From a virus: DNA of 64,000 nt. The position numbers and the translations under genes were made by a program. The stretch spans positions 1-64,000 of IMG/VR virus record IMGVR_UViG_3300037809_000520; one strand, 5' to 3'. This document shows positions 1 to 64,000 of this stretch, one piece after another. Positions within the stretch are counted from its first letter, which is position 1; the number at the start of each line of letters is the position of its first letter. A model generated the notes under the pieces. That model had not been told where the DNA came from. It did no database searches and was given only the letters and a program-made list of their open reading frames with translations.

Positions 1-1803
1 CATTTTTTCCATATGTACCTGGGTCAAAATAAGCATAAGTATTAGTAAATACAGTATTTAACGACCCACCAAATTCTCTTCCTTTTGTTGTTGTAATAAA
101 GGTTGTTGTGCCTAGCCCAGTTTGGTTGATGTTATCAGCCCCTCCTGACCCTGCATTAAATGCTAAACTTGCCGATAGATAAACAACATCTCCTTGACTT
201 GGTACAGTTCCTACAGTTCTAACAACACCCCCACTAGAATATATAAAATTAGAAGTTTGAACAGTACCCCCATTTGTACTTCCATTTCTAGTTCCACCTG
301 TTGGGTTAGAGGGGGTTACTAAAGAATCTGTTTCTGTGATTGAAGCAAATGTAGGTTGTGCTGAAAATAAAGGATTGAAATATCCTGTAAGATGAGATCC
401 TTCTTTAAAATTTGATGTTAATAATAAAGGAGCTCCTGAAAGTGATCTTGAGGTTGCTGATAAAGATGAACTTTGTCTAGTATTAAAACCTACTGTTTGA
501 GAAAAATCACTAGTTTGTACATCCGACCAAAATATTTCAGTATCTTGATCATAAAAAGTAGTATAATTAGAAGAACCTGATTGTACTCCTATTGATGAAG
601 ATAATCTATACCAACCTGTAGCTTCTTTTGTTGTGAAGGAAATACCCCCATTATATAAATTATTTTGAAAAATCGTAGCAAATTTACCATCTTGATATTT
701 TATATCTAATCCTCCTACTGTAGGTATTGCCCCAATAGTTTGACCTGATGTTGTATTAAAAGGTGGTGGGGTTTTTACTAAAGTATATTGTTGTTCATCT
801 ACTACTGTTTGGGTTTTTGCAGAGTTATCAGCAAAAATTCTTCTTAAAGAACCTGATGTTGTGAATGAAGAACTTACTAATCCTAAATTGAATAATTGGA
901 AAGAAGGATCATAAGATGATGAGGGGCATGTGGTCGAACCAGCTGCAACTGATGTATATTTTATATTATAGCTTGAATTATTATAAATTGGAGTAATTCC
1001 TTGAAATACACTTTGTCCTGCTATAGCCCATCCTTTTCCTTGCAAATATAATAAAATAGGGTCGGTTGTAGAATTGGGTACATAACCCGTAACTCCACCT
1101 GTTCCTGTTGAAGCAATTGTTTCAGAAGTACCAGAATAATAACGAGCATTAGGTGAAGTATCTGGTGATGATGCACTTAATTGTGTTGCTATAAATCTTA
1201 AAATTTCAGCTGTGTCTGTGTTTTGATCATAATTATTAAATACCGATCCTTCTAAATCTGTCTGCCATGCTTTTGATGTTGGGTAACCTACATTATCCGT
1301 ATAATGCCATATAGATTGGCTAAACATCATTCCATATTTTGCTACGCTACCCCCTGTACCATCATTATTTGGGTTTTGTGTAACGCCTATAGTAGTATAA
1401 TCAGACTCTTGATAAGTACTAGCTGTTACTTGTAATGAAGAAGTTGCATAATATATATCTGAAGCTCCTAATAATTGAAATATTCCTGTTCCACTACCAC
1501 CACCACCTTCAATAGTAATATCAACTTGATTACCCCCAGCATTTGTAATACTAGCTATACCACTTCCTAAGAAATTTAAAGTTTGAACACCATTATCTAT
1601 TAAAGTACTTCCACTTTCAATTGTAACTCCTGTGAATCCAGGAACATTTGTTAAGTCTATACTATGTGTTACACTACTACTTGCAAAGAAAAACTGTAGA
1701 TCAGTACCAGACAGAGAACTAGAGTAGTAGAGTGACTGAAAATTGCCATCTACTTCTGCAAACGTTAACTCGGAACCTTTGTTCTGTCTTAATATTATAC
1801 CCA
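1..1803 (-). CDS. Virion fibre-like protein, 3' part missing at window edge
   Basis: An open frame of 601 codons runs from the ATG at 1801-1803 off the left edge, so the C-terminus is not visible. The protein is rich in Ser, Thr, Gly and Asn with few charged residues, as in beta-structured phage fibres and baseplate proteins. Near its start it has LTFAEVDGNFQSLYY, resembling the short E-x-D-x-N-F motif often seen at the N-terminus of phage tail or fibre proteins. It follows the neck genes and has its own promoter-like box at 1816-1824. It could be a fibre, a tail-spike or a baseplate component; no enzymatic domain is seen in the visible part. Confidence 0.6.
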
Positions 1804-1815
1804 TTTAATTTTATT

Positions 1816-1824
1816 TATAAATAT
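1816..1824 (-). promoter_or_regulatory. Putative late promoter box (ATATTTATA)
   Basis: The coding strand reads ATATTTATA, ending 12 bases before the start codon of the fibre-like gene at 1803. It belongs to the recurrent intergenic motif of this window. Confidence 0.45.
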
Positions 1825-1841
1825 CACAAAAAACATTATTA

Positions 1842-2798
1842 TTATTCAGAGTCTGGAAATTCTGCAAAGGAATTATCAGTTTGAATGCTAAGACGAGAAT
1901 TATCTAATTTGACTCGTTGGTTTAATTCTTCTATACTTTGTATTGTTTCCATATTAAATATAATTTGTGTGGGTGTATTAAATTTTTTTATTGCGTTTAA
2001 TTGTTTTTGAACTGTATCAGGAACTAAATATCCATATAATTTTAATGAAAAAGTTGCTTTAACTGACCTTTCTCCTTTTTGTTCTACTTGTACGGGGGTT
2101 GCAAAACTATCTATTCGGGCTCTAAATTGGTATCTTTCAGGATTACCCCAATAAGAATCAGATGCATAGTTTATAGCTTCAACAATTTTATTTAATTGCT
2201 CTATATAATAAGTAGCAATAATAAAATCATAAGTAATATTAACATAATCTGGTACTACTACTGCATAATTAACTTTATCTGGTGCTTTATTATTTAATAT
2301 ATCAAAATTATCATAAGCATTACTAACACTATATTGTTTCTGAAATATACTTACATTATGAGGATTATTAGCATCTAATTTATTAGCTATATTTCTTATT
2401 TTTTCTATATTATTGCGTTTGAATGTAATTAAAGGTAACATAATTTTACCTTTTTTATCCCTATAATAACCATCTTTTTGTACTTGCTTCCACCTTTCAG
2501 GGGAACCATATATAAAAGGGACTTGTTGAACCGTACCATTTTGTATTACTGTAGGTTTAATTACTTCCTCCATATAGTAAGCAATAGCTTCATCTATATC
2601 CTTAATACCTAATGAAAAAGGTTTTGTAGTATCGTCTCTAAAAGATACTTGATTACCTCTATTAGGTATATCAGCATTGTTAGGATTACCTGTACTAGAA
2701 AAACCAGGAGAACCCTTTGGTGGGTTATAAGGATCAATTTGAGAATTTAATATTTCCCTTTGAGTTTTTGGGATTGGTATTTTTCCTTGTTTAGCCAT
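1842..2798 (-). CDS. gp15: gp15-like tail completion / sheath stabiliser protein
   Basis: A 318-residue protein. The central part contains VPFIYGSPERWKQVQKDGYY followed by a basic stretch and PLITFKRN, the arrangement seen in T4-like gp15 proteins that cap the tail and hold the sheath at the head-proximal end. The C-terminal half has alternating beta and helical segments (YVNITYDF, then an EQLNKIVEAINY helix). It overlaps the preceding gp14-like gene by 8 bases and sits in the expected gp13-gp14-gp15 order. That order supports the call more than the sequence match, which I judged by eye. Confidence 0.6.
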   Translation of the reverse strand: MAKQGKIPIPKTQREILNSQIDPYNPPKGSPGFSSTGNPNNADIPNRGNQVSFRDDTTKPFSLGIKDIDEAIAYYMEEVIKPTVIQNGTVQQVPFIYGSPERWKQVQKDGYYRDKKGKIMLPLITFKRNNIEKIRNIANKLDANNPHNVSIFQKQYSVSNAYDNFDILNNKAPDKVNYAVVVPDYVNITYDFIIATYYIEQLNKIVEAINYASDSYWGNPERYQFRARIDSFATPVQVEQKGERSVKATFSLKLYGYLVPDTVQKQLNAIKKFNTPTQIIFNMETIQSIEELNQRVKLDNSRLSIQTDNSFAEFPDSE

Positions 2799-3387
2799 TT
2801 AATGAGGGGTTTGAATTATTTCCAGTATACAATCTTTCTTGTGTAATACCAACCTTATCAGCTGGTACATAATGTGTTTCTACAATAACTGAGATTGAAG
2901 AACCAAAGTCTTCTAAGCCTGGATTTTGTAGTTGAGGTGAATTTGGATAATCTGGATTTTTACCCATAAAATATTGATTAGCATTTACATTATCTACTTC
3001 ATAGTATCCTTCATTATATAAAATTATATCTCCAACTTCAGGAACTAAATCAGCTCCATATTGATAATTTGTAGGGGCAAAATCTAAATTAAACTCTTCC
3101 ATCTTACCTAATAAATCATCTCTTAAAAACTTAAATGTAGCACCCCATGTAAAATCTGTACCTAAGTCTGTTTCTGGGAATTCTTCATTTGCTCTTTCAA
3201 TAAGACAATTTAATAAAACAGGACCCATATAGAATTTTTCCTCAGCTGCTTCTCCATAAATATTTACTTTAGTTTCTTCTAATTTAAATTTATAAAAAGA
3301 ACACTGTTGGGTAATGACATCCGCCATTAGCTCTCTATTTAGGTGTCTAAATAAACTTATATCTCTTGCTCCTCCAAATAGTGCCAT
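2791..3387 (-). CDS. gp14: gp14-like neck protein
   Basis: A 198-residue protein starting MALFGGARDISLFRHLNREL, a form typical of T4-like gp14 neck proteins, which join the DNA-filled head to the tail. The middle has GDIILYNEGYYEVDNV, a small beta barrel segment also typical of this family. It starts 1 base after the gp13-like stop codon and overlaps the gp15-like gene by 8 bases, so the three are probably translated from one message. No signal peptide or membrane segment is present. Confidence 0.65.
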   Translation of the reverse strand: MALFGGARDISLFRHLNRELMADVITQQCSFYKFKLEETKVNIYGEAAEEKFYMGPVLLNCLIERANEEFPETDLGTDFTWGATFKFLRDDLLGKMEEFNLDFAPTNYQYGADLVPEVGDIILYNEGYYEVDNVNANQYFMGKNPDYPNSPQLQNPGLEDFGSSISVIVETHYVPADKVGITQERLYTGNNSNPSLNG

Positions 3388-3388
3388 A

Positions 3389-4549
3389 TTATCCTATATA
3401 AATTGGAAAAGGAACCTTGCCAAGTTCTTTTTCAATAAAATCACTTTCGGCTGCTCTTCTTTCTAATAATTTTTCTCTTGATGTTTCTCCTAAATAAGCT
3501 CTTAATCTATCAATTAGTCTTTCTTTTTCCCCGGTAGCTGCTGTAATTAAATCATTTGCGTTTAATGTAACATTATCTCCTGGGATTGGTACTACTTGAT
3601 ATTTACCTCTAACATATCCTAACATTTCTTTACATACCGCTAAGGCATACTCAAATATCCAACTTCTACCAACTGAATTAATATCATCATAATTTGGATT
3701 AGTATAAGGGACATCATAAATATTAGAAATAGTACTACTTCCTCCTACTACAAATGAAGCACTTGAACGTTCTGAATTTAGAATATATTCAAAATACATT
3801 TTATCCGGGGTTCCATCAGGAATTGGGAATAATCTTAAATTATTATTATGTATCTCAAAAGAGTAATTAGCTCTTCTAATCATATCATTAAATTCTATTT
3901 GTTGGATAATTTGCATATCAAAATTTATAGGCATTAACATATAATTAACACCTGCAGGAGAAAATTGACCCCATCCAAAGGTATCCATCATTTCTGTCAT
4001 ACCACCCCCACCTTGATAAGGATCAAAAGCTCTCATGGATGCAGGAGGTGCTTCATAAAAAACTCTCATGATTTCTATATCATGGTTTTTATAGTGAGGT
4101 ATGTTAGCTTGAGCCCATTCTTCTAGATTATAATCTTGAACGCTTTTAGTTAAGTTAATTTCACCTGTGTGCCAGTCTACATTTCCGCCTGTACCAGCTT
4201 CAACCCCATATTGTTCTGACATTTGAATTATTCTTCCTAAATTAGGAACAATAATTGTATCTTCAATATCCATAGTAGCAGCATCTGCTCCTTCTAATGT
4301 TAGATAATTATCTCTAATTTTAAATCCATATAATTCATTAGCATATATTGTTACTGCTTCTTCAAAAGCAGCATAAAAATTTAAATCTTGAAGTTCAACA
4401 TCCACAATAGGATATCCTAATCTTCGGGCCGCAAAAGTTGCAAACTTATCTGCATCTATTTGAAATTCAGGATCATTGTCATAAAACCCAAAAGGTGTAT
4501 CTCCTGGTTGGAATGAACTTGATCCGGGCCATATTGGTATATTTGCCAT
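3389..4549 (-). CDS. gp13: gp13-like neck protein
   Basis: A 386-residue protein, longer than T4 gp13 (about 309). An early segment with paired aromatic and acidic residues (LNFYAAFEEAVTIYANELYG, residues about 57-76) resembles the helical start of the gp13 family. A Gly- and Met-rich loop (about 178-190) follows. Position directly before the gp14-like gene supports a head-tail connector role. Assignment to gp13 rests largely on gene order; another connector family is possible. Confidence 0.55.
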   Translation of the reverse strand: MANIPIWPGSSSFQPGDTPFGFYDNDPEFQIDADKFATFAARRLGYPIVDVELQDLNFYAAFEEAVTIYANELYGFKIRDNYLTLEGADAATMDIEDTIIVPNLGRIIQMSEQYGVEAGTGGNVDWHTGEINLTKSVQDYNLEEWAQANIPHYKNHDIEIMRVFYEAPPASMRAFDPYQGGGGMTEMMDTFGWGQFSPAGVNYMLMPINFDMQIIQQIEFNDMIRRANYSFEIHNNNLRLFPIPDGTPDKMYFEYILNSERSSASFVVGGSSTISNIYDVPYTNPNYDDINSVGRSWIFEYALAVCKEMLGYVRGKYQVVPIPGDNVTLNANDLITAATGEKERLIDRLRAYLGETSREKLLERRAAESDFIEKELGKVPFPIYIG

Positions 4550-4560
4550 AGTTTTTTTAT

Positions 4561-5877
4561 TTACGCGTTATCTGAGTTAACAACTACATATTCTACATCC
4601 ATTCTTTCTGTCTCAGCATATACAGAAACAAATTCTATATCTTGATCAAAAAATCCATTGAATGTACTTCCTGTAACTTGAGGACTTGAAAACATTAGAG
4701 ATGATGTAGGTAATACATCCATAGTCCAATAACTTCTTGATCCATTTTCTGTAAAATCATTTAATGTTAAAGTAAATATTGCATCATTAGTAGTATTACC
4801 AATTTCAGCTTTATTTACTGTTACAGTTTCTCCAACTTGATAACCTGTACCCCCAGCTGCTATTTTTGCTTGGAATATGTCTGTAGTTATATTACTACTG
4901 GTTAAAATTGCTAAAGCTGCTTGACCTGAATTTTCAACGTCATTAGCTACAAGAGTACAAGTGTAATCAGAACTTACATTTCCAAATCCTACATTTGTTA
5001 ATTGATCTTTTGATATTGTAATTAATTGAGTTTCCAGATATCCTGTTCCTATATTTACTGGGGTTACTGTAGAAACTACTCCTCCAACTGATACTACATT
5101 AACTGTACCACCTTGACCTGTAGTTGTATAAACTGCTATTTCTCTTGTTATATCATTCGTAACATTAGGAGTTAAACCATTATTAGTAAAAGCTTGACCT
5201 GTTACTAATTGTCCTGTTCCTAAATCTCCACCTGCAATTGTAAAAGAATCATCTACTACATATCCTCTTCCTGGGTCTAATACCATTACAGTTGCTAATG
5301 TTGGTTGTGAAGGGTCAGCTCCTGTAACTACAGCCTGAGCTGTTGCTCCTGTACCACTACCTCCTACTAAATTAACATTATAAGTTCCTGTGGCACAATC
5401 TGTAGGGGCTGAATTTATTGTTAAACTTTGACTCATTATTAAAGATGATGAAACCACAACATCTAATGTCATTCCACTACCACTAACACTTGATGTAGTT
5501 GGTACAGCTGGGTATAAACCAATTACTCCACCTGATCCACCACTTGTATATGATGAGGTTAAATCCGTACCTATAATACCTATCCCATCAGGGGCTTTAG
5601 AAGATGTAAATGAGACAGCCAATGAAGAAGTAGTATCTAAATTAGTAATTCTAGCATATTTCATACTACTTGAAGGAAAAGTACCGGCAGATGGGTTTAA
5701 ACCATTGACGTTAAACAAATCAATAGAGGTTGATGCTGGTATTGTAACAATTCTTCTATCTACATTAGTAATATTACCTAATGTGAAAAAAGTTTCATTT
5801 GTAGTTTTAATACCTTTAACTACGTGTTCCTCCTTTATTTTTATTTGAAATGCTGATGGAGTTAAAATTGATGCCAT
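4561..5877 (-). CDS. Beta-repeat virion structural protein
   Basis: A 438-residue protein with Ser, Thr and Gly in excess and almost no Cys. It contains loosely repeated units of the type G-x-G-Y followed by a short beta strand (for example DPGRGYVVDDSFTI, NIGTGYLETQLITI and GGTGYQVGETVTV), spaced about 65-70 residues apart. Such repeats are common in marine phage structural proteins. It lies between phoH and the neck genes and has its own promoter-like box at 5890-5898. It may be a head decoration or fibre; I do not recognise a named family. Confidence 0.6.
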   Translation of the reverse strand: MASILTPSAFQIKIKEEHVVKGIKTTNETFFTLGNITNVDRRIVTIPASTSIDLFNVNGLNPSAGTFPSSSMKYARITNLDTTSSLAVSFTSSKAPDGIGIIGTDLTSSYTSGGSGGVIGLYPAVPTTSSVSGSGMTLDVVVSSSLIMSQSLTINSAPTDCATGTYNVNLVGGSGTGATAQAVVTGADPSQPTLATVMVLDPGRGYVVDDSFTIAGGDLGTGQLVTGQAFTNNGLTPNVTNDITREIAVYTTTGQGGTVNVVSVGGVVSTVTPVNIGTGYLETQLITISKDQLTNVGFGNVSSDYTCTLVANDVENSGQAALAILTSSNITTDIFQAKIAAGGTGYQVGETVTVNKAEIGNTTNDAIFTLTLNDFTENGSRSYWTMDVLPTSSLMFSSPQVTGSTFNGFFDQDIEFVSVYAETERMDVEYVVVNSDNA

Positions 5878-5889
5878 AATTATTTTTGT

Positions 5890-5898
5890 TATAAATAT
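5890..5898 (-). promoter_or_regulatory. Putative late promoter box (ATATTTATA)
   Basis: The motif lies 12 bases upstream of the start at 5877, between that gene and the terminator at 5901-5928, so it would restart transcription after termination downstream of phoH. Confidence 0.5.
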
Positions 5899-5900
5899 AT

Positions 5901-5928
5901 AAAAAAAGAGGCTTAATTGCTAAGCCCC
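5901..5928 (-). terminator. Intrinsic terminator after phoH
   Basis: On the minus strand an 8-base-pair stem GGGGCTTA / TAAGCCTC (one G-U pair) encloses GCAAT and is followed by seven T residues. It begins about 16 bases after the phoH stop codon. Confidence 0.85.
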
Positions 5929-5944
5929 TTTTAAATGGTTAGAA

Positions 5945-6679
5945 TTATCGCCTAGCTTTTCCGCTAGTGCCTGAGGAGCCTTTGATAATTCCCCTGCTTT
6001 CAGCTTCTTCATAAATTTCAATCAAATTATCCACAATTGGATCTCTATGATTTTGCATTAAGGTAATAGAACACATATTTTTTACTTTACGTGCTGCTGA
6101 GTATAAAAATCTAAATCCTGATTCTCTTTTTGATTTTAAATCTACTTGATGGTCATCTCCACAAATAATCATTTTTGATCTTAAGCCTATTCTAGTTGAA
6201 ATCATCTCCATTTGTTCATGTGTAACATTTTGAGCTTCATCTACAATAATACAAGAATCTAAAAATGTTCTTCCTCTCATAAATGCTAGGGGAACAATTT
6301 CTATTTTACCACCTTCAATTAATTTTTCTACTTTTACCTTATCATATAAAGCATACATATTTTGGTAAATAGGTTGAATCCAAGGATCCATTTTTTCCCG
6401 CAAATCACCAGGTAAGAATCCAATTTCTTCTTTTGATACTGTAGGTCTTGTAATTATAATTTTTGAGTAGTGTCTTCGTATGAGACCATCTAATGCAACT
6501 TGACAAGCTAAAAGTGTTTTTCCTGATCCTGCTCTTCCAGCTAATAAAGTTAATGTACTATCTAATATTTTTTTCTTTGCTTCTTTTTGTTCTTCGTTTA
6601 AACTTATTTTAAATTTTATGGGATTCTTCACTATTCTTTGTTTTCTGTGAACTTCGTCTGTATGGGGTTTTGAAGGCAT
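5945..6679 (-). CDS. phoH: PhoH-like ATPase
   Basis: A 244-residue P-loop NTPase. Walker A is AGRAGSGKT (residues 47-55), followed by the family-specific ITRPTVSKEEIGFLPGD segment (77-92) and Walker B IIVDEAQN (144-151). GDDHQVD (about 173-180) matches the sensor region of PhoH and superfamily 1 helicase-like ATPases. PhoH is common in marine phages; its role is uncertain, perhaps in RNA or phosphate-related metabolism. The gene overlaps the end of the phosphatidylserine decarboxylase gene by 49 bases, which points to coupled translation, and it ends at a strong terminator. Confidence 0.93.
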   Translation of the reverse strand: MPSKPHTDEVHRKQRIVKNPIKFKISLNEEQKEAKKKILDSTLTLLAGRAGSGKTLLACQVALDGLIRRHYSKIIITRPTVSKEEIGFLPGDLREKMDPWIQPIYQNMYALYDKVKVEKLIEGGKIEIVPLAFMRGRTFLDSCIIVDEAQNVTHEQMEMISTRIGLRSKMIICGDDHQVDLKSKRESGFRFLYSAARKVKNMCSITLMQNHRDPIVDNLIEIYEEAESRGIIKGSSGTSGKARR

Positions 6680-7395
6680 TTTTGAGTGTGGTTTATTTTA
6701 ATTAATTTGTCAAGACCTGCATTAACATGCATTGTGTCATCTAACATGGTCTCAAACTCATATCTAGAATCTAAAGGTAGAACTAAATCTACTTGAGAGC
6801 CCCATCTAATTAAACTGAATCTTTCGTTTTGGGCACAAAGATCCCCTTGTTGTTTAAAAGGGGCTATTACATTTACGTCCTCATCGGCAATTTGTATTAA
6901 GTGGTATGTGTAATCTAAAGAAGGAACATACACTTGGTTAGACATTCTTTCATTGTACTTTAAGTACGCCATGTTATTTGGGTTGATTACTTTATTCAGT
7001 ATATCCTTCTCTACCGCTAACATGGGTTTATTTGTTGATTCAATAGGTTCTAATCTTTTATATTTTAATATACCCCCATATGGAATTCTATTAATATGAA
7101 CATCATAAAATGACATAAATATTCCAATAACTAAAGAGGGTTTATTAAATTCACTATCACCCATTACATCTTGGATAGTATAATCGATACCTTTAATTTC
7201 TAAAACTTGCTCCCCGGGTTGGACTATTTTTTGATATAATATAGTTCCATCTGAAGGGCTATAAAAATGTTCATAATCTATAAATGTAGGCCTAATTGGG
7301 TCTCTAAAGAAGAAATTATTACTTAATTCTCCAACAGACATTTTAGATAATTCTGCTACTTCTCCATTTAACCAATCTTCTAATTTTTCAGCCAT
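6631..7395 (-). CDS. psd: Phosphatidylserine decarboxylase
   Basis: A 254-residue protein with the conserved landmarks of pyruvoyl-dependent phosphatidylserine decarboxylase, which makes phosphatidylethanolamine. SPSDG (46-50) carries the catalytic Asp; FMSFYDVHINRIPYGG (93-108) carries the conserved His100; ERFSLIRWGSQVDLVLP (191-207) holds the Gly199-Ser200 self-cleavage site, where Ser becomes the pyruvoyl group. It lacks the N-terminal membrane anchor of the E. coli enzyme and is nearer the short bacterial form in length. It abuts the amidinotransferase gene (shared base at 7395) and overlaps phoH. A host-derived auxiliary metabolic gene is likely. Confidence 0.88.
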   Translation of the reverse strand: MAEKLEDWLNGEVAELSKMSVGELSNNFFFRDPIRPTFIDYEHFYSPSDGTILYQKIVQPGEQVLEIKGIDYTIQDVMGDSEFNKPSLVIGIFMSFYDVHINRIPYGGILKYKRLEPIESTNKPMLAVEKDILNKVINPNNMAYLKYNERMSNQVYVPSLDYTYHLIQIADEDVNVIAPFKQQGDLCAQNERFSLIRWGSQVDLVLPLDSRYEFETMLDDTMHVNAGLDKLIKINHTQKCLQNPIQTKFTENKE

Positions 7396-8309
7396 TATAG
7401 GAGGGATTTAAAATGATCAACTCTATTTAAGTGCATTACCATGCAACTTAACATAGCTCCTGATTTCATATATTCTGATAGATTAAATATTACAGGTTCC
7501 ATTCCTTCATTAGAACATATTTTTTCTAATGATTCAATTTTATGCTTTTCTCCTTCATAAAATTCATCTCCTTTTTTCATTTCGGAAATATTGGAAGCAC
7601 ATAAAATCATATTTCCCAATCTAACAGAATTAGCCATTCCATAAGTTGAATCTTCAGCATCTATATCTATTATATTTGTATATTTGCTTATTTGTGCTAA
7701 TTCTTCTTTATCATATAGTTCAGTGCAAACCATAGTTGAATGTGTATTTAACGGGAATATACTACAATCTAGGTGGTACATATATTCGTCTACCATTTTA
7801 ACTTTAATAATTTTCATATCAAAATTTTCCTCCATCCAATGATATGTTTTTATGTCTGATCTAATATCATACCCACCTATATAAACATTATCCTTTAAAT
7901 ATTTAATATCTGCTTCTCCTTCCCATTTATGGGGGGATATATGAGTTTTATAACCCATCTGATTGAAAAATTTTTCACCTACAAATTCTTCACCCTGTCT
8001 TGGGGGAGAAGTATAATTAGATAATAGGATATGATTTTCATCTTTAATGTGGGGTAACTGTAAGCCTAAATTTGCAACATAAATCAAATCTTGGAAATTA
8101 CCTTCTGCTGGTAATAAATGGACTAGAGATTGGCCTGCCATAAAATTATACAGATCCATAAATTGTTTATATGCTTTTGGTTTGTTTATGGTTAATTCTT
8201 TTTCTGACATTTCTTTCATCCAAACATTATTGGGATCATTGGTTGAAAATGTATGTGGAAAATTCATTACATAACTTTGAATAGGTAACTGTGATGGTGT
8301 TTCTTTCAT
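7395..8309 (-). CDS. Amidinotransferase / dimethylargininase-type enzyme
   Basis: A 304-residue protein of the arginine deiminase superfamily (guanidino-group modifying enzymes). Visible signatures are HKWEGEADI (127-135, substrate-binding acidic residues), YHLDCSIFPL (178-187, with catalytic His179) and SGAMLSCMVMHLN (283-295, with nucleophile Cys289). This order of Glu/Asp, His, then C-terminal Cys matches amidinotransferase and DDAH-like hydrolases. Substrate cannot be told from sequence: arginine, methylarginine or another guanidino compound are all possible. It begins the block with psd and phoH, after the capsid gene terminator. Confidence 0.8.
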   Translation of the reverse strand: MKETPSQLPIQSYVMNFPHTFSTNDPNNVWMKEMSEKELTINKPKAYKQFMDLYNFMAGQSLVHLLPAEGNFQDLIYVANLGLQLPHIKDENHILLSNYTSPPRQGEEFVGEKFFNQMGYKTHISPHKWEGEADIKYLKDNVYIGGYDIRSDIKTYHWMEENFDMKIIKVKMVDEYMYHLDCSIFPLNTHSTMVCTELYDKEELAQISKYTNIIDIDAEDSTYGMANSVRLGNMILCASNISEMKKGDEFYEGEKHKIESLEKICSNEGMEPVIFNLSEYMKSGAMLSCMVMHLNRVDHFKSLL

Positions 8310-8336
8310 TTGAAAACTTTTTAATTAATATACAGG

Positions 8337-8345
8337 TATAAATAT
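8337..8345 (-). promoter_or_regulatory. Putative promoter box (GTATATTTATA)
   Basis: The plus strand reads TATAAATATAC here; the coding-strand box ends 27 bases before the start codon at 8309 and lies directly after the capsid gene terminator. Confidence 0.45.
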
Positions 8346-8375
8346 ACTAACTACTAACTAAGTATACACTAGTAG

Positions 8376-8403
8376 AAAAAAAAAGCCCCGCTAATGCGGG
8401 GCT
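8376..8403 (-). terminator. Intrinsic terminator after the major capsid gene
   Basis: The minus strand forms a perfect 8-base-pair stem AGCCCCGC / GCGGGGCT with an ATTA loop, followed by a run of about nine T residues. It ends the scaffold-capsid transcript. Confidence 0.93.
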
Positions 8404-8427
8404 CTTAATTTATTTAAAATCTATTGA

Positions 8428-10071
8428 TTAAAGAGTGTTTAATCCTTCAACATAAATTTTACCATAAAATTCCGGGCGTACCACTTTCTTAGCATAACGA
8501 GTAAGTAAACCTTTTCTTGGAGTGAAGGTTGCTGGATCGTATACTAAAGGAGTCATGATTAACGGAATGTATGGAGCAAATACAGCACCAGCTTCTAAGA
8601 ACTGACCACCTCTGAATCCCATTAAAATGGTATTTTCAGTCATGTATGGGTTCTTATAAACAGTGTATCTTGAATTGATAGTACCTGCTTTTTGTACACC
8701 AAATGCGTAGCTCATTTTAGCTGCATCACCATCAGAAGTACTAGCAAATCCTGGAATAGATTCGATAATAGTAGCTACTGTTGGAGAACATACCATGAAA
8801 TTAGCTCCACCTCTAAGAGTTTTCTGGTGAATTATATTACTTAACTTCTGAACTTTAGTTCCTAAAGTTTGGAACCATTGTCCTTGTGAGTTATAGAAAC
8901 CTAAATCTGCATCTACAACACCTGTTGAAGCTAATGATAGGTTGTTCTGTGCACTCCAGTACTCAGTACCAGCAGCAGCAGATTCGATCAACATATCAAG
9001 AATTTCTAAATCAATTTCTAATGAGATATACTCACTCATAATTGAAGTTAATTCAGCTTCAGCATCCAAAGAATGGTAAGCGTTAAGATCTTGAGCGAAC
9101 TCAGGAGTCCAAACAGCTTTCAATTTACGAGTCTTAGCAACAATTGCTTCTGACTGCATTTGAATGTTGATTTCAGGAATAGTGATTGGATCATTATTAC
9201 CATTTAAGTTAGTGTTACCTTCTTCAAAATCACCTCTTTGAGCGTCATTTGTTTGCATTAAGTACTCAACTTTTAAACCAGTACCAGCTTCAATAACTGA
9301 TGAACTAACATAAAATTCAATGTTTTCACCATTGATTTTAGTAAATTGTGGGTATTGAGTTGTTACTGCTGGAAATGTTGTCGTTGCCGAACCTGATAAA
9401 TAGAAACCTCTAACGGCTCTTTCATCAAAGTTAGGTAATGAAGAAGTTGGAATTGCTAAACATACAATCTGATCAGTAGCACCGGCAACATAAGATTGAG
9501 ATACTGAAGAATCAGCATTTAAATCTGTGTACCAATCAACAGAACTAGAAGCTACTGTATAAGCAGCAGATTGAGTGTTGTTAATTGAATATCCAAATCT
9601 ACCAGCACCATAAAGACCACCTGTAGCACCGTTACCAAATGGAGTATTTCCATCAGTAGCACCATATAGTGAATCACCTGCTGTGAATGGTTGTTTAGTA
9701 GTTCCGTATTGGAAATCTAAATAAAATACTAGACCAGAAGGTAGATTCATTGGTTGAACCGAAACGAATTCTTTCGCTGCGATTTGACCAAATACCTTTC
9801 TTACTAGTGGTAAAGCTACACCCGCCCATTGTGCTCCTGTTCCAGGAGTAAATGTACCTGCTCCAGGAAGTGGACCACCGGTATTGCTTTCTTCCATAAC
9901 TAATTGCTTAGCTTGGTTTTCAAGGATCATAGACATATTGTTTTTCTCAGTTTCGTTACCGATACCTTCTAACAAGCCTGTCTTGTTCCATTTGTTGGCT
10001 AATCTTGCAGCATCACTTTGTAATGACTTGTAAGGATTAGCGCTTTCTAAAAGAGAATTTAATTGACTCAT
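8428..10071 (-). CDS. gp23: Major capsid protein, gp23-like
   Basis: A 547-residue HK97-fold capsid protein of the T4 gp23 family, about the length of T4 gp23 (521). After a Glu-rich N-terminal region of about 60 residues comes QWAGVALPLVRKVFGQI and EFVSVQPMNLPSGLVFYLDF, strongly typical of gp23. The N-terminal region holds candidate prohead protease sites (ILE at 49-51, LLE at 33-35), consistent with T4, where about 65 residues are removed. Codon use looks more GC-rich than its neighbours, as expected for a highly expressed gene. It follows the scaffold gene by 43 bases and ends at a strong terminator. Confidence 0.95.
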   Translation of the reverse strand: MSQLNSLLESANPYKSLQSDAARLANKWNKTGLLEGIGNETEKNNMSMILENQAKQLVMEESNTGGPLPGAGTFTPGTGAQWAGVALPLVRKVFGQIAAKEFVSVQPMNLPSGLVFYLDFQYGTTKQPFTAGDSLYGATDGNTPFGNGATGGLYGAGRFGYSINNTQSAAYTVASSSVDWYTDLNADSSVSQSYVAGATDQIVCLAIPTSSLPNFDERAVRGFYLSGSATTTFPAVTTQYPQFTKINGENIEFYVSSSVIEAGTGLKVEYLMQTNDAQRGDFEEGNTNLNGNNDPITIPEINIQMQSEAIVAKTRKLKAVWTPEFAQDLNAYHSLDAEAELTSIMSEYISLEIDLEILDMLIESAAAGTEYWSAQNNLSLASTGVVDADLGFYNSQGQWFQTLGTKVQKLSNIIHQKTLRGGANFMVCSPTVATIIESIPGFASTSDGDAAKMSYAFGVQKAGTINSRYTVYKNPYMTENTILMGFRGGQFLEAGAVFAPYIPLIMTPLVYDPATFTPRKGLLTRYAKKVVRPEFYGKIYVEGLNTL

Positions 10072-10114
10072 TTTTTACGTTTTTAAAATTTAATAATTGT
10101 TTTAATTTACTTAA

Positions 10115-11260
10115 TTAGATTATTCCAGCTAATTTTTTAAAGCGTGCGACCATTTCATCTGATTCAACAATTGGTTGTTTTTTAGTTGTTTTTGGAGCTG
10201 ATAAGTTTGAAGCACTACCTTTTGGTCTAATGCTTTCGCTAATAGATTTATTTGTAGTTTTGGATTTAATACTACCATCGATAGTTTCAAATACAAGTTT
10301 TACTTCTTTAATTGTTTCAGCTTTATCAAAAGCACTTAATACTTTAACCTTTTGGTTTTCTGATAAATTTTTACCGCGGAACACTTTGTTTGTGTAAAGT
10401 AACTTAGCATTTAATAAATTAATTTCATTTAATTCAGATCTTAATGTAGCAACAGTTTGCATTGCTTCATCTAAATCCTTTTTTAATTCATCTTTTGCTT
10501 CGTCTATTTCTTCTTTACCTTCATCAATGTCATCTTTAGCTTCAGCTACATCCACAGAAGTTTCTTCATCATCTTCTACTTCAATTTCTCCGTCTACGTC
10601 AACATCAACATCTACATCATCTTCGAATGATTCACCGGCTTCAATTTCACCTGCATTAACCATATCTTCGATTACGTCTTCGATAAATTTCTTAAGGTCT
10701 TCTTCAGACATATCTTCAAGGTCGATGTCTTCATCTTCCTCACCATCTATGTCTTCTTTCTCATCTTTTTCACCGTCTAAGTAGCCTTCTTCTTCAGCAT
10801 CAGTACGTTCGTCCTCTTTCAAGTCCTCTTTTTCGTCCTTAATACCGTCCTTGTAGCCTTCTTCTTCAGCGTCTGTACAAGCATTTTCTTTAAGATCTTC
10901 ATCTTTTTCTAATTCTGCTAAAATTTCATCTAAGTTCATATCATCTTCCTCTTTGATTTTACGCATTTTTTCAGTTTCAGTCTCAGCCTTATTATCAGAC
11001 TTACGATCGTCACCTTCGCGCTTTTCCTTTTTGGTCATATACTCTTTCTTTTCTGAAATCTTATCATCTTTTGCTTCATCTACTTCATCATAAGCTTCAT
11101 TCACTTCTTCTTCTTTTTCCATTTCTTCTAGTTTACTAGCAAACATGGCTTGAACTTGAGGTGAGAAAGCTTCTTCTAAAGCGACTTTAGCATTTGCTAT
11201 TGCAGATTCTTTGACTGCTTTAGCATCGGCGATAGCCTCTCGTAAAAAGTTTCTATTCAT
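10115..11260 (-). CDS. gp22: Prohead core scaffolding protein, gp22-like
   Basis: A 381-residue, very acidic, largely helical protein. The N-terminus (MNRNFLREAIADAKAVKESA) and the FSPQVQAMFASKLEEM segment match scaffolds of T4-like marine phages. Residues about 125-190 hold a duplicated unit, TDAEEEGY followed by DG-x-KDEKED, then Asp/Glu-Val repeats (VDVDVDVD). The C-terminal part is a coiled-coil and a basic tail ending ARFKKLAGII. It lies directly upstream of the capsid gene and downstream of the protease, the standard T4 order 21-22-23. The scaffold is expected to be digested by gp21 during head maturation. Confidence 0.82.
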   Translation of the reverse strand: MNRNFLREAIADAKAVKESAIANAKVALEEAFSPQVQAMFASKLEEMEKEEEVNEAYDEVDEAKDDKISEKKEYMTKKEKREGDDRKSDNKAETETEKMRKIKEEDDMNLDEILAELEKDEDLKENACTDAEEEGYKDGIKDEKEDLKEDERTDAEEEGYLDGEKDEKEDIDGEEDEDIDLEDMSEEDLKKFIEDVIEDMVNAGEIEAGESFEDDVDVDVDVDGEIEVEDDEETSVDVAEAKDDIDEGKEEIDEAKDELKKDLDEAMQTVATLRSELNEINLLNAKLLYTNKVFRGKNLSENQKVKVLSAFDKAETIKEVKLVFETIDGSIKSKTTNKSISESIRPKGSASNLSAPKTTKKQPIVESDEMVARFKKLAGII

Positions 11261-11286
11261 TTTTCCTAAATTTTTTGTTGGGAAAC

Positions 11287-11306
11287 TACGTTTATTAAGA
11301 AACGTA
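11287..11306 (-). other. Hairpin in the scaffold gene 5' leader
   Basis: TACGTTT and AAACGTA form a perfect 7-base-pair stem with a 6-base loop, 27 bases before the scaffold start codon. A possible mRNA-stabilising leader structure. Confidence 0.4.
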
Positions 11307-11333
11307 ATGGGGGGTTATAATAAAAATTATTGA

Positions 11334-11352
11334 TGCCATATAAGAAATGGCA
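11334..11352 (-). other. Second hairpin in the scaffold gene 5' leader
   Basis: TGCCAT and ATGGCA form a perfect 6-base-pair stem with a 7-base loop between the terminator at 11392 and the scaffold gene. No run of T residues follows, so it is unlikely to be a terminator. Confidence 0.35.
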
Positions 11353-11391
11353 TATTATCAATTATACGTATATGAGGAGGTATAGAAATCG

Positions 11392-11420
11392 AAAAGGCGC
11401 ATCAAAAAATTGAATACGCC
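11392..11420 (-). terminator. Intrinsic terminator after the prohead protease gene
   Basis: On the minus strand GGCGTATTCAA pairs with TTGATGCGCC (one bulged T, one G-U pair), followed by four T residues. It lies 31 bases after the protease stop codon. Confidence 0.65.
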
Positions 11421-11450
11421 TCTTCTAGGAACCAGGGTTAAACTGTTAAA

Positions 11451-12053
11451 TTATATTATTGGACATTGTCCATGTGAGCATAATATCTCACTTAATATAC
11501 TATTTACATTCTTATATTTGTCTTGTGCTTTAAATTCTTTGCTTTCTCTTACTAAATGCATAAATGAATCTGGGTTGGAAGGAGTTGAAACAAAATCCCA
11601 ACACAATAATTCAAAATCATCTTGAACTTCCATCAATTCACCTTTTTGTTCTAATGAACCCATTCCTCTTGATGATACCCCAACAGTAATACCATTTTCA
11701 ACTAATGCTTTAAGTATATTTCCATTTGGTGTTGGTAGAATTTCAATTTTACCCATTACATTATCACCATCCCACCACATATCAGAAACATTATGTGATA
11801 CATTTTGAAGATTTATTACTGATGATTCTGGGTGGTCTAATTCCCCCATAGCTCTGTGTTCATCAACTAATACTCTATATTTGTCAATTTCTCTATCCCA
11901 TAATTCTTTAGAATAGTATCTACCATTTCCATTTTTTACTTCAGCAGTAGCTAGTACTCCCTCAACTAAAGGTAAACCCCTTTTCGAACGAGATTCATTT
12001 AGAGTTACTCCCTTAGGTTTAAATACGTGTGTTTCTATTAATAATTGACTCAT
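11451..12053 (-). CDS. gp21: Prohead core protease, gp21-like
   Basis: A 200-residue serine protease of the T4 gp21 family. NGRYYSKELWDREI (43-56), GELDHPESS (70-78, with His74) and VGVSSRGMGSL (124-134, with Ser127 or Ser128) match the family's conserved blocks and supply His and Ser of the active site. DFELLCWDFVSTPSNPDSF (about 145-163) is the typical C-terminal block. It cleaves scaffold, capsid and internal head proteins at (L/I)-x-E sites. Its own N-terminus has LNE (18-20), a likely self-processing site. Placed just upstream of the scaffold gene. Confidence 0.92.
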   Translation of the reverse strand: MSQLLIETHVFKPKGVTLNESRSKRGLPLVEGVLATAEVKNGNGRYYSKELWDREIDKYRVLVDEHRAMGELDHPESSVINLQNVSHNVSDMWWDGDNVMGKIEILPTPNGNILKALVENGITVGVSSRGMGSLEQKGELMEVQDDFELLCWDFVSTPSNPDSFMHLVRESKEFKAQDKYKNVNSILSEILCSHGQCPII

Positions 12054-12061
12054 AATATGTT

Positions 12062-13231
12062 TTATGCAGTTCTAAATTTTGATAATCCTGAATATGATTC
12101 TTTGTTATCATTACTGTTTTCATTTGAATTTTCGTTACTACCATTATTACTGTTGGCATTACTTTCTTCATTTCTAGGAGCCCAATCAGCATCTTGACCA
12201 TTTTGTCTTTTCCATGCTTCAGGATCCATTTCAGTAACCACTTTTTTGTATGATTTACCACACATTTTTTCATACATTTTTTCCATGCCCGCTTTTTTCT
12301 TTTCAAGAAGTTTTACTTCACGTTGCATTTCTTTCATTTTTTTCTTATCTACTAATTCAGATAAATTATCATCTTCAGTAACCATAGAAATTCTATCGTT
12401 TTTACTTTCAATAATTTCATCTAAAGCTTCGATTTGTAATTCTAAAGTAGCAATTTTTCCATTAGTTTCAATTTCCGCTAATTTGCTATCTGTCGTTTCT
12501 TTTTTTACTTTTTTCTTCTTGATTTTTGCCTTTGGTTTTTCTCCTAAAGGACTATTTTCTAATAAATCTACTAATGATATCATTTTATTTTCTTTTAATT
12601 CTAAATAACCAGTACCTACTTCACCTTCTGGGAAGTCTTTTTTTGTGGCTTCACCATATCCACCCCCAACACCGGGGTCTTTAACCATTTTACCTTTACC
12701 TAAAGCCGGCGCTTCTTCAGTGTATCCTATTCCTTTGATTCCAAATTGTGCTTCCTCAACATAATATAAAGGATTTTTATCCATATTCTTAATGACTAAA
12801 TCAATTAATTCTTGTTTAGTTTTATCTTTGTTAGCTTCATCTGTAAGTTCTGTAAAATACCCTTGACGAAACTGTTCACCAGCTACATTATTAAGCATTT
12901 TATCATCTTTATAATCATATCCTCTGTCAGGTGCCTGTAAATCAGTTACTCCTTTTGTAACCTTTTTTTCAATGGCTTTAGCCTCTTCTTCAGAGATTAA
13001 ATTCATGTTATCATCAAATAATTTAAACCAGTCTGGTTTTTTAGTATTTCCTGTTCCTACATAAAGGTTTTCAGCTATAATACTTCTACCAATTAGAGCA
13101 GATGATGCTTCCTTAAATCCAGCAGCGTTGCGTACTAAATTAGGATATTTTGATTTAACTTCTTTAAGGAAAATATGTTTACTACCTTTTCCTTTTTTAA
13201 TTTGATTGTATTGTTCTTGTAATGTTTTCAT
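12062..13231 (-). CDS. Conserved head-region protein, unknown function
   Basis: A 389-residue protein, Lys- and Glu-rich. The first 230 residues contain several Gly-rich turns (PGVGGGYGEA, EVGTGYLELKENK), then a long charged coiled coil (about 235-335, with KAKIKKKKVKKE at its start), and an Asn/Ser-rich tail. I do not recognise a family. Its place between the portal-associated genes and the protease suggests a prohead core or vertex component. IIAEN and LLEN are candidate cleavage sites for the prohead protease. Confidence 0.6.
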   Translation of the reverse strand: MKTLQEQYNQIKKGKGSKHIFLKEVKSKYPNLVRNAAGFKEASSALIGRSIIAENLYVGTGNTKKPDWFKLFDDNMNLISEEEAKAIEKKVTKGVTDLQAPDRGYDYKDDKMLNNVAGEQFRQGYFTELTDEANKDKTKQELIDLVIKNMDKNPLYYVEEAQFGIKGIGYTEEAPALGKGKMVKDPGVGGGYGEATKKDFPEGEVGTGYLELKENKMISLVDLLENSPLGEKPKAKIKKKKVKKETTDSKLAEIETNGKIATLELQIEALDEIIESKNDRISMVTEDDNLSELVDKKKMKEMQREVKLLEKKKAGMEKMYEKMCGKSYKKVVTEMDPEAWKRQNGQDADWAPRNEESNANSNNGSNENSNENSNDNKESYSGLSKFRTA

Positions 13232-14419
13232 TTATTCTCCTTTTAATAAGTCTTTAATATCTTTTATATAGTCTAAAATTAGATCTGTTGGTTTTATAAC
13301 TGAAAATGAAGTTGGGTTTTCTGTGTAATAATCTCCTGTTTCATTTTTAGCATTGCTTAACATCTTATAAATATCATTAAGTTGTTGTTCAATTACATCA
13401 AAGGCAGCTATTCTTTCTTGCTGGAATGATTTTACATCGTCAGCTTCAAATAACTGTTTAACTTCTAATCCTGATCCTTTTATTTTTTTAGGTACTAAAC
13501 TATATTTAAATTGTTTTATATATGCATTATCTTTAACTCCATCTTTACTTGCCTTAGGACCAGGTCCTAAGGTTGCACCTACTCCTTCTTTAACCCCATT
13601 TATAAAATCATCTGATACTGCAAATAATCGTGCTTTACCATTTTCTAAATCTGTTACTTCAATATCTTCTATATTATACTTTAATTCTAAATCTTTAGCT
13701 ATATTATTTAATTTATCTACAGCGGCCGCAGCACTTTTTCTTCTAATTTGACCTGTCATTGTTTCTTTACCCAATGCAATTGATGAACCACCTGCTCCTA
13801 TACTATAATCAATATAAACATTTAAAAAATTAGGGTGGTTTTTATCCCTTACAAATCTAGGTTCTGATATTCTAACTTGGGAATCTTCGTCTATTTTTTC
13901 CTTTTTTTTCTTTTTAAAAGCATAGGGAGTTGCGTATTGCATCCCTGTACCTCCTGTAAATGTAGCTGATCCAGCTCCACCCCCAGTTGTAGACATCTCA
14001 TCTATTTCTTCTTCTGTAAGTTGTCCTTTTAATTGAGAGTAAAATGCTGGGTATTCTTTTCTTAAATGGGTTCTAAATTTATTAAATGTTACTCTTTGAT
14101 CATCATAAATATCTCTTAATACTTCATCATCTCTTACAGACTCTCCTTTAACTAAATCGTTAGCTGCGTCTCTTGATGATTTTAATTGTTTTATTAATTC
14201 TGAAAATGATGGTAATCTTATAATTTTATGAGATGTACCCCCACCTTCAGATTTATGGGTTGGGTCTGTTTTAAAGTAAGTATCTAAGTCATTGCTTAAA
14301 AAATCTCTATCATCCCAAGGGCCATATTTTTTTTCAATCCAATCTAGTAATTTTGGATCAATATCTTTCTTTTTGACTTCTTTTATTAAGCCCATTATTT
14401 TTTCTACAATTTTATCCAT
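13232..14419 (-). CDS. Conserved head-region protein, unknown function
   Basis: A 395-residue protein. The N-terminal third is helical and charged. Near residue 140 there is EEEIDEMSTTGGGAGSATF followed by a Gly/Thr-rich stretch and KKKKKEK, a pattern like the processed linkers of T4-like head proteins. The remainder is mixed alpha/beta, with a C-terminal helix LIKDIKDLLKGE-like end. The gene starts 8 bases inside the end of the upstream gene and abuts the downstream gene. Probably a component of the prohead; no enzyme motif seen. Confidence 0.55.
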   Translation of the reverse strand: MDKIVEKIMGLIKEVKKKDIDPKLLDWIEKKYGPWDDRDFLSNDLDTYFKTDPTHKSEGGGTSHKIIRLPSFSELIKQLKSSRDAANDLVKGESVRDDEVLRDIYDDQRVTFNKFRTHLRKEYPAFYSQLKGQLTEEEIDEMSTTGGGAGSATFTGGTGMQYATPYAFKKKKKEKIDEDSQVRISEPRFVRDKNHPNFLNVYIDYSIGAGGSSIALGKETMTGQIRRKSAAAAVDKLNNIAKDLELKYNIEDIEVTDLENGKARLFAVSDDFINGVKEGVGATLGPGPKASKDGVKDNAYIKQFKYSLVPKKIKGSGLEVKQLFEADDVKSFQQERIAAFDVIEQQLNDIYKMLSNAKNETGDYYTENPTSFSVIKPTDLILDYIKDIKDLLKGE

Positions 14420-15272
14420 TTGATTTTGTTAATTCTTCTAATAATGAATGGTATTGTAACAAATCAACTAAATGATCGCTTTTTATGTGGGATTTTTTAT
14501 CTAATTCTTTTATTAAAGATGAAACTTCTTGAAGTTTTATTTTAATAACTTTACTTTCGGTTTTAGAAATTTCTTTTAAAATAGATTCTTTAATAAAAAG
14601 AACCTCTTTATTATAAAAGGATTTTAATGAAGGGGTATTATCTACAGACTCAATAAATTCTTTAAGAATGTGTTTTTGTCTTAAATTTAATGAAGAATAT
14701 TTATCGTTAAATTTTTCTAATAATACATAATATGTTAGTGTACGAATATCTTTATCTTGAGATTTAAATTCTTCAATTACATTTTCTTTAACATTATTTC
14801 TATTAATATCTTTTGATGTTAAATGTTCTAATAATGTAACTTTATTATCTATAATTTGATTTGGATCAATTAATTTCTCAGTATTGTATGTCTCTAATAA
14901 AGTATATAAAGAAGCTTGTGCTTTATAATCATTTAATTTTGTTTTAAATAAGCCCTCAACATTATAATGAATTTTAAGTTCTTTAATAAGATTATATTTT
15001 TCTTTTCTTATTCGAGTTCTGTTAAGTCTTTTAGATGATTCTAATACCGCATCTAATATAGTACTAGCTTTAGTAGCATCTAAATTTTTTGATTTAAATA
15101 AAGTTTCATATAGTTTATATTCTTTACCTAACTCTGTATTAACAAAGTGGGATTTTAGAATTTTAATAGCTGGTGAATCTTTTCCTGACAAGGTGTCTGA
15201 GGTGATTTTTCTTACTATCACTTCAAATAAAATACCAGTATTCCTGAATTTTGAATGTTTTATATACATCAA
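14412..15272 (-). CDS. Conserved helical head-region protein
   Basis: A 286-residue protein, almost all helix, very Lys- and Leu-rich. It begins MMYIKHSKFRNTGILFEVIV; the second Met may be the true start. No catalytic motif is visible. It lies directly after the portal gene in transcription order and overlaps the next gene by 8 bases. It may act in head assembly, perhaps as a portal-associated core protein, but the function is unknown. A promoter-like box lies 12 bases upstream. Confidence 0.55.
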   Translation of the reverse strand: MMYIKHSKFRNTGILFEVIVRKITSDTLSGKDSPAIKILKSHFVNTELGKEYKLYETLFKSKNLDATKASTILDAVLESSKRLNRTRIRKEKYNLIKELKIHYNVEGLFKTKLNDYKAQASLYTLLETYNTEKLIDPNQIIDNKVTLLEHLTSKDINRNNVKENVIEEFKSQDKDIRTLTYYVLLEKFNDKYSSLNLRQKHILKEFIESVDNTPSLKSFYNKEVLFIKESILKEISKTESKVIKIKLQEVSSLIKELDKKSHIKSDHLVDLLQYHSLLEELTKSNG

Positions 15273-15284
15273 TACTTATTTTTT

Positions 15285-15293
15285 TATAAATAT
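15285..15293 (-). promoter_or_regulatory. Putative late promoter box (GTATATTTATA)
   Basis: The motif sits between the portal stop codon and the start at 15272, ending 12 bases before the start. Confidence 0.5.
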
Positions 15294-15300
15294 ACTAAAA

Positions 15301-17205
15301 TTATTGTTCCTTAATATTTGACTCGTCAAGAAGCGAACTTTTTGCGGATTTTTTTTCAAATACTAATTTTTTACCTGCAGGTATAGATTTTAACATTGAT
15401 TGGTGCTTATGATAATGAGTGTTATTTTCTAAAGCCATAGAATTTTTACTACTATCATTATAATCTTTTTTCATACCTTTAGCACCTAATCTATCTTTTC
15501 CAAAATTATCATCTTGGGTATTTCTTTTAGATGCTTTTTCTTTTGGTCTACCTAATACTGTTTTATCATCTGTAGCATACTCATCTGGTTTTGGAACATC
15601 CCCGGGATTAGTATACATTCTTCCTTTACCATATAATGAAGCTAAATCATGAGGAGTACCATATGATTGTCCTGTTTCAACAGGATCATTACCTTCTGCT
15701 TCAATTTGATCTATTCTAAACTTACGTTTAGCATCTTCTCTAATTAAATCCCTAAAATCATCATATTCATCCTCACTTAGATGGAATAAATGATCATATA
15801 TAAAGTCAGAAGGGAATAAATTAGTTTCAGTCATTTGAGCGGCTAAATCCATTTTTTCCTTCATTAATGCTACTCTTTCTTGATCATAAATGATTGAAGG
15901 TGTAGTTAATGATAATTCAAAATTAGCTAATTGTTCGTCTCTATAACCTTGAGTATAAAGGTGAACTAATGCAATTTTATATAATTCTGATACTACTATT
16001 CTTTGAATGCGTTCAATAGTACGTGCAAATCTAATATCTTGAGCTGCTAAAGTAGCTTTACCATCAGTATTTTCATCATAACCCATAAATGCTTTAGGTA
16101 CTTTAAGTGCTGCAAATAGTTTATCTCTTAAATATTCAACATCCGCAATACCATCCCATTGCAAACCATTTGCACTTTCAATTTTAGTACTTGCATCATT
16201 ACCCCTTACTGGGATGTAATAATCCTCAAGTAAGTTTTGCATATTATATCTTAAATTATACTCACCTGTTTTTTCATCAACATGGGGTGTACGTTTAAGT
16301 TTACTTAATGTTTTTTCCATAAATGCATCTACCTCATTTGGGGGGATAGAACCTACATTCATATAAAAGATACGTTTTTCAGGAGCACGAACAATTCTAT
16401 GAATTAACATAGCATCCTCCATTAACACATATTGTTTAAATAATTTTCTTGCGGGTTCAATATAACTTCTACCATAAGGTAAGAAATTCATATCAGTTAA
16501 TAAACGCAAATGGGCCATTTCATAATTATCAAATATAATTGAACCCGGACGATCTTGAGTTTGGCCTGGGACACTATAATACCCTGTATCCGACGCTGAA
16601 ATGCCTTCAGGATCGAAACGGAATCTAATATCTTTTGGATTATCTTTACTACCATGACCCATCTCACCTTCTAATCTTTCAATGTGAAATGCTGTATAGG
16701 GAATAACATTATAAACACCATATTTTTCTGCAATTTCTAATTTTAAGAAAAAATCACCATACTTAGCTAAGTTTCTAACCCAGGGCCAAAGATTAAATTC
16801 AATGTTTAAAACATCATAAAATAAATTATATAGTATTTTTTGGATATCATCATCTGATGATTTGATTGCTAATACTTCACCCATATCATTTTTAAGGGTT
16901 GATTCATCAGCTATGATATCTAAAGCAGATGCTATAATTGCATCTGTATCCATAGCATCATATTCTGAGTATAGCATTGGTCTTAAATACTGATAGTTGA
17001 ATCCAGCTTGTTGACCATATAGTGAGGTTGTGGAATTTGTGTAAATTTTATTAAACCTATCAACTAAAGAATTGGTTTCAATTTCTCCAGATTGTTGGAT
17101 TTTATTAACATCAAAAACTTTAAGTTGACTACCTCCCACATTACGGATTATTACATCCGTTGAAAATAATCTTCTTAACCTTGAAAATAAACTTTTATCT
17201 GCCAT
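15301..17205 (-). CDS. gp20: Portal protein, gp20-like
   Basis: A 634-residue portal of the T4 gp20 family (T4 is 524). The N-terminal part has YLRPMLYSEYDAMDTDAIIA, followed by ALDIIADEST, the highly conserved start of the portal clip/wing region. LWPWVRNLAKYGDFFLKLEI and the GDAS-x-K-IES region (NGLQWDGIADVEYLRDKLF) are also family hallmarks. The C-terminal 120 residues are charged and Gly-rich, likely disordered, longer than in T4. The portal ring is the DNA entry channel and nucleates head assembly. A promoter box overlaps the stop codon of the terminase gene just upstream. Confidence 0.95.
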   Translation of the reverse strand: MADKSLFSRLRRLFSTDVIIRNVGGSQLKVFDVNKIQQSGEIETNSLVDRFNKIYTNSTTSLYGQQAGFNYQYLRPMLYSEYDAMDTDAIIASALDIIADESTLKNDMGEVLAIKSSDDDIQKILYNLFYDVLNIEFNLWPWVRNLAKYGDFFLKLEIAEKYGVYNVIPYTAFHIERLEGEMGHGSKDNPKDIRFRFDPEGISASDTGYYSVPGQTQDRPGSIIFDNYEMAHLRLLTDMNFLPYGRSYIEPARKLFKQYVLMEDAMLIHRIVRAPEKRIFYMNVGSIPPNEVDAFMEKTLSKLKRTPHVDEKTGEYNLRYNMQNLLEDYYIPVRGNDASTKIESANGLQWDGIADVEYLRDKLFAALKVPKAFMGYDENTDGKATLAAQDIRFARTIERIQRIVVSELYKIALVHLYTQGYRDEQLANFELSLTTPSIIYDQERVALMKEKMDLAAQMTETNLFPSDFIYDHLFHLSEDEYDDFRDLIREDAKRKFRIDQIEAEGNDPVETGQSYGTPHDLASLYGKGRMYTNPGDVPKPDEYATDDKTVLGRPKEKASKRNTQDDNFGKDRLGAKGMKKDYNDSSKNSMALENNTHYHKHQSMLKSIPAGKKLVFEKKSAKSSLLDESNIKEQ

Positions 17206-17216
17206 TTTTATTTATT

Positions 17217-17225
17217 TATAAATAT
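17217..17225 (-). promoter_or_regulatory. Putative late promoter box (ATATTTATA)
   Basis: Located 11 bases upstream of the portal start and touching the terminase stop codon at 17225. Confidence 0.5.
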
Positions 17226-18799
17226 TATAATAACCATTTTATGTCATGGGATTTCCCATCAATCTTCATTTCATATGGATTCTGTATAGAATTTATAGCA
17301 GAATGGCCACCAGTGTATGTTGTTTTGTTAGATTTTACACTACCTAATGTTGCTCTTGTCATATCTAGACTTTGTTGTTGAAATTTCAATGATGTGTCTC
17401 GTAGAAACATACCAATTCCAAATGACATAACCAAGTCATCGTTATAACCTGTTTGAGCTTCTGGTCTTCCATTTTTCCAAATGAATACTTTCATTTCTTC
17501 TATTAGGCGTTTTGAACGAATTGATACAGATTTATCACCCACAAATTCCCTAAATTTATTTATACAAAGAGGTCTTGTTCTCATTGACATAGTAAAACCA
17601 GGAACCATTTCTGAATTGCCTTCAAATACTCTTAAATATGATTCAGCTGTAAGTTGATCTGATTTTGGTGATTGATATAAATTTTTATATCCTCTTTCTA
17701 CAATTGCATCTAAAGTAGCCCAACCAATATTAGCATTTTCAACTACTAACATTGCATTATTATACTCTGTAGCCAATCCAGTTAAAAAATATCCAAACTC
17801 TTTAGGGGGCATTTGTCCTTTGTATTCAGCTACTTGTGTATTTGTTGCTATATCCATTACATGGCAGGCTGAATAATCTTTACCATCACCTCTAGCTACA
17901 TCTGCTACTACCATATATTCTCTAGAATAGTCTGCAGATTCCCAAATCCATAAATTTTGATCCACACCTCTTCTTTCCATTGGGTCTTTAATAGTTGTTT
18001 CATTTAAAAATTCAATCCACTCACCATAAAATACAATATCCCCTGATGTACTAAAATCACAATCACACTCTTGGGCTGCTAATCTAGGATCACCTAACAA
18101 ATCATCCTGTGCATCTCTCCATTCTTGGTTTCTTTCTGGGTGGACCCACCATGGGAGTTTTATGGGTAAAAATTGATTTTCTTTTGATTCAGCATTAACC
18201 CAAGTTTTATGAAACCAATTTCCAGTACCATAAGGTGTACTTAATACAATAGCACCACCACCCGTTGCTAGTGTTTGTTGAGCTGATGCCCAAATTTCTC
18301 CAATATTATCAATAAAGGCAGCCTCATCAATTAATAGTAAAGATACTGCTTCTGATCTACCAGCATCACTACTTGCTGAAGTTGCCTTAATTATTGATCC
18401 ATTACTAAGTCGAAGAGATAATTTATTATTTTCTTCTGCTTTAATAGATAACCATGAAGGTAAATTATCATACATAAATTTTACCTTAGTAACCATATTA
18501 CGTGCTGTTTCTTGTTTAGTCGCAATACATAATACATTTTTATCTTTATGAAACAACATTAACCATAAAGAATAACCTGCAGATAAAGTTGATATACCTA
18601 ATTGTCTTGATTTTAAAATAATTGAATAAGGATTATCTCTAACTAAATATAAAGCTTTTTCTTGGAATGGGTATAAATTAAATTGAATTCTTCCTCTTTG
18701 GGGGTGTTGAATAAAACAGTATTTTTTCATAAAATGAGCTGGGTCTTGGGCGCATCTTAAATATTCTTGTCTTATTATTTTTTTTAAATCCTCAGCCAT
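17225..18799 (-). CDS. gp17: Terminase large subunit, gp17-like
   Basis: A 524-residue DNA packaging motor. The ATPase half has the Walker A variant KSRQLGIST (63-71), an adenine-binding motif NLYPFQEKAL (41-50) and Walker B LLLIDEAAF (about 154-162). The nuclease half has VVADVARGDGKDYSACHV (about 297-314, first catalytic Asp), NANIGWATLDAIV and YNDDLVMSFGIGMF near the C-terminus (last catalytic Asp). Length and order fit T4 gp17. It cuts concatemeric DNA and drives it into the head. Immediately followed by the portal gene. No small terminase subunit is recognisable in the window. Confidence 0.95.
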   Translation of the reverse strand: MAEDLKKIIRQEYLRCAQDPAHFMKKYCFIQHPQRGRIQFNLYPFQEKALYLVRDNPYSIILKSRQLGISTLSAGYSLWLMLFHKDKNVLCIATKQETARNMVTKVKFMYDNLPSWLSIKAEENNKLSLRLSNGSIIKATSASSDAGRSEAVSLLLIDEAAFIDNIGEIWASAQQTLATGGGAIVLSTPYGTGNWFHKTWVNAESKENQFLPIKLPWWVHPERNQEWRDAQDDLLGDPRLAAQECDCDFSTSGDIVFYGEWIEFLNETTIKDPMERRGVDQNLWIWESADYSREYMVVADVARGDGKDYSACHVMDIATNTQVAEYKGQMPPKEFGYFLTGLATEYNNAMLVVENANIGWATLDAIVERGYKNLYQSPKSDQLTAESYLRVFEGNSEMVPGFTMSMRTRPLCINKFREFVGDKSVSIRSKRLIEEMKVFIWKNGRPEAQTGYNDDLVMSFGIGMFLRDTSLKFQQQSLDMTRATLGSVKSNKTTYTGGHSAINSIQNPYEMKIDGKSHDIKWLL

Positions 18800-19396
18800 T
18801 TATTTTTTCCCTATTTTCCAATACACCTTTCCGGAGATTATAGGTTTAAAATCTTGATTAACACCTAAACCTAAACCATATATTTGTTTCTTTTTATCTT
18901 TATATAAAATTTCTCCACCTAAGTAATTAATTTGATCAGATCTACCAGCTACTCCTACTCCCCAATAAAATTCTCTATTATTAAGATATATTTCTTGGGT
19001 TAATGTTGTTGTTGGTAATAATATATCTGATTTTACTTGTCTTGAAAATATTTTGTTTTGGGTTATTGTATCTGTTATAGTTACAACTCCTAAAGAATCT
19101 AATACTATTTCATCTATGTAAACATTTTTAGCATAATAATCTTTTAATACCTCTAATGTATCTATTGGGGTTTTTATTATAATAGTATCATTTTCATATA
19201 TAGTTACAATTTTTTCAATCCATTTAGGAACATATTCTATCTTATTAATAGTAATGGTATCCCATTTAGTTTCAATCTTTGTTATAATTGTAGGTTCACT
19301 AATAGTGGGATTAGAAGAACAGCTCCTTTGTAATAAAAGGAGTACAACTAAAACTACAATGAGTAGAAATTGAATATTTTTAAAGAAGACCTTCAA
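18800..19396 (-). CDS. Membrane-anchored protein, unknown function
   Basis: A 198-residue protein with one strong N-terminal hydrophobic segment (FLLIVVLVVLLLLQRSC, about residues 11-27), preceded by Lys. The Cys followed by Ser-Ser-Asn gives a weak lipobox-like ending, but Gln-Arg before it is unusual. The rest is Thr/Ile/Val-rich and predicted beta, then an aromatic region with GVGVAGRSDQINYLGGEILY that resembles the strands of a small beta-barrel. It overlaps the preceding gene by 17 bases and abuts the terminase gene. A lysis role (spanin-like) is possible but not shown. Confidence 0.55.
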   Translation of the reverse strand: MKVFFKNIQFLLIVVLVVLLLLQRSCSSNPTISEPTIITKIETKWDTITINKIEYVPKWIEKIVTIYENDTIIIKTPIDTLEVLKDYYAKNVYIDEIVLDSLGVVTITDTITQNKIFSRQVKSDILLPTTTLTQEIYLNNREFYWGVGVAGRSDQINYLGGEILYKDKKKQIYGLGLGVNQDFKPIISGKVYWKIGKK

Positions 19397-19745
19397 GCTC
19401 TTTTTTAATTTTTGTTAATTCTCTTAAGCGATCTGTAAGTTTTTGTTTTTCAGAGCCCTCAGCATTTTTCCACTTTTTAACTACTCGCTTCATTTCAGCT
19501 GCTGTTTGTTGAAGTTTTGATGCTAATTTAGATATTGAATCTCCTTTTTTAGCTCCCTTTATGGCTTTTTTATCCATTTCATCCTCATCATCATCTTCTT
19601 CTTTCATTAGATCTTGAGTTTTTTCTAATTCATTGTTAAAATCAGCTTGAGCATCAGCTTTAGCATTAATCTCATCTGCTGATTCTGCTTCTAATAATTC
19701 AAGAATTTCTTCTTTAATGGAGGATTTTAATTCTGATTTTTTCAT
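19380..19745 (-). CDS. Acidic helical protein with capsid-targeting-like N-terminus
   Basis: A 121-residue protein starting MKKSELKSSIKEEILELLEA, the second tag type of this genome, with prohead protease-like sites ILE (14-16) and LLE (17-19) before Ala. The same opening is present in proteins at 33796 and inside the one at 26295. The rest is acidic coiled coil (KEEDDDEDEMDKKAIKG) with a Lys-rich C-terminus. I infer a protein packaged in the head. A promoter-like box lies just upstream at 19760-19768. Confidence 0.6.
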   Translation of the reverse strand: MKKSELKSSIKEEILELLEAESADEINAKADAQADFNNELEKTQDLMKEEDDDEDEMDKKAIKGAKKGDSISKLASKLQQTAAEMKRVVKKWKNAEGSEKQKLTDRLRELTKIKKELEGLL

Positions 19746-19759
19746 TTAGAGTATTTTGT

Positions 19760-19768
19760 TATAAATAT
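19760..19768 (-). promoter_or_regulatory. Putative late promoter box (GATATTTATA)
   Basis: Ends 14 bases before the start at 19745; its last base coincides with the terminal base of the kinase gene ending at 19768. Confidence 0.45.
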
Positions 19769-20298
19769 CACGAAAAAATTGATTGTTTAACTAATTTTGT
19801 ACGTTCTTCTGTTGATCCCTTAATCTCAATTAAATTTTTAATTTTATGTCTATATCTAATAATTAATAATTGGATAGATTCATCAATTTTTTTTCTATAA
19901 TCTGCATCTGTTTCTCGTACACCATTATTTTCAATTTCTACTCCTTCAGGAGAAACATAAAATATATAATCATATTCATCTAACATATTACTTGCAAATG
20001 AACAAAAATCATCTGCTTCCCCATAATACATTGAAGTTGATTGTTTAGCAAAAGCCATTACATCTATAATTGTTCTATCTGTTATAATATTATCTTGCAT
20101 TAATTCACTAGCTCTTTCAGCTAAAAATACAGCTTGACCCTTTACGGTTGAGTCTGTATTTAAAGGAATACTCATTTCCATTAAATATTTTGAACGTTCA
20201 GTTCTAAATTTATATAATTGAAATTCTGGTAATTTAGCTAAAGCGTTAACTAAAGTTGTTTTACCTACTGACATTGTACCACAAAAACCTATTTTCAT
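19768..20298 (-). CDS. NadR-like / AAA-type P-loop kinase
   Basis: A 176-residue P-loop protein. Walker A is GTMSVGKTTL (7-16). The following helix, an acidic substrate region and IITDRTIIDVMAFA (about 96-109) match the ATP-binding kinase domain found in NadR and related deoxynucleoside or ribosylnicotinamide kinases. ETDADYRKKIDESIQ (about 140-154) is the lid-like helix. The substrate is not certain: nicotinamide riboside, a nucleoside, or a polynucleotide end are possible. It lies 1 base downstream of a cupin gene, in a tight four-gene cluster. Confidence 0.7.
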   Translation of the reverse strand: MKIGFCGTMSVGKTTLVNALAKLPEFQLYKFRTERSKYLMEMSIPLNTDSTVKGQAVFLAERASELMQDNIITDRTIIDVMAFAKQSTSMYYGEADDFCSFASNMLDEYDYIFYVSPEGVEIENNGVRETDADYRKKIDESIQLLIIRYRHKIKNLIEIKGSTEERTKLVKQSIFS

Positions 20299-20299
20299 A

Positions 20300-20707
20300 T
20301 TAAAACGGTAAATTTAAAGGATCTAATTGGGAAGATCCCATTCCCACTCTATAACTATCACTGTCGAAATGTTGTGTTGATACCTCAAATATACAACTTC
20401 CTTCTTCAAGAGCCAACATTTGGTGGGGTTGACCAGGCATTAAATGGATGCAATCCCCTTCTGTTACTTCAACTGTTCTTTGTTCAGCATTTTCAGTATC
20501 AATATATTTGTATAAGAATTTTCCTTTAGAAATATACCATGCTTCATCTTTTAGGAGATGATAATGCATTGAAAATGATTTATCTTTTTTAAATACTAAA
20601 AGTTTTCCACAGTATTTTTCATTATTAATAATCCACAATTCATGACCCCATGCTTTTTCATGAATTTCTCCTTTGTAAGGCATTGCCTCTAATGTATGAT
20701 CCCTCAT
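20300..20707 (-). CDS. Cupin-fold protein
   Basis: A 135-residue single-domain cupin. Metal-binding residues are visible in the expected spacing: His48 and His50 in SMHYHLLKDEAW, Glu55, and His95 in LMPGQPHQML. The opening KAWGHELWI resembles the start of the mannose-6-phosphate isomerase / sugar-nucleotide cupin families. Reaction unknown; it could be a sugar isomerase, a small-molecule oxygenase, or a binding protein. Neighbours are a kinase and a small unknown gene, all separated by 1 base, so probably co-translated. Confidence 0.75.
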   Translation of the reverse strand: MRDHTLEAMPYKGEIHEKAWGHELWIINNEKYCGKLLVFKKDKSFSMHYHLLKDEAWYISKGKFLYKYIDTENAEQRTVEVTEGDCIHLMPGQPHQMLALEEGSCIFEVSTQHFDSDSYRVGMGSSQLDPLNLPF

Positions 20708-20708
20708 A

Positions 20709-20981
20709 TTAATGTCTTGATGTTCCTTTACCAGCTGTTGTTTTATACCAAGGTAATCCCTCTCGCTCTTTCATTATATATTTAAAATCTTCTTCAGAAT
20801 ATTCAATACCACTTAAAAAATATCCTTTTTTAAATTCTGAATTTTTGGAAATTGGAACTATTGCTGGTGAATCATATCTGTGATGTTTAAAATGTTCCTC
20901 ACCTTCCATTTTAATTAAATAATGTCTTGCACCTTTGTATTTAATTACTTTTTCTTCATAATATTTTTCTTTCTTTTTCAT
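20709..20981 (-). CDS. Small conserved protein, unknown function
   Basis: A 90-residue protein, very Lys-rich at the N-terminus. The middle (HHRYDSPAIVPI, then KGYFLSGIEYSEEDFKYIM) resembles the short repeat-like units of the form H-R-x-D-x-P-A-I ... W/Y-x-x-G found in small bacterial and phage proteins of unknown role. It lies 5 bases after the FAD oxidoreductase stop and 1 base before the cupin gene. No Cys, no membrane segment. Confidence 0.6.
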   Translation of the reverse strand: MKKKEKYYEEKVIKYKGARHYLIKMEGEEHFKHHRYDSPAIVPISKNSEFKKGYFLSGIEYSEEDFKYIMKEREGLPWYKTTAGKGTSRH

Positions 20982-20986
20982 AATTT

Positions 20987-22330
20987 TTATTTTAATAATT
21001 GTTCTCCTACTAATGTTCCTTGTGCCCCCGATACTGTAATACCTCTGGCACTTAAAGCGTCACCCACAAAATGTACATTCGGATATTTTGTTAAACTTAA
21101 ATCATTATAATTAACTAGGGGTTCTGGTGATAGATATTTTACTTCTGGGATGTAAATTCCCCAATCATCTTTAAGTGTTGGAAATACTTTTTTCATATCC
21201 TCAATGAAATCTTCTATATAATCATAATAACCTTTAAATGATTTTTTAACTATATCTAAAGATTTAGTGGGCATAGCATCAACTAAATCACCTTCACTTG
21301 TCATTCCTCTTTCACGTGATGGGCTATAATATAAACCCGAATTAGCTTTACGAGCATATCTACCAATACCTTTACTACAATCCATCCATTGTGAATTTAC
21401 TAATTTAACTAATTCTCTAGACCAATCAAATGGTTTATCAATGCCTTGAATTTCCATTAAAATCCCAAAATTAGTCATATTATTTCTATGTTCTTCTCCT
21501 TTTTTAGCATGTCCATTGTAGCTAACATCTCCATACGTTTGCTCAACGGCAACATATGCTGCATTGTTGTTTGTACAGAAAGAACGTAGTGATACTCCTT
21601 TGTCTTCGAATTTACGATATAACTTAAAATCATAACTTACATCAATTAGTTTTTGGAAGTGGTTTTGTGGTGCTTCAAATCGAACACCTATTTGTACTGG
21701 CTTTGGTTCTGTAGGAAGATCATATTTTTCAGCTAATTTCTTACCGAAGTCAATTCCTGATTTGCCAACACCAAATATAAGTTTATCATATGATAAGGTG
21801 AAATTATCTACTTCACTAGCATTGGTTACCACTATTTGTGAATCAAATTTAATATCGGTTACTTTTTCTTCCCATCTAAATTCTACACCACCATCTACTA
21901 AATAATTATACCAATTTTTACCTATTTCATGTAAGTAATCTGTACCTACGTGCCATACAGGGAATAAGCGTAAGCCAAAATAGGGTTTAATAAAATCTGG
22001 TTCTGCTTGGGGGTCTGAGCATTGTACTTCCTCAGGCTTGGGATGGAATCTTTTAAAATTATTAATTACTTGATCAAATAATTCCATTGCTTTTTCATCT
22101 CCTGTGTATTTTGATAATTGACCACCAATGGATGTATGGTAAGTTAATTTACCATCAGACCAACCACCTGCTCCTAAGAAACCAGTCATTACTTCTTCAG
22201 GTTTTCTATCATATGGGTTTTTACCCATATCAATAATAGTGATATTACCTTTAAAGTTGTTATCTACAAGTTTTGTAGCGGCATTTACTCCTGCTACACC
22301 TGCTCCTACAATTACTACATTTTTACTCAT
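20987..22330 (-). CDS. FAD-dependent oxidoreductase (dehydrogenase-like)
   Basis: A 447-residue flavoprotein. The N-terminal Rossmann motif is VVIVGAGVAGVNAATKL (5-21) with the G-x-G-x-x-G dinucleotide signature, followed by an acidic residue at the end of the second strand (ITIIDMG). Near residues 50-65 GFLGAGGWSDGKL is characteristic of the NAD(FAD)-utilising dehydrogenase group. The C-terminus has NVHFVGDALSARGITVSGAQ, the usual second FAD-binding block (G-D). Cytoplasmic; substrate unknown. It starts the metabolic cluster and has a promoter-like box CGTATATTAA upstream. Confidence 0.85.
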   Translation of the reverse strand: MSKNVVIVGAGVAGVNAATKLVDNNFKGNITIIDMGKNPYDRKPEEVMTGFLGAGGWSDGKLTYHTSIGGQLSKYTGDEKAMELFDQVINNFKRFHPKPEEVQCSDPQAEPDFIKPYFGLRLFPVWHVGTDYLHEIGKNWYNYLVDGGVEFRWEEKVTDIKFDSQIVVTNASEVDNFTLSYDKLIFGVGKSGIDFGKKLAEKYDLPTEPKPVQIGVRFEAPQNHFQKLIDVSYDFKLYRKFEDKGVSLRSFCTNNNAAYVAVEQTYGDVSYNGHAKKGEEHRNNMTNFGILMEIQGIDKPFDWSRELVKLVNSQWMDCSKGIGRYARKANSGLYYSPSRERGMTSEGDLVDAMPTKSLDIVKKSFKGYYDYIEDFIEDMKKVFPTLKDDWGIYIPEVKYLSPEPLVNYNDLSLTKYPNVHFVGDALSARGITVSGAQGTLVGEQLLK

Positions 22331-22352
22331 TTAGACTTAATTTTATTTGTCA

Positions 22353-22362
22353 TTAATATACG
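22353..22362 (-). promoter_or_regulatory. Putative promoter box, second class (CGTATATTAA)
   Basis: Lies 22 bases before the FAD oxidoreductase start, right after the terminator at 22363-22394. Confidence 0.4.
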
Positions 22363-22394
22363 AAAAAAAAATGTGACCTCCAAATGAAGGCCAC
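22363..22394 (-). terminator. Intrinsic terminator after the gene at 22456
   Basis: On the minus strand GTGGCCTTC pairs with GGAGGTCAC (two G-U pairs, loop ATTT) and is followed after one A by nine T residues. The pairs are intact only on the minus strand, which fixes its direction. A second stem (GCTCG / CGAGC at 22422-22440) lies between it and the gene. Confidence 0.85.
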
Positions 22395-22455
22395 AGATCT
22401 TAAAATTTATTTTATATAATCGCTCGGCTATGAATCGAGCTGTAAGTTTATAATA

Positions 22456-23190
22456 TTATGGTTGTTTTGTTGCAAATGCTAATTCCCCATTTAGTAGGAT
22501 ACCATGACCACATGCTAACCAACACCCAGCTGCAAGTTCATCTGATGTTGAAGTAGTAGGTAATCCAAAATGGTTAAGACCCATTCGTCCTATTGTATCC
22601 CTCATTTTTAGACTAAATTCCCCTAATGTTCCTACTGCCACATCCCAATGTATTCTTCTTCCATTTTGTCCTGCTGCTACTAAATTAGATTTTGAAACTG
22701 TATAAAAATTATAATAGTCTGCGTTTTGTTTAGGTCTTCCGGGTTTTTTGGAAGCTGCTGCTAAATTAAATTGTGACCCTACATCACCAAAATTATTAGC
22801 CCAATCAGTTGAATCAAAATCTCCTCCACTAAGAGCATAGGCCTGGGGGTCAACTGCTCCTAACCATATACACTGGGATGAAGATGGGAAAGTGACTGGC
22901 CCACCCCCTGTGTCTCCTCCAACATCCATAGCAAATCCCAAATTTTGGGTGTTTGATGTTCCTCCAACATTTACAGGCATTGAACCACATAACTCACCAT
23001 CTATATCCACACTTCCCCCTATAGAAGAATTACTTGCATAATTGGGGGTGTCTATTACAAAATTATGCTGTGAGTCTACATAATAGAGATCATCTTCATT
23101 ATTATAGGAACCAAATAATCCTATACCTGTACCTACTTCTGGTGTTTTCCCAAGTGCTACCAATCCACTAAACATCATATAATTTGCCAT
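22456..23190 (-). CDS. Probable virion protein, unknown
   Basis: A 244-residue protein, Gly-, Asn- and Ser-rich with few Lys, unlike the acidic proteins on its upstream side. It starts MANYMMFSGLVALGKTPEVG without a signal peptide. NADYYNFYTVSKSNL and GRRIHWDVAVGTLGEF are amphipathic strands; the C-terminus has GCWLACGHGILLNGELAF with two Cys. The composition suggests a beta-structured capsid decoration or fibre-associated protein. It has its own promoter-like box and terminator, so it is probably an independently transcribed late gene with high expression. Confidence 0.55.
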   Translation of the reverse strand: MANYMMFSGLVALGKTPEVGTGIGLFGSYNNEDDLYYVDSQHNFVIDTPNYASNSSIGGSVDIDGELCGSMPVNVGGTSNTQNLGFAMDVGGDTGGGPVTFPSSSQCIWLGAVDPQAYALSGGDFDSTDWANNFGDVGSQFNLAAASKKPGRPKQNADYYNFYTVSKSNLVAAGQNGRRIHWDVAVGTLGEFSLKMRDTIGRMGLNHFGLPTTSTSDELAAGCWLACGHGILLNGELAFATKQP

Positions 23191-23204
23191 GTTTATTTTT
23201 TATT

Positions 23205-23213
23205 TATAATTAT
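23205..23213 (-). promoter_or_regulatory. Putative late promoter box, variant (ATAATTATA)
   Basis: A one- or two-base variant of the recurring box, ending 14 bases before the start at 23190. Confidence 0.35.
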
Positions 23214-23216
23214 ACA

Positions 23217-24089
23217 TTAATAATCCCATTCTTCATCATCTTCTTCATCATCATAACCATAATCATCATCATCATCATAATCTTCTTCATCTTCATACTC
23301 AGCATCATAATTAAACATATCCTCATCTGATTCAGTATAATTTCCATCTTTACTATCTATATAATCTAATATTTTTTCTAAAGCAAATTCAGTTAATCGT
23401 TCATATATTTTTTCTTCATCTCCTGAAGATGACATAATTTTACTAAAAATACTTTTTAATGTCGATTGTATTTCTGAAGGAATATCTGTTGAATTAATTA
23501 AAAATGAATGAGCAGGACCTGCTGTTTCAGTACCATATCCTTTATAATAGAAATCTCCATCATTATAATAACGATAAATAATTTTATTTATAGCTCTTAA
23601 TAATTCACCTTCAATTGTATCAGCATTACCTTGTCCAGGTACTAATTTTTCAAAGTAATCATTACTTCTTTTTTCTAATTCACCTCCAACCCATTCTTTA
23701 ATCTTTTTCTTTTTTGATATTGCTGTGTCTTTACACATCTCATCAAATTCAGGTCCGTCTTGAGAGCATGCCCATTTTCTTTGTTTTTCAGAGAAAACTT
23801 CTTTTAGTTTTTGATTTTCATTTAACTTAAACTGTTGTGTAAGTTTTTCCCAAGAATAGTTTTTATCAACCCACCCTTGTAATTTTTCTTCATCCCAATC
23901 TTTCTTAAATTTATTAGCATTATTAAGATCTGTTAAGATTTTTAATTTTTTAGCAGTACGTTCGTTCCACTCTTTATTTGATAATTCCTTTTCTGCTTTT
24001 CGACTTACATCTATGGCATCCCACCTTGATTCGGTTGATTCTGTTAATCTACCTTCTGCTAAATATTTTTTTAAATCGAAATTTTTCAT
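23217..24089 (-). CDS. Putative internal head protein with capsid-targeting tag
   Basis: A 290-residue protein. I chose the ATG at 24087-24089 rather than a longer open frame because it gives the shared tag MKNFDLKKYLAEGRLTES and because the extension overlaps the upstream gene. L-A-E (10-12) before Gly is a match to the T4 prohead protease site. The body is highly charged and helical; the last 45 residues are almost entirely Asp, Glu and Tyr (DYDDDDDYGYDDEEDDEEW). EEKLQGWVDKNYSWEKL is the clearest ordered part. Function unknown; I infer packaging into the head and ejection with the DNA. Confidence 0.65.
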   Translation of the reverse strand: MKNFDLKKYLAEGRLTESTESRWDAIDVSRKAEKELSNKEWNERTAKKLKILTDLNNANKFKKDWDEEKLQGWVDKNYSWEKLTQQFKLNENQKLKEVFSEKQRKWACSQDGPEFDEMCKDTAISKKKKIKEWVGGELEKRSNDYFEKLVPGQGNADTIEGELLRAINKIIYRYYNDGDFYYKGYGTETAGPAHSFLINSTDIPSEIQSTLKSIFSKIMSSSGDEEKIYERLTEFALEKILDYIDSKDGNYTESDEDMFNYDAEYEDEEDYDDDDDYGYDDEEDDEEWDY

Positions 24090-24099
24090 TTGTTTTATT

Positions 24100-24606
24100 T
24101 TACGGTGTAGTAGAATATATATATTCGTTAAATTGAAGATTGATATACTTGTCATATGGCATCGTACCCACATTATAAGCAAATTTATCTTTACCAATAG
24201 GAGCTTCATTTTTATTAATAAACCGTTTACGTTTTGTAACAAAATCTATTAAATATTGCTCTGGGTCTTCTTGTTTTTTTAATTGAGGGTGATTAGCTAA
24301 TATTGGTTTAATTCTTTTTACTATATCTTCTACCGAATCTCTTTCGTATGCCATTTCGGCTATATCTTCTTCTTTAATTACACCTTCAGATAAATCTATA
24401 TATGATTTCAAATCATCAAGTAAATCTTTATCTGTAGAGTTTTCATAGGCATCAGGTTCAAAATTTCCATCGAGTTCATCTATATAATCTTCAATATATT
24501 CATCCTCTATGCCTTTTTCTTTTCCTAATTTCCTAACTCTTGAAGCAATTTCATCTGCAGTTACACCTTCTGTAAGGAATTGTCTAAATCTGTATAGTTC
24601 TTTCAT
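24100..24606 (-). CDS. Putative internal head protein with tag variant
   Basis: A 168-residue acidic protein beginning MKELYRFRQFLTEGVTADE, a divergent version of the tag with cleavage-like L-T-E (11-13) before Gly. Most of the body is acidic and helical (residues about 25-110), followed by KKQEDPEQYLIDFVTKRKRF and a non-charged tail with several Tyr. No enzymatic motif. It lies 10 bases upstream of the gene starting at 24089 and 7 bases after the previous member of the array. Confidence 0.6.
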   Translation of the reverse strand: MKELYRFRQFLTEGVTADEIASRVRKLGKEKGIEDEYIEDYIDELDGNFEPDAYENSTDKDLLDDLKSYIDLSEGVIKEEDIAEMAYERDSVEDIVKRIKPILANHPQLKKQEDPEQYLIDFVTKRKRFINKNEAPIGKDKFAYNVGTMPYDKYINLQFNEYIYSTTP

Positions 24607-24613
24607 TTTATTT

Positions 24614-24964
24614 TTATATTATATCTTGTATTTTAGTATATTGATCTGCAGTTAGAACATCAAAAGTATAATCTTCAAAATCACCACCATCATAAAGTAT
24701 AGTTGATACTGCTCCAGCAATATCATTTCTTAATTCTTTTGAATCAGCATTTAAAGCTTTAACTGCCTTAACATAATCTTTAAATGTGTTCATAGCTTCA
24801 TCGGATACTTTTCCAAATTCAGCATCAACACCACCAGCATCAATTACATCATCATTTCCTACTTTAATTTCTCCTGCTGCCCATTCTGACCAGTAGTCTC
24901 TTAAATTATCTTCTTTTAGTAGCCTACCTTCAGCTAAATATTTTTTTAAATTGAAATTTTCCAT
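24614..24964 (-). CDS. Putative internal head protein with capsid-targeting tag
   Basis: A 116-residue protein; the ATG at 24962-24964 was chosen over a longer frame (start 24997) because it yields the common tag MENFNLKKYLAEGRLLKED and avoids overlap with the upstream gene. The L-A-E site (10-12) is followed by an acidic, helical body of about 95 residues with DAGGVDAEFGKVSDEAM and YDGGDFEDYTFDVL. No recognisable fold. Cleavage at L-A-E would release a protein of about 104 residues. Confidence 0.62.
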   Translation of the reverse strand: MENFNLKKYLAEGRLLKEDNLRDYWSEWAAGEIKVGNDDVIDAGGVDAEFGKVSDEAMNTFKDYVKAVKALNADSKELRNDIAGAVSTILYDGGDFEDYTFDVLTADQYTKIQDII

Positions 24965-24980
24965 TTTTATTTTATTTATT

Positions 24981-25382
24981 TTATCTCCAAAATTCACTTC
25001 CTTCTACCATCCAACGTTCAAAATCTTTATCAGAATGTACAAACTCTACACCTTTTGGATTTCCTATAAAGTAATCATCAAGCATTTGTTCTGTATCAAT
25101 TTCAAATCCTAAATACTCTGACATTTTATCTTCATTAGTTTCTAAAAATTTGTCTCCATTTTCGGATGTAAAGTCTTTTTTATCTTCTTCAACGTTTGCA
25201 GGATCAGTAAAATATCCATAGTTAATATAATCTATAAATTCTTCTTCTAATTTTTTTACATCAACATCCATGTATTTGGTATAACTAAAGAAATCAAGTA
25301 ATTCTTGTCCTCTTAGCTTAGTGATGTCTTCTTTTAATAGTTTACTTTCAGCTAAATACTTTTTTAAATTGAAATTTTCCAT
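24981..25382 (-). CDS. Putative internal head protein with capsid-targeting tag
   Basis: A 133-residue protein with tag MENFNLKKYLAESKLLKED, the L-A-E site being followed by Ser. The body is acidic (DVKKLEEEFIDYINYGYF, EEDKKDFTSENGDKF) and ends with an aromatic-rich segment (DFERWMVEGSEFWR). Unrelated in sequence to its neighbours past residue 20. It starts 11 bases after the preceding gene and is followed 16 bases later by the next start. Confidence 0.62.
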   Translation of the reverse strand: MENFNLKKYLAESKLLKEDITKLRGQELLDFFSYTKYMDVDVKKLEEEFIDYINYGYFTDPANVEEDKKDFTSENGDKFLETNEDKMSEYLGFEIDTEQMLDDYFIGNPKGVEFVHSDKDFERWMVEGSEFWR

Positions 25383-25393
25383 TTACTTTTATT

Positions 25394-25762
25394 TTAAAAG
25401 TTAAGTGCTATTTTTTTAGCTGTTTCTCCTTCTTCAGGGGTTATTAATCCTTGTTTAACATGAACATCAATAGCATCTAGAACAGACTCACGATCTGCTC
25501 CTGTTCCAACATCTAAATTTGCTTGTTTTACCCACTCGTCTTCTAAAGCCATGTAATCTTCAATAGACATTGTTTTAGGAGCGGGTAAAATATTACTTTT
25601 AATCCATCCAGCATCTTCTACATCAAAGCCAAAATCATCCGGTGAGGTAAGTACATCTTTAATGTAGTCATTACCACCAAACATAATAGTGGTGTCAACC
25701 ATTATCTCTTCTTTTAATAGTTTACTTTCAGCTAAATATTTTTTTAAGTCAAATTCTTTCAT
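25394..25762 (-). CDS. Putative internal head protein with capsid-targeting tag
   Basis: A 122-residue protein with tag MKEFDLKKYLAESKLLKEE and the L-A-E site at 10-12. The body differs from other members: TTIMFGGNDYIKDVL and an EF-hand-free acidic region, then EEGETAKKIALNF at the C-terminus. It contains both helical and beta-prone stretches and no Cys. No function can be assigned. Confidence 0.62.
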   Translation of the reverse strand: MKEFDLKKYLAESKLLKEEIMVDTTIMFGGNDYIKDVLTSPDDFGFDVEDAGWIKSNILPAPKTMSIEDYMALEDEWVKQANLDVGTGADRESVLDAIDVHVKQGLITPEEGETAKKIALNF

Positions 25763-25773
25763 TGTTATATTTT

Positions 25774-26295
25774 TTATATAAAATTAGATAAACCCCATTC
25801 CCCATCTCCTTCTGAGCTAGGCATATAATATTTTATTAGGGGTTTGAATATTTTCTCCATACCCGATTTTCTAACCTTAATAATTTCATCTTCGATTCTT
25901 GTTGATCTAATACTACTTATAAGCTTTTCAAATTCGGGTGTGATTTCATCCAATTTGAAGGTGAAAATAGCGTAATTCCCCATCATATCAACACCCGGTT
26001 GTTTCCTTCTTTCGTTTATGTATTTTCCTTTAAAAAAGGAATCACCTATTGTTTTTACAAATACATCTGTGGGTGTATCTTCATCACCAACAGATCCATT
26101 AACCCTTATAGCTGTTACACCCCCTATTGGTTTCTCCTCAAACACCCTTGATATTTCCTCTTTGATTATTTTACGTAGTTCCGATTTTTTCATTTTATTT
26201 GGTTTTATAAAATCTTTATACCTTCCTGTTTTAATTAAATGTTCTTCCAATAGAGGATTTTTTGATATAAATGTTTTTAAGTCAAAATCTTTCAT
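25774..26295 (-). CDS. Tagged protein with two different N-terminal tags in tandem
   Basis: A 173-residue protein. It begins with the first tag type (MKDFDLKTFISKNPLLEEHL) and then, at residue 35, carries the second tag type (MKKSELRKIIKEEISRVFEE) that starts other genes. The gene therefore looks like a fusion of two tagged openings, or the true start could be the internal Met at 26193. The body (about 55-173) has alternating beta strands (AIRVNGSVGDEDTPTDVFVK) and basic patches, with a folded-domain look, unlike the acidic members. Function unknown. Confidence 0.6.
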   Translation of the reverse strand: MKDFDLKTFISKNPLLEEHLIKTGRYKDFIKPNKMKKSELRKIIKEEISRVFEEKPIGGVTAIRVNGSVGDEDTPTDVFVKTIGDSFFKGKYINERRKQPGVDMMGNYAIFTFKLDEITPEFEKLISSIRSTRIEDEIIKVRKSGMEKIFKPLIKYYMPSSEGDGEWGLSNFI

Positions 26296-26315
26296 TTTTA
26301 TTTTATTGGTTTATT

Positions 26316-27347
26316 TTAATTAAATCTTCTGCTTATATTAGTTGCTTCACCAGCTACTACTTTACCATTTTGTAAAAGAACAACTCCATTAGCTGAATCA
26401 CCATCAGCTTCTGAATTGTTAATAAGTCTATTTAGTTCTTCATAATACATATCCAAATTATCTTCTATGTGTTTATTAAAGACACTTTCCCAATTATCTC
26501 CAGCTGCATCTAATTCATCTGTAAGTCCAAATTTTCTTTCAAAGTGTTCGATATCCCAATAACTTTTAATAGAATCTTTTATATATTCTTCTTTACTATC
26601 ATAAACAATATAATCAGGACCTTCATCATTCCAAAATATCATGTGGTACATTCCTGGTTTAAGGTCAATCATATATTCATCACTAAATTGTTCTTCTTCA
26701 GAAGAAGCATCATGTTCAGCTCTATTTCCTATATAAAGTTCTTGATAATCATCATGGCTAAGTATTGTAGCCATATCTATATCTTCTTTTAATAGCTTAC
26801 CTTCAGCTAAACCTGATAGTTTATCTTTAGCCCATTCTTTAGCCAATTTTACGGCTTCATCTTTAGAATAAAATCCTTGTTCTACAGCATTCATTATCTC
26901 ATAATAGTCATCGCTTACAATTTCTTCAGCAGATGCATCTATAATACCCTGAAGATATACTTCAGGTTCTACTACCATAGCACCCATTGCACCTTCAAAT
27001 TCATCTTCCATTTCTGGGAAGTCTATAGCTTCATTTAATAGCTTACCTTCAGCTAAATATTTTTTTAAATCGAAATTTTCCATTTGGGTTTGTTTTATAT
27101 TATGTAATTTATCATACCATGCTTTATATTCGGGATCTCTAAGAAGATTAGCTGTAACCATATCTGACATTGCATCAAATCCACCATTATCAAAACGATC
27201 TAGTTCATACTGAGCATCATCTGGGTCTTTAACGTATTTCATGATAATATCAAGTAACGCATCCATACTTTCATCATCAAAGACTGTAGGTTCGTTTTCA
27301 AATAGCTTACCTTCAGCTAAATATTTTTTTAAATCGAAATCTTTCAT
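26316..27347 (-). CDS. Fusion of two or three tagged internal head proteins
   Basis: A 343-residue protein. It starts MKDFDLKKYLAEGKLFENE, but a second complete tag, MENFDLKKYLAEGKLLNEA, begins at residue 89 (27083), and a third partial copy, LAEGKLLKEDI, at about residue 179 (near 26812). Just before the second tag the text HNIKQTQ looks like a translated intergenic gap. Each tag would be a prohead protease site, so the product may be cut into three pieces of about 75-160 residues. Bodies are acidic and unrelated. An alternative is separate genes with internal starts. Confidence 0.62.
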   Translation of the reverse strand: MKDFDLKKYLAEGKLFENEPTVFDDESMDALLDIIMKYVKDPDDAQYELDRFDNGGFDAMSDMVTANLLRDPEYKAWYDKLHNIKQTQMENFDLKKYLAEGKLLNEAIDFPEMEDEFEGAMGAMVVEPEVYLQGIIDASAEEIVSDDYYEIMNAVEQGFYSKDEAVKLAKEWAKDKLSGLAEGKLLKEDIDMATILSHDDYQELYIGNRAEHDASSEEEQFSDEYMIDLKPGMYHMIFWNDEGPDYIVYDSKEEYIKDSIKSYWDIEHFERKFGLTDELDAAGDNWESVFNKHIEDNLDMYYEELNRLINNSEADGDSANGVVLLQNGKVVAGEATNISRRFN

Positions 27348-27424
27348 TTTATTTTATTAGTTTATTATACATATGTCAATTTATTCAAAATATTACATCC
27401 GCATTTACACATATCTTATTTTAT

Positions 27425-27433
27425 TATAAATAT
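27425..27433 (-). promoter_or_regulatory. Putative late promoter box (ATATTTATA)
   Basis: Directly after the stop codon of the gene ending at 27434 and 77 bases before the first tagged gene at 27347; it may drive the main array. Confidence 0.4.
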
Positions 27434-29017
27434 TTATAATTTTTTTGCTTTTGATATTTCTATCGTATTTTGCTCTCCACCATTACTTCTAGCTGATATT
27501 TTTAGTTGGTATTGAGATATTCTATCATCACCTACCATTATATTTACAGTCATATCAATAATTAAAGAACCATTTTTATTACCATCATATATTTTGATTT
27601 TTGTTCCTGGGGTTAATTTAGCTGTTGCTCCCGCTGGGAATTTTTCTGGTGTATCGGCAGTTGATCCATCAGTTTTTCCTATTAATTTAAAATATGTTGG
27701 GTTAACACCTGAAATAGACATACCATAAGCTGCCATTTTAACAAGTGCTGTAACTGGGTTTGTTTCTCCAGCCTTATCTTTAAACCAAGTTATTAAATAA
27801 TCTAAAGCTTTATAAGCAGCTAATTTAAATTTTTTCTGTTGTATTGTTGGTGGGTTTTCTCCTGCTTTAAAATCAATAAATTCTTGATTACCAAGTTTAC
27901 CCATTACAGTACTTTTATAAGAACCCAATGCAGTATCAAAATCATACCCATCTTGCATTTCATCTTTACTTAAGCCATATATTGGGGGAAGTGGTTTGTT
28001 ATCTCCATCTGCGGGTAGTAAATCAGGATTTAAATTTTTAAGAAACCCTTTTGCTTTACCACCTTGTGCATTTTGTTGTTTTAATGATACTGCGACAAAT
28101 TCAGCATCCGTTTCTCCCCATTGACCTTCAAATAATTCATTAAGTTTACCCCAAGGCATAGCATCTGTTTCTAATTTTTTTACATCAAACCCTGGTTTGA
28201 GTTCTACATAAATATCTCCTGGGTTCCATTTATCTTTATCTATACCTGTTGCTGCCGCACCTGCTGATCTTATCTTTTCAAAAGCTCCATCTCGGATTAA
28301 ATCATAACTACCATAATCTGCGTGTAATCTTTTTGCTGATGAAAGTGGATCATTTAATGCCGCTAAAGCAGCTAAACTTGAATTTGCATTTTCTCCCTTT
28401 AATATAGGTAATTTTTTATTAACTTCTTTTTTTGAGGTGTCATCCATACCTTTAGTATTAATTGGTAAGGAATTTAAAAGTTCATAATAATTTTCTGATG
28501 TGAATGGGTCTTTTTTTTTATTCCAATCATCTTTTAACGCATTAAAAAATAAAATTACTAATCCTTCTTTAACATTTGTATTTGTACTAAATTTACTTCC
28601 AGCACCTTTAATAACAAATATTTCTCCATCTTCTGTTTCTAAATAAAACGCACCTTTATTTGATGTTACCTTACCTGGTGGTAATGCTCCTTTTTTAACT
28701 AGATCATCAGTTAAATCTTTTCTAAGCCCTCTACCTTTTTCACTTACATCTTTTAAATAAATCCAAGTACCTTTTGGAGTACCAACACCTGTTTTCTTTG
28801 TTTGGATTGCTTCTACTTCATAACCATCTAAAGCATTTATTCTTGATTTTAAATCCAATAAATCTTCTGGTAGGCCTTCTGAATCTTCAAATTCCATAAC
28901 GACTAATTGTTCCAATAATGTTTCTAGTAATAAAACATCCTGATCATTATTCATGTCAGGATATCCTTTAGGAAATTTATATGCTATTTTATTTAAAAAT
29001 TTATCTATTACATCCAT
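27434..29017 (-). CDS. Unknown protein, possible nuclease-like fold
   Basis: A 527-residue protein without the N-terminal tag. The centre (about 265-345) has DIYVELKPGFDVKK, then LNELFEG, a D/E residue (AEFVAVSLKQQNAQGGKAKG), an arrangement of acidic residue then beta strand with Lys that recalls PD-(D/E)XK nucleases, but the match is weak. An N-terminal helical region with FEDSEGLPEDLLDLKSRI and a C-terminal beta region precede and follow. It has a second-class promoter box upstream (29040-29049). Function not known; head packaging is possible from location only. Confidence 0.55.
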   Translation of the reverse strand: MDVIDKFLNKIAYKFPKGYPDMNNDQDVLLLETLLEQLVVMEFEDSEGLPEDLLDLKSRINALDGYEVEAIQTKKTGVGTPKGTWIYLKDVSEKGRGLRKDLTDDLVKKGALPPGKVTSNKGAFYLETEDGEIFVIKGAGSKFSTNTNVKEGLVILFFNALKDDWNKKKDPFTSENYYELLNSLPINTKGMDDTSKKEVNKKLPILKGENANSSLAALAALNDPLSSAKRLHADYGSYDLIRDGAFEKIRSAGAAATGIDKDKWNPGDIYVELKPGFDVKKLETDAMPWGKLNELFEGQWGETDAEFVAVSLKQQNAQGGKAKGFLKNLNPDLLPADGDNKPLPPIYGLSKDEMQDGYDFDTALGSYKSTVMGKLGNQEFIDFKAGENPPTIQQKKFKLAAYKALDYLITWFKDKAGETNPVTALVKMAAYGMSISGVNPTYFKLIGKTDGSTADTPEKFPAGATAKLTPGTKIKIYDGNKNGSLIIDMTVNIMVGDDRISQYQLKISARSNGGEQNTIEISKAKKL

Positions 29018-29039
29018 CTAATGATAGTATTTTGATTTG

Positions 29040-29049
29040 TAAATATACG
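29040..29049 (-). promoter_or_regulatory. Putative promoter box, second class (CGTATATTTA)
   Basis: Ends 22 bases before the start at 29017; TCGTATATTTACA on the coding strand. Confidence 0.4.
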
Positions 29050-29085
29050 ACTCTTGTTTTAGGGAGCCACGTAATTTATATTATT

Positions 29086-30156
29086 CTACCAAGCTTTACA
29101 AGACCAATATCTGGCCTTAGTTTTAGGTCCTGGGGTATCACATTTATGTCTTTTTGCAAATGCAGCACGGGCTTTGGAGTCATTTATTTTTGCTCTTAAA
29201 CCACCAGATCCAAATCTAACGGTTTTAATTTTCTTGGTTTTAGGATCCTTAACGTATACTTTATATGCTTTTCCACCGGATGTATCACGCATTGGTTTTC
29301 CTATTGGTCTATTGTCTTTTTTCTTAGCTTTTTTCTTTTTAGCTTCATCTAAGCTGCCAGCTTGTAATCTAACAAACCCATTATCTTTTAACCACTTAGC
29401 TGCTTCTTTAGCATTAGAAGCTTCTCCATCAAAATCATCAGTTTGGAAATAATAACCCTCTGGTGTCTTATAAACATCTACCATACCATCAGGACCATCA
29501 AAAATTGCAATGTGGTTTGAAGAATTAAAAGTTCCTTCATTCATAGACATATTATCTATTTCATCATGAACCCATTCTTTTTCATTGTCACCTAATTGGT
29601 CATAATCCATTCCAAATTCCATATTTGCTAACTCGTCTTCAAGATCCATTTGCTCATTTAATTCAATAGGAAAATCTAATGGTACTTTTTTATTTTCAGC
29701 TAATTCAAATTTATCGAATTTATTTAAATCATTTAAAGATTTTAATTCAACTCTTTTACCATCACTACCTAATCCATAAACTGTAGCATCATATTTACCA
29801 AACCCATCTGAGCGTACTCCTTTAAGTTTTTGTTTTAATTCTGCTCCTGCTCTACGCTTACTTACTGTTGATGTTTGTTCTAATAAACCAAAATGGCCTA
29901 AATTAGTTTCTGTAAGTAAAGCTAAATCATCTTTATTAGTAAATTCTAAAATACCTCTACTATATAAAGATCTTGCTTCTGCAAATAATTTAAAATAATC
30001 ACGTGAACCAATGCTGCATAAATGCTTAATAAGCGGTTTATTATTGTCTATATGATATCTTAAATCCCTAGACAACATAGCCCTTGGAGCTTTGCTCTCA
30101 TTAAGTACTAACGCAGTACTTTTAGTCTTACACGTATTACATCCACAGTTACACAT
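29086..30156 (-). CDS. Multi-part acidic protein with conserved C-terminal basic domain
   Basis: A 356-residue protein. The N-terminus is Cys-rich (MCNCGCNTCKTKST), then VLNESK (a candidate L-N-E cleavage site at about 17-20). The middle is acidic and Met-rich; around 205-250 is IAIFDGPDGMVDVYKTPEG, a small beta domain. The C-terminal 75 residues are basic: KKIKTVRFGSGGLRAKI, RAAFAKRHKC and TKARYWSCKAW. This end recalls a domain I have seen in T4-like marine phages. Two Cys and one Trp pair suggest a metal or disulfide site. Possibly a head protein binding DNA. Confidence 0.62.
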   Translation of the reverse strand: MCNCGCNTCKTKSTALVLNESKAPRAMLSRDLRYHIDNNKPLIKHLCSIGSRDYFKLFAEARSLYSRGILEFTNKDDLALLTETNLGHFGLLEQTSTVSKRRAGAELKQKLKGVRSDGFGKYDATVYGLGSDGKRVELKSLNDLNKFDKFELAENKKVPLDFPIELNEQMDLEDELANMEFGMDYDQLGDNEKEWVHDEIDNMSMNEGTFNSSNHIAIFDGPDGMVDVYKTPEGYYFQTDDFDGEASNAKEAAKWLKDNGFVRLQAGSLDEAKKKKAKKKDNRPIGKPMRDTSGGKAYKVYVKDPKTKKIKTVRFGSGGLRAKINDSKARAAFAKRHKCDTPGPKTKARYWSCKAW

Positions 30157-30181
30157 ATTATTTCATTTTATTTTTTAACCC

Positions 30182-30634
30182 CTATGCATCTATATCAATG
30201 TTATCATCTACCTCAACATCTACATCTTCTCCACCACCTTCACTTCCACCTTCAACAGCATCAGTGTCAGCTTTTACACCATATCGTAAAATACGTGCAA
30301 TAGCTTCAGTTGCTCTTTCTTCTTCTGGTAGGTTTAATAGATAGTATTTTTTGCCTTCAACTTGAGCTATCCAACTGGTTTTTGTATAAATTAAATAAAA
30401 ATCTTGGTCATTTTTAAGATTTATTCTAAATGTTGTAGGTTTTGGGGCAACCCAATCAATTGATGATAAAAATGAATCAAATTCATGAGTTAATAAGTCA
30501 ACAATAACAGCTTTTAGCTCTGGGAATTTAGTTAATTCATCATATTCCACTGCAGCTTCTTCTGCTTGTTTCTTATTACCAACAACAGTTGGGACAAGTA
30601 ATCTTATCTTTTCCCTTAATTCTGCTGCTGTCAT
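30182..30634 (-). CDS. Unknown protein with acidic tail
   Basis: A 150-residue protein. The first 115 residues are mixed helix and strand (AELREKIRLLVPTVVGNKKQ; then FRINLKNDQDFYLIYTKTSW). The last 30 are Gly, Asp and Val, ending DVEVDDNIDIDA, the same type of tail as in the scaffold. Starts 2 bases after the stop of the 693-residue gene, so they are probably translated together. Function unknown. Confidence 0.55.
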   Translation of the reverse strand: MTAAELREKIRLLVPTVVGNKKQAEEAAVEYDELTKFPELKAVIVDLLTHEFDSFLSSIDWVAPKPTTFRINLKNDQDFYLIYTKTSWIAQVEGKKYYLLNLPEEERATEAIARILRYGVKADTDAVEGGSEGGGEDVDVEVDDNIDIDA

Positions 30635-30635
30635 A

Positions 30636-32717
30636 TTATTTTTGTTTTGCTGTTGGACCTTTACCTCCGCCTTTTGCTTTATATGATGCTACTGCACCTG
30701 CAATTGCTTTTGCTGCTTTTTCGGATTTACCTGATTTTTTACCTTTTACTGGTTTACTTTCATTCATTGAATTATTCAACATTTCATTCTGAGCTTTGTT
30801 TTGTGATTCACCTATGTTTGGATATTTACCAATTACGGGTTTTTTAGAATTCAATGATTTCTTGGCAAACTTCATCCATGTAGTATAATCCTCTTTACTA
30901 CCAAAATCGTCTGCATTTACTGATTTGAAAAACCTCGTATCAATATAAATTATTGCAAATTCTTCACCGTTACCACCATTTCCATCTACACCAATGTAAT
31001 CCGTTTCATCTTCCAATGTGTATCCAAATAATTCATCATTTTTAAGTTGAGTTGCTTTTTGAACTGCCTGTTTGAATGATGGGTAGTTTGCAACATCATC
31101 ATGTCCATGTTTTACACCGTGATATTCAACATTATAATGTGATTTTCTACTCTTTACAGGTTTACTCTCATTCATTCTACCATCTTGATCTTCATCCTTA
31201 GCATCAATTTTTTTATCCCAAAATCCTTTAGGTAAACCTTCTTTTAAATCTTTAGCTAATTTTTCTGCTATTGTACTATATTTAGATGGTTTATTTTCAT
31301 TTACTGCTGCACCTTCAAAATATTCAGCAGGACCTATTTTCATTTTACTTTTATCAGTAACACCGGTGTCAAACCAAGCTTTAATAGCATTATCAACATT
31401 TTGACCACCTAAGAAATAGCTTAGTAGACTTTCTAATCCTTTAGCTCCATCATCTACAAAATCATCAAATTGTTCTTCGGTATCAAATTCCATTTTGTCA
31501 TCTGATGTAAATAAATAAGTTGGTTTATTTTGTAAATTAGACATAGCAAAGGGCATTCCACTACCTTCGTGGTTTCCAAAATAAGATTCTTTAAGGGATA
31601 CAATATCTTTTGATGGTGTTTCTTTATATTTGAAATAAATAGCATATCTTTTTTTATTGCCATTATAGTCTTCTAAATATACTATTTTTTTAGCAAATGC
31701 TTTTCCGTTGTAGGCACGGCGCCATTTATTCATGTTCATAGTTTCGTTTATTGGTTTTTGGTTTTCTTCAAACGCCCCCGAAGCATATTCTCTTCCTACG
31801 GAAACATCACCTAATTCATTTGGGGTATATAATGACGCTTGAAATCCAGTATCGTCATCTGTACCTAATTGGCCAGTTTCTTCAGCTACTGCTTGATCAT
31901 ATGTCATTTCTTTTCTTCCTCTTAACTTATCTAATTGTTTATCAATTTTATTAAGCATATAACCATACTCATCTGCAATTGGTCCTCCTTCTGGCTCTGC
32001 TTCTTGTTCCATATCCATTAATAATTCTTCTCTTTTAGCTAACAATAAACCTATATGATAGGAATTATCTTTTGGTTTTTTAGGAGATTTTTTTGATTTA
32101 ATTTTAGATTTTTCTTTCATTGCAGCCTCAAATTCTTTTCTATCTTTAGCCATTTGTCTCATTACACGAACTCTAACATTGAAAGGATCATTTATATCTG
32201 TGTCTTCACCTAATGGCTCTGAAAATTTAGAACTAATAGGTTCGTCATTTAAAAATGGGTCATCTGCTACTATATCAATATGGTCTCTTATCATTGAATC
32301 TAAATATAAATTAGCATCATCTGTAGATAATGCTTTCATTAGGGACTGAATAATATAATCATCATCACCAATAGCATCTCTAAGTCTATCTAATTTACCC
32401 CATGCTTTTTCATCTAAAGTTTCTTTTAGATTTTTTTCAATAGCAGATCCCCTAGTTTTTTCATAATCTGATAGCTTACCATCCTTATTTAAATCGGCTT
32501 TTTTAGGATTTTTTAAAGCATCTTTAATCAACTCAGTTAGTTTAGGGTCTCTCATTTCTTTAGTTTGTTTTTTTGCCATATTAGTAGCACGCCCATACAT
32601 AACTGCCTCTGCATCTTTACCATATTTCTTAACAAGGTCACGTTTGTTACCTTTCATATTCATGATAATATCTTCCCTTTTTTTAAGTTCTGACTTAGAC
32701 AGCTTACGTTCGTTCAT
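30636..32717 (-). CDS. Large tagged-region protein with EF-hand loops
   Basis: A 693-residue protein, Lys/Asp-rich, from a start at 32715-32717. Residues 75-86 (DLNKDGKLSDYE) form a complete EF-hand calcium loop, with a second, looser one near 508-519 (DEDQDGRMNESK). Several repeats of the form NESKPVK / NENKPSK lie at junctions and may be cleavage sites for the prohead protease. Between them are acidic helical parts and compact beta regions (AFAKKIVYLEDYNGNKKR, EEFAIIYIDTRFF). The C-terminus is basic. A polyprotein of several small packaged domains is a reasonable reading. Confidence 0.6.
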   Translation of the reverse strand: MNERKLSKSELKKREDIIMNMKGNKRDLVKKYGKDAEAVMYGRATNMAKKQTKEMRDPKLTELIKDALKNPKKADLNKDGKLSDYEKTRGSAIEKNLKETLDEKAWGKLDRLRDAIGDDDYIIQSLMKALSTDDANLYLDSMIRDHIDIVADDPFLNDEPISSKFSEPLGEDTDINDPFNVRVRVMRQMAKDRKEFEAAMKEKSKIKSKKSPKKPKDNSYHIGLLLAKREELLMDMEQEAEPEGGPIADEYGYMLNKIDKQLDKLRGRKEMTYDQAVAEETGQLGTDDDTGFQASLYTPNELGDVSVGREYASGAFEENQKPINETMNMNKWRRAYNGKAFAKKIVYLEDYNGNKKRYAIYFKYKETPSKDIVSLKESYFGNHEGSGMPFAMSNLQNKPTYLFTSDDKMEFDTEEQFDDFVDDGAKGLESLLSYFLGGQNVDNAIKAWFDTGVTDKSKMKIGPAEYFEGAAVNENKPSKYSTIAEKLAKDLKEGLPKGFWDKKIDAKDEDQDGRMNESKPVKSRKSHYNVEYHGVKHGHDDVANYPSFKQAVQKATQLKNDELFGYTLEDETDYIGVDGNGGNGEEFAIIYIDTRFFKSVNADDFGSKEDYTTWMKFAKKSLNSKKPVIGKYPNIGESQNKAQNEMLNNSMNESKPVKGKKSGKSEKAAKAIAGAVASYKAKGGGKGPTAKQK

Positions 32718-32719
32718 TC

Positions 32720-32875
32720 TTACTTATGGTTTCTTTTGAAATCAGCAGAAAAGTTTTTAATCTTATTAGCAGCAGATCTACATCTACCTTTGGCAGCAGC
32801 GCTTGTTTTTTCAATTTCTGCTTCAATTAATAATACTTGTTCTTTGATTCCTTCTAATAATTCTTTTGTATCCAT
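32720..32875 (-). CDS. Small histone H1-like (Hc1-type) protein
   Basis: A 51-residue protein, shorter than the usual gene-calling limit. It begins MDTKELLEGIKEQVLLIEAE, then KTSAAAKGRCRSAANKIK and a basic end FSADFKRNHK. This layout, a short acidic helix then an Ala/Lys/Arg helix with basic tail, resembles the small Bacteroidetes Hc1-type histone-like proteins. It might coat or compact DNA in the head. It stops 2 bases upstream of the next gene start. Confidence 0.5.
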   Translation of the reverse strand: MDTKELLEGIKEQVLLIEAEIEKTSAAAKGRCRSAANKIKNFSADFKRNHK

Positions 32876-32911
32876 TTTTATAAATTTTATTGGTTAATAA
32901 CTAGTTTTTAT

Positions 32912-33796
32912 TTATTTTATCAATCCTGCTAATTTTGGAAATCTAGATAATGATTCATCTAACGCAAATCCAATTTCAGCATCTTCAGCTGGATTGTCTT
33001 TTGTTACATTAACTATACTATCAGAGTCAACTTCATCACCACCAGAACCAACGAATCTTTCAGGATCCATTCCTTGTTCTTCATTAGTAGCTACAACGTG
33101 TGCTCTAGTATAATAAGTAATTGTATTTCCTATTTGATCAAGTAACTTTTCATCACCCAGAGATTTTGCCTCTTCTTGAGCTTTAGTTAAAAGACCTAAT
33201 ATAGCTGCTACATCCGAAGACTCACCTGCTAGTTCAGAATCAACTTCAATTTCTGATTTTGAAGATTCATCATCAATATCAACTTCGTCTTCAATGTCGA
33301 TGTCAATGTCTTCATTGTCTTCAACATCTACTTCTTCAGCTTCAGTTAAATTCCACCATTCAGGTTTAGAATCACCGGATGCAAATTCATCTTCTAAATG
33401 ATCTAAAAAATCTTCTCTTGAAGAGGTTTCAAATTCATAATCATCTTTATCATCATATCTATTTGGGAAGTAATCGTCTGCCCAATCTTTAATAACATCC
33501 ATTGGTACATCCATTTTGTAGTACCTTTTCATATCACCTTTGATTTCTGGGTACATATCATCACCTTCAAAATTCAATAGTTCTTCTTTAATAACATCAT
33601 CCTTAAAATCCTTTTTAAGTTTAGCTAATTTTTCTTCGTTGTCTTTAATATCTTTTTCAAGATTTTTTATGTGGTCTCTATCATCACGAATAGCACCTTC
33701 CATACGTTTTTGTTCTTCACTGTTTCCTTTTTTAGAATCTTCAGCTTCAGATAAAAACTGACTCTTGATGATTTCTTTTAATTCCGATTTTTTCAT
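32912..33796 (-). CDS. Acidic tagged protein, putative internal head protein
   Basis: A 294-residue protein starting MKKSELKEIIKSQFLSEAE, the second tag type, with L-S-E (15-17) before Ala, much like the T4 internal-protein cleavage site. It is strongly acidic: residues about 150-200 are almost all Asp, Glu, Val and Ile (VDVEDNEDIDIDIEDEVDID). The C-terminus returns to a capsid-scaffold type ending (LSRFPKLAGLIK), identical in style to that of the gp22-like scaffold (FKKLAGII). It may be a second core protein. A promoter box lies 33 bases upstream. Confidence 0.65.
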   Translation of the reverse strand: MKKSELKEIIKSQFLSEAEDSKKGNSEEQKRMEGAIRDDRDHIKNLEKDIKDNEEKLAKLKKDFKDDVIKEELLNFEGDDMYPEIKGDMKRYYKMDVPMDVIKDWADDYFPNRYDDKDDYEFETSSREDFLDHLEDEFASGDSKPEWWNLTEAEEVDVEDNEDIDIDIEDEVDIDDESSKSEIEVDSELAGESSDVAAILGLLTKAQEEAKSLGDEKLLDQIGNTITYYTRAHVVATNEEQGMDPERFVGSGGDEVDSDSIVNVTKDNPAEDAEIGFALDESLSRFPKLAGLIK

Positions 33797-33828
33797 TATA
33801 TTTGTATTTTTCTGTTGATTAATTTTAT

Positions 33829-33837
33829 TATAAATAT
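33829..33837 (-). promoter_or_regulatory. Putative late promoter box (ATATTTATA)
   Basis: Ends 32 bases before the start at 33796, in a 98-base gap downstream of the broken gene at 33895-34538. Confidence 0.45.
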
Positions 33838-33894
33838 GTTAGGATTTTTCCTTATTGATATTTTTTGCCGGATTTAATGGCTGATTTATATGTT

Positions 33895-34121
33895 TTATCT
33901 TTCCTTTTTTCTTTTTAAGTCTTCTAAGTATTCAATTTGTTTACGAGTTAATTTATTATAATCAAATACTTCTCTATCTTCTTTTAAATCTTTAGCTGAT
34001 TTATATAGTGAAAGTAGTCTTTTAAGTTCTTTCTGTACTAACATTTCTGTTTCACTAGTTAAAGGTTCACCATTAGCTTCACCACTATCTAATATTTCTT
34101 CTGCATCTTTGATTTGTTTTT
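33895..34121 (-). pseudogene. 3' part of the tagged gene, cut off by a frameshift
   Basis: After the 5-A run at 34117-34121 (minus strand) the frame that matches the upstream part continues for about 72 codons: IKDAEEILDSGEANGEPL through to RKQIEYLEDLKRKKER, then TAA at 33895-33897. It is acidic and helical and joins smoothly to MSKAGIK if one A is added to the run. I therefore read 33895-34538 as one gene interrupted here by a one-base deletion or sequencing error. Confidence 0.6.
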
Positions 34122-34538
34122 AATACCTGCTTTACTCATCCCTTCGTTGATAGGAAAATCTTCTACATTAAATTGAAATTTTATTTTTGGGTACCATGCT
34201 CTATCTCCATCATATTCCATTTCATACCAATTAGATTCTGATTCTATATCAAATCCTTTATCTTCTACCCACTTTAATGCTTTATTCCAATCATTAGGTA
34301 AAAGTTCATCTTTAATATTAAAACTAATAGAACCATATCCCTTACCTTTTAAAGGGTCTGTATCTGGTCTATCACCACTATACATTCCTAATGAAATGCT
34401 AGGATTATAATCATTAAATTGAGAATCTAATTCTTTTCTTAATTCTATTTCTCGAGATTTATATTCTCCATATTCGTCTATTTGACTCTCCTTAAGATAG
34501 CGGTTTCTATTCCACTTAGTGATATTAAAATTATCCAT
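34089..34538 (-). CDS. 5' part of a frameshifted tagged gene
   Basis: A 149-residue open frame starting MDNFNITKWNRNRYLKESQI; L-K-E (15-17) before Ser is a candidate prohead protease site. The body has LRKELDSQFNDYNPSISLG, a Gly/Asp-rich turn and a beta region (FDIESESNWYEMEYDGDRAW). Its last 12 residues, after MSKAGIK at about 134-140, are probably out of frame; correcting one A in 34117-34121 would extend it by about 72 residues to 33895. It has a promoter box 10 bases upstream. Confidence 0.6.
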   Translation of the reverse strand: MDNFNITKWNRNRYLKESQIDEYGEYKSREIELRKELDSQFNDYNPSISLGMYSGDRPDTDPLKGKGYGSISFNIKDELLPNDWNKALKWVEDKGFDIESESNWYEMEYDGDRAWYPKIKFQFNVEDFPINEGMSKAGIKNKSKMQKKY

Positions 34539-34548
34539 TAGTTTTAGT

Positions 34549-34557
34549 TATAAATAT
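34549..34557 (-). promoter_or_regulatory. Putative late promoter box (ATATTTATA)
   Basis: Ends 10 bases before the start at 34538, the tightest spacing but one in the set. Confidence 0.5.
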
Positions 34558-34568
34558 ATAAAAATATG

Positions 34569-35144
34569 TTATCTTTTAAGACTATTTAAATGTTCAATAG
34601 TTTTATTTAAACCCTCTAATACTCTTACTTTATCAGGAGCACCTACCCAATTTTCTACATCTCCCTGTTCTGTAATAAAACCTTTATTAGATAATAATAA
34701 TTCTGCTTCTATATAAGCTTTAAACTCATTTGCAAAATTATCTATTTCTGAATTAATAATTTTAGATTCATAAGCTTCATACAATCCTGCTACTTTTAAA
34801 TGGTGTTCAAATTCAACAACACAATTAAAACATTTTTTATGGATATTATAATAAGGTTTATCTAAATCAGTATGCATTTTTGATTTACAGTTAGGGCAAA
34901 AAATAGGCATTATGTGTGCTTTTTTTGCTTTATCTAATTTAGTAATATTTTGTTTTATTCCTTCTTTAATAGTCCAAGTACGACCATCAGTTTCCCAAAC
35001 ATCACCTTCTTTATATTCCTTTTCATGTTTGGCGTAACCCACACTTTGTCCTATTTTTTCACCATGCTTACCTTGAATAAGGTTACGCATTCTATTTACG
35101 TCTTTTTCTGTAAATTGTTTATTTAATCCTTGTACCTTACTCAT
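34569..35144 (-). CDS. Zinc-ribbon protein, unknown function
   Basis: A 191-residue protein with a four-Cys zinc ribbon: FCPNCKSKM at about 92-100 and KKCFNCVVEF at about 113-122. Before it is a short basic domain (RMRNLIQGKHGEKIGQSVG), after it a helical domain of about 70 residues. The layout suggests a nucleic-acid or protein binding adaptor. It overlaps the upstream gene by 4 bases. A similar zinc-ribbon protein is known in other T4-like phages, but I cannot name the family. Confidence 0.65.
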   Translation of the reverse strand: MSKVQGLNKQFTEKDVNRMRNLIQGKHGEKIGQSVGYAKHEKEYKEGDVWETDGRTWTIKEGIKQNITKLDKAKKAHIMPIFCPNCKSKMHTDLDKPYYNIHKKCFNCVVEFEHHLKVAGLYEAYESKIINSEIDNFANEFKAYIEAELLLSNKGFITEQGDVENWVGAPDKVRVLEGLNKTIEHLNSLKR

Positions 35145-35353
35145 AAAACTAATTTATTTAATTCTTTAATAATAACTTGTATATCATCTTTTGATAAATT
35201 ACCACCACTATACCATTGTTTTATTTGGTTTGCTAATAAATTAACATCTACTTTTATAGGCAAATCATTGGGGGTAGTAATTAGTGGGTTAGTACTTCTG
35301 GACCTTAATGATCCTTCTTTATATCCTTTTGATAAAGTATTTGATTTATTCAT
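35141..35353 (-). CDS. Small protein, unknown function
   Basis: A 70-residue protein lying between the multi-enzyme gene and the zinc-ribbon gene; its start overlaps the upstream stop by 4 bases (35350-35353) and its stop overlaps the next start by 4 bases. RSRSTNPLITTPNDLPIKVD is a likely flexible linker; DDIQVIIKELNKLVL is a C-terminal helix. The double overlap argues that it is real and translated with its neighbours. Confidence 0.55.
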   Translation of the reverse strand: MNKSNTLSKGYKEGSLRSRSTNPLITTPNDLPIKVDVNLLANQIKQWYSGGNLSKDDIQVIIKELNKLVL

Positions 35354-37908
35354 AATCCTAATGCTTTAAGTTGGTTGATTGTATCCTGGGTTGATGTATG
35401 TAATATACCAATACCCCCAGCTTCAATCCATTGTTCTATATTTGATTTTCTATCATCAATTAAAATATGGTTAGGTTCAGCATAATTCTTTTTATTATAA
35501 GCTTGGGCTAATGTTAATTTAACTCCAGGCATGTTATTTCTAACCCATAATCTTTTTCCTAATCTTGAGGTTTGTGATCTTGATGGGGATGATAGTAATT
35601 CTACATCATAATCTTTAATATAATTCCAATAGTCTTTACCATCTTCCATCCAAGGCATCCCTACCCAAAATCCAACTTTACCTTTACCATCAATTAATTC
35701 CCAAAATCCATCTTCCCCAAACTTTTTTTCATATTCTCTGGGTGGTATTCCTTTAGAGTACTTTTCAAATGATTTATCAAAATCTGTTAATACACCATCC
35801 ATATCTGAATATATTTTATATTCCATAGGGGGTGAAGATACAACCTCTTCTTCAGGTATCAAAACTCCTTCAGCAATTTCTCTAGCAAATTGATTTAAAC
35901 CAAATGGATCTTTACCTAATTTGGGATCAAATCCCTGTTTTTCATCTAAACTATCAGTCCAATTTCTAAATGTCATTGTACCTTTTAAATTAGCTTCAGC
36001 TTCAATATCATTTAACTCATCATCTTCTTGAGTATTTGTTGTTGTAATATTACCTAATCTACCTTCTAGATTTTGGGTATGATGAACCATTTCATGGGAA
36101 AATGAACGTACAATATCTTTTGGATGTCTGCCTTCAGTGTATAATACAATTGTTTGAGAATTTGGATCATAATAAGCAGTTTTACCTAAAAACTCTTGAG
36201 CATTACTACGATCACCATTTATGAATTTTAAATTAGGTAAGGGTTGAATATTCATCCCCTTATCTATCATATGCTTAGTTAATTTAGCTATCTCTTTTTT
36301 AATATCTATATTTTGAGAATATGAAGCATTTTCATTTAATGGTTTTCCTCTTTTAGAATATCTTCCTTCTACTTCAAAATTATTACTTAATGTAGACAAT
36401 ACCTCTTGTGTTTTTTGGGTTTCTCTATATAATCCCCCTGTCCAGTGATCTTTAACTGTTGAAAAACCCCAAGGCCCTCCTGCTTCTTTAATTTTATTCT
36501 CAACCCACCCACTTAAATCATAATAATTAGATTTTTGTTTAATTATAACAAATGTTTCTCCTTTTTCAAGTAAATCCTGGTCTGTTAATTGATCCATAAA
36601 ATTTTTTGCTCCCTCTAAAGTTTTTGAAAATGAGATATTTTTTCCATTATAATTTGTCCAAATATATTCTCTTAAATCTGGGATTTTGGTTGCATTCTTA
36701 ATGGATAAAATTCTATATATTGTTCCAAAATCTTTATAGCCTAATTGTTTTAATTTTAAAACAAATACTCTATTAATTGAAGAACTATCATGTACTCCTC
36801 CTTTTCCTAACCAATCTTCAACATATTTATCTAAATCTATTTCTTCATTTAAGTTTTCTTTTAAAACTGTTCCTTCAGGAAGTTCTAATGAATCAAAAAA
36901 ATCTTGAGCTATTTTTAATAGTTTTTCTTTTATTTCTGGTTTTAAATTAAGATCATCCCAAACATCTTTTACTAATGTATCTTGTATATCAAAACTATCG
37001 ATTACATCTTTTTCAATATTTTCTTGAAGAGCGATTACAGGGGTAGATGTTTTAAAATCTTTTTTACGCATTACTGTTTTTGCATACATTTCAATATCAT
37101 CATCAGTAACATTTATAGCAAATGGTATGTTTATGTTATTATTAAAATCCTTAACAACAGCATCAAAATCATCATCTATTTTAGATAGTGGTTTACCATG
37201 TTTTTTATGTAAACGTTTAAACATCCCTATAAGTTCAGCTACTGTAATTGGTTTTTTATTTCTTTTATCATTTAATCTATCTAAAAAATGCCTAGTAAAT
37301 TCAATATCAATACCCAATTTATTAAATAATCCATCAGCATATTTTTCAATTGAGTCTAATTGGGGTTTAGTAATTTCTTCTTTAATAATTGGTCTTAGAA
37401 TATTAAATACATCTTCTTTTTCTTTATCATCTAATTCATCTGGTAGGAATGGTGCTAATTCATCGGATGATACTTTGGCTGCTTTTCTAGCATTGGTACC
37501 ACTCATACCTTTATCTTGAGTAATTTGTACTTTTACTTTCATATTAGGGTAAGCTGATTCTATATTTTTAGTTCTATTTTCAATATCTTCTAAATCATCA
37601 TCTCTTCCTTCTCTTCCTCCTATAATAAAATAAACCTCATCTTCAGGATTATTTTTCCCTAAACGAATAATATCACCAATTGGTGATTCAGCAGGCTCAA
37701 TCTTAACTTTCATGGGTAAATATTTTTTAAATATATCCCAAATTAAAATAGCTTCAGCTTGACTTACCCCATTTCTTTCCTTACTTCCAACATAGATAAT
37801 AAATTCATCTATTTCAGGGAGAGATTTTAATGCTTTTTTTACTACCTCTAAATGACCTTTAGTAGGTGGTTTAAAACCACCTCCGTATGCTGCTATTACT
37901 TTACTCAT
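35350..37908 (-). CDS. Multi-enzyme protein: nucleotidyltransferase, ART-like, zinc peptidase-like, HAD phosphatase
   Basis: An 852-residue protein with several domains. (1) Residues 1-145: nucleotidyltransferase of the NMN adenylyltransferase / cytidylyltransferase type, with GGFKPPTKGHLEVVKKAL (T/H-x-G-H motif ending at His19) and the second motif GMSGTNARKAA (134-144). (2) About 385-510: IYRILSIK (Arg399), NISFSKT (Ser426-Phe-Ser) and RETQKTQEVL (Glu502), the R-S-E order of an ADP-ribosyltransferase, though the Q/E-x-E element is imperfect. (3) FSHEMVHHTQ (603-612): H-E-x-x-H zinc peptidase signature, with EAEAN downstream as a third-ligand candidate. (4) About 697-852: HAD phosphatase with SDMDGVLTDF (701-710). 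N-rich, L-N-E type junctions (PLNENAS, ENLNEEI) could be protease cut sites. The gene overlaps both neighbours by 4 bases. Confidence 0.72.
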   Translation of the reverse strand: MSKVIAAYGGGFKPPTKGHLEVVKKALKSLPEIDEFIIYVGSKERNGVSQAEAILIWDIFKKYLPMKVKIEPAESPIGDIIRLGKNNPEDEVYFIIGGREGRDDDLEDIENRTKNIESAYPNMKVKVQITQDKGMSGTNARKAAKVSSDELAPFLPDELDDKEKEDVFNILRPIIKEEITKPQLDSIEKYADGLFNKLGIDIEFTRHFLDRLNDKRNKKPITVAELIGMFKRLHKKHGKPLSKIDDDFDAVVKDFNNNINIPFAINVTDDDIEMYAKTVMRKKDFKTSTPVIALQENIEKDVIDSFDIQDTLVKDVWDDLNLKPEIKEKLLKIAQDFFDSLELPEGTVLKENLNEEIDLDKYVEDWLGKGGVHDSSSINRVFVLKLKQLGYKDFGTIYRILSIKNATKIPDLREYIWTNYNGKNISFSKTLEGAKNFMDQLTDQDLLEKGETFVIIKQKSNYYDLSGWVENKIKEAGGPWGFSTVKDHWTGGLYRETQKTQEVLSTLSNNFEVEGRYSKRGKPLNENASYSQNIDIKKEIAKLTKHMIDKGMNIQPLPNLKFINGDRSNAQEFLGKTAYYDPNSQTIVLYTEGRHPKDIVRSFSHEMVHHTQNLEGRLGNITTTNTQEDDELNDIEAEANLKGTMTFRNWTDSLDEKQGFDPKLGKDPFGLNQFAREIAEGVLIPEEEVVSSPPMEYKIYSDMDGVLTDFDKSFEKYSKGIPPREYEKKFGEDGFWELIDGKGKVGFWVGMPWMEDGKDYWNYIKDYDVELLSSPSRSQTSRLGKRLWVRNNMPGVKLTLAQAYNKKNYAEPNHILIDDRKSNIEQWIEAGGIGILHTSTQDTINQLKALGL

Positions 37909-38702
37909 GAATTTAAGAATTTTTCTATTCTCATTTGTGCCTCTTCTTTAGACATAGTATATTCAATTACATCATATATAAAATCATCACTTAACATAGT
38001 TTGAATTTCTTCTTTATCTTTAGCTTTTCTTTCATCAGATCGTTTTTGTTGAGCCGGTGTTTTAGGTTTAGTTCCTGTTGGTTTAAAGGGAGTTAGATAT
38101 TTTTTAATAATTTTTTCTATATCTTCCATTCTATTATCTAATGTATTAGCTACTGCTATGAAATTATTACCAAATAAATCAGCATATTTAGGTAAATTAT
38201 CTGTTACATCTTTCCAAGTACGCATCACAATAGCAGGTGCTAAACTCCTATCTTTACCTTCTGATTTTTCATATCTATCTTGATTTTGAGTTAATGAACG
38301 TTCTAAATCAGTATAAACATAAAGCATCATTACTTTATATCCCGCTTCTTCTAATTCATTTTTTAATTTTGCTGTTTGATTATATGAAGCTCCTGTACCA
38401 TCTAAAATAAATGATTCTTTTCCTTCAATAGTAGCTTCTACATCACCCTTAAATTGTTTATTAGCAGCTGCCATTTGTTTAGCTTGCTCACTTCTTTCTT
38501 CAGGAGTAGCATTTTTTAAATCTAAAGTTACATTAGCTTTTTGCAACATTGGAACATAGATATCATCTACATTTAATATCTTTAAACCCGCTAAATCTAA
38601 ACCACGTAAAATATACCCTTTACCTGCTCCTGGAGCTCCTGCTAATATAATTGCTTTAGGTTCAGCAACTGCTTCTTTTAATAATTGAATTAATGAAATC
38701 AT
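37905..38702 (-). CDS. P-loop kinase, polynucleotide kinase/zeta-toxin-like
   Basis: A 265-residue P-loop protein. Walker A is LAGAPGAGKGYILRGL (20-35), with ILNVDDIYVP as the substrate-binding Asp region and FILDGTGASY as the next conserved segment. The arrangement fits polynucleotide-kinase or zeta-toxin-like kinases that phosphorylate a small substrate or a nucleic acid end. It starts MISLIQLLKEAVAE, where L-K-E (8-10) before Ala resembles the capsid-targeting tags. C-terminal Lys-rich region, about 205-265. It overlaps the multi-enzyme gene by 4 bases. Confidence 0.72.
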   Translation of the reverse strand: MISLIQLLKEAVAEPKAIILAGAPGAGKGYILRGLDLAGLKILNVDDIYVPMLQKANVTLDLKNATPEERSEQAKQMAAANKQFKGDVEATIEGKESFILDGTGASYNQTAKLKNELEEAGYKVMMLYVYTDLERSLTQNQDRYEKSEGKDRSLAPAIVMRTWKDVTDNLPKYADLFGNNFIAVANTLDNRMEDIEKIIKKYLTPFKPTGTKPKTPAQQKRSDERKAKDKEEIQTMLSDDFIYDVIEYTMSKEEAQMRIEKFLNS

Positions 38703-38718
38703 AAATTGGATATTTTGT

Positions 38719-38727
38719 TATAAATAT
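38719..38727 (-). promoter_or_regulatory. Putative promoter box (GATATTTATA)
   Basis: Ends 16 bases before the kinase start at 38702 and touches the stop codon of the nuclease gene. Confidence 0.45.
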
Positions 38728-39497
38728 CACAATTTTCTTTTAGCTTGCGTTCTAAATTCAGTAAATACTGGTTTGTGACGTGGGTTTTCTAGGTCAAATA
38801 ATTTTTTAACAGTATTAAATATGTCTATATTTTCTTCTTGTGAACGTTTAGATTCATACATTTCCCATCCTTTACCTTGTATTGTACCTTCTTTAGGTCC
38901 TCTTTTTGATGATTTTAACCACAATATACCATAACGATCTGGTTTTTTACCATAACATTCTTCATAACATTTACCATAAATAGCAGTTTGTAAATCATAT
39001 GTAGTTTGTAAATGGTTTGATGTTTTAAAATCAACAATCCATAATTCACCATCAATTTCACATATCATATCACAAGTACCTGCTACTTTAATTTCATCTG
39101 AAAATAAATGTACTTCTGTTTCTATTAATGTCGGGTTATAGGTTTCCCACCAATCAACAAAACGTAAAAACATTTGCCAAACATCTGGGTTGTACATAGG
39201 GGTTCCGTTTTGTAAAAAATTTAATTCTTTACCATTAAGGTAATCTTCACACATTTCATGTACTTTAGTACCTTCTTCACCTGCTTTTTTTACAATCCAA
39301 TCGGCACTATATCCTACTTTTTTTAACCAATCTTGGAAAAATTTACCTTTTGGGTAATAACTTAAAACATAAGTTATAGAAGGATAATACTTACCATTTC
39401 TTCTATAATATCTAGAATCAGGTAATGTAATTTGTTTAGCATCTTCAGAAATTTCTAAAATTCTATTATGGGATTTTTTTATTGTTTTTTTACTCAT
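38727..39497 (-). CDS. PD-(D/E)XK family exonuclease (RecB/Cas4-like)
   Basis: A 256-residue nuclease. In order it has KVHEMCEDYLNG (His80), the GTCDMIC segment (Asp143), WIVDFKTS (Asp156, Lys158) and LQTAIYGKCYEECYGKK with the Q-x-x-x-Y motif; this is the H-D-D-x-K and QxxxY core of RecB-like nucleases. Lacks Cys clusters of iron-sulfur Cas4 types. It lies 4 bases inside the primase gene end. A role in processing DNA ends or recombination during phage replication is likely. Confidence 0.83.
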   Translation of the reverse strand: MSKKTIKKSHNRILEISEDAKQITLPDSRYYRRNGKYYPSITYVLSYYPKGKFFQDWLKKVGYSADWIVKKAGEEGTKVHEMCEDYLNGKELNFLQNGTPMYNPDVWQMFLRFVDWWETYNPTLIETEVHLFSDEIKVAGTCDMICEIDGELWIVDFKTSNHLQTTYDLQTAIYGKCYEECYGKKPDRYGILWLKSSKRGPKEGTIQGKGWEMYESKRSQEENIDIFNTVKKLFDLENPRHKPVFTEFRTQAKRKL

Positions 39498-40426
39498 ACT
39501 AACGATAATTTTTTTTCCATTAAGGCGTATTCTGTTAGAGGAATGGATTTTTGAATTAAGTTGGTAAAATGAGTAAATCCCATTTCGCTAGGGTCTTTCC
39601 CTTCAAGTTCAATAAGGTGAACTTCCTTGCCTTCATTAATAAATCTTTCTGAAAATTTTAAAGATTTTTTTAATGCATCATTATCTAATGCTATGTATAT
39701 TTTTTCAACAGTTGATTTTATTATTTTTTTCATTAAATTAGACTGTATATTGTTGCCTAATAACGGTATAGCATTTCTTTTAATGGCTATGGCATCAAAT
39801 GGGCCTTCGCATAATATTAATGGTAATTTCCAATTTATAAACAATTCAAATGGGATAATATCACGTGATGTTTCAGGATTACGATATTTAATGTATGGTT
39901 CTTTTTCAAAAGATCTGCCTGTAAAATAATTTAGATTTCCTATATCATCATAAGAGGGTATAATAATCATTTTTGAATATCTTCCGGATGTGCAATATCC
40001 TATATTGTATTTTTCAATATCATCCTTTGTAATACCTCTACTTTTTAAATAATAAGCTGCTTGTCTCCCTTCAATATCTGAGGGTGTTATGTTTTTAAAG
40101 GATTTATATTCTTTAGGAAGTTTTAATAATTCAGTATTTACTACAGTTTTACGTTCCTTTTCATTTCCTATTAATTTATATAACTCTGTAAATTTTTCAG
40201 GAGAGGCTCTAACTTGTTTAAATAAAGATGAAATTCTAGTTCCTTTTTTATTACAAACCCAACAATGCCAGGGATTATATCCTTTTTTATTTTCAGAAAA
40301 ATTAATTTCTAATTTAGGTTTATGGTGATTACAATACGGACAGTTATGGGCTTGGTTGCCTCTAGCTGTCCGTTTACCTGTTCCTATAACAGAATTCACT
40401 AAACTTACTAACAGTTCATTAATCAT
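39494..40426 (-). CDS. gp61: DNA primase, gp61-like
   Basis: A 310-residue primase. The N-terminal zinc finger is HNCPYCNHHKPK with WHCWVCNKKG (Cys29, Cys32, Cys55, Cys58). The TOPRIM domain has LILCEGPFDAIAIK (203-216, with Glu207 and Asp211) and IYIALDNDA (243-251, with Asp248 and Asp250). Shorter than DnaG and without the helicase-binding C-terminus, as in T4 gp61. No replicative helicase is visible in the window. A second-class promoter box lies upstream (40433-40442). Confidence 0.88.
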   Translation of the reverse strand: MINELLVSLVNSVIGTGKRTARGNQAHNCPYCNHHKPKLEINFSENKKGYNPWHCWVCNKKGTRISSLFKQVRASPEKFTELYKLIGNEKERKTVVNTELLKLPKEYKSFKNITPSDIEGRQAAYYLKSRGITKDDIEKYNIGYCTSGRYSKMIIIPSYDDIGNLNYFTGRSFEKEPYIKYRNPETSRDIIPFELFINWKLPLILCEGPFDAIAIKRNAIPLLGNNIQSNLMKKIIKSTVEKIYIALDNDALKKSLKFSERFINEGKEVHLIELEGKDPSEMGFTHFTNLIQKSIPLTEYALMEKKLSLV

Positions 40427-40432
40427 GAGTTG

Positions 40433-40442
40433 TAATATACAA
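40433..40442 (-). promoter_or_regulatory. Putative promoter box, second class (TTGTATATTA)
   Basis: Coding-strand TTGTATATTAC; it ends 6 bases before the start codon at 40426. Confidence 0.35.
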
Positions 40443-40464
40443 AACTAAATTTGGGTATCAACGG

Positions 40465-40914
40465 TTAGTTGAAATCTTTTGTAAAAAACTTTCCTAGGAT
40501 ATTATCATTAAAAAATTCATCGGGATTTTCTAAAACTTGATAAACCATTTGATATTTAACTTCATAGTAGGTTAAAAGTTTTTTAGTTGGAGCGCATATA
40601 AGAATTTGACGTTCGAAATTTTCTTTAGGCTCCGTTTTATATAATTCTTTTAGATGTTTATTTGAACCCCAATATGATTTCCAATTTGATTCTTTAATTG
40701 CTAATTTAAATGAAGGTCTACGGCCCACAACACCAGCATATTCTGCTAATTCTTTTTTTCCTAGTTTTACTTTAGATGTATTTTGTAATATTTTTTTACC
40801 TATGTAAGATTTTTGGGAATCTATGTGTATTATTCTATATACAAAACCATAGGTTTCATCTGGGAAATCTGAAATGTTTAACATTTCTTGGTTTAAATAT
40901 GTCCAATTTATCAT
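40465..40914 (-). CDS. GIY-YIG-like nuclease, SegE-like
   Basis: A 149-residue protein with a GIY-YIG-type opening: YGFVYRIIH (22-30) and KSYIGKK (35-41), then basic residues and an aromatic-rich region KSYWGSNKH (79-87); TYYEVKYQM (115-123) supplies the likely catalytic Glu118. This layout resembles free-standing SegE-like enzymes of T4-like phages. It lies between the last baseplate gene (4-base overlap) and the primase gene. It could be a homing enzyme or a host-DNA nuclease. Confidence 0.7.
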   Translation of the reverse strand: MINWTYLNQEMLNISDFPDETYGFVYRIIHIDSQKSYIGKKILQNTSKVKLGKKELAEYAGVVGRRPSFKLAIKESNWKSYWGSNKHLKELYKTEPKENFERQILICAPTKKLLTYYEVKYQMVYQVLENPDEFFNDNILGKFFTKDFN

Positions 40915-41867
40915 ATATCAAAATTTACAACAACCGTAGTATCTGTAAATTGAGATACTGGGAGTGGGAATGATAATTTTCCTACTGCTACTAATTCTTG
41001 GGCTCCATTGTATAATCCTACGCATGTAATATAAGGTTCAAAAAATGAACCTGTTACAAAGGGATAGTAAGATTGATTTAAAGCCCCGGCTATTGATGAA
41101 GTTAAAAGGGAGGGGTTTGTTGAAAATCCAAATTCATTTTCTAATACCGTACATTTATATTGTTGTTCATAAATTGTTAGGGATGATGAAAACTCCAAAG
41201 TTGTTCCACCTAATAGCCCAACATTTGAATTTATTTCTTCACCAATAGTTTGTGTATTATTTCTAATTAAAACAATAGTACCATGAGGATAAAATATTTG
41301 ACCACATATGTCTGATCCATTTATTATATTTCCTTCTCCATCATCTGTTAGTTGTATTCCTGCTGGGAATATCGATGAAGTTGTTGAAAATCTAAAGGTT
41401 CCTGGAATTATCTTCTCTCCATATAATTTAGTGGGGATAGAGAGTGTAGTAATTCGTGACATTGGGGGGTTTTCTTCACTTCCTGTAGACCAATATCTTT
41501 GTTGAAGTAATGATGATTGAAGATAATTATCATATAGAGGAGATTCGATACTACCATTAGATCTATCATCTTCTCTATTAACCCCTGGAAGTATACTACC
41601 TGTATTTACAATATCTCCTATACTTGAAGATATATAATTTGTATAATATAATTGTTTTGCACTATTCCATATTGAGTTAACGGAAGAAGAGTATTCAAAA
41701 CCAGTCTGAATATTTAAAGATGATGTATAGTTGCAATTTATACCATCATAAATATTAATTCCAGCGTCTGATCCTGTAATGGAATTACCTGTAAAAGTAA
41801 AGCCTTTATCTGCTGTAAAAGGAGTTATTGTAACGTCCTTTGTTGTGAATTGTTTCCAAGCACTCAT
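40911..41867 (-). CDS. Tail/baseplate structural protein, paralogue B
   Basis: A 318-residue beta-rich protein, paralogous to the gene just upstream. Their shared C-terminal pattern is YIT-x-VGLYN-x-x-QELVAV-x-KLS-x-PL, followed by a strand with alternating charged and hydrophobic residues. The centre has IVLIRNNTQTIGEEIN (residues about 197-212). Ser/Thr/Asn-rich; no Cys cluster apart from CNY and DICG. A trimeric or repeating baseplate arm is possible. The start is 3 bases after the previous stop. Confidence 0.6.
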   Translation of the reverse strand: MSAWKQFTTKDVTITPFTADKGFTFTGNSITGSDAGINIYDGINCNYTSSLNIQTGFEYSSSVNSIWNSAKQLYYTNYISSSIGDIVNTGSILPGVNREDDRSNGSIESPLYDNYLQSSLLQQRYWSTGSEENPPMSRITTLSIPTKLYGEKIIPGTFRFSTTSSIFPAGIQLTDDGEGNIINGSDICGQIFYPHGTIVLIRNNTQTIGEEINSNVGLLGGTTLEFSSSLTIYEQQYKCTVLENEFGFSTNPSLLTSSIAGALNQSYYPFVTGSFFEPYITCVGLYNGAQELVAVGKLSFPLPVSQFTDTTVVVNFDI

Positions 41868-41870
41868 TCA

Positions 41871-42926
41871 TTAGAAGTCTAACTTGATCCTTACAAGTAA
41901 TTCTTTAGTAAAGTCTTTTAACAATGGTCTTGATAGTTTAGCAACCGCTACTAATTCTTGATCATTGTTATATAAACCTACTGTAGTAATATATACTTGG
42001 GGGTCATTAATAAAAGAATTGTATAATACAGCTCCATCTGAACCTGATATAAATGATGGGTTTGTTGAATAATTAAAGTTTTGACTTCTTGCTCTACAGA
42101 AAATAAAATCAGATGATAATTGTTCGTTTGAATTTAAAGTCCACCCGGGTACACTAGCTGCAGATGCCATATTTATAGCTGCAAATAATAAGTTTGGGTT
42201 ATTTGATTGGTTATTTATAGTCCTATCAGTACTTAAATTTATACCTCCATCAACAAATCTACCATCTAAAGCCTCACCACTTAATATAAGTGTAGCAATG
42301 TCTGGTAAAAACCATCCATATGAACCTGATGCTAATGACCAGCCATTTGTATTTACTGATGTATTAACAGCACCTGCTGATCCTGATACTAAATTATAAA
42401 CTCTTCCAGCTTCTGAGAATACTGCTGCTCCTCCTTGTTTACTATCATCTGTTAGATATAAAGTTTGAGTTGAACCCGATATCGCAAATGTCATAACCCC
42501 AGGTAGAAGTTCTTCTTTATATCCTGATCTTTCAATAGGGAGAGCATAAAAATAAGATGAGGATTGGTTACCAAATACAAATGAAGCTTCTTCATCTCCT
42601 AAAATTAAATTTCTATATTGGCCATAATTAGTTCTTGTTGGGGATAATATTGGAACATTTGGGTTGTATAACAAACTACCACTACCATCAGCATCACAAT
42701 AAGCTATAGCTGTTTGAACTGATCCTGTTGCTGCTGCTGTACCATATAAATTATAGTAAAATTGACCTGTTGCACTAGCTACTTGTACTGAGGATGTATA
42801 AAATGTTGTTAATGTAGGTTGGTTATTTTCCCAAACTGTACTTGTCACATTTTCATTACTTATAATTAAATCCTCAGATGAAATAGGTGAAAAGGTTGCT
42901 ATGTTGTTTTGATTTTCTTTGGGCAT
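41871..42926 (-). CDS. Tail/baseplate structural protein, paralogue A
   Basis: A 351-residue protein with VYITTVGLYNNDQELVAVAK and LSRPLLKDFTKELLV near its C-terminus, shared with the next gene. The N-terminal 60 residues are Ser/Thr-rich beta (TLTTFYTSSVQVASA). VFGNQSSSYFYALPIERSGY (about 118-137) is the most distinctive part. Position between the giant wedge protein and its paralogue suggests a baseplate or short fibre role. Starts 12 bases after the preceding stop. Confidence 0.6.
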   Translation of the reverse strand: MPKENQNNIATFSPISSEDLIISNENVTSTVWENNQPTLTTFYTSSVQVASATGQFYYNLYGTAAATGSVQTAIAYCDADGSGSLLYNPNVPILSPTRTNYGQYRNLILGDEEASFVFGNQSSSYFYALPIERSGYKEELLPGVMTFAISGSTQTLYLTDDSKQGGAAVFSEAGRVYNLVSGSAGAVNTSVNTNGWSLASGSYGWFLPDIATLILSGEALDGRFVDGGINLSTDRTINNQSNNPNLLFAAINMASAASVPGWTLNSNEQLSSDFIFCRARSQNFNYSTNPSFISGSDGAVLYNSFINDPQVYITTVGLYNNDQELVAVAKLSRPLLKDFTKELLVRIKLDF

Positions 42927-42938
42927 ATCTTTTTATAT

Positions 42939-43622
42939 TTATGTTCTAGTGATTTGTATTGGGAGTTGAACTCTTGCTCCTGAATCTCTTCCTATTATTG
43001 TTAAGGTACTATAGAGAATAGTAGCTGAATTTCCACCTTGACCATATAAAGTATTAACACCCGTTGCTGTTAATAAACAACTAGTACCAATTACAGTTCT
43101 AGATACATTAGTACCATTTGTTATTATATTTTGATTATTTAAAGCACTTGCTGCATCAGTACTAATACCTTGACCAACAACTCCTTCATTGGAAGCAAAT
43201 TGTCTTACATCACTTACAGTAAATAAATATCCTGATGATTCTACAACTGAGTTATTACCTAAATAATTAAAGGTTTGAGGGTTTATTGTTGTTGTTCCTG
43301 TTTGAGCAAGATCAACAACTGATACTCCACCACCAGTAACTACAGGCATTTTAGCTGTGTCTCTTGGTAGAGTTACTAACTTATATTTCATCATTTGAGT
43401 CTCATCAGGAAATGCTTCTAATAAAGGCATGTTTTGGATAGCTTCACCATAATAGGCGGATCCTGAGGGGTTGGTTGGATTATATAAGGTATAATCAATT
43501 TCATCATCTGATAAGGCAAATGAACTGATGTTAAAAGAACCATCTCCTCTGGCTAAAAGTTCTCTTCCTTTTGTTGTTAAGATAGCATCAACTGTTACTA
43601 CCTGATTATTTAAATATCCCAT
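42939..43622 (-). CDS. Tail/baseplate structural protein, unknown
   Basis: A 227-residue protein. The start MGYLNNQVVTVDAILTTKGR, then ELLARGDGSFNISSFALSDDE, is a compact N-terminal module with an acidic loop that looks conserved among phage baseplate-region proteins; I cannot name the family. The rest is beta strand with GIS, NTLYGQGG and a C-terminal VQLPIQITRT. It follows the giant wedge gene by 57 bases and has its own promoter box. Confidence 0.6.
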   Translation of the reverse strand: MGYLNNQVVTVDAILTTKGRELLARGDGSFNISSFALSDDEIDYTLYNPTNPSGSAYYGEAIQNMPLLEAFPDETQMMKYKLVTLPRDTAKMPVVTGGGVSVVDLAQTGTTTINPQTFNYLGNNSVVESSGYLFTVSDVRQFASNEGVVGQGISTDAASALNNQNIITNGTNVSRTVIGTSCLLTATGVNTLYGQGGNSATILYSTLTIIGRDSGARVQLPIQITRT

Positions 43623-43640
43623 TTGTTATATTATTTTAAT

Positions 43641-43649
43641 TATAAATAT
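43641..43649 (-). promoter_or_regulatory. Putative late promoter box (CGTATATTTATA)
   Basis: Ends 18 bases before the start at 43622. The site also carries the CGTATATTTA form, so it bridges the two motif classes. Confidence 0.5.
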
Positions 43650-43679
43650 ACGTTTTTTTGTTTTTTATTCCAAGTTATA

Positions 43680-46600
43680 TTACTCTATTGGATATTTTTT
43701 AGTATCATTATCTTCATCGGCTCTGAAAGCATTTTTAGCACTTAATTGATTTATTATAGTTTGTACATTTCTTTTTTGCTGAGCTGAAAAATCATTAGGG
43801 ATTAAATATCCTGATGGTGATAGGGTTTTAACTCCTTCTGAGCCTGTTGGGGCTGTTTGGTATATTACTACTCTATCATCAGCTTCAATTCTTCTTCTAA
43901 GAGTAAAATTAAAAATTTGACCTGATGGAATAGGAATATCTAAGGTTCTTGGATCTGGGTGTACCATTACTTTATCAAAAGTATGGGCAGATGCAGTCAT
44001 TCTTACAAGACTTGGTCCTCTTACCGAAACCATTGATGATTTCATAGTATCCCCATATCCATCTGGAGGGAATATAGAGTTTTCATATTCATCATTTGGA
44101 CCATTATCTGTAATAGTAAAAGTTTGAGTGTATAATCCACCCACAATAGAATTAGGTCCTACTGAGTTGTAATCTACTCTGATTTCATCTCCTACTTGAA
44201 ATAATATAGGTTGTTGGAAATCTTCAAAATTTGTAACATTATCATCACTGTTATTAGTAGTAAGTTGAAAATCTTCATAAACATAATTAGAAGGATTTGC
44301 AAAAAATGGCTCTTTAACTAATTGAATAGTATCTGCAGATCCTCCTGTATTTTTTATATTATTTGGTATTCCCGGGAGGACTACAGCTACCCCACTTATA
44401 GAAGCTGTAGAATAGATACTTCTTGAAACATATTGGTTAAAAGTATTAACCAATGCTAATCCTCTACCAGCATAACATATTGATGTTCCTAAATCTACAC
44501 TTGCACTAACCCCGAAACTTGATGACATTATTAATGATGCTCCCATCAAATATAATGAAGAATCTGTACTTCCTGTTAATAGTGAAAAAGCAGATTGGGA
44601 TTGGACCGTTGAAAATAGTACACTAGCAGTTAAATAATATGATGATGATGGTAATGTAATTGTATTAATAGCTGTCCCCGCAAGCCCATACATCCTTGAC
44701 CAACTTGAACTTACAAAACTTTGTGTAGTTGCATGGTTATTTTTTTCAATTTGGTTAGTTATTATATTTTGATATTCCATTGATCCTTGATATATCTGAC
44801 TTTCTCCTACTTTAAGTGAAGTATAATTAATAGTAGCAGAAGAACCTGATTTAGATATTTTTCCTTGGTTATAGGCTACTAATGCTTTTCTATCAACTTC
44901 AAATGTACTTCTAACTTCTGTTAAATTTTCACCACTTCCATCAACTTTAATTACAACTGGGTTTTCTGGGGCTTTTTCCCCTTGCACACTATCTAAAGGA
45001 CACTCAATAAGTTGATCAATATTAAAAGTATAACTACCCCATAATTCATTGGATTGTTTAGATGTTCTAAAATGAGCAAAATAAATAGGATGTTTTGCAA
45101 TAGTATTAACTTCTACATTTATTGAAGGCATTGAACCTGGGAGTGAATCCCCACCATAAACTGGGCTTTGAGCATAAGTATAAACTACTGGCGCACTGGA
45201 TTTATTATGAACTAATATTCCATTAGCATAATAATTATGGTTATTACTAACACTTGATAAATAGTATACAGTAGTTAATTTTATTTCGGTTGTTATCGAT
45301 GAAACTATAATATCATCCCCTTTTATATCTTGACAGATATCATTAACTTCTATTTTAGATGCTTTTACCCATCCTTTTTCTTTCACATAAAATGGGTGTT
45401 CTTCAGTAGTATTAATTATATTACCATCATTAAAAGTTATAATTATTATTGACTCGGCTTCATGAGATGATACATCACCAACAATTCCTTCTTCATTCTT
45501 ATTATCAAGTTCATTATAAGTTATAATACTTTCACCCTTTACTACATCTTCAATATTTTTAGTACTACCATTAAATAGTGATATTTGGGTTCCAGGAGTG
45601 AAGCAGAGAACAAAAGTTTGGAGAGATTGATTGGATCCCGATAATAAAGTACCAGGTACCCCCCCATTTAAATAAGCAATTTCACTTCCTGATGGTGTAT
45701 ATGAATTATAATTAGCACTTTGTAAAGTACTCCCCACATATCTTGGAAGAATTGATGATTTTTGAGTATAAAAACTATCAGGTATATCTGCTTTAATAGC
45801 TGATCCTGATATAATAGGTATTACATTTGAAGGTACACCTGATGATCCTGTTGAAGAACCTCCATCAAATTCTGCTACTTGTAAGTAAGTATTAGCTCTA
45901 CTTCCAGTAATATTATTAATTAAAGGGTTAAATGGAGAGTTATTAAATATTGTTAAATTTGGAAGTTGAGGTGATGGAGTTATATTTTGTAAACCTTGGT
46001 TTGAGGTTGGAGTAAATATAGGGGTTGATGAACCACTTAATGCTCTACTTTGTAGTTGATTATAAACCCATCCTTGTCCTACTCCTGATGTGTTTGAAAA
46101 AGAAATTTTCCCATCAATAACTGTTAAATTTTGACTAAAATAATTACCTACTAAACCATATATATCTTCTGTTGTTGGTGTGCCTGTATAATTTGGAATT
46201 TCATATGTAAATTGTTCATTAAATGCTAAAGTATCTGTATTATCTACAGGATTATTATCAGAATCATAACTAATATTATTAAATGCCGTTATTATTGGGG
46301 CATAATTACCAAAATCTCCATAAGATCCTGTCCATGTAGTTCCTACAAAAGTTGCACTACCACTTCCGGGTTTTGGGGCTGAGCCTTTAATAATCCAACC
46401 TAAAGCTTCTGAAGAAATATAATCAAAATTAGACATATATATAGGGACTGTAATTGGTCCTGTAAGAGCATCTTCATATCCTCCACCCTGTGGTATATTT
46501 TGATCTAATCTAATAACTCTAGCATTGTTTGTTGAGGGATTATTAAACCAATATTTTGTTAGTCCATATGCATTTGATCCTATATTTCCATATGCTGTAG

Positions 46601-49600
46601 CTGTGGATGCTACCTGTTTAGTAATTATATCATTTCCCCCAAAGAAGGATGAAATTAAAATATTACTATCTAAATTTCCCAATAATCCTGTTTGATCAAA
46701 ATCAACAGGACCTGTTATAGGATCAAAAAAAGTATTATTAATTGATCCTGATATATCAAATTTAAGATAAGGTCCTACATCATTAGGAACAATTTGTCCA
46801 TCTTGAATTCCAAACATACCTGATGCTGAAACTGGTGGGTGAGGAATTGCCTGTAGAGGAAGTAAATTATTATCATCATATCCTAATAAACCTGCGGGTT
46901 CATAAGATTGTGCTGCAGTATTTCCTAATACATCCATTAGAGTAGGAAGAATTAATCCTACAACCCAAAAATTATGGTTATCTAAATGAGATTGTTGAAT
47001 GAAAATAGATCCTGTTAAAGTGGAGTTTGGATTATTTGCTTCCCAATTATTAAAATCATCTTGCAATTCATCTAATTTACCGTATTCTTTTTGATTTACA
47101 ACTAAATTAAATGAAAATGAAGGATAAGTATTAATTGGAGTTCCATAAGAGTTACTCCATTGTCCTTTACTTGAGGTAATTGCTAATTTATAAGATATAT
47201 CATTTATTTCAGCTGTTGTGTAGGGATTATCTAACAGTGATTGGGTTGTAACTATTATTTCACTTCCGCTAAATTCTCCATTATAAAATTCATCCTGTGA
47301 TTTATGTATTTCATAAACACTACCAGATATAGTTTCATTTCTTACAATGTAAGATTGTGTATTAAAGGAATTCCATATACTTGATGAATATGGAATTGGG
47401 GTTGTAGGAGATCCTATAAAATCATTATTTGTGGCAGCAACTGAAGCTAAAGGTGTGAAATAAATATATGATAAATTAACAGATTTTGGGGTAGCAGGAT
47501 CTGACATTAAATCTAAACCTTTAACCCAAAATGATATGTCTTCTTCTGGCAGCATTTCATAATACGATGTGCTTGCAGGAGTGTTAATTGGAGTCAATGA
47601 AGCTGAGGATATAATATCTGTGCCTATAATACCTCTTTTTGAAGATGAAACAGCAAATTCAAACCCCTCATCATATCCTAAGAAATTAGTTGTGTTAGAA
47701 TTAAAAAATTTAAATCTTGTTTTTAAAGGTTGTTTTAATCTAATACCTTGTGTGGGTCCTGAACCAAAATTTGAATCTACTATATCTCCATAACTATTTA
47801 TTACTCCACCAGCTCTAATAAGGTTAGTGTATTGACTAGGGATATTAGTGGGTGATGTTTGTGAGTAAAACAAGAAATAAGCAGATTGAGTTACTTCAAC
47901 ATTATAAGGATCTAATACCCCACCTGTTCCTCCTCCTATAGTAGCTACATCAATACTTCCGGTAATTTCTAAATCTCTATATGAAATGGGGCTATTTATT
48001 CCTTCAGCTGTTGATTGACCCCCTACTACGGACCCCGTTTCTGGTGTGTAAGCTATTATAGTATTTGGATTAACTTTTACAGGGACGCGGCGATTGCGCT
48101 CCAACATATGTTGTTTAATTATAACACCTGTAGTTACGCTAGTACGTGCTGGAACATATGATTTAATGGCTTTAAATAATGAATTATCAAAATATTTAAT
48201 TAATCTTAAATAATCCCAAACATCACCTTCTGTATATTTTTTAAAATATTCGTTTGCAATTTGTCTTAATTTTGGATAATAAGACTCTGTTGAATCATAA
48301 GCAAATCTAGGATCTGCTAACACATCAGAAATAACACCATATCCATAAGTTGCTATTATATCATCATTAACCTCGTCTTGAGGTGAAAAACCTACTTCTA
48401 GACTTGTTATATCCTCAGTATAACTCTGACTTATTAAATAATCTTGATCTATACTTCTATATTTAGATAATACTGTACCATAATCCTCACCATCATTAAC
48501 TTGAATTTTATTTGAAATTCTATTTCTAATACCAATTGCTGGTTGATCTAAAAAGTAAGTTTCTACATTAGGTTTACTATATGTGTAGATTGATGCTGCC
48601 TCATATCCTATAAAATCATAACTTGAAGTTAAAGCACTAGTAGCAGGATCAATAAATGATTGGGTAAATATCATAGGTGCTGAGCCTGTTATTGCAGGGT
48701 GTGAAGATGATATTAATGTTGTAAAAGATTGACTTATAGATGATGTAAATTTATATTCTAGCTCATTACCCAAAGGAGCTCTAAAATTAACTATATCAAA
48801 TGAAGATTCAGACCCTGTAACATTATTACCCTCAACAGACTCTGGATTCATTACAAAATCATTAAAGGTTTCTTTTGAAATATTATTTGAATAATATCTA
48901 AATTCTTGAAAGGATCCTGAAAATATTTTAGCTCCTTCATTTAATACCTCAGACATTACATCTGAACCAGACACATATCCTCCTACATAAACTCCATCAA
49001 TATCAGATACCCCAAATCTATTCCATGATTCATTTATAGAAGGTGAACTTGCTGAAGGATCATCATATATTGTACTATTATATGTTCCCCCTCCATATCC
49101 TGAATTAAAAGCTACATTAGCTGAACTCATACTCACTGATCCTGACCACCCTAATGAATTACCATCCCAACCATCTACTTGCTTATTAGCCGCAAATAAA
49201 GTATAGGTAGTAGCATCCGCACTATCGTTAGTATGAGTATCTCTTTGTAATAATACACTCCACCAACCCCCATCAAAGAAGGGTAAGGAAATATCATTTG
49301 ATATTTGTACTCCTCCATCTGCTGTTGAAGCAGACATATAAAATCTTAATTTACCATAATTGTAATAATCACTAAAACTAGATCCTGAATATGATCCTGA
49401 TGGTTGATCTTCATAAAATAAACCAATCCCCCAATCCATTTGTTTGTCATTAGTTCCATTTGATTTTTTAACAGCTAATGATTGACTATAAAATTTACCC
49501 CCATAACTTGATGAAGGATGACCTGTAGTTTTAAATCTAAAAGCAACACCATCTGGTACTATATACTCATTGTCCGCTATTTTGTTACGTTGTAATGGCA

Positions 49601-51677
49601 TCCATGGTACTTTAACCGATGAACTTGCCATATATTGACTAGCAACTGGGGTATACGCGTAACTATAACGTTTATACCATAAGTCATAATCATCCGAGTT
49701 GTCTTTATTTTTACCCCCAAATTCATTAATTCGAAGAATTGTATTTGGAACACCCCAAATATTAATTAATTGTCTTAAACCACTAATTGTACCTTTTTTC
49801 TTAGTAAGATAAGCCATATTATGATAAAGACGTTTGTAAATTTCTTTACTTACTTTATCAATAGCATAAGGCCATCCAGGTTCATTTATCTGTTCAACAT
49901 AATTAAGCCATGAATATCCTAAATTCCAATAATTTATAATTTGACCATTATTTACAGCTATATAATCTGTAATTAATTCACTCCCTGTTGGGGGTACATA
50001 GATTCCATTATCCTCACCTGTTAAACCTATAAAATTATCTTGGTTATCATAATTATTTCCAAAAGTTTCAAATCCTAAACCTTTAATAGCTTCTGCCGCT
50101 AAATCTAAAGGTAAACCTGATTCAGGATCGTTTGTTGTATTATATCTTTCACTTAATGCTCTAGTATATAACCATACTTCATCAAATGATTGACCTACCA
50201 TATTTGAAAATTCTACATATTCATCATTATCTGAATTTTCAGTAATAAAAGTTGGTATTGTATAATATAACCAATTTTGATTATCCTCATCATATAAAGA
50301 AGCTGATAATTTATATCCACCATAATATTGAGTATTTTCAACATCACTACCCACCCATGTTAATACTTCAGTACTCCCTGTTGCTAGAAGAGTATAAGGA
50401 TATGAAGATCCTGTTTTAGGGTATGCATATGATGATGATTCATGATAAAGATAACTTTCATACCCATCAAAGTTTTTAACTAAGTTTGTTATGTTAGTCT
50501 GTAAACTTGCTAAACTTTGAGATATTTCTGTTACATTTGGGTTAGAACCAGTTGTTAATATAATAGCATTAATATCTGATTGATATGATTGTATTTGGGA
50601 TACTTTTTCATAAAAATTATTAATTCTTTGCTTTGCTGATGAGAAGTTAATAAATTCATTAAAAGTATTATATGAATAATTGGGGGTAATTGTTACTCCC
50701 GTTTTATTTAAATGATTTAAAACATTATCTAAAGATTTTGATGATGGGGTTGAAATTAAATCATCATAAGATTTTAAAGTAGTTGAATTATTAATTAAAT
50801 CTTGAAGGGGGATATTAACATTAGGGCCCTTAATGTAGTTAGCATTATCTATAAATGATGAAAAATCTTGAATAAATTCAACTTTATAAGCTATAGATTC
50901 TCCCACTTTTGTAACAACATACGATAAATCATCTACTTTATATTGTTGCGGGAGAGGATCGAATAGTTTGATTAAAACTGATGGAGTATCTCCATCACTA
51001 TCAAGTATAATATTAATAGCAACTACATAATTATTTTCAAATAATCCAATATAAAACTCATCAAAATATTCTGATGAATTTAATTTACTATTTAAATTGA
51101 TAAACCCTTGCTTTATATCTGTTGTAGGGATAGTATTAGAACTTAATCTAATTTCTGTTCTGTCCCCGGATATTTCTGATATATAATAATTTTTTTCTAT
51201 TGATGAATTTAATTCATAATTGATAAAATTATAAAACGCAAAAACTTCTCCATTATCAAATCCTCTATTATATAAATCTGTTGTTGGAGAAATTGTAATT
51301 TCATTAGTTGGTATTACATTAATTTCATCCGGACTTTCAATAAGACCCGCATCATTAGTAAATTCTGTAGATACATCTGGGTTGGATGTGTTGTTTGTTA
51401 TACTCCAATCAGTAAAATTATAATCTTGACTAATTAGTGATTTTTGAGAATCATATACATAAAATTCAATTAAACTCCCACTTTGAAAAAAGGATCCTGA
51501 TATGTTTTCATTAGGAATTATTTCAGAATTAGCAAATTCATACCCTGTACTGACTATTTCACTAGCTGGTATTGAGGTACAAGATGCACTAATATTAATA
51601 CTATTATCATCAAATAATGGTACTAATGGGTCTTCGGTGTTAGGGTTGAAATTTATGTATGTATCGTTACTTTCCAT
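43680..51677 (-). CDS. Giant baseplate wedge-type protein (gp7-like) with LamG and Hint domains
   Basis: A 2665-residue virion protein, the largest in the window, lying where gp7 is expected. N-terminal part: extended, Asn/Ser-rich. Residues about 610-655 (KRLYHNMAYLTKKKGTISGL, GVPNTILRINEFGG) are the segment I associate with phage baseplate wedge proteins. About 705-950 is a LamG/concanavalin-like beta sandwich (FRFKTTGHPSSSYGGKFY, GGWWSVLLQRD). A Hint domain occupies 2025-2158 (see separate entry). The last 500 residues are Ser/Thr-rich. It is expected to link the hub to the fibres. If Hint cleavage happens, the N- and C-parts would separate. Confidence 0.75.
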   Translation of the reverse strand: MESNDTYINFNPNTEDPLVPLFDDNSINISASCTSIPASEIVSTGYEFANSEIIPNENISGSFFQSGSLIEFYVYDSQKSLISQDYNFTDWSITNNTSNPDVSTEFTNDAGLIESPDEINVIPTNEITISPTTDLYNRGFDNGEVFAFYNFINYELNSSIEKNYYISEISGDRTEIRLSSNTIPTTDIKQGFINLNSKLNSSEYFDEFYIGLFENNYVVAINIILDSDGDTPSVLIKLFDPLPQQYKVDDLSYVVTKVGESIAYKVEFIQDFSSFIDNANYIKGPNVNIPLQDLINNSTTLKSYDDLISTPSSKSLDNVLNHLNKTGVTITPNYSYNTFNEFINFSSAKQRINNFYEKVSQIQSYQSDINAIILTTGSNPNVTEISQSLASLQTNITNLVKNFDGYESYLYHESSSYAYPKTGSSYPYTLLATGSTEVLTWVGSDVENTQYYGGYKLSASLYDEDNQNWLYYTIPTFITENSDNDEYVEFSNMVGQSFDEVWLYTRALSERYNTTNDPESGLPLDLAAEAIKGLGFETFGNNYDNQDNFIGLTGEDNGIYVPPTGSELITDYIAVNNGQIINYWNLGYSWLNYVEQINEPGWPYAIDKVSKEIYKRLYHNMAYLTKKKGTISGLRQLINIWGVPNTILRINEFGGKNKDNSDDYDLWYKRYSYAYTPVASQYMASSSVKVPWMPLQRNKIADNEYIVPDGVAFRFKTTGHPSSSYGGKFYSQSLAVKKSNGTNDKQMDWGIGLFYEDQPSGSYSGSSFSDYYNYGKLRFYMSASTADGGVQISNDISLPFFDGGWWSVLLQRDTHTNDSADATTYTLFAANKQVDGWDGNSLGWSGSVSMSSANVAFNSGYGGGTYNSTIYDDPSASSPSINESWNRFGVSDIDGVYVGGYVSGSDVMSEVLNEGAKIFSGSFQEFRYYSNNISKETFNDFVMNPESVEGNNVTGSESSFDIVNFRAPLGNELEYKFTSSISQSFTTLISSSHPAITGSAPMIFTQSFIDPATSALTSSYDFIGYEAASIYTYSKPNVETYFLDQPAIGIRNRISNKIQVNDGEDYGTVLSKYRSIDQDYLISQSYTEDITSLEVGFSPQDEVNDDIIATYGYGVISDVLADPRFAYDSTESYYPKLRQIANEYFKKYTEGDVWDYLRLIKYFDNSLFKAIKSYVPARTSVTTGVIIKQHMLERNRRVPVKVNPNTIIAYTPETGSVVGGQSTAEGINSPISYRDLEITGSIDVATIGGGTGGVLDPYNVEVTQSAYFLFYSQTSPTNIPSQYTNLIRAGGVINSYGDIVDSNFGSGPTQGIRLKQPLKTRFKFFNSNTTNFLGYDEGFEFAVSSSKRGIIGTDIISSASLTPINTPASTSYYEMLPEEDISFWVKGLDLMSDPATPKSVNLSYIYFTPLASVAATNNDFIGSPTTPIPYSSSIWNSFNTQSYIVRNETISGSVYEIHKSQDEFYNGEFSGSEIIVTTQSLLDNPYTTAEINDISYKLAITSSKGQWSNSYGTPINTYPSFSFNLVVNQKEYGKLDELQDDFNNWEANNPNSTLTGSIFIQQSHLDNHNFWVVGLILPTLMDVLGNTAAQSYEPAGLLGYDDNNLLPLQAIPHPPVSASGMFGIQDGQIVPNDVGPYLKFDISGSINNTFFDPITGPVDFDQTGLLGNLDSNILISSFFGGNDIITKQVASTATAYGNIGSNAYGLTKYWFNNPSTNNARVIRLDQNIPQGGGYEDALTGPITVPIYMSNFDYISSEALGWIIKGSAPKPGSGSATFVGTTWTGSYGDFGNYAPIITAFNNISYDSDNNPVDNTDTLAFNEQFTYEIPNYTGTPTTEDIYGLVGNYFSQNLTVIDGKISFSNTSGVGQGWVYNQLQSRALSGSSTPIFTPTSNQGLQNITPSPQLPNLTIFNNSPFNPLINNITGSRANTYLQVAEFDGGSSTGSSGVPSNVIPIISGSAIKADIPDSFYTQKSSILPRYVGSTLQSANYNSYTPSGSEIAYLNGGVPGTLLSGSNQSLQTFVLCFTPGTQISLFNGSTKNIEDVVKGESIITYNELDNKNEEGIVGDVSSHEAESIIIITFNDGNIINTTEEHPFYVKEKGWVKASKIEVNDICQDIKGDDIIVSSITTEIKLTTVYYLSSVSNNHNYYANGILVHNKSSAPVVYTYAQSPVYGGDSLPGSMPSINVEVNTIAKHPIYFAHFRTSKQSNELWGSYTFNIDQLIECPLDSVQGEKAPENPVVIKVDGSGENLTEVRSTFEVDRKALVAYNQGKISKSGSSATINYTSLKVGESQIYQGSMEYQNIITNQIEKNNHATTQSFVSSSWSRMYGLAGTAINTITLPSSSYYLTASVLFSTVQSQSAFSLLTGSTDSSLYLMGASLIMSSSFGVSASVDLGTSICYAGRGLALVNTFNQYVSRSIYSTASISGVAVVLPGIPNNIKNTGGSADTIQLVKEPFFANPSNYVYEDFQLTTNNSDDNVTNFEDFQQPILFQVGDEIRVDYNSVGPNSIVGGLYTQTFTITDNGPNDEYENSIFPPDGYGDTMKSSMVSVRGPSLVRMTASAHTFDKVMVHPDPRTLDIPIPSGQIFNFTLRRRIEADDRVVIYQTAPTGSEGVKTLSPSGYLIPNDFSAQQKRNVQTIINQLSAKNAFRADEDNDTKKYPIE
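45204..45605 (-). other. Hint (intein-like) domain inside the giant wedge protein
   Basis: Residues 2025-2158 of the giant protein. It begins CFTPGTQISLFNGSTKNIED (nucleophile Cys2025), has the block B motif NTTEEHPFYV (T-x-x-H), KGWVKASKIEVNDIC, and ends NHNYYANGILVHN (His-Asn at the C-terminus). At about 134 residues there is no room for a homing endonuclease. The residue after Asn is Lys rather than Cys, Ser or Thr, as in bacterial-intein-like (BIL) type domains rather than standard inteins, so cleavage may dominate over splicing. Confidence 0.85.
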
Positions 51678-51688
51678 TAACTATTATA

Positions 51689-52054
51689 TTACTGATTATC
51701 TGCAAAATCCTGAATTACTTGAGCAATTTCTTGTCTTACTTCTAAATTTTCTGTCCTTAACTCTGCTATTTCTGATAATAATGCTTCTATTTCTTCTTTT
51801 TGAGGGGTGTAATCAATAAAATCCCCACTAGTTTGGACTAAATATTGGTGGGAATTAATATCACCTTCTTTTGGAATTTCATAAAAAAACTTTTGATATA
51901 ATATCCAAAAATCTTCTTGGGTTGCCAAATTAACATCAAAAAAAGAAGGATCATCAACAGTATTTAATTGAGTAAAACTCGTATCTACTGTGTTGTTAAA
52001 AGCATTTTTATCAAATACTTGTCTTTTTAAGTTTACTTGTTTTGAATTGCTCAT
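51689..52054 (-). CDS. Small baseplate-region protein
   Basis: A 121-residue protein. N-terminal half has a basic start (SNSKQVNLKRQVFDKN) and an aromatic region (EDFWILYQKFFYEIP); the C-terminal 40 residues are a coiled coil (EEIEALLSEIAELRTENLEV). It overlaps the preceding gene by 4 bases and ends 12 bases before the giant wedge gene start. Possibly an assembly partner or chaperone for the wedge. Family not recognised. Confidence 0.58.
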   Translation of the reverse strand: MSNSKQVNLKRQVFDKNAFNNTVDTSFTQLNTVDDPSFFDVNLATQEDFWILYQKFFYEIPKEGDINSHQYLVQTSGDFIDYTPQKEEIEALLSEIAELRTENLEVRQEIAQVIQDFADNQ

Positions 52055-53193
52055 CCTTTAGCTATTTTAAACATAATATTTTCATCAAAAACTTTTACTT
52101 GTCCCCCAATTGATGTTTTAACTAAAATTGTATAATATCTTTCAGGTTCTAAACCATTACAATATAAATCAAAATAACTTGAAGTTGCGTCTGAGCTAAT
52201 TCTTGTATATTCAGTATCAAATTCAATTACAAATTCATTAGTTTCAGTATCTTTTATAGCATATAATGATTGGCTTTCTGGTAGAAAGTAATTAGTTGTA
52301 TAAAGAGAAGCTGTTAAGAATGCTCTATCTGGGTATTTTGGCATAGCCGCAAATCTTAATCTAGGAATACTTTCTGAATAATATGTACCTTGATTATTAT
52401 AAATAGAAATAAAACTTTCTACTTGGGGTAATATGGTATTTGTAGAAGATCCAGTACTAAAAGTATAATCATTAAATCTAAATTCTAATTGTGGGGGGTA
52501 TATTGTATTAGTATCAATTGAGAAGAATCTGAAGATTGTATTATTAGCTTTAGTATTAACAAATTCACTCCCTGATGGTTGTTTAACTAAAAATCCTTCA
52601 TTAGCAAACCCTTGAGCGTTATCTAATGAATAACTATACCAAGTTTCAACTGTGTTTGTTACATCAACTAAAACATCTTTAGTATCAGAATATGTAAAAA
52701 TTTGTGATTGAGATATAGGATCTAATGTTAGATTTGAACCTGTATACCAATTACCTCCCCCTGGGAGAGTTGATTGGAAAGAAGCTGTTGTATAAGCATT
52801 AAATCCTGATGCAGGCCATACTGTAGATCCTGAGTAATCTAACCAATCCCAACTTGACCCATTTGTTACTATAGGTGAATCATTATATCTTCCAGTTCCC
52901 ATACCCCAATTTCCACTTATTGGATAAAATTCTAATTCTTGGTCTAAATTTAATCCTGTTACAACAGCATTAAAGTTTTTTAAATATGCTTTATACTCTC
53001 CATTTGTTATTCTATCAGTATACATTTCAGAAATCTGACTTGTAGAAAATTTAATTAAATATCTACTAACTTGAGCTGTTGCGTTCGATTGATATGTTGA
53101 TGCTTCAATAATTTGATCTAACCCAGTATTTTTACTAGGAAATTCAGTGTATAATGTAGTATCTTTTTCTGGGAATATTTTATATACAGCCAT
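52051..53193 (-). CDS. Tail structural protein with DNRLRE-like beta domain
   Basis: A 380-residue protein. MAVYKIFPEKDTTLYTEFPS with NTGLDQIIEAS and VSRYLIKFS forms the typical opening of the DNRLRE-type beta-sandwich, found in carbohydrate-binding and phage structural proteins. The middle has YTTASFQSTLPGGGNWYTG and TYSDTKDVLVDVTNTVETWY, also typical of that fold. The C-terminal half is a separate beta region with PERYYTILVKTS. It is between the gp6-side genes and the wedge genes. Receptor or fibre-attachment role possible. Confidence 0.62.
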   Translation of the reverse strand: MAVYKIFPEKDTTLYTEFPSKNTGLDQIIEASTYQSNATAQVSRYLIKFSTSQISEMYTDRITNGEYKAYLKNFNAVVTGLNLDQELEFYPISGNWGMGTGRYNDSPIVTNGSSWDWLDYSGSTVWPASGFNAYTTASFQSTLPGGGNWYTGSNLTLDPISQSQIFTYSDTKDVLVDVTNTVETWYSYSLDNAQGFANEGFLVKQPSGSEFVNTKANNTIFRFFSIDTNTIYPPQLEFRFNDYTFSTGSSTNTILPQVESFISIYNNQGTYYSESIPRLRFAAMPKYPDRAFLTASLYTTNYFLPESQSLYAIKDTETNEFVIEFDTEYTRISSDATSSYFDLYCNGLEPERYYTILVKTSIGGQVKVFDENIMFKIAKG

Positions 53194-53199
53194 ATCTTT

Positions 53200-53769
53200 T
53201 TATATTAATTTATTTTTAGCTTCATCTCTAAGAGTAACCATTCTCTCCATATAAGTAGATTGGGGGGTATAAGCATTTAATTGTTGTATTATTTCTTGAT
53301 TTTCTCTATTTTTTAAAGGTTCACCTCCTGGTGTTGGTGTTAGAGGATTTGTAGATGCATTTTGTAAAGTATACATTCCATCGGATCCTACTGTACCTTT
53401 TCTATTAACAGCATTTGTTCTATTTGGTCCTCCTTCTGTTCCTTGTTTTACTCCTGCTTCTGAAGATTCTACATCTAAAGCCGTTACTTTAAGAGCAGGA
53501 GACTCACTATCAGCTGGTGTTGCACCATTTTTATATAAAATAGAATTTTGAGATGTTATAGAATCTTGTAAATATGGATTTTCTTTTGAATAAGTTTGCT
53601 CAAAACCACTACCAGCCACCATACCATCTACTACAACAACAGGGTCATTAATAGGACCACCTTCAGGTTCTGGGTTTTGGGTATCTAAATTAGTTTGGTT
53701 AAAACTATCAATTAAAGATTTTCTTGGACCTTTTACTATATTATCATTATGTTGTTCTAATTCAGGCAT
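53200..53769 (-). CDS. Baseplate-region protein, unknown
   Basis: A 189-residue protein, low in regular structure: Pro, Asn, Gln, Gly and Glu rich (NPEPEGGPINDPVVVVDG; GTEGGPNRTNAVNRKGTVGS). The N- and C-termini are helical (RKSLIDSFNQTN; MERMVTLRDEAKNKLI). A long disordered middle with helical ends suggests a linker or fibre-attachment element in the baseplate. Follows the gp6-like gene by 23 bases. Confidence 0.55.
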   Translation of the reverse strand: MPELEQHNDNIVKGPRKSLIDSFNQTNLDTQNPEPEGGPINDPVVVVDGMVAGSGFEQTYSKENPYLQDSITSQNSILYKNGATPADSESPALKVTALDVESSEAGVKQGTEGGPNRTNAVNRKGTVGSDGMYTLQNASTNPLTPTPGGEPLKNRENQEIIQQLNAYTPQSTYMERMVTLRDEAKNKLI

Positions 53770-53792
53770 AATTTATTCATTTTATTTTATTT

Positions 53793-55655
53793 TTATAATG
53801 GAACTACTCTACCTTTAATATCAGTATTAGGATATTTTACTTCAAATATCATAGGATCAATTGAAGGATATACTACATCATTTACAGTTGCTCCAGGAAT
53901 ATCATAAGCATAAGCACTATATCCTAAAGGTACTCCAGTTAAATTATTTACTGTTACATTTTTTACTGTTTGAACTCCTTCTACTTTATCTAAAAGAATA
54001 TATAAATTATTAAGTAAAATAGGTTGATTTATTTGCCAATTATCTATAGCAAAGAAATTAGTTAAGGATTCAATACATTTAGTAATAGTTTCATTGTTAT
54101 TATAATTAGGTAATACTATAATATCAAATATTACTTCTATATTAATAATAAAAGCATCTTTAATTTTAATAGAATCATTAATCATTCTATACTCAGCTAA
54201 ATATGTTTGTAAATTTTGTTTCATTAATGATGATGCTGTTCGCAACTGACTATTAGCATTATAAGTTAAAACATATAAGTCTAATATCGTAGGTAATTCA
54301 CCAGGTTGAAATTCATTAATTTTAACAGGAGCTGCATATGCCTTTGCTATAGTTCCTAAATTAGAAGGCATAGATAAAGCTCTTATTAAGTAATCTTCTT
54401 TTGTTACAGTACGTAGTTGGTTTTGGAAATTACCAACCGCATTTAATCTTAATTCTTCAACAGTATCCCCATCTTGCCCTCCATCAGCTGCTAATTCATT
54501 ATTTGAAGAAACTGAATTAAATATTTGGTTTGCGAGTGCTGTATCTGGGAGATTTGGGTTAACAAATTTAAAATTAGTATCATTTAATACTGTTAAAGTT
54601 CCGGCTTCAACATTAGACTTAACTCCTCCTCCAGTTAAATACCTAAAATTTAAAGTTGTATTATATGGAGCAATACCATAAGTATTTGTAAATATAAAAT
54701 TTAAAGGAGAAAAAGCAGTTGTTAATTGATCTCTTTCAAAAGGTAAACCTAAACCTACATTATCAGGATTAGGTACTATTTCTTCATCATTATTTGTTGT
54801 GGCTCCCGCCCCAAATTGGAGTTGGAGAGAGCCTGAATCTGTAAATCTTGTAACAAATCTTCTTTGAACTTGTTTTAATCTAAGTAAATATGGAGCATCT
54901 TCTTCTATATTGAATTGTGGGTCGTTGGTGTTTGTGTTTCTAATAGTATCATATACGTTTTCTTGAGCCATATTAGGCACCTCATACCAAGTATTACCAT
55001 CTATATCAACACAATCTAAAATACCTATAATATTAGTATCTTTAATATTTCTTTCATCAAACCTTTTTGAGGCATTAAATGAAAAAGAAGTTGTATTAAT
55101 TGTTGCAGATATTGCTTTTCTTGTTTTTTTAAGGAGAAAGTATGTTGGATTATCTCCTGATATTTGGTAAACAGTTGTTGTTGTAGGATTTAATGATCCT
55201 GATGAAGAGAAATCAATTACATCTTCTATTAAAAATTTCATATTACTATCTAAATTAGATGTAATTTGTGTATTCTCTGGTATGATCATAGCATAATTAT
55301 AATCAGGAATATACTCACCACCGCTAAATTTAGCAGGTACTTGTTGGTAGAAATCAATATTTACACTTGCAGCTGTTGTTACTTTTGGTTCATACCCTAA
55401 AAGATAAGCCATTTGGTATAAATTTTCTTGCTGTCGGGCTTTTTGGATAAAAGTTTCCTGTATTTGGTTGTCTAAGTAAAAGGATAATACATCCCCAACA
55501 TAGGAAGCCATTTCCATAAATAACATACCTGTAGAAGTATCAGTAAAATCATTATAGGTATTTGGGAAATATGTTTTTGAATATTGTATTAAAGAATTTC
55601 TAAATTGGTTGAAATCTTTATTAATATATCTTATGTCTCTTTTTAAATCTGCCAT
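53793..55655 (-). CDS. gp6: Baseplate wedge protein, gp6-like
   Basis: A 620-residue wedge protein of the T4 gp6 / gpJ family. The first 100 residues (IRYINKDFNQFRNSLIQYSK, then FTDTSTGMLFMEMASYVGDV) are the classic gp6 beginning, with FYLDNQIQETFIQKARQQENL and AYLLGYEPKV. The centre is beta-rich; the C-terminal part has a typical LYVLTYNAN and VEGVQTVKNVTV segment. It builds the inner ring of the baseplate. It overlaps the gp25-like gene by one base. Confidence 0.9.
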   Translation of the reverse strand: MADLKRDIRYINKDFNQFRNSLIQYSKTYFPNTYNDFTDTSTGMLFMEMASYVGDVLSFYLDNQIQETFIQKARQQENLYQMAYLLGYEPKVTTAASVNIDFYQQVPAKFSGGEYIPDYNYAMIIPENTQITSNLDSNMKFLIEDVIDFSSSGSLNPTTTTVYQISGDNPTYFLLKKTRKAISATINTTSFSFNASKRFDERNIKDTNIIGILDCVDIDGNTWYEVPNMAQENVYDTIRNTNTNDPQFNIEEDAPYLLRLKQVQRRFVTRFTDSGSLQLQFGAGATTNNDEEIVPNPDNVGLGLPFERDQLTTAFSPLNFIFTNTYGIAPYNTTLNFRYLTGGGVKSNVEAGTLTVLNDTNFKFVNPNLPDTALANQIFNSVSSNNELAADGGQDGDTVEELRLNAVGNFQNQLRTVTKEDYLIRALSMPSNLGTIAKAYAAPVKINEFQPGELPTILDLYVLTYNANSQLRTASSLMKQNLQTYLAEYRMINDSIKIKDAFIINIEVIFDIIVLPNYNNNETITKCIESLTNFFAIDNWQINQPILLNNLYILLDKVEGVQTVKNVTVNNLTGVPLGYSAYAYDIPGATVNDVVYPSIDPMIFEVKYPNTDIKGRVVPL

Positions 55656-56062
55656 TATTGTAGTAATATAGTTATATCATCAGTTATCCCAAAGTTTGCT
55701 ACAGTGTATGTTAATGTAAAATTAATTGTATTTCTATTGGGGTCATTATCAAATTTTATTTCTTTAACATCTACTTGAGGGAAAAAGATATTAATATCAT
55801 TTTGTATCCTTTCTTGTAATTCGTCTGTTGTACGATCTAATACATTTTCAAATATTAAATTTCTTAGATCAGCTCCAAATGTAGGGTTAAATACTCTTTC
55901 TCCTCTATTAGTAAGTAAGTAATTAATTAAATTTGATTTAGTTTGTTCTCTTGTTGTATAAGTAGGCACAAAAACAGCAGGCCCATTTAAGGGAAACCCA
56001 AACCCAACAGCTTTGCGGCCTATTGAGTCAATCGGGTATCTGTTTTGTATAATTCTTGCCAT
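55655..56062 (-). CDS. gp25: Baseplate wedge protein, gp25-like
   Basis: A 135-residue protein of the gpW/gp25 family. RYPIDSIGRKAVGFGFPLNG near the start, then QTKSNLINYLLTNRGERVFN and PTFGADLRNLIFEN, are strongly conserved family blocks. Length equals that of T4 gp25 (132). It is a component of the baseplate inner ring and a nucleation point for the sheath. It overlaps the gp6-like gene by one base, the usual order 25-6. Confidence 0.93.
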   Translation of the reverse strand: MARIIQNRYPIDSIGRKAVGFGFPLNGPAVFVPTYTTREQTKSNLINYLLTNRGERVFNPTFGADLRNLIFENVLDRTTDELQERIQNDINIFFPQVDVKEIKFDNDPNRNTINFTLTYTVANFGITDDITILLQ

Positions 56063-56071
56063 TTTATTTAT

Positions 56072-56419
56072 TTATTTTTTCATTAACCCTGCTATCATAC
56101 CCATATCTACTTCTCCAGCTGGTAGTGTTCCATTACTAGAATCATATCCACTTTGGGGTGAAAATGATTGAGGGACGTCAGCAGAAGTAAAAGATTTTGC
56201 GGTATCACCTAAGATGTTTGAGTATGCTGCTCTTTTTTCTTCAGCACTCATTTGAGGTTGTTGGGGTTGAATTTGTTCTATAACTGGGGCTATTGGTTGA
56301 GCTGCTATTGTTGTAACTTTAGGAGTCTTAATAGCTTCCAGTAAAATTTCCTTCAATTCTTCTTGAATTGCTTCTTTTACTGCTTCTTTTACTAGCGTTT
56401 TTAATTGTGATGACTTCAT
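56072..56419 (-). CDS. Small protein with helical N-terminal tag
   Basis: A 115-residue protein starting MKSSQLKTLVKEAVKEAIQE, an amphipathic helix related to the second tag type (MKKSELK). Sites such as LLEA (26-29) could be cut by the prohead protease. The remainder is Pro/Gln-rich and flexible (QIQPQQPQMSAEEKRAAYSN) with a Ser/Gly end and DMGMIAGLMKK. Although it lies in the baseplate block, the tag suggests it may enter the head. Promoter box 8 bases upstream. Confidence 0.55.
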   Translation of the reverse strand: MKSSQLKTLVKEAVKEAIQEELKEILLEAIKTPKVTTIAAQPIAPVIEQIQPQQPQMSAEEKRAAYSNILGDTAKSFTSADVPQSFSPQSGYDSSNGTLPAGEVDMGMIAGLMKK

Positions 56420-56427
56420 TTTTTTAT

Positions 56428-56436
56428 TATAAATAT
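56428..56436 (-). promoter_or_regulatory. Putative late promoter box (ATATTTATA)
   Basis: Ends 8 bases before the start at 56419, the shortest distance of the set. Confidence 0.5.
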
Positions 56437-56455
56437 TAAGTTAGTTAATTTTTTA

Positions 56456-57934
56456 TCAATTTATTTGGAGATATACTTCTCCTCCTTGATTATATTCGAT
56501 ATCCATTTGTTCAGTTACTTTAAAATCAAAATTATATGACCCTGTATTTGGTAAATCAAATATTTTTTCATATTTCTCTCTATTAGCAGATACTATTTGA
56601 AATGTATTATCAGGTGTACCATAATTGGTATTTACCTCCACTTTAACAAATCCCTGTTCATAACTCCCATATTGTGAGTAACCTGATTCATTATTACTAT
56701 ATATTTGATTACCCCCTGTATCTACTGTTAATTTTACAGACTGGCTAGGAATAGTAGTTATTATATTTAATGTTCTTTTTGAATCTAATAAACCTTGGGT
56801 TGCCATTAGAAGAGGTAATTCTATTCTTGGGTTTATAGTTTCACTAGACCATTGGAAAGTAACGGGCTCTGGTGGTGGATTTATACCTGTAAGGCCCGAA
56901 GTATCTCCTTCATTATTGTTATCAATATCATTATCTTCAATAAATTTATTAGACCACCATTTAACATTAAGTGAATCAATTCTAAATTTAATTTCATCTA
57001 TTAAAACTTTAACAGAGGTACTATATGAGTATCCCCCACCTTCTAAATTAAATAAGTTTATACCTTTAAAAATATTATAAAAATCAGTATTAGTATTTAC
57101 AGCTTTAATTCTTCTTTGTGGGAAGGAAAAAGTATTATCATCATTATATTCTATAGTTAATAACCAATCCAACCCAGCATAATACCCAGAATTTTTATTT
57201 TCATTTAATACTATTATATTACCATTAACATCACTAGTACCTTCATCGGTATTTGAGGAAATAAAAATAGTAGGTTGTCTTTGATATCTATAAGGATTAT
57301 TAGAATTGGGGGATAAGGAATTTAATATTAATTCTTCATTTATTACATTTAATTCACTATTTTCAAAAGTACCTGATTCAGCTGCCACATTTCCTATTTC
57401 ATTTATTAAATCATTTTTTTCGGACTGGGTCATACCTTCTGCTAATTCTTCAATACAAACATTTAATACACCATCTAATTGTTGGAGTTTTGTAATTATA
57501 GTTTGTGCAGCATCCTGTATAGTTTTACCAGCTTGTGGGACTACTTTAAGAGCACCCTTAGCTCCTTTTAATAAATCTCCTAAAGTATCTAAAGAATCTG
57601 CTAATAAAGTAATAACATTTATAGGAATACCAGCACCCGGGGGAAATGATACTGGTACTGGTATTGCTTTTATTACTTTTACTGCAGTGCTTACCGTTGT
57701 AACTATGGTATTTGTTGTTTCTGCTGTTGCTTCTACAGTATTAAAAGCTCCAACAACATTTTCAAGAGCACCTTGGATTTGATTTTTTTGCTTTACTATT
57801 TGTAGTAATTCTTTTTTAGGAGGACAACTATTCTTAAATTTATCAACCATAGCATCTATAGCAACCTCAAATTTTGTTAAATTTTTGATTACTTTAGTAA
57901 TACTTTTTATTAATAATTTAGATAAAAAAGACAT
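56456..57934 (-). CDS. Virion protein with hydrophobic helical N-terminus
   Basis: A 492-residue protein. The N-terminal 190 residues are helical with several Val/Ala-rich stretches (TTNTIVTTVSTAVKVIKAIP; GKTIQDAAQTIITKLQQLD), such as found in tape-measure-like or membrane-interacting proteins. The rest is beta-rich, ending with YNFDFKVTEQMDIEYNQGG. It starts at the single base shared with the gp5-like gene stop. Its place next to the hub gene suggests a hub or central-spike partner, but this is inferred only from location. Confidence 0.55.
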   Translation of the reverse strand: MSFLSKLLIKSITKVIKNLTKFEVAIDAMVDKFKNSCPPKKELLQIVKQKNQIQGALENVVGAFNTVEATAETTNTIVTTVSTAVKVIKAIPVPVSFPPGAGIPINVITLLADSLDTLGDLLKGAKGALKVVPQAGKTIQDAAQTIITKLQQLDGVLNVCIEELAEGMTQSEKNDLINEIGNVAAESGTFENSELNVINEELILNSLSPNSNNPYRYQRQPTIFISSNTDEGTSDVNGNIIVLNENKNSGYYAGLDWLLTIEYNDDNTFSFPQRRIKAVNTNTDFYNIFKGINLFNLEGGGYSYSTSVKVLIDEIKFRIDSLNVKWWSNKFIEDNDIDNNNEGDTSGLTGINPPPEPVTFQWSSETINPRIELPLLMATQGLLDSKRTLNIITTIPSQSVKLTVDTGGNQIYSNNESGYSQYGSYEQGFVKVEVNTNYGTPDNTFQIVSANREKYEKIFDLPNTGSYNFDFKVTEQMDIEYNQGGEVYLQIN

Positions 57935-59166
57935 TATTTAGATTTACTTACTTTTGATTTATACATTTGAATCCTATTAAGCATAGTTTGAGCTTTAACT
58001 AGAGTTTGAGTAGCGGGTGCTGGTATTGATGCATTGGGTACAAAAGGAATTGGTGTTCCTATTGGTGTTCCTAAGGCGTTACATAATGAAATTAATGATG
58101 TTAATAATGATGAAAAATCTGATAGGAATTTATCTCCTAATATTACAGGTTCAGTAGCATTTTTATCACCTAAATAAATTTCAGGGGAGGATATTATTGT
58201 TTTTGGTGTATCAATATTTACACTATTTACTGAATTTAAATTTATAGTATCAGAAGATGAAAATAATATTGAATCAGACTTTGAATTAAATAATAATCTA
58301 CCAGAATTTAAAATTATTTGCTCTTCATTAAAAAGAGGTGCTGCTATAGGAGATGAAGAGTAAGATTTATAATTTTTACTTGATAAATCAATAGGGATTT
58401 CTTGTGTAGTCGTCAAGTAAACGCTTGACTTATCATCATTTATATCTTCTACTTGAGGAATCCAAGGATCACTATCCTCTTCATGCTGGCCATTTTTTAT
58501 TATAGTAATAGCATCACCATTTTCCCCGGATTTAGACCAAGGATTTGGGATACTTGCATCTTTATTAGTTGAACCAAATCTAAATGATTGTCCCCACCTT
58601 CCTTGATATATTAAATCACCCTCATAAGGTTGAAGATTTCTAATTGATAACTTTTCCTTAAAATCTTTTCCTAAATCAATTTCAGTACCTCCATCAGTGA
58701 CCCTTCTAACAGAACCTACTGATGTTTGTTCATAATCTTGGGATTGTGCCGCTGGTGTTGATTCACCATTAATAGGATCTGGGATTGCATTGTGGTGTGT
58801 ACTATTCCAAATATTTATAGGTTGGAAATAATAAAATGTTTGTTCGTTAACATCCCCTTGGACATTACTATTTGGTAAAGCTATAACATACACTAATTCA
58901 TTTTTTACTGGTATGTTTGAATTATTAGGGAATAAAGGCCTGGCGAAATTATCAGTTGTAAATTGTGGGTTTGGGTTTGGAGAATTTAATTTATCGAAAA
59001 ATATACAACCTATTGAACTCCATTCACCAAATTTTTTAAACGCCTTATTTTCTGTTTTCTCATCAACCATAGCATGTCTAACCCTAGCTGAAAATATAGA
59101 TGAGGGTTGTTGGTTAGCAGAAGGAGTGCCTTTAAGTGAATTTAATCCCGTAGGTATTTGTGCCAT
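57934..59166 (-). CDS. gp5: Baseplate hub protein, gp5-like without lysozyme
   Basis: A 410-residue protein related to the hub/spike gp5 of T4-like phages. The N-terminal OB-like region has GEWSSIGCIFFDKLNSP and NELVYVIALPNS (89-100). QPYEGDLIYQGRWGQSFRFG (179-198) is the distinctive gp5 block. No lysozyme domain is visible between these and the C-terminal beta helix (SKSDSILFSSSDTINLNSVN), which should form the spike. Overlaps the downstream gene by one base and the upstream by one base. Confidence 0.78.
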   Translation of the reverse strand: MAQIPTGLNSLKGTPSANQQPSSIFSARVRHAMVDEKTENKAFKKFGEWSSIGCIFFDKLNSPNPNPQFTTDNFARPLFPNNSNIPVKNELVYVIALPNSNVQGDVNEQTFYYFQPINIWNSTHHNAIPDPINGESTPAAQSQDYEQTSVGSVRRVTDGGTEIDLGKDFKEKLSIRNLQPYEGDLIYQGRWGQSFRFGSTNKDASIPNPWSKSGENGDAITIIKNGQHEEDSDPWIPQVEDINDDKSSVYLTTTQEIPIDLSSKNYKSYSSSPIAAPLFNEEQIILNSGRLLFNSKSDSILFSSSDTINLNSVNSVNIDTPKTIISSPEIYLGDKNATEPVILGDKFLSDFSSLLTSLISLCNALGTPIGTPIPFVPNASIPAPATQTLVKAQTMLNRIQMYKSKVSKSK

Positions 59167-59504
59167 TATTTGTTTTCTTTAGAAATTTTTTCCATTTCAG
59201 CTAATAATTGATCTTTTTCTTCATCAGTTATACCTAACCCTCCACCAACTTCCATATTTTGGAGTGCTCTTTGGACAATAGTAGCCATTTTAATTAATGA
59301 ATCATCATTTTTAACTCCAATTTCCATATATTCTTTAATAAGGGGTACTATTAAAGTAGCATCACCTATTTCTTGAACTAAAGGTTTCAGTTCTGATATT
59401 AGAGCTACTACTTGAGCATCTCTCTTTTTTTGGTTTTGGTAGATTTCTTCTAATAAATCAGAAAATTTTTTATCTCCAAAAACGTATGAATCTAATTGTC
59501 CCAT
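59166..59504 (-). CDS. Small helical baseplate-region protein
   Basis: A 112-residue, mostly helical protein (DLLEEIYQNQKKRDAQVVAL; TDEEKDQLLAEMEKISKEN). It lies between the late sigma gene and the gp5-like gene, with a promoter box just upstream. Its stop shares a base with the gp5-like start. Possibly a small baseplate or chaperone protein. No recognisable family. Confidence 0.58.
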   Translation of the reverse strand: MGQLDSYVFGDKKFSDLLEEIYQNQKKRDAQVVALISELKPLVQEIGDATLIVPLIKEYMEIGVKNDDSLIKMATIVQRALQNMEVGGGLGITDEEKDQLLAEMEKISKENK

Positions 59505-59516
59505 AATGTTTTTGAT

Positions 59517-59525
59517 TATAAATAT
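59517..59525 (-). promoter_or_regulatory. Putative late promoter box (ATATTTATA)
   Basis: Ends 12 bases before the start at 59504, at the head of the tail block. Confidence 0.5.
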
Positions 59526-59538
59526 ATATTTTTTAAAT

Positions 59539-60351
59539 CTATTTTGGGGGGAAGTATCCTTGATCTAAATAAAACAAATACTTTTCTTTAAATATAGCAT
59601 ATAATTTATTAGCTATTTTGGTAATTTTGGGAGTTTTAACATCTACCATTTCACGAATATAAATGTATAGGGCCTTTTTATTGAAAACATCAATAGCATC
59701 TCTTTTTCTAAATAACTCTAAAATAGCATCTGCTATAGAAGCATCATTACCTTTTGGAAATAAAACGTAAATTCTATCAGTACAATACTCTACATATTGA
59801 TCTATAAATAATGATAAACGATCTTCATATTTATAATCTTTATTTTCCTTTAAATTTCTATTACTAAATTCTTCATCTTCTATTAGAACTTTAGTATCCT
59901 CTAATCTATTTTGAGATACAATAAATGATGGAGAGGAGGTATCTATCTGGGAATAATGGTTTAATTCTGATATTGGTACATTTTTTATTTTTTTACCGTA
60001 ATTTTTTTGATTATAAACTATTAACCAACGTTTAACTATAGTTCCAAAATATGAATATGCTTTAGCTCCATTCTCAGGGTTAAATAAATGTATTTTAGAT
60101 AATAAAAAAGTAATTATTTCATGTTGTAAATCTTCTAAATTCTCAACACCATCAGTATGGTAAAATTTAAAGGTATGGATAATATTTTCTGTAAGTTTAT
60201 AAAAAGCCCAATGTATGTGTTCTGCATATATATCGCTTCGCTCTTCGGGATCAGAGGAGCGATTGTATCTAACAATCGCTGCTTCTGTAATTTTTGAGAA
60301 ATATACTTTCTTTTGAGGTTGAGCTTTATGCCTCCTTATTATCTCATCCAT
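59539..60351 (-). CDS. gp55: Late-transcription sigma factor, gp55-like
   Basis: A 270-residue protein, larger than T4 gp55 (185). NLEDLQHEIITFLLSKIHLF (about 69-88) followed by NPENGAKAYSYFGTIVKRWL (89-108) is the sigma region 2-like core (the F-x-P/N-x-x-G-x-A-x-x-Y-F block). The C-terminus has another helical segment. It would direct host RNA polymerase to late promoters. A sliding-clamp system is not visible in the window. It starts the block of tail genes, and the box ATATTTATA is the obvious candidate target. Confidence 0.78.
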   Translation of the reverse strand: MDEIIRRHKAQPQKKVYFSKITEAAIVRYNRSSDPEERSDIYAEHIHWAFYKLTENIIHTFKFYHTDGVENLEDLQHEIITFLLSKIHLFNPENGAKAYSYFGTIVKRWLIVYNQKNYGKKIKNVPISELNHYSQIDTSSPSFIVSQNRLEDTKVLIEDEEFSNRNLKENKDYKYEDRLSLFIDQYVEYCTDRIYVLFPKGNDASIADAILELFRKRDAIDVFNKKALYIYIREMVDVKTPKITKIANKLYAIFKEKYLFYLDQGYFPPK

Positions 60352-60360
60352 AGGTTATTT

Positions 60361-60654
60361 TTATTCCTTTAATCGAAAATCATTAAGAATTTCTTGAATT
60401 TGTTTAATTTGCTTAAAGAAAAAACCTATTTCATCATCGGATTCAAATGATCCTTTTATGTCTATTTTTTTGATTTTTACATCTGCAACTTCTATTACTC
60501 TAGATATTTTATCTAAATAATCTAAATAACCCAATACAATATCTTCTGCTTTTTCATTTTTCTTTAAAAGATTCCAAGTTGTAAATCCTAAAATTAAAAT
60601 TATTAAACTTAAAACTGATATAATCGCTATTGCTGTTGTTGGAATTATTTCCAT
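60361..60654 (-). CDS. Small single-span membrane protein
   Basis: A 97-residue protein with an N-terminal membrane segment (TAIAIISVLSLIILILGFTT, about 7-26) and a charged helical tail (KNEKAEDIVLGYLDYLDKIS). The topology is probably outside-in with a cytoplasmic tail. It lies between the sigma factor and the HD-domain gene with gaps of 9 and 2 bases. Membrane role unknown; a lysis or host-takeover function is only a guess. Confidence 0.6.
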   Translation of the reverse strand: MEIIPTTAIAIISVLSLIILILGFTTWNLLKKNEKAEDIVLGYLDYLDKISRVIEVADVKIKKIDIKGSFESDDEIGFFFKQIKQIQEILNDFRLKE

Positions 60655-60656
60655 TT

Positions 60657-61427
60657 TTATAATTTATCAAAAATATTTTTTAAACCCTCACTCTGAATAG
60701 AACCTAGTGCTTTAGACTTAGTGGATTTGTTATTGTTAGACAATGTATAATTTTTTTTACTGGCATCCACATTATTTTTAAACTTAGGTAACCACTCGAT
60801 TTCAAATTCAATTCTAGCTGCCATTATGTCTGCTTGATGTAGGATAAAAGGTAAGGAAGTACGAGGTTTTTGCTCGGGCATCCATCCTTTTAAATACTTA
60901 TCATTTGCTGAATCATATAATCCATCATGAGTTTGGATTGCTATCATTTCATTAAATGTATACTTAATACTATTATCCTGAAGGAGAAATAATCCCCTAT
61001 CTGGAACAGCTGAGAATGCTAATTTTTTGTTAAACATATAATCTTCACCTAATTTATCTTTCCTCCATTTATCTGTTTGGGGAAGATAAGATTCATGATT
61101 AGCATCACCCATTTTACCTAAATCATGGTTAATAGCTGAGAATACTAATTCTTCGGTTGTAAATGTAGTCATATCACAACCAAACCCTTCCCAAACAGCA
61201 GACATTGATAAAGCAGCTTTAACTACTCTATTGACATGATCTACATAACCTCCAGGAAAAGCTGAATGGTATTCTTTTTTATGAGCAGCAGGCATAAGCA
61301 TAATACGCTCCGCATATGTTTCATAAAATTTAACTAATTGTTCTTTACGAGGGGAAGAAATATAAGTATCAATATTACTCATAAATTCAACCCAATTCAT
61401 TTGAATTTGATCTGCTGTTAATTTCAT
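60657..61427 (-). CDS. HD-domain phosphohydrolase
   Basis: A 256-residue metal-dependent phosphohydrolase. HSAFPGGYVDHVNRVVKAAL (about 54-73) carries His64; FSAINHDLGKMG (96-107) has the His101-Asp102 pair; AIQTHDGLY (162-170) has His166-Asp167. Acidic residues near 208-214 complete the metal site. HD proteins can cleave nucleotides or (p)ppGpp and RNA ends. In phages they may act on host nucleotides; the true substrate is not known. Lies 2 bases upstream of the membrane gene. Confidence 0.8.
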   Translation of the reverse strand: MKLTADQIQMNWVEFMSNIDTYISSPRKEQLVKFYETYAERIMLMPAAHKKEYHSAFPGGYVDHVNRVVKAALSMSAVWEGFGCDMTTFTTEELVFSAINHDLGKMGDANHESYLPQTDKWRKDKLGEDYMFNKKLAFSAVPDRGLFLLQDNSIKYTFNEMIAIQTHDGLYDSANDKYLKGWMPEQKPRTSLPFILHQADIMAARIEFEIEWLPKFKNNVDASKKNYTLSNNNKSTKSKALGSIQSEGLKNIFDKL

Positions 61428-61443
61428 AACTTTTATTTTTAGA

Positions 61444-61641
61444 TTATCCGTTTCTTAGAACTCCGGCTTCGCGTTCTATTAAAGATTCAAGTTCTTCAAT
61501 TTTATTGTAAACTTCTTTAAGTTGTTTTCTAAAAGTATCAACGTCGCTTCCACCACGAGCTACCATTAGGTCTAAAGTTTTAACTCCGGATTTGATATTC
61601 ACAAATCCTTTGTCAACTAATTCTTTGTTTCTAAATGCCAT
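61444..61641 (-). CDS. Small helical protein, unknown
   Basis: A 65-residue protein. I chose the Met at 61639-61641 (MAFRNKELVDKGFVNIKSG) over the longer frame starting at 61689, because the added residues are hydrophobic and derive from a C/G-rich leader. The body is a Lys/Glu coiled coil (FRKQLKEVYNKIEELESLI). Role unknown. Confidence 0.55.
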   Translation of the reverse strand: MAFRNKELVDKGFVNIKSGVKTLDLMVARGGSDVDTFRKQLKEVYNKIEELESLIEREAGVLRNG

Positions 61642-61794
61642 ATTTTTATAATTTATTAATGTGTATCCAATGTACAACCACCCCCCCATTCATCCAACCT
61701 ATATTCCTAAACCCCTATTTCCTTATTTTTTCCTAAATATCTCAAAACCCGTATTTCCAAGGTACCCAAAATTTTTTTAATAACCAAATTAAAA
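61642..61794 (-). promoter_or_regulatory. G/A-rich leader with two direct repeats
   Basis: No gene is seen here. On the coding strand GGAAATACGGGTTT and GGAAATAGGGGTTT occur about 40 bases apart, followed by a run of seven G. It differs from all other gaps in the window in its purine-rich coding strand. Confidence 0.3.
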
Positions 61795-62223
61795 TTAATA
61801 TTCTTTAGAAATTTCTAAAATTTTCTGAATATGTGCACATTTTTCATATTCTTCTCTTTCTGGAGATTGGAAGTGTTTTATTGCTAATTCTAATGATGTT
61901 TCTAGAAAATCATCACTGTGGGTTACTATAGCTTCTATATGATTATCATCTTCAATTTTTATTTTTTTAATATAAAACCAAGCTCTATTATAAGCAATTG
62001 CCTCCCCAGCTGCAGCTAACTCCTCAGGGTCTAATTCCATATTAGAATTTTTTAATATTCTTATAGCTTTTTTCCTAAAATTTATATGGTTAAGAATAAG
62101 TTTTTTATGCATACCTAACCAATAAGCAGGAGTTGAAGTCAAATCAGCATAAGTAGTAACATTATTACTCACATCATCTGAACCAAACAAGTTAAAAATA
62201 TTTTCAAAATCTATTTTCCCCAT
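61795..62223 (-). CDS. Small protein, unknown function
   Basis: A 142-residue protein, helical with mixed charges (MHKKLILNHINFRKKAIRIL; LEASLELAIKHF-like segments). It carries a mid-protein pattern NMELDPEELAAAGEAIAY. No motif. It starts 2 bases before the next gene's stop, so the small genes here are probably in one message. Confidence 0.55.
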   Translation of the reverse strand: MGKIDFENIFNLFGSDDVSNNVTTYADLTSTPAYWLGMHKKLILNHINFRKKAIRILKNSNMELDPEELAAAGEAIAYNRAWFYIKKIKIEDDNHIEAIVTHSDDFLETSLELAIKHFQSPEREEYEKCAHIQKILEISKEY

Positions 62224-62225
62224 AT

Positions 62226-62414
62226 TTAATATTTCACCTTTGAATCTCCTCCTTTTATTCTATAAAGAGCATACTCCCACTTTTCACAAACATTTTTATA
62301 TTTGTGTTTTGTTTGGCCTTCCATTTTTTTACATTGGGCCTCAAATTGAGATCTTAATCCTTCTTTTTCAATAATATGATACATTTCATTTAATTGATCT
62401 TCTTGGTAACTCAT
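62226..62414 (-). CDS. Small protein, unknown function
   Basis: A 62-residue protein, charged, with two Cys (AQCKKMEGQ and NVCEKWEY) and no visible domain. Such small charged proteins are common in early phage regions. The promoter-like box is 33 bases upstream. Confidence 0.5.
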   Translation of the reverse strand: MSYQEDQLNEMYHIIEKEGLRSQFEAQCKKMEGQTKHKYKNVCEKWEYALYRIKGGDSKVKY

Positions 62415-62447
62415 TTGATAGGATATTTATTGTATACTAATATATGG

Positions 62448-62456
62448 TATAAATAT
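62448..62456 (-). promoter_or_regulatory. Putative promoter box (ATATTTATA)
   Basis: Ends 33 bases before the start at 62414, at the stop codon of the gene ending at 62456. Confidence 0.35.
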
Positions 62457-62827
62457 TAGTAATCCAAATTATTTATAAATACTTTAGAAGTACCTCTTTC
62501 ATTCTTAATAATATAGAACCCATTTAAGTCTAAACTATTAATATTATTAGTTGTATGTATTAAATCACCGCGAAAATTGTATATATAATGCGTAAAATCG
62601 CGTGTATATTCGATGACATCCATAGTACCATAGCAGTTGTCGAAAACGGGATTAAATGCAATATAATTATTATTACCTATCAAATCTAAATTAATAGAAT
62701 TATTAGGACCTACAATACTTACGGTAGCTTCACAAGTTTCTTGATAAGATTGAAAAGCTGAGTTTACACAGTTAAAAGGATCACTCCAATTAGAATATGT
62801 ATTAAGTAAAATTATAGGAAGTGGCAA
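62456..62827 (-). CDS. Protein with type IX secretion sorting-domain-like end
   Basis: A 123-residue frame with a TTG start at 62825-62827; no ATG is available in frame, and an open frame continues further upstream into the tRNA area, so the start is uncertain. The last 55 residues read FTHYIYNFRGDLIHTTNN, then LDLNGFYIIKNERGTSKVFI, which follow the pattern of a type IX secretion C-terminal sorting domain (short strand, turn, L-x-x-G-x-Y-I-I-K, basic strand). Such domains are limited to Bacteroidetes. It may be host-derived. Function unknown. Confidence 0.5.
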   Translation of the reverse strand: MPLPIILLNTYSNWSDPFNCVNSAFQSYQETCEATVSIVGPNNSINLDLIGNNNYIAFNPVFDNCYGTMDVIEYTRDFTHYIYNFRGDLIHTTNNINSLDLNGFYIIKNERGTSKVFINNLDY

Positions 62828-62852
62828 CTTTTTGCCATTAATACATATAAGT

Positions 62853-62928
62853 AGGCAAGGTGAGACTTGAACTCACGTGTAACCAACTACTCTTTCTACA
62901 AGGTATAAGCTTGAGGAGATACTTGCCT
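62853..62928 (-). tRNA. tRNA-like element with non-canonical fold
   Basis: The acceptor stem AGGCAAG / CTTGCCT (7 pairs, 8 counting the flanking T-A) and T arm GTGAG-TTCAAGT-CTCAC are perfect, with the usual T-loop. The rest does not form a D arm plus anticodon arm. Instead there is CAAG-CTTATAC-CTTG, an anticodon-like hairpin with a 7-base loop (anticodon would be UAU), in the place of the D arm, and a GTAG-TTGG-TTAC hairpin just before the T arm. CCA is not encoded. It may be a degenerate or unusual tRNA; amino acid identity uncertain. Confidence 0.45.
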
Positions 62929-62931
62929 ATA

Positions 62932-63008
62932 TGGTGAACCCGGTAGGATTCGAACCTACGACCGTCGCCTTAGAAGGGCGATGCTCTGTCCAGCTGAGCT
63001 ACGAGTCC
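62932..63008 (-). tRNA. tRNA-Arg (anticodon UCU)
   Basis: A 77-base tRNA with all four arms: acceptor GGACTCG / CGGGTTC (with two G-U pairs), D arm GCTC/GAGC, anticodon stem TCGCC / GGCGA around loop CTTCTAA (anticodon UCU, reads AGA), and T arm GTAGG / CCTAC. The CCA end is encoded. AGA is the common Arg codon in an AT-rich phage. Confidence 0.95.
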
Positions 63009-63033
63009 ATAAGTCAAATAACGTTTGGAAATT

Positions 63034-63122
63034 TGGTACCGCTGGGCGGGCTCGAACCGCCACGAGCCATTCGGCTCATCAGATTTTAAGTCTGACGTGT
63101 CTACCAATTCCACCACAGCGGC
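63034..63122 (-). tRNA. tRNA-Leu (anticodon UAA)
   Basis: An 89-base class II tRNA: acceptor GCCGCTG / CAGCGGT, anticodon stem TCAGA / TCTGA with loop CTTAAAA (anticodon UAA, reads UUA), long variable arm GAGCC-GAAT-GGCTC, T arm GGCGG / CCGCC, encoded CCA. UUA is the dominant Leu codon here. Confidence 0.95.
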
Positions 63123-63135
63123 ATTAGTTTATCTT

Positions 63136-63312
63136 TTAAAGATTTTCTGGGGGTATAGAATTAATATATTGAGATTCTGCTTCTTCTTGCTCTTTATATA
63201 GTTTTTCTTTATCTTCATTTGTTAAACTATCCCACCAAGCATTATAATTAGCAGTCATTTCTTCTTGAGTAATAGGGGTACCTAATTCTTCTTGTTCTTT
63301 TGCAGTATTCAT
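63136..63312 (-). CDS. Small acidic protein, unknown function
   Basis: A 58-residue protein too short for most gene calls. ATG at 63310-63312, stop at 63136-63138. It starts MNTAKEQEELGTPITQEEMT and contains WWDSLTNEDKEKLYKEQEEA, then a short Pro-containing end. It is Glu/Lys-rich and helical and lies between the tRNA-Leu and another small gene. Confidence 0.5.
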   Translation of the reverse strand: MNTAKEQEELGTPITQEEMTANYNAWWDSLTNEDKEKLYKEQEEAESQYINSIPPENL

Positions 63313-63328
63313 AACTTTTTTTTATTTA

Positions 63329-63529
63329 TTAACAATCCCAATCATATGCCGCAATTTGCAAACAAAGTAGTGGTGAAGAAGATGGAGATGCTTTCATTTC
63401 TTTCAAGGCAGTATAAATAACCTCAATTTGCAACCCACATCGTTCTACATTATTCCATATTTCAAGAATTTGGGTCATTTCATCTTCTTTAATCTTCTCT
63501 AAGAAATCTTTTTTAAATTGTGGTAACAT
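63329..63529 (-). CDS. Small protein, unknown function
   Basis: A 66-residue protein: helical first half (FKKDFLEKIKEDEMTQILEI) and a Ser- and Cys-containing end (SPSSSPLLCLQIAAYDW). No known motif. A second-class promoter-like box (CGTATATTCA) is at 63548-63557. Confidence 0.5.
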   Translation of the reverse strand: MLPQFKKDFLEKIKEDEMTQILEIWNNVERCGLQIEVIYTALKEMKASPSSSPLLCLQIAAYDWDC

Positions 63530-63547
63530 ATCTTTATTTATTATACG

Positions 63548-63557
63548 TGAATATACG
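63548..63557 (-). promoter_or_regulatory. Putative promoter box, second class (CGTATATTCA)
   Basis: Ends 18 bases before the start at 63529. Confidence 0.35.
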
Positions 63558-63608
63558 ACTTTTATTTGGATTTACCAAATTTTAATGTTATTAAATTGTT
63601 AATTTTTT

Positions 63609-63836
63609 TTAATCAAGCTTTACGCCATTCTCAAGCATCAACTCTCTGAGATGTTCTCTACACTTCTGATAGGTTTCGTATTTGTCCTCACTATATTCTG
63701 AATCGGGCATATATTTGTATTGTGCTCTCAGCCATTGGTCCATTTCCCACAATACGGAATGCATATTTAAACCTTGAGTTGCCATATCGAACTCACGTGA
63801 ATCTTCAGGTAGATTGAATTCTAAGATTGCTTTCAT
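63609..63836 (-). CDS. Small conserved phage-type protein
   Basis: A 75-residue protein: MKAILEFNLPEDSREFDMAT, then LWEMDQWLRAQYKYMPDSEY and a helical C-terminus with RELMLENG. The opening, an acidic strand then a helix with Trp and Asp, resembles a widespread small phage protein of unknown role. A second-class box lies 24 bases upstream. Confidence 0.6.
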   Translation of the reverse strand: MKAILEFNLPEDSREFDMATQGLNMHSVLWEMDQWLRAQYKYMPDSEYSEDKYETYQKCREHLRELMLENGVKLD

Positions 63837-63860
63837 TACTTTATATTTTTTATTACATGG

Positions 63861-63870
63861 TAAATATACG
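63861..63870 (-). promoter_or_regulatory. Putative promoter box, second class (CGTATATTTA)
   Basis: Ends 24 bases before the start at 63836. Confidence 0.4.
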
Positions 63871-63896
63871 AAGGCCCCCTTGAAAAGCCAAATTTT

Positions 63897-64000
63897 TTAA
63901 TAAGTTCTTAGATGCTTTAATGTAAATTTTAAATTGCTATTTTCTTCTTTTAACTTAGCATTGTTTGCTTTCTGTTGGTCTATTTCTTTTCTCATTCCCA
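63897..64000 (-). CDS. 3' end of a coiled-coil protein, start not visible
   Basis: An open frame entering from the right edge and stopping at 63897-63899. The visible part includes MRKEIDQQKANNAKLKEE and KFTLKHLRTY, typical of a leucine-poor coiled coil. Whether the Met at 63993-63995 is the start cannot be told. Confidence 0.4.
   Translation of the reverse strand, partial: GMRKEIDQQKANNAKLKEENSNLKFTLKHLRTY

Follow-up and report, generated by a model that had tools for sequence, protein, structure and literature searches.

An 852-residue phage protein from a modular family with L/I-x-E at its module joints, a candidate polyprotein of head-packaged enzymes

The 852-amino-acid (aa) protein encoded in a 64,000-nucleotide (nt) stretch of DNA (here called the window) from a marine bacterial virus, record IMGVR_UViG_3300037809_000520, is best read, on the basis of sequence comparison, as one member of a modular family. 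Members of this family are built of modules, exchange cassettes, and carry L/I-x-E at their junctions, the leaders of separately encoded copies end where the corresponding internal cassette begins, and the same phage encodes a gp21-type protease. From these features we infer cleavage of the chain in vivo, its packaging and injection, and an activity for each piece. The gene thus probably encodes a cassette polyprotein of head-packaged enzymes, which the prohead protease would separate and which would enter the host along with the DNA.

RESULTS

Integrity, setting, and modules of the 852-aa chain

In the open reading frame (ORF) listing of the window, the gene is intact and starts with an ATG that overlaps the stop codon of the upstream gene (Table 1). 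As a second and a third contig match the chain, one (L004) with 100% identity across its first 598 residues and the other (L005) with 99% identity across the C-terminal 329 residues, it is not an assembly artifact. The window represents the late region of a T4-like phage, with genes for a major capsid protein, a prohead protease, and a portal, and it also includes primase and exonuclease genes.

Table 1. Features of the window and modules of the 852-aa chain (a slash marks the end of a leader or module, or a cleavage site)
Feature	Positions	Strand	Basis or remarks
Modular ORF, putative polyprotein, 852 aa	35350..37908	-	ORF listing; 46 nonredundant relatives
Module 1, adenylyltransferase, HIGH/NMNAT-PPAT superfamily, aa 1-177	37378..37908	-	Ends ...ILRPIIKE/; Pfam CTP_transf_like, family profile
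Module 2, PHROG 23027/14518 domain, no assigned function, aa 178-296	37021..37377	-	Ends ...VIALQE/
Module 3, short, aa 297-355	36844..37020	-	Ends ...VLKENLNE/; order differs in L026/L029/L035
Module 4, ART-like cassette, aa 356-526 (R399, S426-F-S, Q-E502-V-L)	36331..36843	-	Ends ...GKPLNE/; motif spacing as in T4 ModA
Module 5, zincin-like HExxH metallopeptidase, aa 527-656	35941..36330	-	Starts after LNE/, ends ...DSLDE/; alignment, AF2, zincin alignments
Linker KDPFGLNQFAREIAE/, aa 657-680	35869..35940	-	Spacer recurring in the family
Module 6, HAD, 5'(3')-deoxyribonucleotidase-like, aa 681-852	35353..35868	-	PHROG 2643 (E 5e-25); NT5C structures; separate genes
Upstream overlapping gene, P-loop kinase/zeta-toxin-like	37905..38702	-	Leader MISLIQLLKE/A; Pfam Zeta_toxin (E 1.5e-17); leader spacing
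Prohead (head maturation) protease, gp21-like, proposed cutter	11451..12053	-	PHROG 207 (E 5e-59); aligned with T4 gp21
Major capsid protein, gp23-like	8428..10071	-	PHROG 138 (E 6e-72); VME/E aligns with T4 cleavage site LTE/A
Small-gene cluster, common CTS-like leader (MENFNLKKYLAE/), differing bodies	24100..27347	-	Leader comparison

The first-pass annotation had recognized four motif sets in the chain, and all were found where it had placed them: T-K-G-H at residues 16 to 19 with S-G-T-N-A-R at about 137 to 142, R399/S426-F-S428/E502, H605-E-M-V-H609, and D702-M-D704. Its view that several separate enzymes, and hence two or more disparate biochemical activities, are combined in one polypeptide is borne out by Pfam, PHROG, and PDB profiles and by comparisons of the modules. 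Module 2 changes position among the relatives and forms a protein of its own in phage Melnitz.

The N-terminal part exceeds the Pfam cutoff for CTP_transf_like, and a family profile of module 1 matched PDB structures of phosphopantetheine adenylyltransferase (PPAT) with an E value of 8e-5 and those of NMN adenylyltransferase (NMNAT) with E values of 6e-4 and weaker. The earlier assignment thus stands as regards an adenylyltransferase; NMN is one of its possible substrates, PPAT structures fitting the profile no less well than NMNAT ones. At the other end of the chain, the DxD motif, the PHROG family match, and a PDB NT5C profile (E value of 0.002) agree with the HAD phosphatase proposed earlier, and by these sequence criteria module 6 is a 5'(3')-deoxyribonucleotidase-like (NT5C-like) HAD. 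Other phages encode this HAD on its own, in most cases behind a leader.

In all 34 rows of an alignment of relatives, the HExxH module keeps its invariant H, E, H, and E residues and a downstream ExE/A motif. It was modeled as a compact zincin-like domain (AF2 pLDDT of 83), and the top PDB structural alignments were mostly to zincins, including Wss1, IrrE, SPRTN, and the antirestriction protein ArdC, at a moderate Z of about 7. The Foldseek E value was above 0.04, and the match to Pfam MPTase-PolyVal was weak (E value of 0.04). The proposal that HEMVH forms a zinc site is thus favored by the model and the zincin alignments, but no strong fold match accompanies it.

Cassette exchange among relatives

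Scanning viral contigs yielded 76 loci, and 46 nonredundant relatives were compared. The adenylyltransferase and the HExxH module are present in all 46 and the HAD module in most; in some, the HAD has a gene to itself. What lies between these modules varies in content, number, and order, and the chains range from 418 to 1,507 aa in length. Cassettes found elsewhere in the family include an Fe/Mn superoxide dismutase together with plastocyanin (L049), plastocyanin (L067), a CCA/poly(A)-polymerase head (L073), DUF6267 (L063), and DUF6934, a YunG-like domain, and a Pol-beta palm (L078), as well as zinc ribbons and additional HExxH modules.

The nearest relatives share 92% identity with the 852-aa protein at residues 1 to 297 and 76% at residues 524 to 852 and lack residues 298 to 523, identifying the ART-like part as an insert. 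That an NAD-making and an NAD-using domain occur in one protein had been regarded as striking; the pairing is incidental to this phage, as its closest relatives do not have the ART-like cassette, which elsewhere is a separate gene.

L/I-x-E motifs at module joints

Every module boundary of the 852-aa chain carries L/I-x-E, the residues expected at the processing position of a gp21 substrate (IKE177, LQE296, LNE355, LNE526, LDE656, and IAE680); nine more copies lie elsewhere in the chain. The L-N-E junctions pointed out earlier (PLNENAS and ENLNEEI) are among them, and a gp21-type L-x-E at domain joints proved to be general across the whole family. Homology breakpoints lay within 3 aa of [LI]xE for 30% of starts and 41% of ends, compared with 8% of random positions, and seven control motifs showed at most about a 2-fold rise at the breakpoints. 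Likewise, [LIVMF]xE was found in an 18-aa window at 192 of 214 internal module starts versus 59 expected. Inside three of the four many-copy modules [LI]xE is depleted (0 versus 9.8, 39 versus 70, and 11 versus 35 expected), the exception being the first module, the adenylyltransferase, with 84 versus 81. In all these counts related sequences are taken as separate, so that the ratios weigh more than the totals.

At the joint preceding the GKYD module, of which 31 distinct copies were compared, P1 is Glu throughout and P3 is invariably one of L, I, M, and V, whereas neither P2 nor the codons are fixed, which indicates constraint at the protein level. DNA-level recombination was considered as a source of the joint motif and rejected, given the varying codons and the fixed P3 and P1 residues.

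Separate genes and their leaders

The ART-like cassette is found as a 181-aa gene, starting MIKLINLLKE/EINLDKYVEDW, in contig L081, and a similar gene is present in four other contigs (L082 and L090 to L092); in related phages, this separate gene has an oxidoreductase gene on one side and the terminase region on the other. The separate ART-like genes have the leader MIKL[IV][ND]LLKE/ and stop at, or no more than 3 residues from, the point that matches the internal PLNE/, and at the start MIKLIDLLKE/EIDLDKY of a separate gene corresponds to the internal LNE/EIDLDKY. Separate superoxide dismutase genes start with MIKLLDLLTE/ or MINLIQLLTE/, the separate GKYD module with MQLTLSDILFE/, the separate DPK module with MIKLIDILFE/, and the separate HAD with MSNSIVDLLEAYPLPE/. 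The shared pattern, with hydrophobic residues at positions 4, 7, and 8 and Glu at position 10, equals that of T4 IPII/IPIII, MKTYQEFIAE/ (NC_000866). In the T4 leader, residues 4 and 7 target the protein to the prohead and residues 8 and 10 allow processing (PMC9026906). In the separate superoxide dismutase genes the enrichment of the motif within the 18-aa span was modest (14 versus 9), because the leader lies further upstream in several of them. Copies that are both separate and leader free are the HAD in L049/L050 and DUF6267 in cyanophages P-RSM6 and S-CAM9.

An N-terminal targeting sequence of the T4 (CTS) kind is present in about half of the relatives and in many separate cassettes. It is missing in 23 of the 46 members, including the 852-aa protein, in which the chain starts directly at the adenylyltransferase. 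The end of module 1, ILRPIIKE/, resembles a leader. KDPFGLNxYAREL was considered as an internal targeting signal and found unsupported, since no separate protein has it close to its N terminus. Across the whole window, leader-like starts were only moderately enriched (11 genes versus 3.5 expected); the small-gene cluster with a common leader (Table 1) is a candidate set of internal head proteins.

The ART-like cassette

The first-pass annotation had likened residues 380 to 520 to ADP-ribosyltransferases. R399, S426/S428, and E502 do lie in the order R, S-x-S, E and are invariant in five sequences, and T4 ModA (R72/S96/E165) has the same order with similar spacing (R399/S426/E502 in the cassette). 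The loose R-S-E arrangement is not significant, as it is present in 254 of 1,320 ORFs with a length of 150 aa or more (19%). A detailed pattern common to T4 ModA, YRxL...SxSx5AxxF...QEVLx6FxV, occurs among 5,713 ORFs only in the ART-like cassette, this pattern having been composed after inspection of the sequence and thus fitted post hoc. There was no significant match to the cassette in Pfam or PDB profiles, hhalign against T4 ModA/ModB was not significant (the best local alignment placed S-x-S in the right register), and an AF2 model from five close sequences had a pLDDT of 46.7, too poor for the fold to be read. Distant relatives were found at six loci in viral contigs and at none in genome_contigs or the phages collection. 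The remote homologue L100 (E value of 2e-9), situated in another polyprotein, keeps YRI, SFT, and E-K-E-VV, with the Ser motif placed after the Glu motif, an order as in a permuted fold.

Since the fold prediction is too poor, the assignment rests on motifs, by which cassette 356-526 is likely to be an ADP-ribosyltransferase; the motifs and spacing of the earlier claim agree with T4 ModA, but the profile searches, the profile-profile comparison, and the structure model did not add to them. Those same null results, and the frequency of loose R-S-E patterns, would also fit an unrelated enzyme in which R-S-E arose by chance. We consider this possible but the less probable reading, given that every residue of the detailed pattern with ModA spacing is invariant in the five sequences and that L100 retains the three motifs, though in a different order.

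DISCUSSION

The chain may have arisen via in-frame joining of genes, many of which exist elsewhere with their own short T4-type capsid-targeting leader, each leader having been reduced to an L/I-x-E junction within the chain. The polyprotein would be expressed late and enter the prohead core, where the gp21-like protease would cut after E177, E296, E355, E526, E656, and/or E680 in the course of head maturation. Modules 1, 4, 5, and 6 would thereby be set free as an adenylyltransferase, an ART-like enzyme, a zincin-like metallopeptidase, and a nucleotide phosphatase, along with two small domains. The freed enzymes would remain in the capsid, be ejected with the DNA, and modify proteins and nucleotides of the host as infection begins. 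From their predicted activities, the adenylyltransferase could provide dinucleotide cofactors in the host or repair them, the ART-like enzyme could modify a host protein, the zincin could cleave a host protein or complete the processing, and nucleotides could be the substrates of the HAD.

Precedents exist in T4, in which gp21 cuts after L/I-X-E, fusion to IPIII takes foreign proteins through packaging, processing, and ejection, and the ADP-ribosyltransferase Alt is injected from the head (PMC9026906). The packaging model is supported by the presence in the window of both the gp21-like protease and a capsid protein with an aligned hydrophobic-x-E site and by the location of the separate ART-like gene near the terminase. 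Its main weakness is that the 852-aa protein and half of its relatives have no N-terminal leader. For such leaderless chains, the core might bind an internal stretch, a partner might carry the chain in, or only the leader-bearing members might be packaged. Whether the model extends to tailed phages of marine bacteria at large, which would then have true modular polyproteins from which the prohead protease frees unrelated enzymes in the capsid, with cassettes traded between fused and separate leader-bearing forms, we regard as evenly balanced.

Alternatively, the chain could be a self-processing polyvalent protein, in which the embedded HExxH metallopeptidase, and not the prohead protease, cuts the joints, either ahead of injection or following it. 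No part of the family is more constant than the HExxH module, which is present in every member; its model is zincin-like with the weak Pfam MPTase-PolyVal match noted above, and Iyer et al. propose domain release via embedded zincins (PMC5512222). This is nevertheless unlikely, as the joints bear the gp21 motif (PMC9026906), which also closes the leaders of separate proteins lacking any such metallopeptidase and marks the aligned processing site of the capsid protein. It is more improbable still that the protein is an uncleaved, nonpackaged multifunctional enzyme of nucleotide metabolism whose L-x-E motifs are helical linkers falling by coincidence at recombination points, for while the functions suit nucleotide/NAD metabolism, half of the members are leaderless, and L049/L050 have a leaderless separate HAD, the superoxide dismutase, plastocyanin, and CCA/poly(A) polymerase cassettes have no common pathway, a fixed P3 and P1 with varying P2 and codons would not follow from a linker or from a DNA recombination seed, and the joint motif is common to the leaders of separate genes.

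If the packaging model is true, the head-assembly protease is also a polyprotein-processing enzyme, joining the injected head proteins of T4 and the polyvalent proteins through a mechanism readable from sequence. Splitting phage chains at L/I-x-E joints and scanning for the ten-residue leader would then serve as a search tool for phage capsid cargo, including such unexpected items as superoxide dismutase and plastocyanin. On the wider reading, for tailed phages of marine bacteria at large, the system would be a general one, an enzyme obtaining delivery by the capsid through a tag of seven to ten residues.

A literature search, with many journals outside its coverage, found no paper describing phage polyproteins cut by a prohead protease. 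Within that partial coverage, no earlier report was found of prohead-protease release sites at the joints or of the interchange of fused cassettes with leader-bearing separate genes, and both appear to be new. The products gp088/gp087 of Flavobacterium phage immuto match the chain in their adenylyltransferase, HExxH, and HAD modules and in the order of these and are annotated only as single enzymes (NMN adenylyltransferase and 5'-nucleotidase); they differ in that the HAD is a separate leader-bearing gene and in having no ART-like cassette. In the giant phages SPN3US/phiKZ, a gp21-related protease cuts several head proteins after x-x-Glu, some propeptides repeatedly, whereas in the available portions of that account the cuts remove propeptides and no chain of separate enzymes being released is described (PMC10052503).

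The T4 internal head proteins Alt, IPI, IPII, and IPIII resemble the family in the ten-residue leader with hydrophobic residues at positions 4, 7, and 8 and Glu at position 10 and in L/I-x-E, after which gp21 cuts (PMC9026906). In T4, however, they are separate genes, while here enzymes are strung in one chain and cassettes are swapped between phages. In the broad sense, the 852-aa protein is a polyvalent protein, and in a comparison with the polyvalent domain set, it offers a zincin-like model with a weak MPTase-PolyVal match and an ART by motif only. Polyvalent proteins likewise have many unrelated enzyme domains per chain (ART, zincin, and nucleotide enzymes), are mosaic, are predicted to be injected, and are likely freed by proteolysis (PMC5512222). 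In the available portions of their account, Iyer et al. (2017) ascribe the release to embedded peptidases, mostly zincins and some assemblin-like, draw an analogy to viral polyproteins, and describe neither L/I-x-E sites nor capsid-targeting leaders (PMC5512222). What is found at the joints of the present family, by contrast, is the site motif of a T4-type prohead protease encoded apart from the chain, and its cassettes recur as leader-bearing separate genes.

Leaders and modules outside the polyprotein

The leaders of the tandem genes are almost the same, while their bodies are unrelated and give PHROG matches that are weak at best; these genes are candidate internal head proteins. A T4-type capsid-targeting-like leader, MIKLLDLLTE, with the proposed prohead protease cut after its last residue, was also identified on phage Fe/Mn superoxide dismutase (SOD) genes (contigs L095, L096, L099, L100, L105, L109, and L117), which suggests that SOD may be carried in capsids.

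Leader-bearing genes and a further ORF of the window
Feature	Position	Strand	Leader or context
Tandem genes with common leader	24100-27347	-	MENFNLKKYLAExxLLKE, MKDFDLKKYLAEG
Zeta-toxin/P-loop kinase-like gene	37905-38702	-	MISLIQLLKE, proposed cut before A; immediately upstream of polyprotein
2,665-aa ORF	43680-51677	-	Among genes close to tail region

In the ART-like module of contig L100 (positions 1-693), the three catalytic motifs are arranged as R, E, S rather than R, S, E, as would be seen in a circular permutation. By eye, a cassette of contig L063 (7036-7400; GVLYHFTxxLLDIL...ISLTRSLDSY...DEMEEVI) resembles an H-Y-E type ART or a DarT-like domain. Short spacers recur in the chains (L024, L075, L048, and L078), namely, a zinc ribbon (CDNCGWSW...CHKCGHDN) and KKKDPFGLNxYARELAxGLEE.

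In other phages, some gene groups appear to be counterparts of the polyprotein in unfused form. A cytidyltransferase-like gene directly adjoins a DUF6267 gene in cyanophages (L084, L085, and L086), and a single cluster in HTVC008M (L083) holds DUF6267, a P-loop kinase gene, and an adenylyltransferase-like gene. In the window, the kinase-like gene together with the adenylyltransferase of the polyprotein recalls the kinase and NMNAT pair of NadR.

Follow-up and report, generated by a model that had tools for sequence, protein, structure and literature searches.

A bacterial-intein-like Hint domain followed by a fixed lysine in a giant virion protein gene of a virus with T4-type head genes

The stretch of DNA analysed here (the window, 64,000 nucleotides) is part of a 67,258-base virus record and encodes a protein of 2665 aa (ORF 43680-51677) in which residues 2025-2158 constitute a complete Hint domain of 134 residues, far from a chance match. 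Judged by every sequence feature tested, it would be classed as a bacterial-intein-like (BIL) domain, of ordinary fold. It is preceded by 2024 residues and followed by 507, the first of which (the +1 residue) is Lys2159. We lean towards reading it as a member of a Lys(+1) subclass of A-type BILs, one that processes its own host chain, most likely by scission into chains of 2024 and 507 residues. The parts of the domain and its linkers are located as follows.

45204..45605, minus strand: Hint/BIL domain, residues 2025-2158 (Pfam, PDB profile, AlphaFold2 and Foldseek).
45603..45605, minus strand: Cys2025 (Cys1), the predicted thioester former, invariant in both alignments described below.
45396..45407, minus strand: block B, Thr2091-Glu-Glu-His2094; its Thr (Thr67 of the domain) and His (His70) are invariant in both alignments.
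45204..45209, minus strand: block G, His2157-Asn2158, predicted C-terminal cleavage residues, invariant.
45201..45203, minus strand: Lys2159 (+1), Lys in 6/6 distinct alleles and the commonest +1 residue among 138 clusters of the matches listed.
45606..45641, minus strand: N-side linker, residues 2013-2024 (SGSNQ and variable residues), from the allele alignment.
45147..45200, minus strand: C-side linker, residues 2160-2177, hypervariable up to a common GD, from the allele alignment.

A sequence-only reading of this DNA had placed here an element with a Cys start, T-x-x-H, a His-Asn end and a Lys next, and the ORF translation and Pfam showed its coordinates and motifs to be exact (C1FTPGT...T67EEH70...LVH133N134, then Lys). 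Two Pfam families matched the domain, PT-HINT (E 1.6e-12, 48.3 bits, cut-off 27.7) and Intein_splicing (E 1.6e-10, 41.4 bits, cut-off 35.8). When a profile of 16 Hint sequences was compared with the PDB, it matched the BIL2 chain 6y75_B (1.8e-23) and CthBIL4, 2lwy (6.7e-22). The AlphaFold2 model of the domain had a pLDDT of 96.9 and a pTM of 0.89, and with this model Foldseek gave 2lwy (E 1.8e-12, TM 0.92, rmsd 1.3) and, as the second-best fold match, 6tmm (E 1.2e-11, TM 0.91). By sequence and by fold, the nearest solved relatives are the BIL domains 2LWY and 6TMM/6Y75 (Tetrahymena BIL2). Cys1, Thr67, His70, His133 and Asn134 were invariant in an alignment of five giant-protein alleles and in a 16-row alignment. 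The earlier assignment to BIL-type Hint domains agrees with these results: a +1 Cys/Ser/Thr is absent, the catalytic residues are conserved, and BIL structures are the nearest.

The record has head genes of the T4 type, with matches to Gp23 (E 2e-76), the Gp20 portal (E 3.1e-64) and the T4-type terminase (E 5.2e-13), and the giant gene lies downstream of gp25-like and gp6-like genes, with three genes between.

43680..51677, minus strand: gene of the giant virion protein (2665 aa) that contains the Hint domain (ORF; position after the gp25/gp6-like genes; relatives of 2000-3000 aa).
47958..50780, minus strand: conserved core of the host protein, residues 300-1240 (identity by segment; dN/dS 0.09-0.18 in three full-length pairs).
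53793..55655, minus strand: upstream gp6-like baseplate wedge gene (phrog_219, E 1.1e-14).
55655..56062, minus strand: upstream gp25-like baseplate wedge gene (PF04965, E 4.7e-11).

The slot after gp25 and gp6 is what we take to be the gene-7 position in the T4 gene order, and a relative of 1265 aa in Flavobacterium phage immuto also lies downstream of annotated baseplate assembly and baseplate wedge genes. None of the 14 members scanned had a PHROG match in the conserved core, and the conserved N-terminal core gave a single, chance-level match in the PDB (E 0.048). The name baseplate protein, proposed from the sequence, is therefore one given by position: gene order favours it, here and in immuto, but the core has no convincing match in the PDB or PHROGs. 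Identity by segment shows strong conservation of residues 300-1240 and a variable C-terminal half of the protein; dN/dS was 0.45-0.62 over residues 1240-1950, compared with 0.09-0.18 in the core (three pairs with full data). An AlphaFold2 model of host residues 1930-2664, made from an 8-row alignment, reached a mean pLDDT of only 32.6.

Used as queries, the C-terminal part and the core of the protein found 88 ORFs, which represented 47 distinct sequences with the flanking region. Eight of the 47 carried the Hint domain, two of these (L001 and L029) being the window's own sequence; with the window excluded, there were 7 distinct Hint bearers among 46 relatives, and the domain was absent from the other 39. 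Two bearers, L017 and L020, differed in the compared part only at the second residue after the Hint domain, so we counted six clearly distinct alleles. Where readable, the Hint-free loops were short and variable (SGSWGGD, SGSIWEGD, ESNQTNPRSPYWIGD). In the bearers, SGSN and about 6 to 8 residues came before the domain, and Lys with about 13 to 18 residues separated it from the common GD. The Hint domain is inserted in a loop of variable length, with hypervariable linkers around it. Since these linkers are longer than the Hint-free loops, exact excision would leave a scar of about 20 residues and would not restore the host sequence, as excision of a standard intein does. This, together with the 39 of 46 relatives that are Hint-free, indicates that the domain is not a standard intein. 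According to passages of PMC7765530, PMC5874633 and PMC4031507, BILs are located in variable regions of non-conserved proteins, and those of the A-type mainly cleave; insertion in a variable loop with about 20 extra residues fits this description.

A tree built from 45 C-flank rows, six of them with Hint, placed the bearers in two groups that needed 2 changes, and they may have a single origin of the domain. Each of three records of ~164 kb contained exactly one Hint domain. The Hint alleles were ~50-58% identical to each other with all catalytic residues kept, and four allele pairs had Hint dN/dS values of 0.28, 0.28, 0.38 and 0.50. The C-flank values were 0.22-0.45, which indicates purifying selection on the Hint domain about as strong as on the C-flank; its dN/dS was not below that of the surrounding variable module. 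Among isolate phages, a search with the window Hint found one weak partial match and a search with the C-terminal part found none, while two other domains ending in His-Asn-Lys matched 7 and 3 records, all at <60% identity. A natural split of the gene at the Hint site was sought in two relatives whose protein is spread over two ORFs, L201 and L238; the breaks lie elsewhere and lend no support to two chains. In L201 the frame changes far upstream of the Hint site. In L238, a Hint-free relative, a single in-frame stop (3599-3601), either a true stop or a sequencing error, lies ~25 residues past the site.

His-Asn-Lys was found in all six clearly distinct alleles, and none of them had the Cys, Ser or Thr that a class 1 intein carries at +1. 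Most linker positions varied across the six alleles; after the domain, every position up to the common GD varied except Lys +1, and no further Lys occurred among their 51 N-side and 94 C-side linker residues. The codon of Lys +1 was AAA in every allele and so holds no codon-level evidence on this residue. As it alone is fixed among the residues after the domain, Lys2159 probably serves a purpose of its own, in the chemistry or in positioning.

To place this residue in a wider context, we used Hint relatives collected with a profile whose last position is Asn, which left the +1 residue free of selection. The best 80 of 162 and the best 80 of 270 relatives were taken, so the sample leans to kin of the query. 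From all loci gathered in the analysis up to that point, 224 distinct full-length domains of phage and prokaryote sources were kept, all ending in His-, Ser- or Ala-Asn (Asn by construction; other ends and duplicates were dropped), and these formed 138 clusters at 60% identity among the matches listed. Among these clusters, Lys was at +1 in 62, Arg in 8, Cys/Ser/Thr in 24 and other residues in 44, against a background Lys frequency of 5.8%; at +2 and +3, Lys was present in 17/127 and 4/123, respectively. An earlier relative set, likewise limited to the matches listed and clustered by single linkage, gave Lys as the modal residue in 36/102 clusters at 50% identity but in only 7/38 at 40%, where Cys came first with 16. 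On a poorly resolved Hint tree, the Lys/Arg label needed 22 changes compared with 46.4 in shuffles; the label is thus passed on by descent, and the clusters do not count as independent. Among the matches listed, the Lys/Arg(+1) domains kept Cys1 in all filled cells, the Thr in 93% and the block B His in 99%. The sequence-only reading had treated Lys as standing in the place of the required Cys, Ser or Thr; this nucleophile is indeed absent, but it is not merely missing, since Lys is invariant at the site and, across a wide subclass, occupies +1 more often than any other residue.

The Lys(+1) domains also differ in their position within proteins. The median number of residues after the domain was 25 for Lys/Arg, 139 for other residues and 311 for Cys/Ser/Thr among the matches listed; in the same matches, 30 distinct domains were followed by three residues or fewer, 24 of them with Lys at +1 and 18 with an exact His-Asn-Lys end. 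An internal Hint domain in a giant protein is therefore unusual for the Lys(+1) subtype. Hint matches were found in 7 of 149 genomes from the family of Flavobacterium sp. LMO8 (the genome of L161) and in 17 of 395 genomes of a phylum-wide sample. Seven matches of the LMO8-family sample ended in His-Asn: three with Lys and one with Arg at +1 were all near the C-terminus, and the other three, with Asp, Gly or Gln, were followed by ~90-120 residues; an eighth match did not end in His-Asn. Lys(+1) thus sets a subtype apart from the toxin-type HINT domains. Two simple accounts of the lysine were discarded. Lys and Arg are destabilising N-terminal residues under the N-degron rule. As a general account, an N-degron is at odds with the 18 of 30 C-terminal domains that stop at His-Asn-Lys with nothing after it, and Leu, Phe, Trp and Tyr jointly occupied just 7/138 of the +1 positions (both among the matches listed). 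Nor is Lys merely a frequent last residue, as it ends 8.9% of 1490 long ORFs of the loci as opposed to these 18 of 30.

Among known systems, the domain resembles the A-type BIL CthBIL4 of Clostridium thermocellum (2LWY), with which it shares the fold (TM 0.92), the Cys1 block, Thr-x-x-His and the terminal His-Asn. It has the Hint fold, the N-terminal Cys, block B and a His-Asn without Cys/Ser/Thr at +1 that characterise A-type BILs, as well as their location in a variable region; it differs from them in its fixed Lys +1 and in lying inside a phage virion protein, and excerpts of PMC7765530, PMC4031507 and PMC5874633 make no mention of Lys +1 for A-type BILs. BIL2 of the Tetrahymena thermophila BUBL1 locus (6TMM, 6Y75) is the best profile match (fold TM 0.91), but it is flanked by ubiquitin-like domains. 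According to part of PMC8616854, BIL2 ligation involves a lysine, and the window Hint has its fixed Lys +1. BIL2 has two zinc ligands, H48 and H125; in an alignment by eye, the window Hint keeps a His in place of H48 but has Tyr115 where H125 would be, and the other alleles lack His48. A BIL2-like zinc switch was rejected, as its ligands are not conserved. The mini-inteins Ssp DnaB (1MI8) and gp41-1 (6QAZ) share the Hint fold (TM 0.87 and 0.79), Cys1 and His-Asn, whereas the window Hint has no Cys/Ser/Thr at +1 and no exact insertion site. Pretoxin HINT of polymorphic toxins (PF07591) is the best Pfam family, but the window Hint has no toxin tip, and the toxin-type HINTs sampled mostly have other +1 residues. 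The Hedgehog autoprocessing domain (1AT0) shares the Hint fold (TM 0.69) and, like many relatives ending in His-Asn-Lys, is C-terminal; in contrast with the window Hint, it uses a cholesterol acceptor and has no His-Asn at its end.

From these likenesses, a course of self-processing can be proposed. Once the host chain has folded, the acyl group of Leu2024 would be transferred to Cys2025, forming a thioester, aided by Thr2091 and His2094, as in the chemistry of the family. Asn2158 would cyclise with the help of His2157, so that the C-terminal part would be freed and begin with Lys2159, and the Cys2025 thioester would then be resolved. The most likely net outcome would be that the chain is cut into parts of ~2024 and ~507 residues and the domain of 134 residues is set free. 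As reported in part of PMC4031507, thioester formation and Asn cyclisation need Cys1, Thr-x-x-His and His-Asn, and A-type BILs without Cys/Ser/Thr at +1 mainly cleave, or splice through the freed alpha amine. Scission is our first expectation because the normal branched intermediate cannot form without that residue and A-type BILs then mainly cleave; for a BIL-type Hint domain that lacks it and keeps its catalytic residues, self-processing into ~2024 and 507 residues would be a reasonable prediction. As the Hint-free relatives have a plain continuous loop at this place, the two parts probably remain together in the particle after the cut. The further suggestion of the sequence-only reading, that a conditional cleavage controls assembly or firing of the baseplate, found no support: with 39 of the 46 distinct flank-bearing relatives free of the domain, Hint is no general requirement of this baseplate.

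The continuous chain of the 39 Hint-free relatives counts against scission and fits instead a ligation. Here Lys2159 would attack the thioester at Cys2025, either through its side-chain amine or, once Asn has cyclised, through its alpha amine; the domain would be expelled and the two flanking parts linked again, by an isopeptide bond or an ordinary peptide bond. The invariance of Lys in the six alleles, among variable linker positions with no second Lys, exceeds the need of plain cleavage, which hints that it may serve ligation; Lys at +1 in 62/138 clusters among the matches listed points the same way. The alpha-amine route is the one proposed for A-type BIL splicing in part of PMC4031507. The fold neighbour BIL2 is described in part of PMC8616854 with an isopeptide bond and a nucleophilic lysine of ubl5, which makes the fixed Lys our main reason to doubt scission, although the BIL2 lysine may not be its +1 residue. 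Against ligation, and among the matches listed, Arg, a poor nucleophile, takes the +1 position in 8/138 clusters, 18 of the 30 C-terminal domains have nothing left to join, and short C-terminal parts (the Lys/Arg median of 25 residues) are typical. Arg at +1 and the domains that stop at His-Asn-Lys speak for a charge or positioning role of this residue instead, and we hold ligation to be a serious but clearly less probable reading than scission. A covalent cross-link in trans, in which the amine of another virion or host-surface protein resolves the thioester, seems very improbable; BIL2 is described in part of PMC8616854 as joining ubl4 to different substrates, and Lys(+1) domains are often at protein ends and occur in tail-tip-like and RHS-like proteins, but no partner or acceptor site was identified.

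That the domain is an inert or nearly inert passenger, a folded extra surface module in a loop that undergoes no processing, is also unlikely. It would agree with the variable loop length among relatives, with a dispensable domain, and with a Hint dN/dS that resembles that of the surrounding variable module; the retention of all catalytic residues at ~50-58% allele identity argues against it, as does that of Cys1, Thr and His in Lys/Arg(+1) domains at large (among the matches listed). We give hardly any weight to a standard intein or to a HINT of the polymorphic-toxin kind, which would release a toxin from the C-terminus. The names of the Pfam matches, PT-HINT and Intein_splicing, point to them, but every allele has Lys at +1, and the insertion lies in a hypervariable loop with residual linkers and without the exact site. 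No toxin domain comes right after the HINT, and the 507-residue C-terminal part, also kept in Hint-free relatives, would thus be a regular part of the protein and not an exchangeable toxin tip.

Hint domains are already annotated in phage proteins of public sets, so that their presence alone is not new; what appears to be new in the sequences compared here is a Lys +1 that is fixed at the site and commonest in relatives, and the location in a virion protein. The literature searched, which included part of PMC3482391, gave no description of a Lys(+1) Hint class, and the original BIL papers may describe one. A bolder proposal, which we consider rather unlikely, is that Hint domains ending in His-Asn-Lys form a widespread class in which the +1 side chain accepts the Cys1 acyl group, to give an isopeptide-branched product or, if the domain is C-terminal, a Lys-capped N-terminal part. 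If the side chain is the acceptor, this phage virion protein would have a branched backbone. If the fixed Lys takes part at all, many phage and bacterial proteins would use a Hint chemistry foreign to standard inteins, and a reactive Lys might offer a one-component isopeptide ligation. If it is not reactive, the virion proteins probably still cut themselves, and their annotated length would not be their length in the particle.

Several related proteins deserve mention. Phage proteins of ~905-915 aa that start with (M)KGTLFSADF (L003:7615-10353, L004:214-2958, L012:7609-10350, L036:4691-7405) have three tandem terminal Hint domains; in the first three, these are spaced by two residues (HN-RA-C, HN-KA-C or HN-KF-C) and the protein ends in His-Asn-Lys. 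By eye, a degenerate extra Hint may sit upstream in these proteins. An ORF of 1917 aa that runs to the contig edge in a Thermoplasmata archaeon MAG (L166) has 9 tandem Hint matches, mostly with Thr at +1. Other phage proteins (L064:4755-5849, L043:179-1417, L040:2-1261) combine a glycine-rich stretch with a Hint domain and His-Asn-Lys near the end, and that of L064 weakly matches the baseplate hub N-terminal domain (PF09931, E 1.2e-4, below the cut-off). Flavobacterial proteins (L112, L115, L129, L131, L161, L164) end in a Hint domain, His-Asn-Lys and a few residues; several of them look RHS-like by eye, and L112 has one weak RHS_repeat match. Elsewhere in the window, positions 35350-37908 (minus strand) encode a fusion protein of 852 aa whose C-terminal part matches a 5'-3' deoxyribonucleotidase (E 5.3e-25) and whose N-terminal part weakly matches a cytidyltransferase, and positions 20987-22330 (minus strand) a 447-aa FAD/NAD-type oxidoreductase (Pyr_redox_2, E 1.4e-9).
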